A DNA stretch of 10,930 bases from an uncultured Clostridia bacterium (GTDB taxonomy: Bacteria; Bacillota; Clostridia; Oscillospirales; CAG-272): NCBI GenBank assembly GCA_946615525.1, contig CAMOHW010000015.1, positions 1 to 10,930 of the forward strand, given 5' to 3'. The notes beneath the pieces are model-generated. The model searched no databases. It had not been told where the DNA came from and worked only from the letters and a program-made list of their open reading frames with translations. Below are positions 1 through 10,930 of the stretch, piece after piece. Position 1 is the stretch's first letter. Every line of letters starts with the position of its first letter. A program made the translations under genes and the position numbers.

Positions 1-2
1 AC

Positions 3-194
3 GAAGTCCGCGGTCAGGTGGTCAAAGCGTCCATCGTTCTGACCAAGGGCACCGAACCGACAGAGGAATTGAAGAAAGAGATCCAAAATTACGTCAAAAC
101 GCATACCGCACCCTATAAATATCCGCGTATCGTAGTCTTCCGCGATGAACTGCCAAAAACCATTAGCGGAAAGATCCAGCGGAATTTGCTGTAA
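3..194 (+). CDS. AMP-forming acyl-CoA synthetase, C-terminal fragment (5' end outside window)
   Basis: Only the last 63 codons are present; the frame is open to the left edge and stops at TAA 192-194. The translation begins [16 protein letters not shown] and ends with [13 protein letters not shown]. This matches the small C-terminal domain of the ANL superfamily (acetyl- and medium-chain acyl-CoA synthetases), which activate a carboxylic acid with ATP and transfer it to CoA in the cytoplasm. The Lys in the SGKIQR segment, 7 residues from the end, corresponds to the catalytic lysine needed for adenylation. The segment [13 protein letters not shown] is the usual run-up to it and is typical of the medium-chain/propionyl-type subgroup. 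Substrate cannot be told from this piece. No terminator hairpin is seen between its stop and the tRNA promoter 45 bases later, so its transcript may run into the tRNA gene. Confidence 0.88.
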
Positions 195-239
195 GCAAAA
201 TAAAAAAGAGGAAAACGAAAAAAATACAAAGAAAAGGAC

Positions 240-268
240 TTGACAAACCCGGCGAAATATGCTATACT
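240..268 (+). promoter_or_regulatory. Sigma-A promoter of the tRNA-Pro gene
   Basis: TTGACA at 240-245 and TATACT at 263-268 are separated by exactly 17 bases. The -35 is a perfect consensus and the -10 differs at one position. Transcription would start near 275, about 10 bases before the mature tRNA. This gives the tRNA its own strong promoter. Confidence 0.88.
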
Positions 269-284
269 ATCAAAGCAAAAACGC

Positions 285-361
285 CGGGGTGTGGCACAGC
301 TTGGTAGTGCGCTTGGTTCGGGACCAAGAGGCCGCTGGTTCGAGTCCAGTCACTCCGACCA
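285..361 (+). tRNA. tRNA-Pro (anticodon CGG)
   Basis: A complete 77-base cloverleaf. The acceptor stem CGGGGTG pairs with CACTCCG (one G-T wobble). The anticodon arm is CTTGG, loop TTCGGGA, CCAAG, so the anticodon is CGG and reads CCG proline codons. The T arm carries GGTTCGAGTCC, and the 3' CCA is encoded (359-361). The first base pair C1-G72 and the G at position 37 after the anticodon fit bacterial tRNA-Pro. Translating this locus gives spurious peptides, so open frames over it are not genes. Confidence 0.96.
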
Positions 362-398
362 AAAAAGGAAGGGAGAGCAACGCTCTCCCTTCCTTTTT
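362..398 (+). terminator. Intrinsic terminator of tRNA-Pro
   Basis: A perfect 14-bp stem (365-378 with 382-395) has a 3-base AAC loop, starts right after the CCA end and is followed by a T run (394-398). The flanking A run at 361-366 can pair with the T run, lengthening the stem and making it potentially active on both strands. Confidence 0.9.
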
Positions 399-629
399 GC
401 TTGCAATGTTTGTATTCCGAACCAGCGGGCTCTTGCCCGTCCCGAACCACTCGGGACCAAGGGGTTCACGCTCTGCAAAGGCATGGTATGCCTTTGCAGA
501 ACGATGAACCAGCGAAAAATAGGGAGCCGAAGGAGGAAGCCGGCGACCGACGCGCGGCGACCATATTTTTGCGAGGGCTTCGCTGGTTCGACCTCACGAA
601 CCAGCGGGCTCTTGTTTGCCCACGAAAGC
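399..629. repeat. Gene-free, hairpin-rich repeat region between two convergent terminators
   Basis: No convincing gene lies here; the open frames have no ribosome site and mostly translate tRNA-like sequence. An 18-base sequence, cgaaccagcgggctcttg, occurs identically at 418-435 and 597-614. Its core gaaccagcg recurs at 506-514 and is inverted at 581-589. Perfect hairpins occur at 439-457 (7-bp stem, 5-base loop), 472-500 (13-bp stem, GGT loop, extended by a 6-bp outer stem 463-468 with 505-510) and 581-606 (10-bp stem, 6-base loop). The core is the reverse complement of the tRNA T-arm flank (cgctggttcg, 334-342 region), and 451-461 copies 11 bases of the tRNA anticodon arm (318-328). Possibly a tRNA-derived interspersed element or a structured RNA; function unknown. 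Confidence 0.6.
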
Positions 630-660
630 AAAAAAGCCGGGGCGGATCGCTCCGCCCCGG
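625..660 (-). terminator. Intrinsic terminator of the solute-binding protein operon
   Basis: A perfect 10-bp GC-rich stem (637-646 with 651-660, loop 647-650) is followed on the minus strand by CTTTTTT (636 down to 630). It lies 28 bases beyond the stop of the solute-binding protein. Almost the same sequence is found at 7963-7999 after another secreted-protein gene. Confidence 0.9.
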
Positions 661-688
661 TCGGTATATGCTTTTTTTGAAAATGTAA

Positions 689-2170
689 TTATTCAACCCG
701 GAAATCATTCAACAGTTGCTTTAATTTCATATCATACCGCGTTTTATTCGATGAATATTCGGTCGAATAATTTGCGGTTCCGCTCTGCACAACATGTCTG
801 AGCAAATGTGCAGGACCTGCAGTATTATCCCAAGAATAGCCATAAATGTAGGCAAAGTCTTCCAAGCCGCCGTTGACGATGATCTCAACCAGTTCGGAAG
901 AGTCTCTATCCTGAGCGTTGCGATATCTGAGGACCTTGTCATAAAGAGCCGGTTTGACATACTTGTTGCTGTAGTATGCCAGCGCCTCGGTAATGGTGCC
1001 AACAAACTCGCGGTTGTTCTCGGCTACCGTGCGCGGAATGCAGAATCCGGTGCGCAGGTCCAGTTTGTAGGTGTGATACTCTTCTTGTGTAACGGTTTCC
1101 TTCGGATATGGAATGATACCATACTGAAGGTCGGGAGCCAAGTTTTGAATGGCATTTGCTTCATACAAAGAGCCGGTCGAGAAAACCGCTTGCTTTTGTG
1201 TGAAAGGTCCTACAAACTCGTTGGAGCTGCCCGCAGCGTTTACAACAGTGCCGCTCTCGTTGTAAAAGTCTTTCAACTTTTCGGAAAGGGTAATGAGCTT
1301 GTCGCCGTTGGAAAGCGTTTTTAGCACAATGGTCTTGCCGTTTGCCGTCAGCTTTTCGGTAGCCATTTTGATTTCCCAGCCATACATATACGCATCAATC
1401 GTGGTAGTATTGTTGGAGCAAAGGCCATAGATCTCGGCACCACCCTCGGAGCTTTCCGATTGAACGGTGCATTTTTTAGCGTATGTGATCAAGGTATCCA
1501 GCGTCCATTTGCCGTCTTTGACCAACTGGAACAGATCCTCGGTCGGGTTTTGCGATTCGCTGCCGAACGCCTCATCCAACATGGTCTTGTTGAAATAGAT
1601 GCAGGCGGAAGTGTACATATTGGTCAGCGAAAGCGGGCCCATGGCAATGTAGGTGCAACCTTGATATTGCGAAGCGTCGGTAAAGCTTCTATCCCACCAT
1701 GCCGCAGTCAAATCAACGACCGGGACCTGCTTTAGCCAGTTCAGGCAGTCACCGTGTGTAGAGGAACCTGCCATTTCGTAGGTTTTGCCGGCAACCAACT
1801 GGTAAATATCGTCCTGTGTGTTTGTTTGGATAGGACCCCAGAAATCGCTCCAGCTACCGGATTTTCTGCCTGTATCCAGATCCAATTCAACGCCATAGCG
1901 GCTCTTGACCTTTTGGTTACGGGTGGCAATGGCCTCACTGATGACATTGCTTCCGTCATTGCTCTCGCCGGGGAGCCATTCTTCCTCATACCGCTCGCCT
2001 GCACGATACAGGATCGTGTAAGTCTTTTTGGAATAGTCGGCTTCCGGAAGAGGAGCAAATTCATCCTCGTCGTCATCCTCGATCACCGTGTTGCCCGAAT
2101 TGCCCTTGCACGCGGCAAGGCAACCCAGCAACATGACCAGTGCCAGGAATAGAACCAACAATTTTTTCAT
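689..2170 (-). CDS. Extracellular solute-binding lipoprotein (ABC-importer type)
   Basis: A 493-residue protein with the features of a family 1-like solute-binding protein, the part of an ABC importer that captures substrate outside the membrane, usually sugars or oligosaccharides. Residues 1-21 are a lipoprotein signal peptide: MKK, a hydrophobic run, then lipobox LAAC with Cys21 as the expected lipidated residue (Cys17, in LLGC, is a weaker alternative). An acidic linker DDDEDE follows near residue 32. The mature part has family-type segments such as YFNKTMLDEAFG and DGKWTLDTLITYAKK (hinge/lobe regions). The start is fixed by AAAGGAG at 2179-2185, 8 bases from the ATG. It is the second gene after a surface protein, 46 bases downstream, with no promoter visible between. 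No permease or ATPase gene is in the window, so its transporter is elsewhere or absent. Substrate unknown. Confidence 0.85.
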   Translation of the reverse strand: MKKLLVLFLALVMLLGCLAACKGNSGNTVIEDDDEDEFAPLPEADYSKKTYTILYRAGERYEEEWLPGESNDGSNVISEAIATRNQKVKSRYGVELDLDTGRKSGSWSDFWGPIQTNTQDDIYQLVAGKTYEMAGSSTHGDCLNWLKQVPVVDLTAAWWDRSFTDASQYQGCTYIAMGPLSLTNMYTSACIYFNKTMLDEAFGSESQNPTEDLFQLVKDGKWTLDTLITYAKKCTVQSESSEGGAEIYGLCSNNTTTIDAYMYGWEIKMATEKLTANGKTIVLKTLSNGDKLITLSEKLKDFYNESGTVVNAAGSSNEFVGPFTQKQAVFSTGSLYEANAIQNLAPDLQYGIIPYPKETVTQEEYHTYKLDLRTGFCIPRTVAENNREFVGTITEALAYYSNKYVKPALYDKVLRYRNAQDRDSSELVEIIVNGGLEDFAYIYGYSWDNTAGPAHLLRHVVQSGTANYSTEYSSNKTRYDMKLKQLLNDFRVE

Positions 2171-2216
2171 ACTGTGTTCTCCTTTGTTTCAAATACCTGA
2201 TATACCGGTAACGGTT

Positions 2217-4217
2217 TTATTTGCTCTCGTTTTCCTTTTTCTTCATCAGCAAAGCGGAACCAAAGATTGCAACGGCGATCAGCGGAGCGCTTACAATGGC
2301 ACTGCCGCAGCCCTTTTTGGTTTCTTCGATCTTCAGGTCAGACTTTTTGACTTCGTTCTTGTTCTCGTCAAAATATTTTCCGCATACGGTGCAACGATAG
2401 TGTGCTTTCATCGTATCGGTTGCGGCAACTTCTTTGAAGGTGTGCGGTTTAATGGGATCAACAATGCTGGAAAGTTCGTTTCCGAGTTCATCCACGATTT
2501 GTTCGCAGTCGGTGCACTTATAGTGACCTACCGTGCCGGCGGTTTCGCAGGTTGCAGCGGTGCCGCTGACCCAAACATAGTTGTGTTCATCGGTATCGCC
2601 GCTATCACCGGAATCGTCACTCGTGCCATTGGTCGCTTTGCCCATATTGGTCAGGTAAGGAAGTTCGCCTCTGGCTCCGCAAGTCCAAACACCGGTGTAG
2701 TCGGTGTCCGGGTTGGAGAAATCAAACCCTTCTTCATTATCGGCTGATTTGAGAGAAAGGGTTGCTCGGGGCGCCTGCCCTTGCAATTGGTTAATGGGGA
2801 GCTTGGTTGCTCCGGTTGCCGGCGTCATCTCGCCGCTGGTGCTATGGAACAAATCTACATAATAGAATTTATTTACCGTCGGGTTGGAGTTCATCGGGGA
2901 TGGGTTACCTGTTGAGCCATTCTTTGCCAGCGCACCGTAAATCAGTCCGCAAGAAGCGGAGTAGGCTTTGGTTGCAGTTGCGTCTTCTGCTTCCTGGTAA
3001 ACATCAACCGCAGAAATCACACGTTGAACGGTGATGGAACCTTGAGCAATACGACCAACCACAACGCCAACGTCCCAACCGCCAATGGTCTGGGCGTCTT
3101 CGCCCTCGCCGGTGGTTTCGGTATAAGCTCTAACCGAACCCTGCAACAGGCAGTCGATTGCCAATAAGCTCTGGTAGTTCATACCTCCTACCACAGCGCC
3201 AACAGTATACCGCGCCTCAACCTCAATTCCGGTCATGCTGCATTGTTGCAACATCAATGTTCCGCCGTGAACCGCACCGACAAAACCGCCGGCAGAGTCT
3301 CTGGCACCGATGTAAGCATTCCGCACATGGCAGTTGAAGGCGTTGACACCACCGTCCAGACGTCCGGCAACACCGCCAACGAATGTGCCACCGTTAAAAT
3401 AGCAGTCCTCCAAGACAAAATCCTGAAGAATGGTGGTTGTGCCTCTGGAAACATAGCCGAAAAATCCAACGGCGGAAGCGGTTACATCATTGAAATACAA
3501 GCCGCTGATGGTGTGACCGTTGCCCTTGAAGGTTCCAGTAAACACCGAGAACGCGGAGGCATAGTAGTTACGACCGCCGCCGATGGGCATCCAGACATTG
3601 ACATTCGCGGGGTCTGCCGCGCTCAAAGTTGCCAAATTGCCATCGTTCAGTTTGAGGTCCGCATCCAAAACGACGGTTTGACCCTGGAAACTGTATCCAT
3701 CAATATATACGGAATTGTCCAGAGATTCGGTAAGACTTACATCGTAGTCAAAATACGGGTAATAGACGCCGTTGTTATCGGTATAGGATACCAAAACGCC
3801 GTCCACCGTTTCGCCTTCGGGCTTGGGATTGCGCAAACCGGACGCCGCATAATCGAACATGTGGTCGCCATCTTCACCGGATGTCTTAAATCCAAGAACA
3901 ACGCTGGTGTCTTTATCATACCAAACGCCGGTATAGCAGGATTTATAAAAGTGATCTACGCCATCATAGTGGCTTGTGTAATTGGAGTAGTAGGAGTTTA
4001 CGAGATAGGTAAAGCCATAAAGATCCTCCAAAGACCGGATATGGTATGCCCCATCCTCCTCGGGACCGTTCAAATACCAAGCGATATTTGCCGTGCCGTC
4101 CCATTCGTCATCAATGACAACAGTATCCGTTTCATCCGCCCAGGCGGCAAACGGAAAAGCGGCAAGCAACGAGAAGACCATTGCCAGCGCCAATAAGACT
4201 ACAAGCGTTTTTTTCAT
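2217..4217 (-). CDS. Secreted/surface beta-helix protein with GLUG-like repeats, Cys-rich repeats and C-terminal membrane anchor
   Basis: A 666-residue surface protein, function not known. The start at 4217 is chosen because MKKTLVVLLALAM begins a clear signal peptide (cleavage likely after AWA, residue 27) and GGAGG lies about 8 bases upstream. The same frame stays open to 4388, but that adds 57 residues without a ribosome site and would bury the signal. Residues about 226-400 contain GLUG-like beta-helix repeats (GTFKGNGHTISGLYF, then GGVAGRL, GGFVGAV, GAVVGGM, GVVVGRI at regular spacing). Residues 530-544 are an Asp/Ser/Gly linker. Residues 545-635 hold two Cys-rich repeats with CTDC (568-571) and CTVC (609-612). 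The tail is GCGS (636-639), a hydrophobic stretch and KKKE, which looks like a membrane or sorting anchor. Co-transcribed with the solute-binding lipoprotein downstream. Adhesion or glycan binding is an inference. Confidence 0.85.
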   Translation of the reverse strand: MKKTLVVLLALAMVFSLLAAFPFAAWADETDTVVIDDEWDGTANIAWYLNGPEEDGAYHIRSLEDLYGFTYLVNSYYSNYTSHYDGVDHFYKSCYTGVWYDKDTSVVLGFKTSGEDGDHMFDYAASGLRNPKPEGETVDGVLVSYTDNNGVYYPYFDYDVSLTESLDNSVYIDGYSFQGQTVVLDADLKLNDGNLATLSAADPANVNVWMPIGGGRNYYASAFSVFTGTFKGNGHTISGLYFNDVTASAVGFFGYVSRGTTTILQDFVLEDCYFNGGTFVGGVAGRLDGGVNAFNCHVRNAYIGARDSAGGFVGAVHGGTLMLQQCSMTGIEVEARYTVGAVVGGMNYQSLLAIDCLLQGSVRAYTETTGEGEDAQTIGGWDVGVVVGRIAQGSITVQRVISAVDVYQEAEDATATKAYSASCGLIYGALAKNGSTGNPSPMNSNPTVNKFYYVDLFHSTSGEMTPATGATKLPINQLQGQAPRATLSLKSADNEEGFDFSNPDTDYTGVWTCGARGELPYLTNMGKATNGTSDDSGDSGDTDEHNYVWVSGTAATCETAGTVGHYKCTDCEQIVDELGNELSSIVDPIKPHTFKEVAATDTMKAHYRCTVCGKYFDENKNEVKKSDLKIEETKKGCGSAIVSAPLIAVAIFGSALLMKKKENESK

Positions 4218-4242
4218 TTTTTCTTCCTCCAAGAAGTTTTTC

Positions 4243-4262
4243 GGAATACTGCAACATATTCC
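4243..4262. promoter_or_regulatory. Inverted repeat at the expected transcription start of the surface-protein operon
   Basis: GGAATA (4243-4248) and TATTCC (4257-4262) form a perfect 6-bp inverted repeat with an 8-base spacer, right where transcription from the -10 at 4269-4274 should begin. It could be an operator or a leader hairpin; sequence alone does not decide. Confidence 0.3.
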
Positions 4263-4268
4263 AAGATA

Positions 4269-4277
4269 ATTATAGCA
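4269..4277 (-). promoter_or_regulatory. Probable extended -10 promoter for the surface protein/lipoprotein operon
   Basis: Read on the minus strand, TGC precedes TATAAT (4277 down to 4269), an extended -10 element. No good -35 lies 16-18 bases upstream, but the surrounding DNA is very AT-rich. The leader would be about 45 bases. It is the best candidate between the divergent starts at 4217 and 4478. Confidence 0.55.
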
Positions 4278-4412
4278 TTTTTTTGTTGAAATTTCTATAC
4301 AAACATATTGATATAAAATATTACTATTTTGATATTTTTGCGTTTCAATTTTGATTTTTGAATCCAAATTCAAAGATTGCAAAAACACGCTTTTTCACTA
4401 TGGAATCCAATC

Positions 4413-4441
4413 TTGACAAATACGCCGGAATGTGTTATACT
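4413..4441 (+). promoter_or_regulatory. Sigma-A promoter of the flavin reductase-cysS-gtrA-like operon
   Basis: TTGACA at 4413-4418 and TATACT at 4436-4441 with a 17-base spacer, plus an extended -10 TGT at 4433-4435. Transcription should begin near 4448, leaving a leader of only about 30 bases, too short for a T-box or other riboswitch. Confidence 0.88.
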
Positions 4442-4477
4442 GTATAGGATTGGCACACTTTGGAAAGGAGCGCGGAT

Positions 4478-5059
4478 ATGGCAAAAATCAGCTGGAAAGG
4501 AAGCACCCTGCTCTCCCCGGTTCCCCCGGCTCTGGTGACCTGCGCCCATGGCGAGGAGATCAACATCATTACCATTGCCTGGACCGGGATTTTGAACAGT
4601 CAACCGCCCAAAACCTATATCTCGGTGCGCCCCACGCGCCACTCCTACCAAATGATTATGGAATCCCGCGAGTTTGCCATCAACCTGACGCCGAAAACCC
4701 TTGTCCGCGCCGCCGACTGGTGCGGCATTCACACCGGCGCAAAGGTAGATAAGTTTGCCCGTTGCCATCTGACGCCCGAACCGGCAAGTCAAATTGCCGC
4801 CCCGCTGATCGCCGAATGTCCCCTGGCGCTGGAATGCCGCGTGACCGACATTCTTCCGCTTGGTTCCCATACCATGTTTGTGGCCGACATTGTTGCCGTG
4901 GATGCCGACGAATCGCTTTTGGACGCAGACGGCAAACTGTGCATTGACCGCGCAAACCTTGTGGCGTATGCCCACGGCGATTATTACGAGCTGGGACGAC
5001 GGCTTGGCAAATTCGGTTTTTCGGTTGCCAAAAAGAAAAAACCGGCAAAAAAGTCCTGA
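4478..5059 (+). CDS. Flavin reductase-like domain protein
   Basis: A 193-residue cytoplasmic protein of the flavin reductase/DIM6-NTAB family, which binds FMN in a split-barrel fold and typically reduces flavin with NAD(P)H or acts as a small flavoprotein. Family landmarks are visible in order: SPVPPALVTC (13-22), ITIAWTG (31-37), PPKTYISVRPTRHS (43-56), FAIN (66-69), CGIHTGAKVDKF (82-93), GSHTMFVADI (129-138) and a C-terminal LGKFGFSV (176-183) followed by a Lys-rich tail KKKKPAKKS. The ATG at 4478 is preferred because AAAGGAG ends 7 bases before it; a TTG in frame at 4460 lies upstream of that ribosome site. It is the first gene after the promoter, with cysS starting 18 bases after its stop. 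The electron donor and partner are not evident. Full length for the family. Confidence 0.88.
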   Translation: MAKISWKGSTLLSPVPPALVTCAHGEEINIITIAWTGILNSQPPKTYISVRPTRHSYQMIMESREFAINLTPKTLVRAADWCGIHTGAKVDKFARCHLTPEPASQIAAPLIAECPLALECRVTDILPLGSHTMFVADIVAVDADESLLDADGKLCIDRANLVAYAHGDYYELGRRLGKFGFSVAKKKKPAKKS

Positions 5060-5077
5060 ACGAAAGGAGCTTTTACA

Positions 5078-6490
5078 ATGCTTTTGTATAATTCCCTCTC
5101 CCACCAAAAGGAAGAGTTCATTCCCAACGAGGCAGGCAAGGTCAGTATGTACACCTGCGGCCCCACCGTTTACCACTTTGCACATATCGGAAACCTGCGC
5201 ACCTACCTGATGGAAGATATTTTGGACCGCTACCTGCGCTACTCCGGCTATGACGTGACCCGCGTGATGAACATTACCGACGTAGGACACCTGACCTCGG
5301 ACGCCGACACCGGCGAGGACAAAATGCTCAAAGGCGCCAAGCGCGAGCACAAAACGGTCATGGAGATCGCCCGGTTTTACACCGACCGCTTTTTTGAGGA
5401 TTGCGAAAAACTCCGCATCCGCCGCCCGGAGGTCGTCAAACCGGCAACCGAGTGCATTGACGAGTTTATCCATGTAATTGAGGTGCTCCTGGAAAAGGGC
5501 TACGCCTATCTTGCCGGTGGAAACATCTATTTTGACACCTCTAAACTCGACCAGTATTACGTCTTTCACAATTTTGAAGAGGAAGACCTTGCCGTCGGCG
5601 TCCGCGAAGGGGTGGAAGAGGACGGCAACAAACGCAACAAAGCCGACTTTGTGCTTTGGTTCACCAAATCCAAGTTTGACGACCAGGAACTCAAATGGGA
5701 TAGCCCCTGGGGCGTTGGATACCCCGGCTGGCATATTGAATGCTCCTGCATCAGCATGAAGTATCTCGGCGAGCGCCTGGATATTCACTGCGGCGGCATT
5801 GACAACGCTTTCCCCCACCACACCAACGAAATCGCCCAATCCGAGGCGTATCTGGGGCATAAATGGTGCAATTACTGGTTCCATGTGCTCCACCTGAACA
5901 CCACCTCGGGCAAAATGAGCAAGTCCAGCGGCGAATTTTTGACCCTTTCGCTCCTGGAAGAAAAAGGATACTCCCCCTTGGTCTATCGCTTTTTCTGCCT
6001 GCAATCGCATTACCGCAAATCGTTGGTCTTCTCCTACGAGAACCTGGACAACGCCAAAACCGCCTACGAAAAGCTGATTTCTAAAATTGCACAGATCCCG
6101 GACGAGGGAACGATCGACCAAGCCGTATTGGACGAGCAAAAAGCGGCATTCCGGAAGGCCTTGGACAACGATTTGAACACCTCGCTTGCCGTGACCGCCG
6201 TTTATGATGTACTCAAACTGCAAACCAACGGTGCCACCAAACGCGCTCTGCTTGCCGATTTTGACCAGGTTTTGCAGCTGGGTCTTTTGGAAGGCAAAAA
6301 AGAGGAAAAAGATTCCGCCGGGGACAATGATTTGACCCGCGAGATTTTGGAGAAAATAGAAGCGCGTCGCGCCGCCAAAGCCGCAAAGAACTACGCCGAG
6401 GCAGACCGCATTCGCGCCGAACTCGCCGCGCGCGGGATCACATTGATTGACACAAAGGACGGAACCACTTTCCGTATGGAATCGAAATGA
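5078..6490 (+). CDS. cysS: Cysteinyl-tRNA synthetase
   Basis: A 470-residue class I aminoacyl-tRNA synthetase that charges tRNA-Cys with cysteine in the cytoplasm. The HIGH-type signature is HIGN (36-39) within CGPTVYHFAHIGN, and the KMSKS loop is at 279-283. The four zinc ligands that select cysteine are all present: Cys27, Cys222 (in WHIECS), His247 and Glu251, with the same 25- and 4-residue spacing as I recall for the E. coli enzyme. The segment between Cys27 and Cys222 is about 14 residues longer than in E. coli, mainly around 175-205 (KADFVLWFTKSKF), a variant I associate with some Firmicutes. The C-terminus (EARRAAKAAKNYAEADRIR) is the usual short DALR/anticodon region. The start has a good ribosome site (GAAAGGAG). 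Its TGA overlaps the next ATG by ATGA. No T-box leader precedes it, unlike many Firmicutes cysS genes. Confidence 0.97.
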   Translation: MLLYNSLSHQKEEFIPNEAGKVSMYTCGPTVYHFAHIGNLRTYLMEDILDRYLRYSGYDVTRVMNITDVGHLTSDADTGEDKMLKGAKREHKTVMEIARFYTDRFFEDCEKLRIRRPEVVKPATECIDEFIHVIEVLLEKGYAYLAGGNIYFDTSKLDQYYVFHNFEEEDLAVGVREGVEEDGNKRNKADFVLWFTKSKFDDQELKWDSPWGVGYPGWHIECSCISMKYLGERLDIHCGGIDNAFPHHTNEIAQSEAYLGHKWCNYWFHVLHLNTTSGKMSKSSGEFLTLSLLEEKGYSPLVYRFFCLQSHYRKSLVFSYENLDNAKTAYEKLISKIAQIPDEGTIDQAVLDEQKAAFRKALDNDLNTSLAVTAVYDVLKLQTNGATKRALLADFDQVLQLGLLEGKKEEKDSAGDNDLTREILEKIEARRAAKAAKNYAEADRIRAELAARGITLIDTKDGTTFRMESK

Positions 6491-7077
6491 CACCGAAAAT
6501 GCGAAAAATCTGGAATGGTTTTTGGCAGTTCATCGCCTACTCGCTGGTCGGCTTGGCAACGGCGTTTGTCGCCTACGGCACGCGCTGGGCAATTTTGAAC
6601 ATCTATGCCAAAATCTACGGCCTGGATCTGCAATCCACCGACCTTGCCATGGTTGGCGGAAGTTCGGTTTTGCGCTCGATCGCGCAAACCATTGGCTGGA
6701 CCACCGGGCTTCTCTTCTCCTTTATGCCCTACAAGATCCTTGTTTTTCGCAACAAGCAATGGGGCTGGAAACCGATCGGGCGACAATTTCTGCGATTTTT
6801 CATCTCTCGCATTTTGTGTTACTTTTTGGAACTGTTCCTTGCCGTTGGTCTTCCGGTGGCAATGCAGGCGGGCGGATACAAAGCATTTTGGCTGTTCGGC
6901 GAAGGCGGCATTCATATGACGGCAGACAATTTGACCATTGTCATTTCGGTCCTGGTCGTTACCGCCATCAACTACCCCATCGGAAAACTGCTTGTTTTCG
7001 GGAAAAAAGCACCGGAAAACGCCGAAAAACCTGCACCGTCCGATAGCGAAGGCGAAAAATTGCCCGACGAAGAATAG
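6487..7077 (+). CDS. GtrA-like four-helix membrane protein
   Basis: A 196-residue integral membrane protein matching the GtrA-like family, whose members are thought to help move lipid-linked sugars (polyprenyl-phosphate glucose or similar) across the membrane for surface glycan modification. Four hydrophobic segments lie near 14-40, 62-87, 101-124 and 148-170. Family hallmarks are the motif SFMPYKILVFRNK after helix 2 and the related INYPIGKLLVFGKK after helix 4. The cytoplasmic tail (174-196) is rich in Glu, Pro, Lys and Ser. It is slightly longer than the usual 120-150 residues, with an extra loop at about 125-147. The start codon overlaps the cysS stop (ATGA), so translation is probably coupled. 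It is the last gene before a terminator. No glycosyltransferase partner is next to it. Confidence 0.8.
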   Translation: MTPKMRKIWNGFWQFIAYSLVGLATAFVAYGTRWAILNIYAKIYGLDLQSTDLAMVGGSSVLRSIAQTIGWTTGLLFSFMPYKILVFRNKQWGWKPIGRQFLRFFISRILCYFLELFLAVGLPVAMQAGGYKAFWLFGEGGIHMTADNLTIVISVLVVTAINYPIGKLLVFGKKAPENAEKPAPSDSEGEKLPDEE

Positions 7078-7090
7078 CGCAAAACAATAA

Positions 7091-7123
7091 AAAATCCCTT
7101 GTCGAAAGACAAGGAATTTTTTT
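7091..7123. terminator. Bidirectional intrinsic terminator between convergent genes
   Basis: CCTTGTC (7097-7103), GAAA tetraloop, GACAAGG (7108-7114), followed by AATTTTTTT on the plus strand and flanked on the other side by an A run (T run on the minus strand). It serves both the cysS operon and the activase gene ending at 7127. Confidence 0.88.
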
Positions 7124-7126
7124 GTT

Positions 7127-7885
7127 TTATAGTTTCCAAACTCTGCCAACGCTTTTGTATTTGGCAGGCGCCAGGACGTTGTTGGGTAGTTTTTCCCAAT
7201 CGTCGGTGCCAACAATTTGGGCAATGGCGGCAAGATTTTCCGGCGTATCCACAATATTGGGGATCAGCGGAGTGCGGAACGTGTGCGGGATGCCGCTGTT
7301 TTTCAACCACAGGGCATTTTGAAGGATGCGCTCGTTGGAAACACCGGTCCATTTTTTGTGTTCTTCGGGATCGGCAAGTTTGAGGTCCATGTAAACAAAT
7401 TCGCACTTGGAAATCACCTTCTGAAAGGTCCCGGCGTCGGCAAAACCAGAGGTTTCAATGGCGCGGTCCACCCTGCCCTCCAAATGGTCAAGAAGTTCGC
7501 AGGCAAAGTCGGCTTGCAAAAGGGGTTCACCGCCCGAAAGCGTTACTCCGCCGCCCGAGGAGGAAAGCAGGTCGCACCCGCGCAAAAGGCGCCGGGCAAG
7601 GTCGGCGGCTTCCCACTCCTCGCCTTTGACGGTGACCAGATTCTTTGGGCAAATATGCAAGCACCGCCCAAAGGGTTGACATTCAGGGTGCGTGGAGGGC
7701 CTTTTGCAAAGTCCGCATTCCAGGCACCCGTTTTGTTTGATGTAGAGTTCCGGTTTGGGGTCCAGCCCCTCGGGGTTATGGCACCAGGCGCAACGCAAAG
7801 GGCAACCCTTGAAAAAAACGGTGGTGCGAATGCCGGCGCCGTCATTCAGGGCAAACTCCTTAATGTCAAAAATAATACCTTTCAT
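7127..7885 (-). CDS. Glycyl-radical-enzyme activating protein (radical SAM)
   Basis: A 252-residue radical SAM enzyme of the pyruvate formate-lyase activase type, which uses a [4Fe-4S] cluster and S-adenosylmethionine to install a glycyl radical on a partner enzyme under anaerobic conditions. The signature is Cys28-x3-Cys32-x2-Cys35, preceded by DGAGIRTTVFFKGCPLRC. A SAM-binding GGE motif is at 118-120 (TLSGGEP), and MDLK at 166-169 and the ending AKYKSVGR fit the family. An insert carries Cys54, 57, 60, 69, 75 and 79 (ending CP), resembling the ferredoxin-like domain of many glycyl-radical activases. It is shorter than the usual two-cluster form, so probably one extra cluster. No glycyl-radical enzyme gene is in the window, so the partner is unknown. 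The start is supported by a G-rich ribosome site (AGGGGGG) 7 bases upstream. Confidence 0.9.
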   Translation of the reverse strand: MKGIIFDIKEFALNDGAGIRTTVFFKGCPLRCAWCHNPEGLDPKPELYIKQNGCLECGLCKRPSTHPECQPFGRCLHICPKNLVTVKGEEWEAADLARRLLRGCDLLSSSGGGVTLSGGEPLLQADFACELLDHLEGRVDRAIETSGFADAGTFQKVISKCEFVYMDLKLADPEEHKKWTGVSNERILQNALWLKNSGIPHTFRTPLIPNIVDTPENLAAIAQIVGTDDWEKLPNNVLAPAKYKSVGRVWKL

Positions 7886-7916
7886 GTGTTTTCCCCCCTT
7901 TCTTTCCTTTTATATT

Positions 7917-7944
7917 ATTATATCACAAATTTGAAGAATCGCAA
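7917..7944 (-). promoter_or_regulatory. Promoter of the activase gene
   Basis: On the minus strand, TTGCGA (7944 down to 7939) and a perfect TATAAT (7922 down to 7917) are separated by 16 bases, about 30 bases upstream of the start codon. This makes the activase a single-gene unit separate from the operon upstream. Confidence 0.7.
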
Positions 7945-7962
7945 GGTATTTCTCATATTTTC

Positions 7963-7999
7963 AAAGCAAAAAAAACCGGGGCGGATTGCTCCGCCCCGG
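7963..7999 (-). terminator. Intrinsic terminator of the secreted beta-helix operon
   Basis: A 10-bp stem (7976-7985 with 7990-7999) with loop TTGC is followed on the minus strand by eight T (7975 down to 7968). It lies 30 bases past the stop at 8030 and is nearly identical to the terminator at 625-660. Confidence 0.9.
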
Positions 8000-8029
8000 G
8001 AAAGAGTTGTTTTTTTCAGGAAACGATGA

Positions 8030-10591
8030 TTACGACTTGGTAAATGACCATGCAGTCAGCGTAATGGTACCGCTGGATGTGTTGGTACTACTCTTTACAA
8101 TAAAGTGATACGTGTAGTTTGCCAAATCGCTTGCCGTTACCGTAATGCTACCCGATTTGCCGCTGGTGGTGGTAACCGCGTTGCTGTTGTTGGCACACTT
8201 GACGAGAGTGGCCGTGGTGGTCTTACCGGAAGTAGAAACCGCATACGTATAGGTTCCCGGGCCGCTGAGCTTCATCTGCTCGGTCAGTTCAATGGAGTAG
8301 CCCCATCTATTGGAAGCGGACTTGGAGGTGTTGAAATCAACCTTGAACTGTCCGCCCGAGATATAACCAAGGCAGTTGTAAGAGGTGTAACGCGACCAAG
8401 AACGGATAGGACCTGCAACGTAGTCAGCGCCGCCGGTGTAGTTTGCCGTTTTCGCAGCCGGAATGGAAACATGTGCCGGCGTATCGGTGCTGTCGTAGGC
8501 AAAGTTGATGGTCATGCCCGAAATAGCAGAACCCGTGCCTTCACTATTGGCACCAATGTAATTTGAGCCGATCTTCATACTGGAACTATCATTGTTGGGA
8601 CCAATGCGGTGACCGCCAATGTAAAGGTTGGTAAAGTTGAAGATATAGCCGGTGGAACCGCTTTCCATTGCGTTATTCTGGCTGGAGTAGGTGCCGGCAG
8701 TAAAGCTCTTTTTGGAGCCCGTGGTGTAGCGGGTAACCATGTTCTTAATGTTGAAGGTCTTGGTTTCCGAGCCGTTGCTGCCGTTATCACCAAAGATGAG
8801 CGGCGTCTTGACGCAGTCAAGCGCGTCAAGGCCGGTGATATTAACGGTCATAGCGCCGGAGTTATCCTGGTGGACATTGATGAGGTTATCGTCAGCGCGG
8901 AAGATGTAAATATTCTCCAACGTTGCCTGGCAGGAATACTGCGGGTAAACAGCTGCGCAGGTGGTACCAATGGTAATGTTCTCGTAGCTTGTGCCGCTGC
9001 CGGAACCGCCGGTCATGACCAGCGCGTTATCACCACAGTAAACGAACGAGTTTTTCACCTCGTGGTTGCCCGTAACCATAAAGCCGTCGGTGGACATTTC
9101 GGTAGAAAGAAGTTTCACATGGTTGATTTGCGTGCCGCTTGACTGACAGATCCAAACGTTGTAGTTGCGGCTATCCAGCACTTTTATATCGTCCATGTAG
9201 AAGCTGTAACCGTAATTGATGACGGTTCCTTCCCACGCTTCAACCGTGTTGGTCGCGCCGGTATCAAAGTTATACACGTCAACCGTGGTATATTTTTGGG
9301 TGGGGCTGGAAGCGGTATAATCCGAGAACGGATCCAGAATAGCACCGCGGCCGTAAATGTGCGTGTTGTGGGCCTGGTGGTTGGCATCTACACGGACATT
9401 GAGAATGCGCTTTTTCAGGATTGCGCCGGGGGCAAGATAAACTTTGACATTATGGTTGTTGATCACCATGTATTCGTTGCTGTTGCCCGCATAGGTGACC
9501 AGGTTGGGCTGGTCAGCCGGAAGGGTGATTTGGTTATCGCCCTCTACGTAAACCACATTGGTTGCACCCTTGGTGGGAACATCGTATTCCATGTGATCCG
9601 GGAAGACAGCAAGCGCGGTCTTGTAGTCGTCATCCAAAATGACTACGAAATACTCATGCTGGCTTACGGTAACCGAAATGGTACCGGTGGAAGCGTCAAA
9701 GCTGGAAGCAAAGCCCTTGGAAGTAGGAGCTACAACATAGCTTGTAAACTTCTTGTTGACTTTGATGTTCACCGTTACGGCTTCAAACTCATAAGCAAAT
9801 TCGCAGAACCGGCGGTTGGAGTCCATAACACCCAGCGAACGGCTTGTGGAAGTTACGTCATACTGCGAATAAGACGCGCACTCGTTGTAAACGACCAAAT
9901 TCTTGGTTGTGGAGCCCTGGGTAACCGAAACGGTGTAAAGGCCGTCGCGGTCAATGGAGTTGGGATATTCGGGATAGGTTTGCAGAAGACCAAAGTGTGC
10001 GCCGTTTACCAGAATATCTGAGCCGACTTCGTTATACTTGCTAATAACGGTGGAAATAAACGCGGGAACCGAGCCGCCCTTATCCTGGATGCCCTTTGCC
10101 ACCGTGTAGATGGAGCGTTTTTCATACAGCGGGCTGTTGGAATAGGTGTAATTGTTGCCGCTGGTATTGACATAAGCTTTGGCTACCAGCGTGGTGCCGT
10201 ATTCTTCTTCCGGCATGCCGGTCAAAACAACGGTAAAGTAGTAGTAATTGCTATTGTAGGTCAACCCTGCGGCGGTAACCGAGGTATCCGGCATCAGATT
10301 GGCTGCCGGAACTTTTCTTACGCCGGTGGTGTTATATGCCAGGGTTTGGTTGCTTGCCAGCATGGTTTGCGGAAGAAGCAAGAATCCAAAGTTGGCGCCG
10401 GTGCCGGTGGTAAGCGTGTAAGCGCTCTTTTTCACGCGGCCGATAAAACGGATGCCCTGGGTGCCCGTGGTGCGGATCTGCGCACCCAGGACCTCCAGTG
10501 TCGGCTCATCAGCCGACACCGGGAAGATCGCAAATGTGCTGATGAGCATCAGCAACGCGAGGAACAGGCTTAAAAATCTCATTTTTCTCAT
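8030..10591 (-). CDS. Secreted right-handed beta-helix protein, GH28/GH49-like
   Basis: An 853-residue secreted protein, probably acting on a polysaccharide outside the cell. A signal peptide (1-27, cleavage after VSA) starts at the ATG at 10591, 9 bases from AAGGAGGA; an internal Met4 is possible. Residues 30-175 form a beta-rich domain (GIRFIGRV, then FTVVLTGMPEEEYGTTLVAKAYV) often seen in clostridial surface proteins. Residues about 190-345 look like a beta-sandwich, and 345-700 a pectin-lyase-like beta-helix opened by VKVYLAPGAILKKRIL and IYGRGAILD. This order resembles dextranase-type GH49 and polygalacturonase-type enzymes. Candidate catalytic residues are Asp502 (TDG) and Asp521 (GDN), 19 apart; the usual second Asp of the DD pair is Asn522. 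Residues 735-853 resemble a Ser/Thr-rich binding domain. No membrane anchor. Substrate unknown. Confidence 0.8.
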   Translation of the reverse strand: MRKMRFLSLFLALLMLISTFAIFPVSADEPTLEVLGAQIRTTGTQGIRFIGRVKKSAYTLTTGTGANFGFLLLPQTMLASNQTLAYNTTGVRKVPAANLMPDTSVTAAGLTYNSNYYYFTVVLTGMPEEEYGTTLVAKAYVNTSGNNYTYSNSPLYEKRSIYTVAKGIQDKGGSVPAFISTVISKYNEVGSDILVNGAHFGLLQTYPEYPNSIDRDGLYTVSVTQGSTTKNLVVYNECASYSQYDVTSTSRSLGVMDSNRRFCEFAYEFEAVTVNIKVNKKFTSYVVAPTSKGFASSFDASTGTISVTVSQHEYFVVILDDDYKTALAVFPDHMEYDVPTKGATNVVYVEGDNQITLPADQPNLVTYAGNSNEYMVINNHNVKVYLAPGAILKKRILNVRVDANHQAHNTHIYGRGAILDPFSDYTASSPTQKYTTVDVYNFDTGATNTVEAWEGTVINYGYSFYMDDIKVLDSRNYNVWICQSSGTQINHVKLLSTEMSTDGFMVTGNHEVKNSFVYCGDNALVMTGGSGSGTSYENITIGTTCAAVYPQYSCQATLENIYIFRADDNLINVHQDNSGAMTVNITGLDALDCVKTPLIFGDNGSNGSETKTFNIKNMVTRYTTGSKKSFTAGTYSSQNNAMESGSTGYIFNFTNLYIGGHRIGPNNDSSSMKIGSNYIGANSEGTGSAISGMTINFAYDSTDTPAHVSIPAAKTANYTGGADYVAGPIRSWSRYTSYNCLGYISGGQFKVDFNTSKSASNRWGYSIELTEQMKLSGPGTYTYAVSTSGKTTTATLVKCANNSNAVTTTSGKSGSITVTASDLANYTYHFIVKSSTNTSSGTITLTAWSFTKS

Positions 10592-10600
10592 TTCTTCTAT

Positions 10601-10608
10601 TCCTCCTT
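10601..10608 (-). promoter_or_regulatory. Ribosome binding site overlapping the stop codon of the small peptide
   Basis: AAGGAGGA (10608 down to 10601) is a near-perfect ribosome site for the beta-helix gene and shares bases with the TAA stop (10609-10607) of the 42-residue peptide. Translation of the two genes is therefore likely to be coupled. Confidence 0.75.
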
Positions 10609-10735
10609 AAGTATAAATGCCGTTCCAACCGGAATCCCAGCCGGTGTCGTTGTCCGAAGCGGTCAAAAGATCGACACAATCAACCGGGAAAACCAGGATT
10701 TCAGGAGTTTGATACTTTTTCAATTCGTTCATCAT
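10607..10735 (-). CDS. Small peptide of 42 residues, function unknown
   Basis: A short open frame with good coding signals. AAGGAG (10745-10750) lies 9 bases before ATG 10735, and TAA ends at 10607, 15 bases before the beta-helix gene start. The product begins MMNELKKYQTPEILVF, has DCVDLLTAS at 19-27 and ends DTGWDSGWNGIYT. It has no signal peptide or membrane segment. The layout (short basic start, KY-x-TPEI-x-VF, then D-x-LLTAS and an acidic, Trp/Gly-rich tail) resembles small unannotated peptides I recall from gut Clostridia; I cannot verify this by search. One Cys (20) and two Trp (32, 36). It sits between two genes for secreted proteins, 20 bases after the first. It might be a secreted or modified peptide, or a coupling leader. 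An ATG at 10740 is a 2-codon dead end (ATG CAA TGA). Confidence 0.65.
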   Translation of the reverse strand: MMNELKKYQTPEILVFPVDCVDLLTASDNDTGWDSGWNGIYT

Positions 10736-10755
10736 TGCATCTTTCTCCTTCCTTA

Positions 10756-10930
10756 TTAATTAAATACAGTGCTGTAGGTGGCAATGCCCATATCGCCAAG
10801 GTTTGTGCCGACATATGGAATTGCAACCAAAGCTTGTGCCCGGCGGGCATCTGTATTCAGGTTGTAAACAACTGCGTTCACCGTGTAGGTGTTATCACCG
10901 TTGTCCTTATACTTGGTAGCGCTTACTTTC
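10756..10930 (-). CDS. Extracellular protein, C-terminal fragment (5' end outside window)
   Basis: The last 57 residues of a protein, stop TAA at 10758-10756, open to the right edge. The translation (KVSATKYKDNGDNTYTVNAV..., ending ATYSTVFN) is rich in Tyr, Thr, Asn and Val with alternating beta-strand pattern. The part TYTVNAVVYNL followed by ALVAIPYVG resembles FTVVLTGM and TTLVAKAYV in the N-terminal domain of the 853-residue protein, so both may carry the same beta-rich surface domain. It has no C-terminal anchor. It is followed 20 bases later by the small peptide gene, so it is probably the upstream member of the same operon. Full identity cannot be given from this fragment. Confidence 0.6.
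   Translation of the reverse strand, partial: KVSATKYKDNGDNTYTVNAVVYNLNTDARRAQALVAIPYVGTNLGDMGIATYSTVFN

Follow-up and report, generated by a model that had tools for sequence, protein, structure and literature searches.

A genome-scattered family of predicted LPP-like precursor peptides beside secreted-protein genes in Clostridia

In the genome of an uncultured Clostridia bacterium (G000, 61% complete), a 42-residue open reading frame is wedged between two other genes, raising the question of whether so short a frame is a gene at all and, if it is, what its product has to do with the secreted protein encoded next to it. A first-pass annotation of the window (the whole stretch of DNA analysed, 10,930 nucleotides) had taken the frame for a peptide gene and, from its position, suggested a link to a neighbouring secreted "beta-helix enzyme", with a modified peptide among the options.

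The peptide gene and its family

The ORF was borne out, on the minus strand (the annotation had given none). Its product, MMNELKKYQTPEILVFPVDCVDLLTASDNDTGWDSGWNGIYT, has no signal peptide of its own. The translation signals are those that the first-pass annotation had described: GGAG of the Shine-Dalgarno-like GGAAGGAG stands 9 nt from the ATG, and the last A of the TAA stop codon falls within the AGGAGG of the next gene, whose product indeed begins like a secreted protein; the upstream neighbour, also called secreted in that annotation, reaches into the window with its C-terminal end only (Table 1).

A second copy in the same genome (G000:C80) encodes an identical protein, and the two ORFs (97.7% identical) differ by 3 synonymous and 0 nonsynonymous substitutions; the flanking DNA has diverged more, with 82% of aligned positions identical in the 400 nt downstream and 56% in the 170 nt upstream. 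Compared with a homologue from another genome (G013:C2), the window peptide gave a dS of 0.80 and a dN of 0.15, and in paralogue pairs of G013 and G059 with computable dS, dN was well below dS too. These substitution patterns mark the ORF as a genuine gene, as the annotation had supposed, with its frame under purifying selection; neither a lack of conserved homologues nor a lack of purifying selection, two results that the annotation had named as refuting it, was observed. Its shortness and its absence from Pfam and NCBIfam, searches of which gave nothing usable, would suit a chance ORF between two genes, a reading that the homologues and the purifying selection rule out and to which we assign practically no weight. 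Weak matches to RsxB and CutA, far under the cut-offs of those families, were rejected as identities of the peptide.

Table 1. Features of the peptide locus, in positions of the window
Feature	Position	Strand	Basis
42-residue ORF, predicted LPP-like precursor peptide	10607..10735	minus	ORF, second copy, family profile, substitution rates
Shine-Dalgarno-like GGAAGGAG of the peptide gene	10745..10752	minus	read from sequence
Peptide stop codon TAA, overlapping the AGGAGG of the downstream gene	10602..10609	minus	last A common to both
Predicted leader, residues 1-25	10661..10735	minus	family alignment and LPP cleavage after T-1 (PMC13381572, available part)
YxxP motif (Y8-Q-T-P11), predicted RRE-binding motif	10703..10714	minus	conservation; binding role from PMC13381572 (available part)
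Predicted core, residues 26-42, acidic, Trp/Gly rich	10610..10660	minus	family alignment and tally
Ser27, predicted phosphorylation site	10655..10657	minus	Ser conservation; LppK takes Ser, not Thr or Tyr
Downstream neighbour, secreted protein, 853 aa, signal-peptide-like N-terminus	8030..10591	minus	
Peptide-proximal N-terminal "IRF" domain of the 853-aa neighbour, aa 35-164	10100..10489	minus	profile comparison
Upstream gene, C-terminal end only inside the window (stop at 10756; gene cut by the window end)	10756..10929	minus	

The rest of the window holds a tRNA-Pro (CGG; 285-361, plus strand), an ordinary series of flavin reductase-like, cysteinyl-tRNA synthetase and GtrA-like genes (4460-7077, plus strand) and a radical SAM protein (PF04055) with a 4Fe-4S domain (7127-7885, minus strand). 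By eye the latter looks like a glycyl-radical activating enzyme, and there is no sign that the peptide is a substrate of it.

Relatives of the peptide are numerous. A single-sequence search of 60 genomes, its own included, gave a match at E≤10 in 24 of them; with a family profile, 46 of the same genomes matched at E≤1 and 37 at E≤1e-3, and nine genomes each carry 12 to 40 family-profile matches. In the protein database the single sequence retrieved itself and one 86% relative only, and the family profile retrieved 33 unnamed proteins without Pfam domains. Judged by these searches, the window peptide belongs to a conserved, multi-copy, genome-scattered family in Clostridia, often with many genes per genome. 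We recognized no earlier account of such scattered precursors among titles and abstract openings, a survey covering few subscription journals or preprints.

Met, Tyr, Asp and Ser are invariant, and Pro and Thr nearly so, in a 36-member alignment, and the family consensus reads M-K-K-x-Y-x-x-P-(about 10)-D-[ILV]-[ILV]-T-x-S, followed by a variable acidic tail. Among 94 distinct peptides, drawn from 111 HMM-found ORFs (2 off the spacing pattern), Ser was present in 92, Tyr in 88, Pro in 81 and Thr in 81, a tally in which HMM and pattern both favour the motif, the pattern fixing the first position (Y/F/H) and the acidic position but not P, T or S. The conserved Ser was never replaced by Thr in any of the 94, and 84 of them have net acidic tails.

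This layout recalls LPPs (linear polyphosphorylated peptides), RiPPs from Bacilli described in 2026 without known function (PMC13381572). In the available part of that description, the LPP gene set comprises six genes: the RRE LppB binds the YxxP leader, the kinase LppK repeatedly phosphorylates Ser3 of the core and accepts neither Thr nor Tyr, and the peptidase LppS, aided by LppB, cuts after T-1. Bacilli lpp clusters, according to the same text, hold 1-3 precursors inside capsule loci, and the published precursor motif is YxxPxVLxHQxIxFETxxS. The window peptide has the YxxP in its leader (Y8..P11), and a family Ser that is never Thr (92 of 94 peptides having Ser) agrees with the Ser-only activity of LppK. 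The full LPP motif, however, is absent: the window reads YQTPEILVFPVDCVDLLTAS, with no HQ, no FET and the Ser at Y+19 instead of Y+18, and the family has D-[ILV]-[ILV]-T-x-S where LPPs have F-E-T-x-x-S. Because of this Ser spacing and the missing FET block, we class the peptide as LPP-like and not as an LPP proper.

The kinase-RRE-protease cassette

Since the YxxP leader resembles lasso-type leaders, we searched the 60 genomes for modifying enzymes. A PqqD-type RRE (PF05402) matched in 45 of them, in 39 above the cut-off. Among 20 PqqD neighbourhoods examined, with crude gene calls that missed some genes, an HprK-like kinase was clustered in 15, PqqD in 12 and a signal-peptidase-like protease in 12. 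The HprK-like kinase, stand-alone PqqD and signal-peptidase-like protease, side by side, form a cassette, accompanied in some genomes by an NTP transferase (PF14907) and an ABC exporter. The cassette PqqD scored 64-72 bits against a cut-off of 23.4, and in G013 the RRE matched by sequence both the lasso RRE TbiB1 (E 5e-7) and the LppB structure 9x8z (E 0.0038). The protease matched an archaeal-type signal peptidase, under the curated cut-off. The kinase is weakly recognized by sequence; its fold model (pLDDT 91) gave HPr kinase/phosphorylase (HprK/P) and PEP carboxykinase as top PDB matches. Among 80 named kinase loci, the best 80 of at least 583, PqqD was found in 57, the protease in 56, the NTP transferase in 17 and the peptide in 15, and all 18 peptide ORFs in those 15 loci lie on the kinase's strand. 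Two named isolates, Ruminococcus flavefaciens Y1 (L208) and Coprococcus catus VPIC661 (L220), have kinase, PqqD, protease and NTP transferase with no profile match to the peptide at the locus; they possibly carry more divergent precursors.

The peptide family occurs near-exclusively in genomes that have the kinase. The peptide (E≤1e-3) was found in 35 of 37 kinase-positive genomes of the 60 versus 2 of 23 kinase-negative ones, with corresponding counts of 28/28 versus 2/7 inside the genus and 7/9 versus 0/16 outside it; the genomes are related, so that Fisher values for co-occurrence overstate independence and the p-values are too small. Across 245 genomes sampled evenly from the class (the window's own left out), the kinase was present in 25 of 26 peptide-bearing genomes, the peptide stood alone in 1, and 207 genomes had neither. 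No peptide match was obtained in 12 of the 37 genomes with an LPP-type kinase, a class that we set at 200 bits or more, plus the split G234, after two score groups had been seen. At a raw kinase cut of E≤1e-15, 69 genomes of the class-wide set were positive, 25 of those with the peptide. A second HprK-like subfamily in this set (for example in G067, G082 and G137), with ORFs of about 290-320 aa scoring 80-187 bits, aligns to the model only over its C-terminal two thirds and does not track the peptide.

Some genomes depart from this rule and count against the LPP-like reading. G020, which is 94% complete, has 40 peptide-profile matches, and neither kinase nor PqqD was found in it, which would mean either a single gap in the assembly or a genuinely different way of maturing the peptides; in G001 and G291 peptides are present and the kinase was not found.

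Some members of the family are physically linked to the cassette. In nine genomes (G009, G027, G054, G057, G099, G135, G138, G253 and G258) the kinase gene is preceded, at a distance of 1 kb or less and in the same orientation, by a peptide gene. A looser motif search of the DNA before kinase genes was noisy, with hits in the expected orientation at 15 of 77 loci and in the opposite one at 5 of 77, and the HMM counts were therefore used. In G258 and G135 the gene order is signal-peptide gene, peptide, kinase, PqqD, protease, ABC exporter and NTP_transf_5, so that exporter and NTP transferase stand in one operon with the peptide, as in the six-gene LPP set given in the available part of its description. 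More widely, the Clostridia system has in common with LPPs, as far as that text (PMC13381572) describes them, the YxxP leader, the variable core, a discrete RRE, an HprK-like kinase and a signal-peptidase-like leader peptidase. In the same-genus cassettes examined, unlike in the LPP set, no exporter was recognized, and an NTP transferase was recognized beside that of G009 only.

Most peptide copies have no adjoining cassette gene, and the window's own copy sits outside any cassette, on another contig than the kinase fragment of its genome. This fragment comprises the first 110 positions of the kinase and lies at a contig edge (C151:1-330), and the gene beside it is 83% identical to a gene flanking the G013 kinase. 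For these two reasons the cassette is probably present in the window's genome and cut off by the assembly, in which, at 61% completeness, a PqqD search gave no match. Taken across the genomes, the tracking of the cassette by the family supports the modified-peptide option of the first-pass annotation.

An ordinary lasso peptide precursor would have much of this equipment: the YxxP leader, a Thr near the predicted cut, the PqqD-type RRE and the HprK-like kinase are all found in paeninodin-type clusters. Lasso cores usually combine a Gly, Cys, Ala or Ser ring opener with an Asp or Glu at positions 7-9 in a conserved place; the predicted core here, however, begins A-S and lacks the combination of usual ring opener and conserved Asp/Glu place. 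Nor was a proper lasso protease B2 found, PF13471 being above cut-off in only 2 of the 60 genomes, as partial matches in long ORFs, with none above it within the genus and none in the cassettes examined, and by eye no macrolactam cyclase (asparagine-synthase-like) was noticed in those cassettes. We regard a lasso precursor as very improbable, although the available part of PMC13381572 gives paeninodin-type clusters a YxxP/WxxP leader, a PqqD-type RRE, an HprK-like kinase and an NTP transferase, the first three and, in some genomes, the fourth being shared with the system described here. Predicted ruminal lasso clusters (PMC7533575), annotated with lasB/lasC, include HPr kinase, PqqD and nucleotidyltransferase genes and thus share the type of habitat and part of the gene names; in the available part of that report we found no mention of scattered peptides beside secreted genes. 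An LPP-like precursor remains the reading that we prefer.

Secreted neighbours

The suggested link to secreted proteins is supported by the family. In four genomes, 40 of 47 peptides adjoin a signal-peptide gene versus 43 of 238 control genes under the same rule in the same genomes, signal peptides being scored by a home-made hydrophobicity rule and not by SignalP; the count covers 47 of 59 matches (G013, 11/12; G030, 13/20; G252, 11/15; G073, 12/12), and 7 of the 47 have no such neighbour by that rule. The partner proteins are diverse and include GDSL esterase, cohesin, laminin-G-like, lectin-like, Ig-like, leucine-rich-repeat and InlB-type repeat proteins. Scattered precursors and adjacency to signal-peptide genes are new with respect to LPPs: the Clostridia precursors are scattered, many per genome, beside secreted-protein genes, whereas LPP precursors, in the available description, lie within the clusters.

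The peptide could accordingly be thought of as an unmodified small partner of the secreted protein (a chaperone, export pilot or inhibitor) that undergoes no RiPP processing. Tight adjacency to secreted genes, the missing signal peptide on the peptide itself and the many copies with no cassette gene beside them would all fit such a role. Conservation, however, falls on the RRE-type YxxP leader and the Ser while the tail varies, the occurrence of the family tracks the kinase and not secreted proteins generally, and some copies lie inside cassette operons. We consider an unmodified partner unlikely, and an LPP-like precursor the better account of the same adjacency.

The arrangement of the two genes differs between genomes. 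In G013 the peptide stands mostly before the secreted gene, and in the window it stands between two genes; in G252 the secreted gene is upstream of the peptide in 9 of 11 cases and downstream in 2, in G073 upstream in 9 of 12 and downstream in none, and the peptide in these two genomes mostly follows the secreted gene at 13-48 nt. If the peptide were a translated leader acting in cis on expression of the secreted gene behind it, translational coupling would account for the merged stop codon and ribosome site, and the close position before a secreted gene, seen in the window and for the majority of G013 copies, would fit as well. The prevalence of upstream partners in G252 and G073 argues against such control, as do the copies that head or sit within cassette operons and the strong amino-acid conservation with low dN, leaving cis control less likely still than an unmodified partner, and both well behind an LPP-like precursor.

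The partner need not be of one kind. The identical peptide of G000:C80 precedes a signal-peptide gene encoding a GDSL-type esterase, and the neighbours of the two identical peptides have only an N-terminal domain in common, followed by different catalytic modules, which argues that the link is not to the beta-helix enzyme proposed at first. The beta-helix fold was itself unconfirmed: the 853-aa neighbour has no Pfam or PDB sequence match, and its structure model is poor (pLDDT 43).

The common N-terminal domain ("IRF"; aa 35-164 of the 853-aa neighbour) has no Pfam match. It is present in the C80 neighbour and also at the C-terminus of the G030 partners, where the peptide genes are downstream, so that in either arrangement the domain occupies the end of the protein nearer the peptide gene. 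The window domain and the C-terminal domain of the G030 partners align with an hhalign probability of 94 (E 1.5e-7), from separately built profiles. A first profile of the N-terminal domain covered 4 proteins only, and a broader one, seeded with 13 partners, returned those 13, one further partner (L102) and 1 of 314 control proteins; because this count returned mainly its own seeds, we base the sharing of the domain on the comparison of the two separate profiles. In the L102 partner the domain lies at the far end, facing away from the peptide gene, and the single control protein has no adjoining peptide by motif. The C-termini of the G252 and G073 partners resemble each other (E 7.8e-6) and are not clearly the "IRF" domain. 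In G013 a peptide subgroup (PPEILKISIDLQDILTTSPGSSEL; L036, L037, L038 and L039) precedes proteins with a different common N-terminal region (IVGHNLSLDDSVQ), and the one tested, the 401-aa protein of L036, has a cohesin domain.

Proposed working and meaning

With a probability that we put at roughly 0.7, the peptide is an LPP-like RiPP precursor of a scattered family, processed by the RRE, the HprK-like kinase and the protease, its acidic tail likely acting with the secreted neighbour. The peptide would be made together with that neighbour, and the stand-alone PqqD-type RRE would bind its YxxP leader, as LPP leaders are bound. By the same analogy, the HprK-like kinase likely phosphorylates the near-invariant Ser27, and the signal-peptidase-like protease likely cuts near T25-S27; a cut after T25 is taken from LPPs, and one nearer Ser27 is possible. 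We infer that the cassette, encoded once elsewhere, would act in trans on the scattered copies, as ProcM does on prochlorosins, whose precursors are scattered over the genome, are served by one promiscuous enzyme and are of unknown function (PMC10783134, available part). The likeness, one modifying system with many scattered precursors, is in logic only; lanthionine chemistry and a Nif11 leader distinguish prochlorosins, which are not a relative (PMC10783134). The freed acidic tail would then be exported and act together with the secreted partner.

More tentatively, the mature peptide might accompany, outside the cell, the secreted protein with which it is co-expressed, and be recognized via or together with the peptide-proximal domain of that protein. 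A wider picture, in which we place equally limited trust, is a genome-wide companion system: one cassette would mature precursors scattered in their tens over the genome, every one of them encoded together with an extracellular protein of its own that degrades fibre or serves adhesion. The phosphopeptide might then act outside the cell on or with this protein, via the shared peptide-proximal domain, as a tag, an anchor or a signal of which secreted protein is made.

RiPP mining restricted to the surroundings of modifying enzymes would miss most precursors of this Clostridia family. A precursor paired with a secreted-protein gene offers a handle on the question of LPP function. The predicted trimming and phosphorylation by one enzyme set would give Clostridia genome-wide modified peptides tied to extracellular proteins and, with GDSL esterase, cohesin, lectin-like, Ig-like and leucine-rich-repeat proteins among the partners, the peptides may serve extracellular machinery and may thus belong to how Clostridia deploy or sense it.
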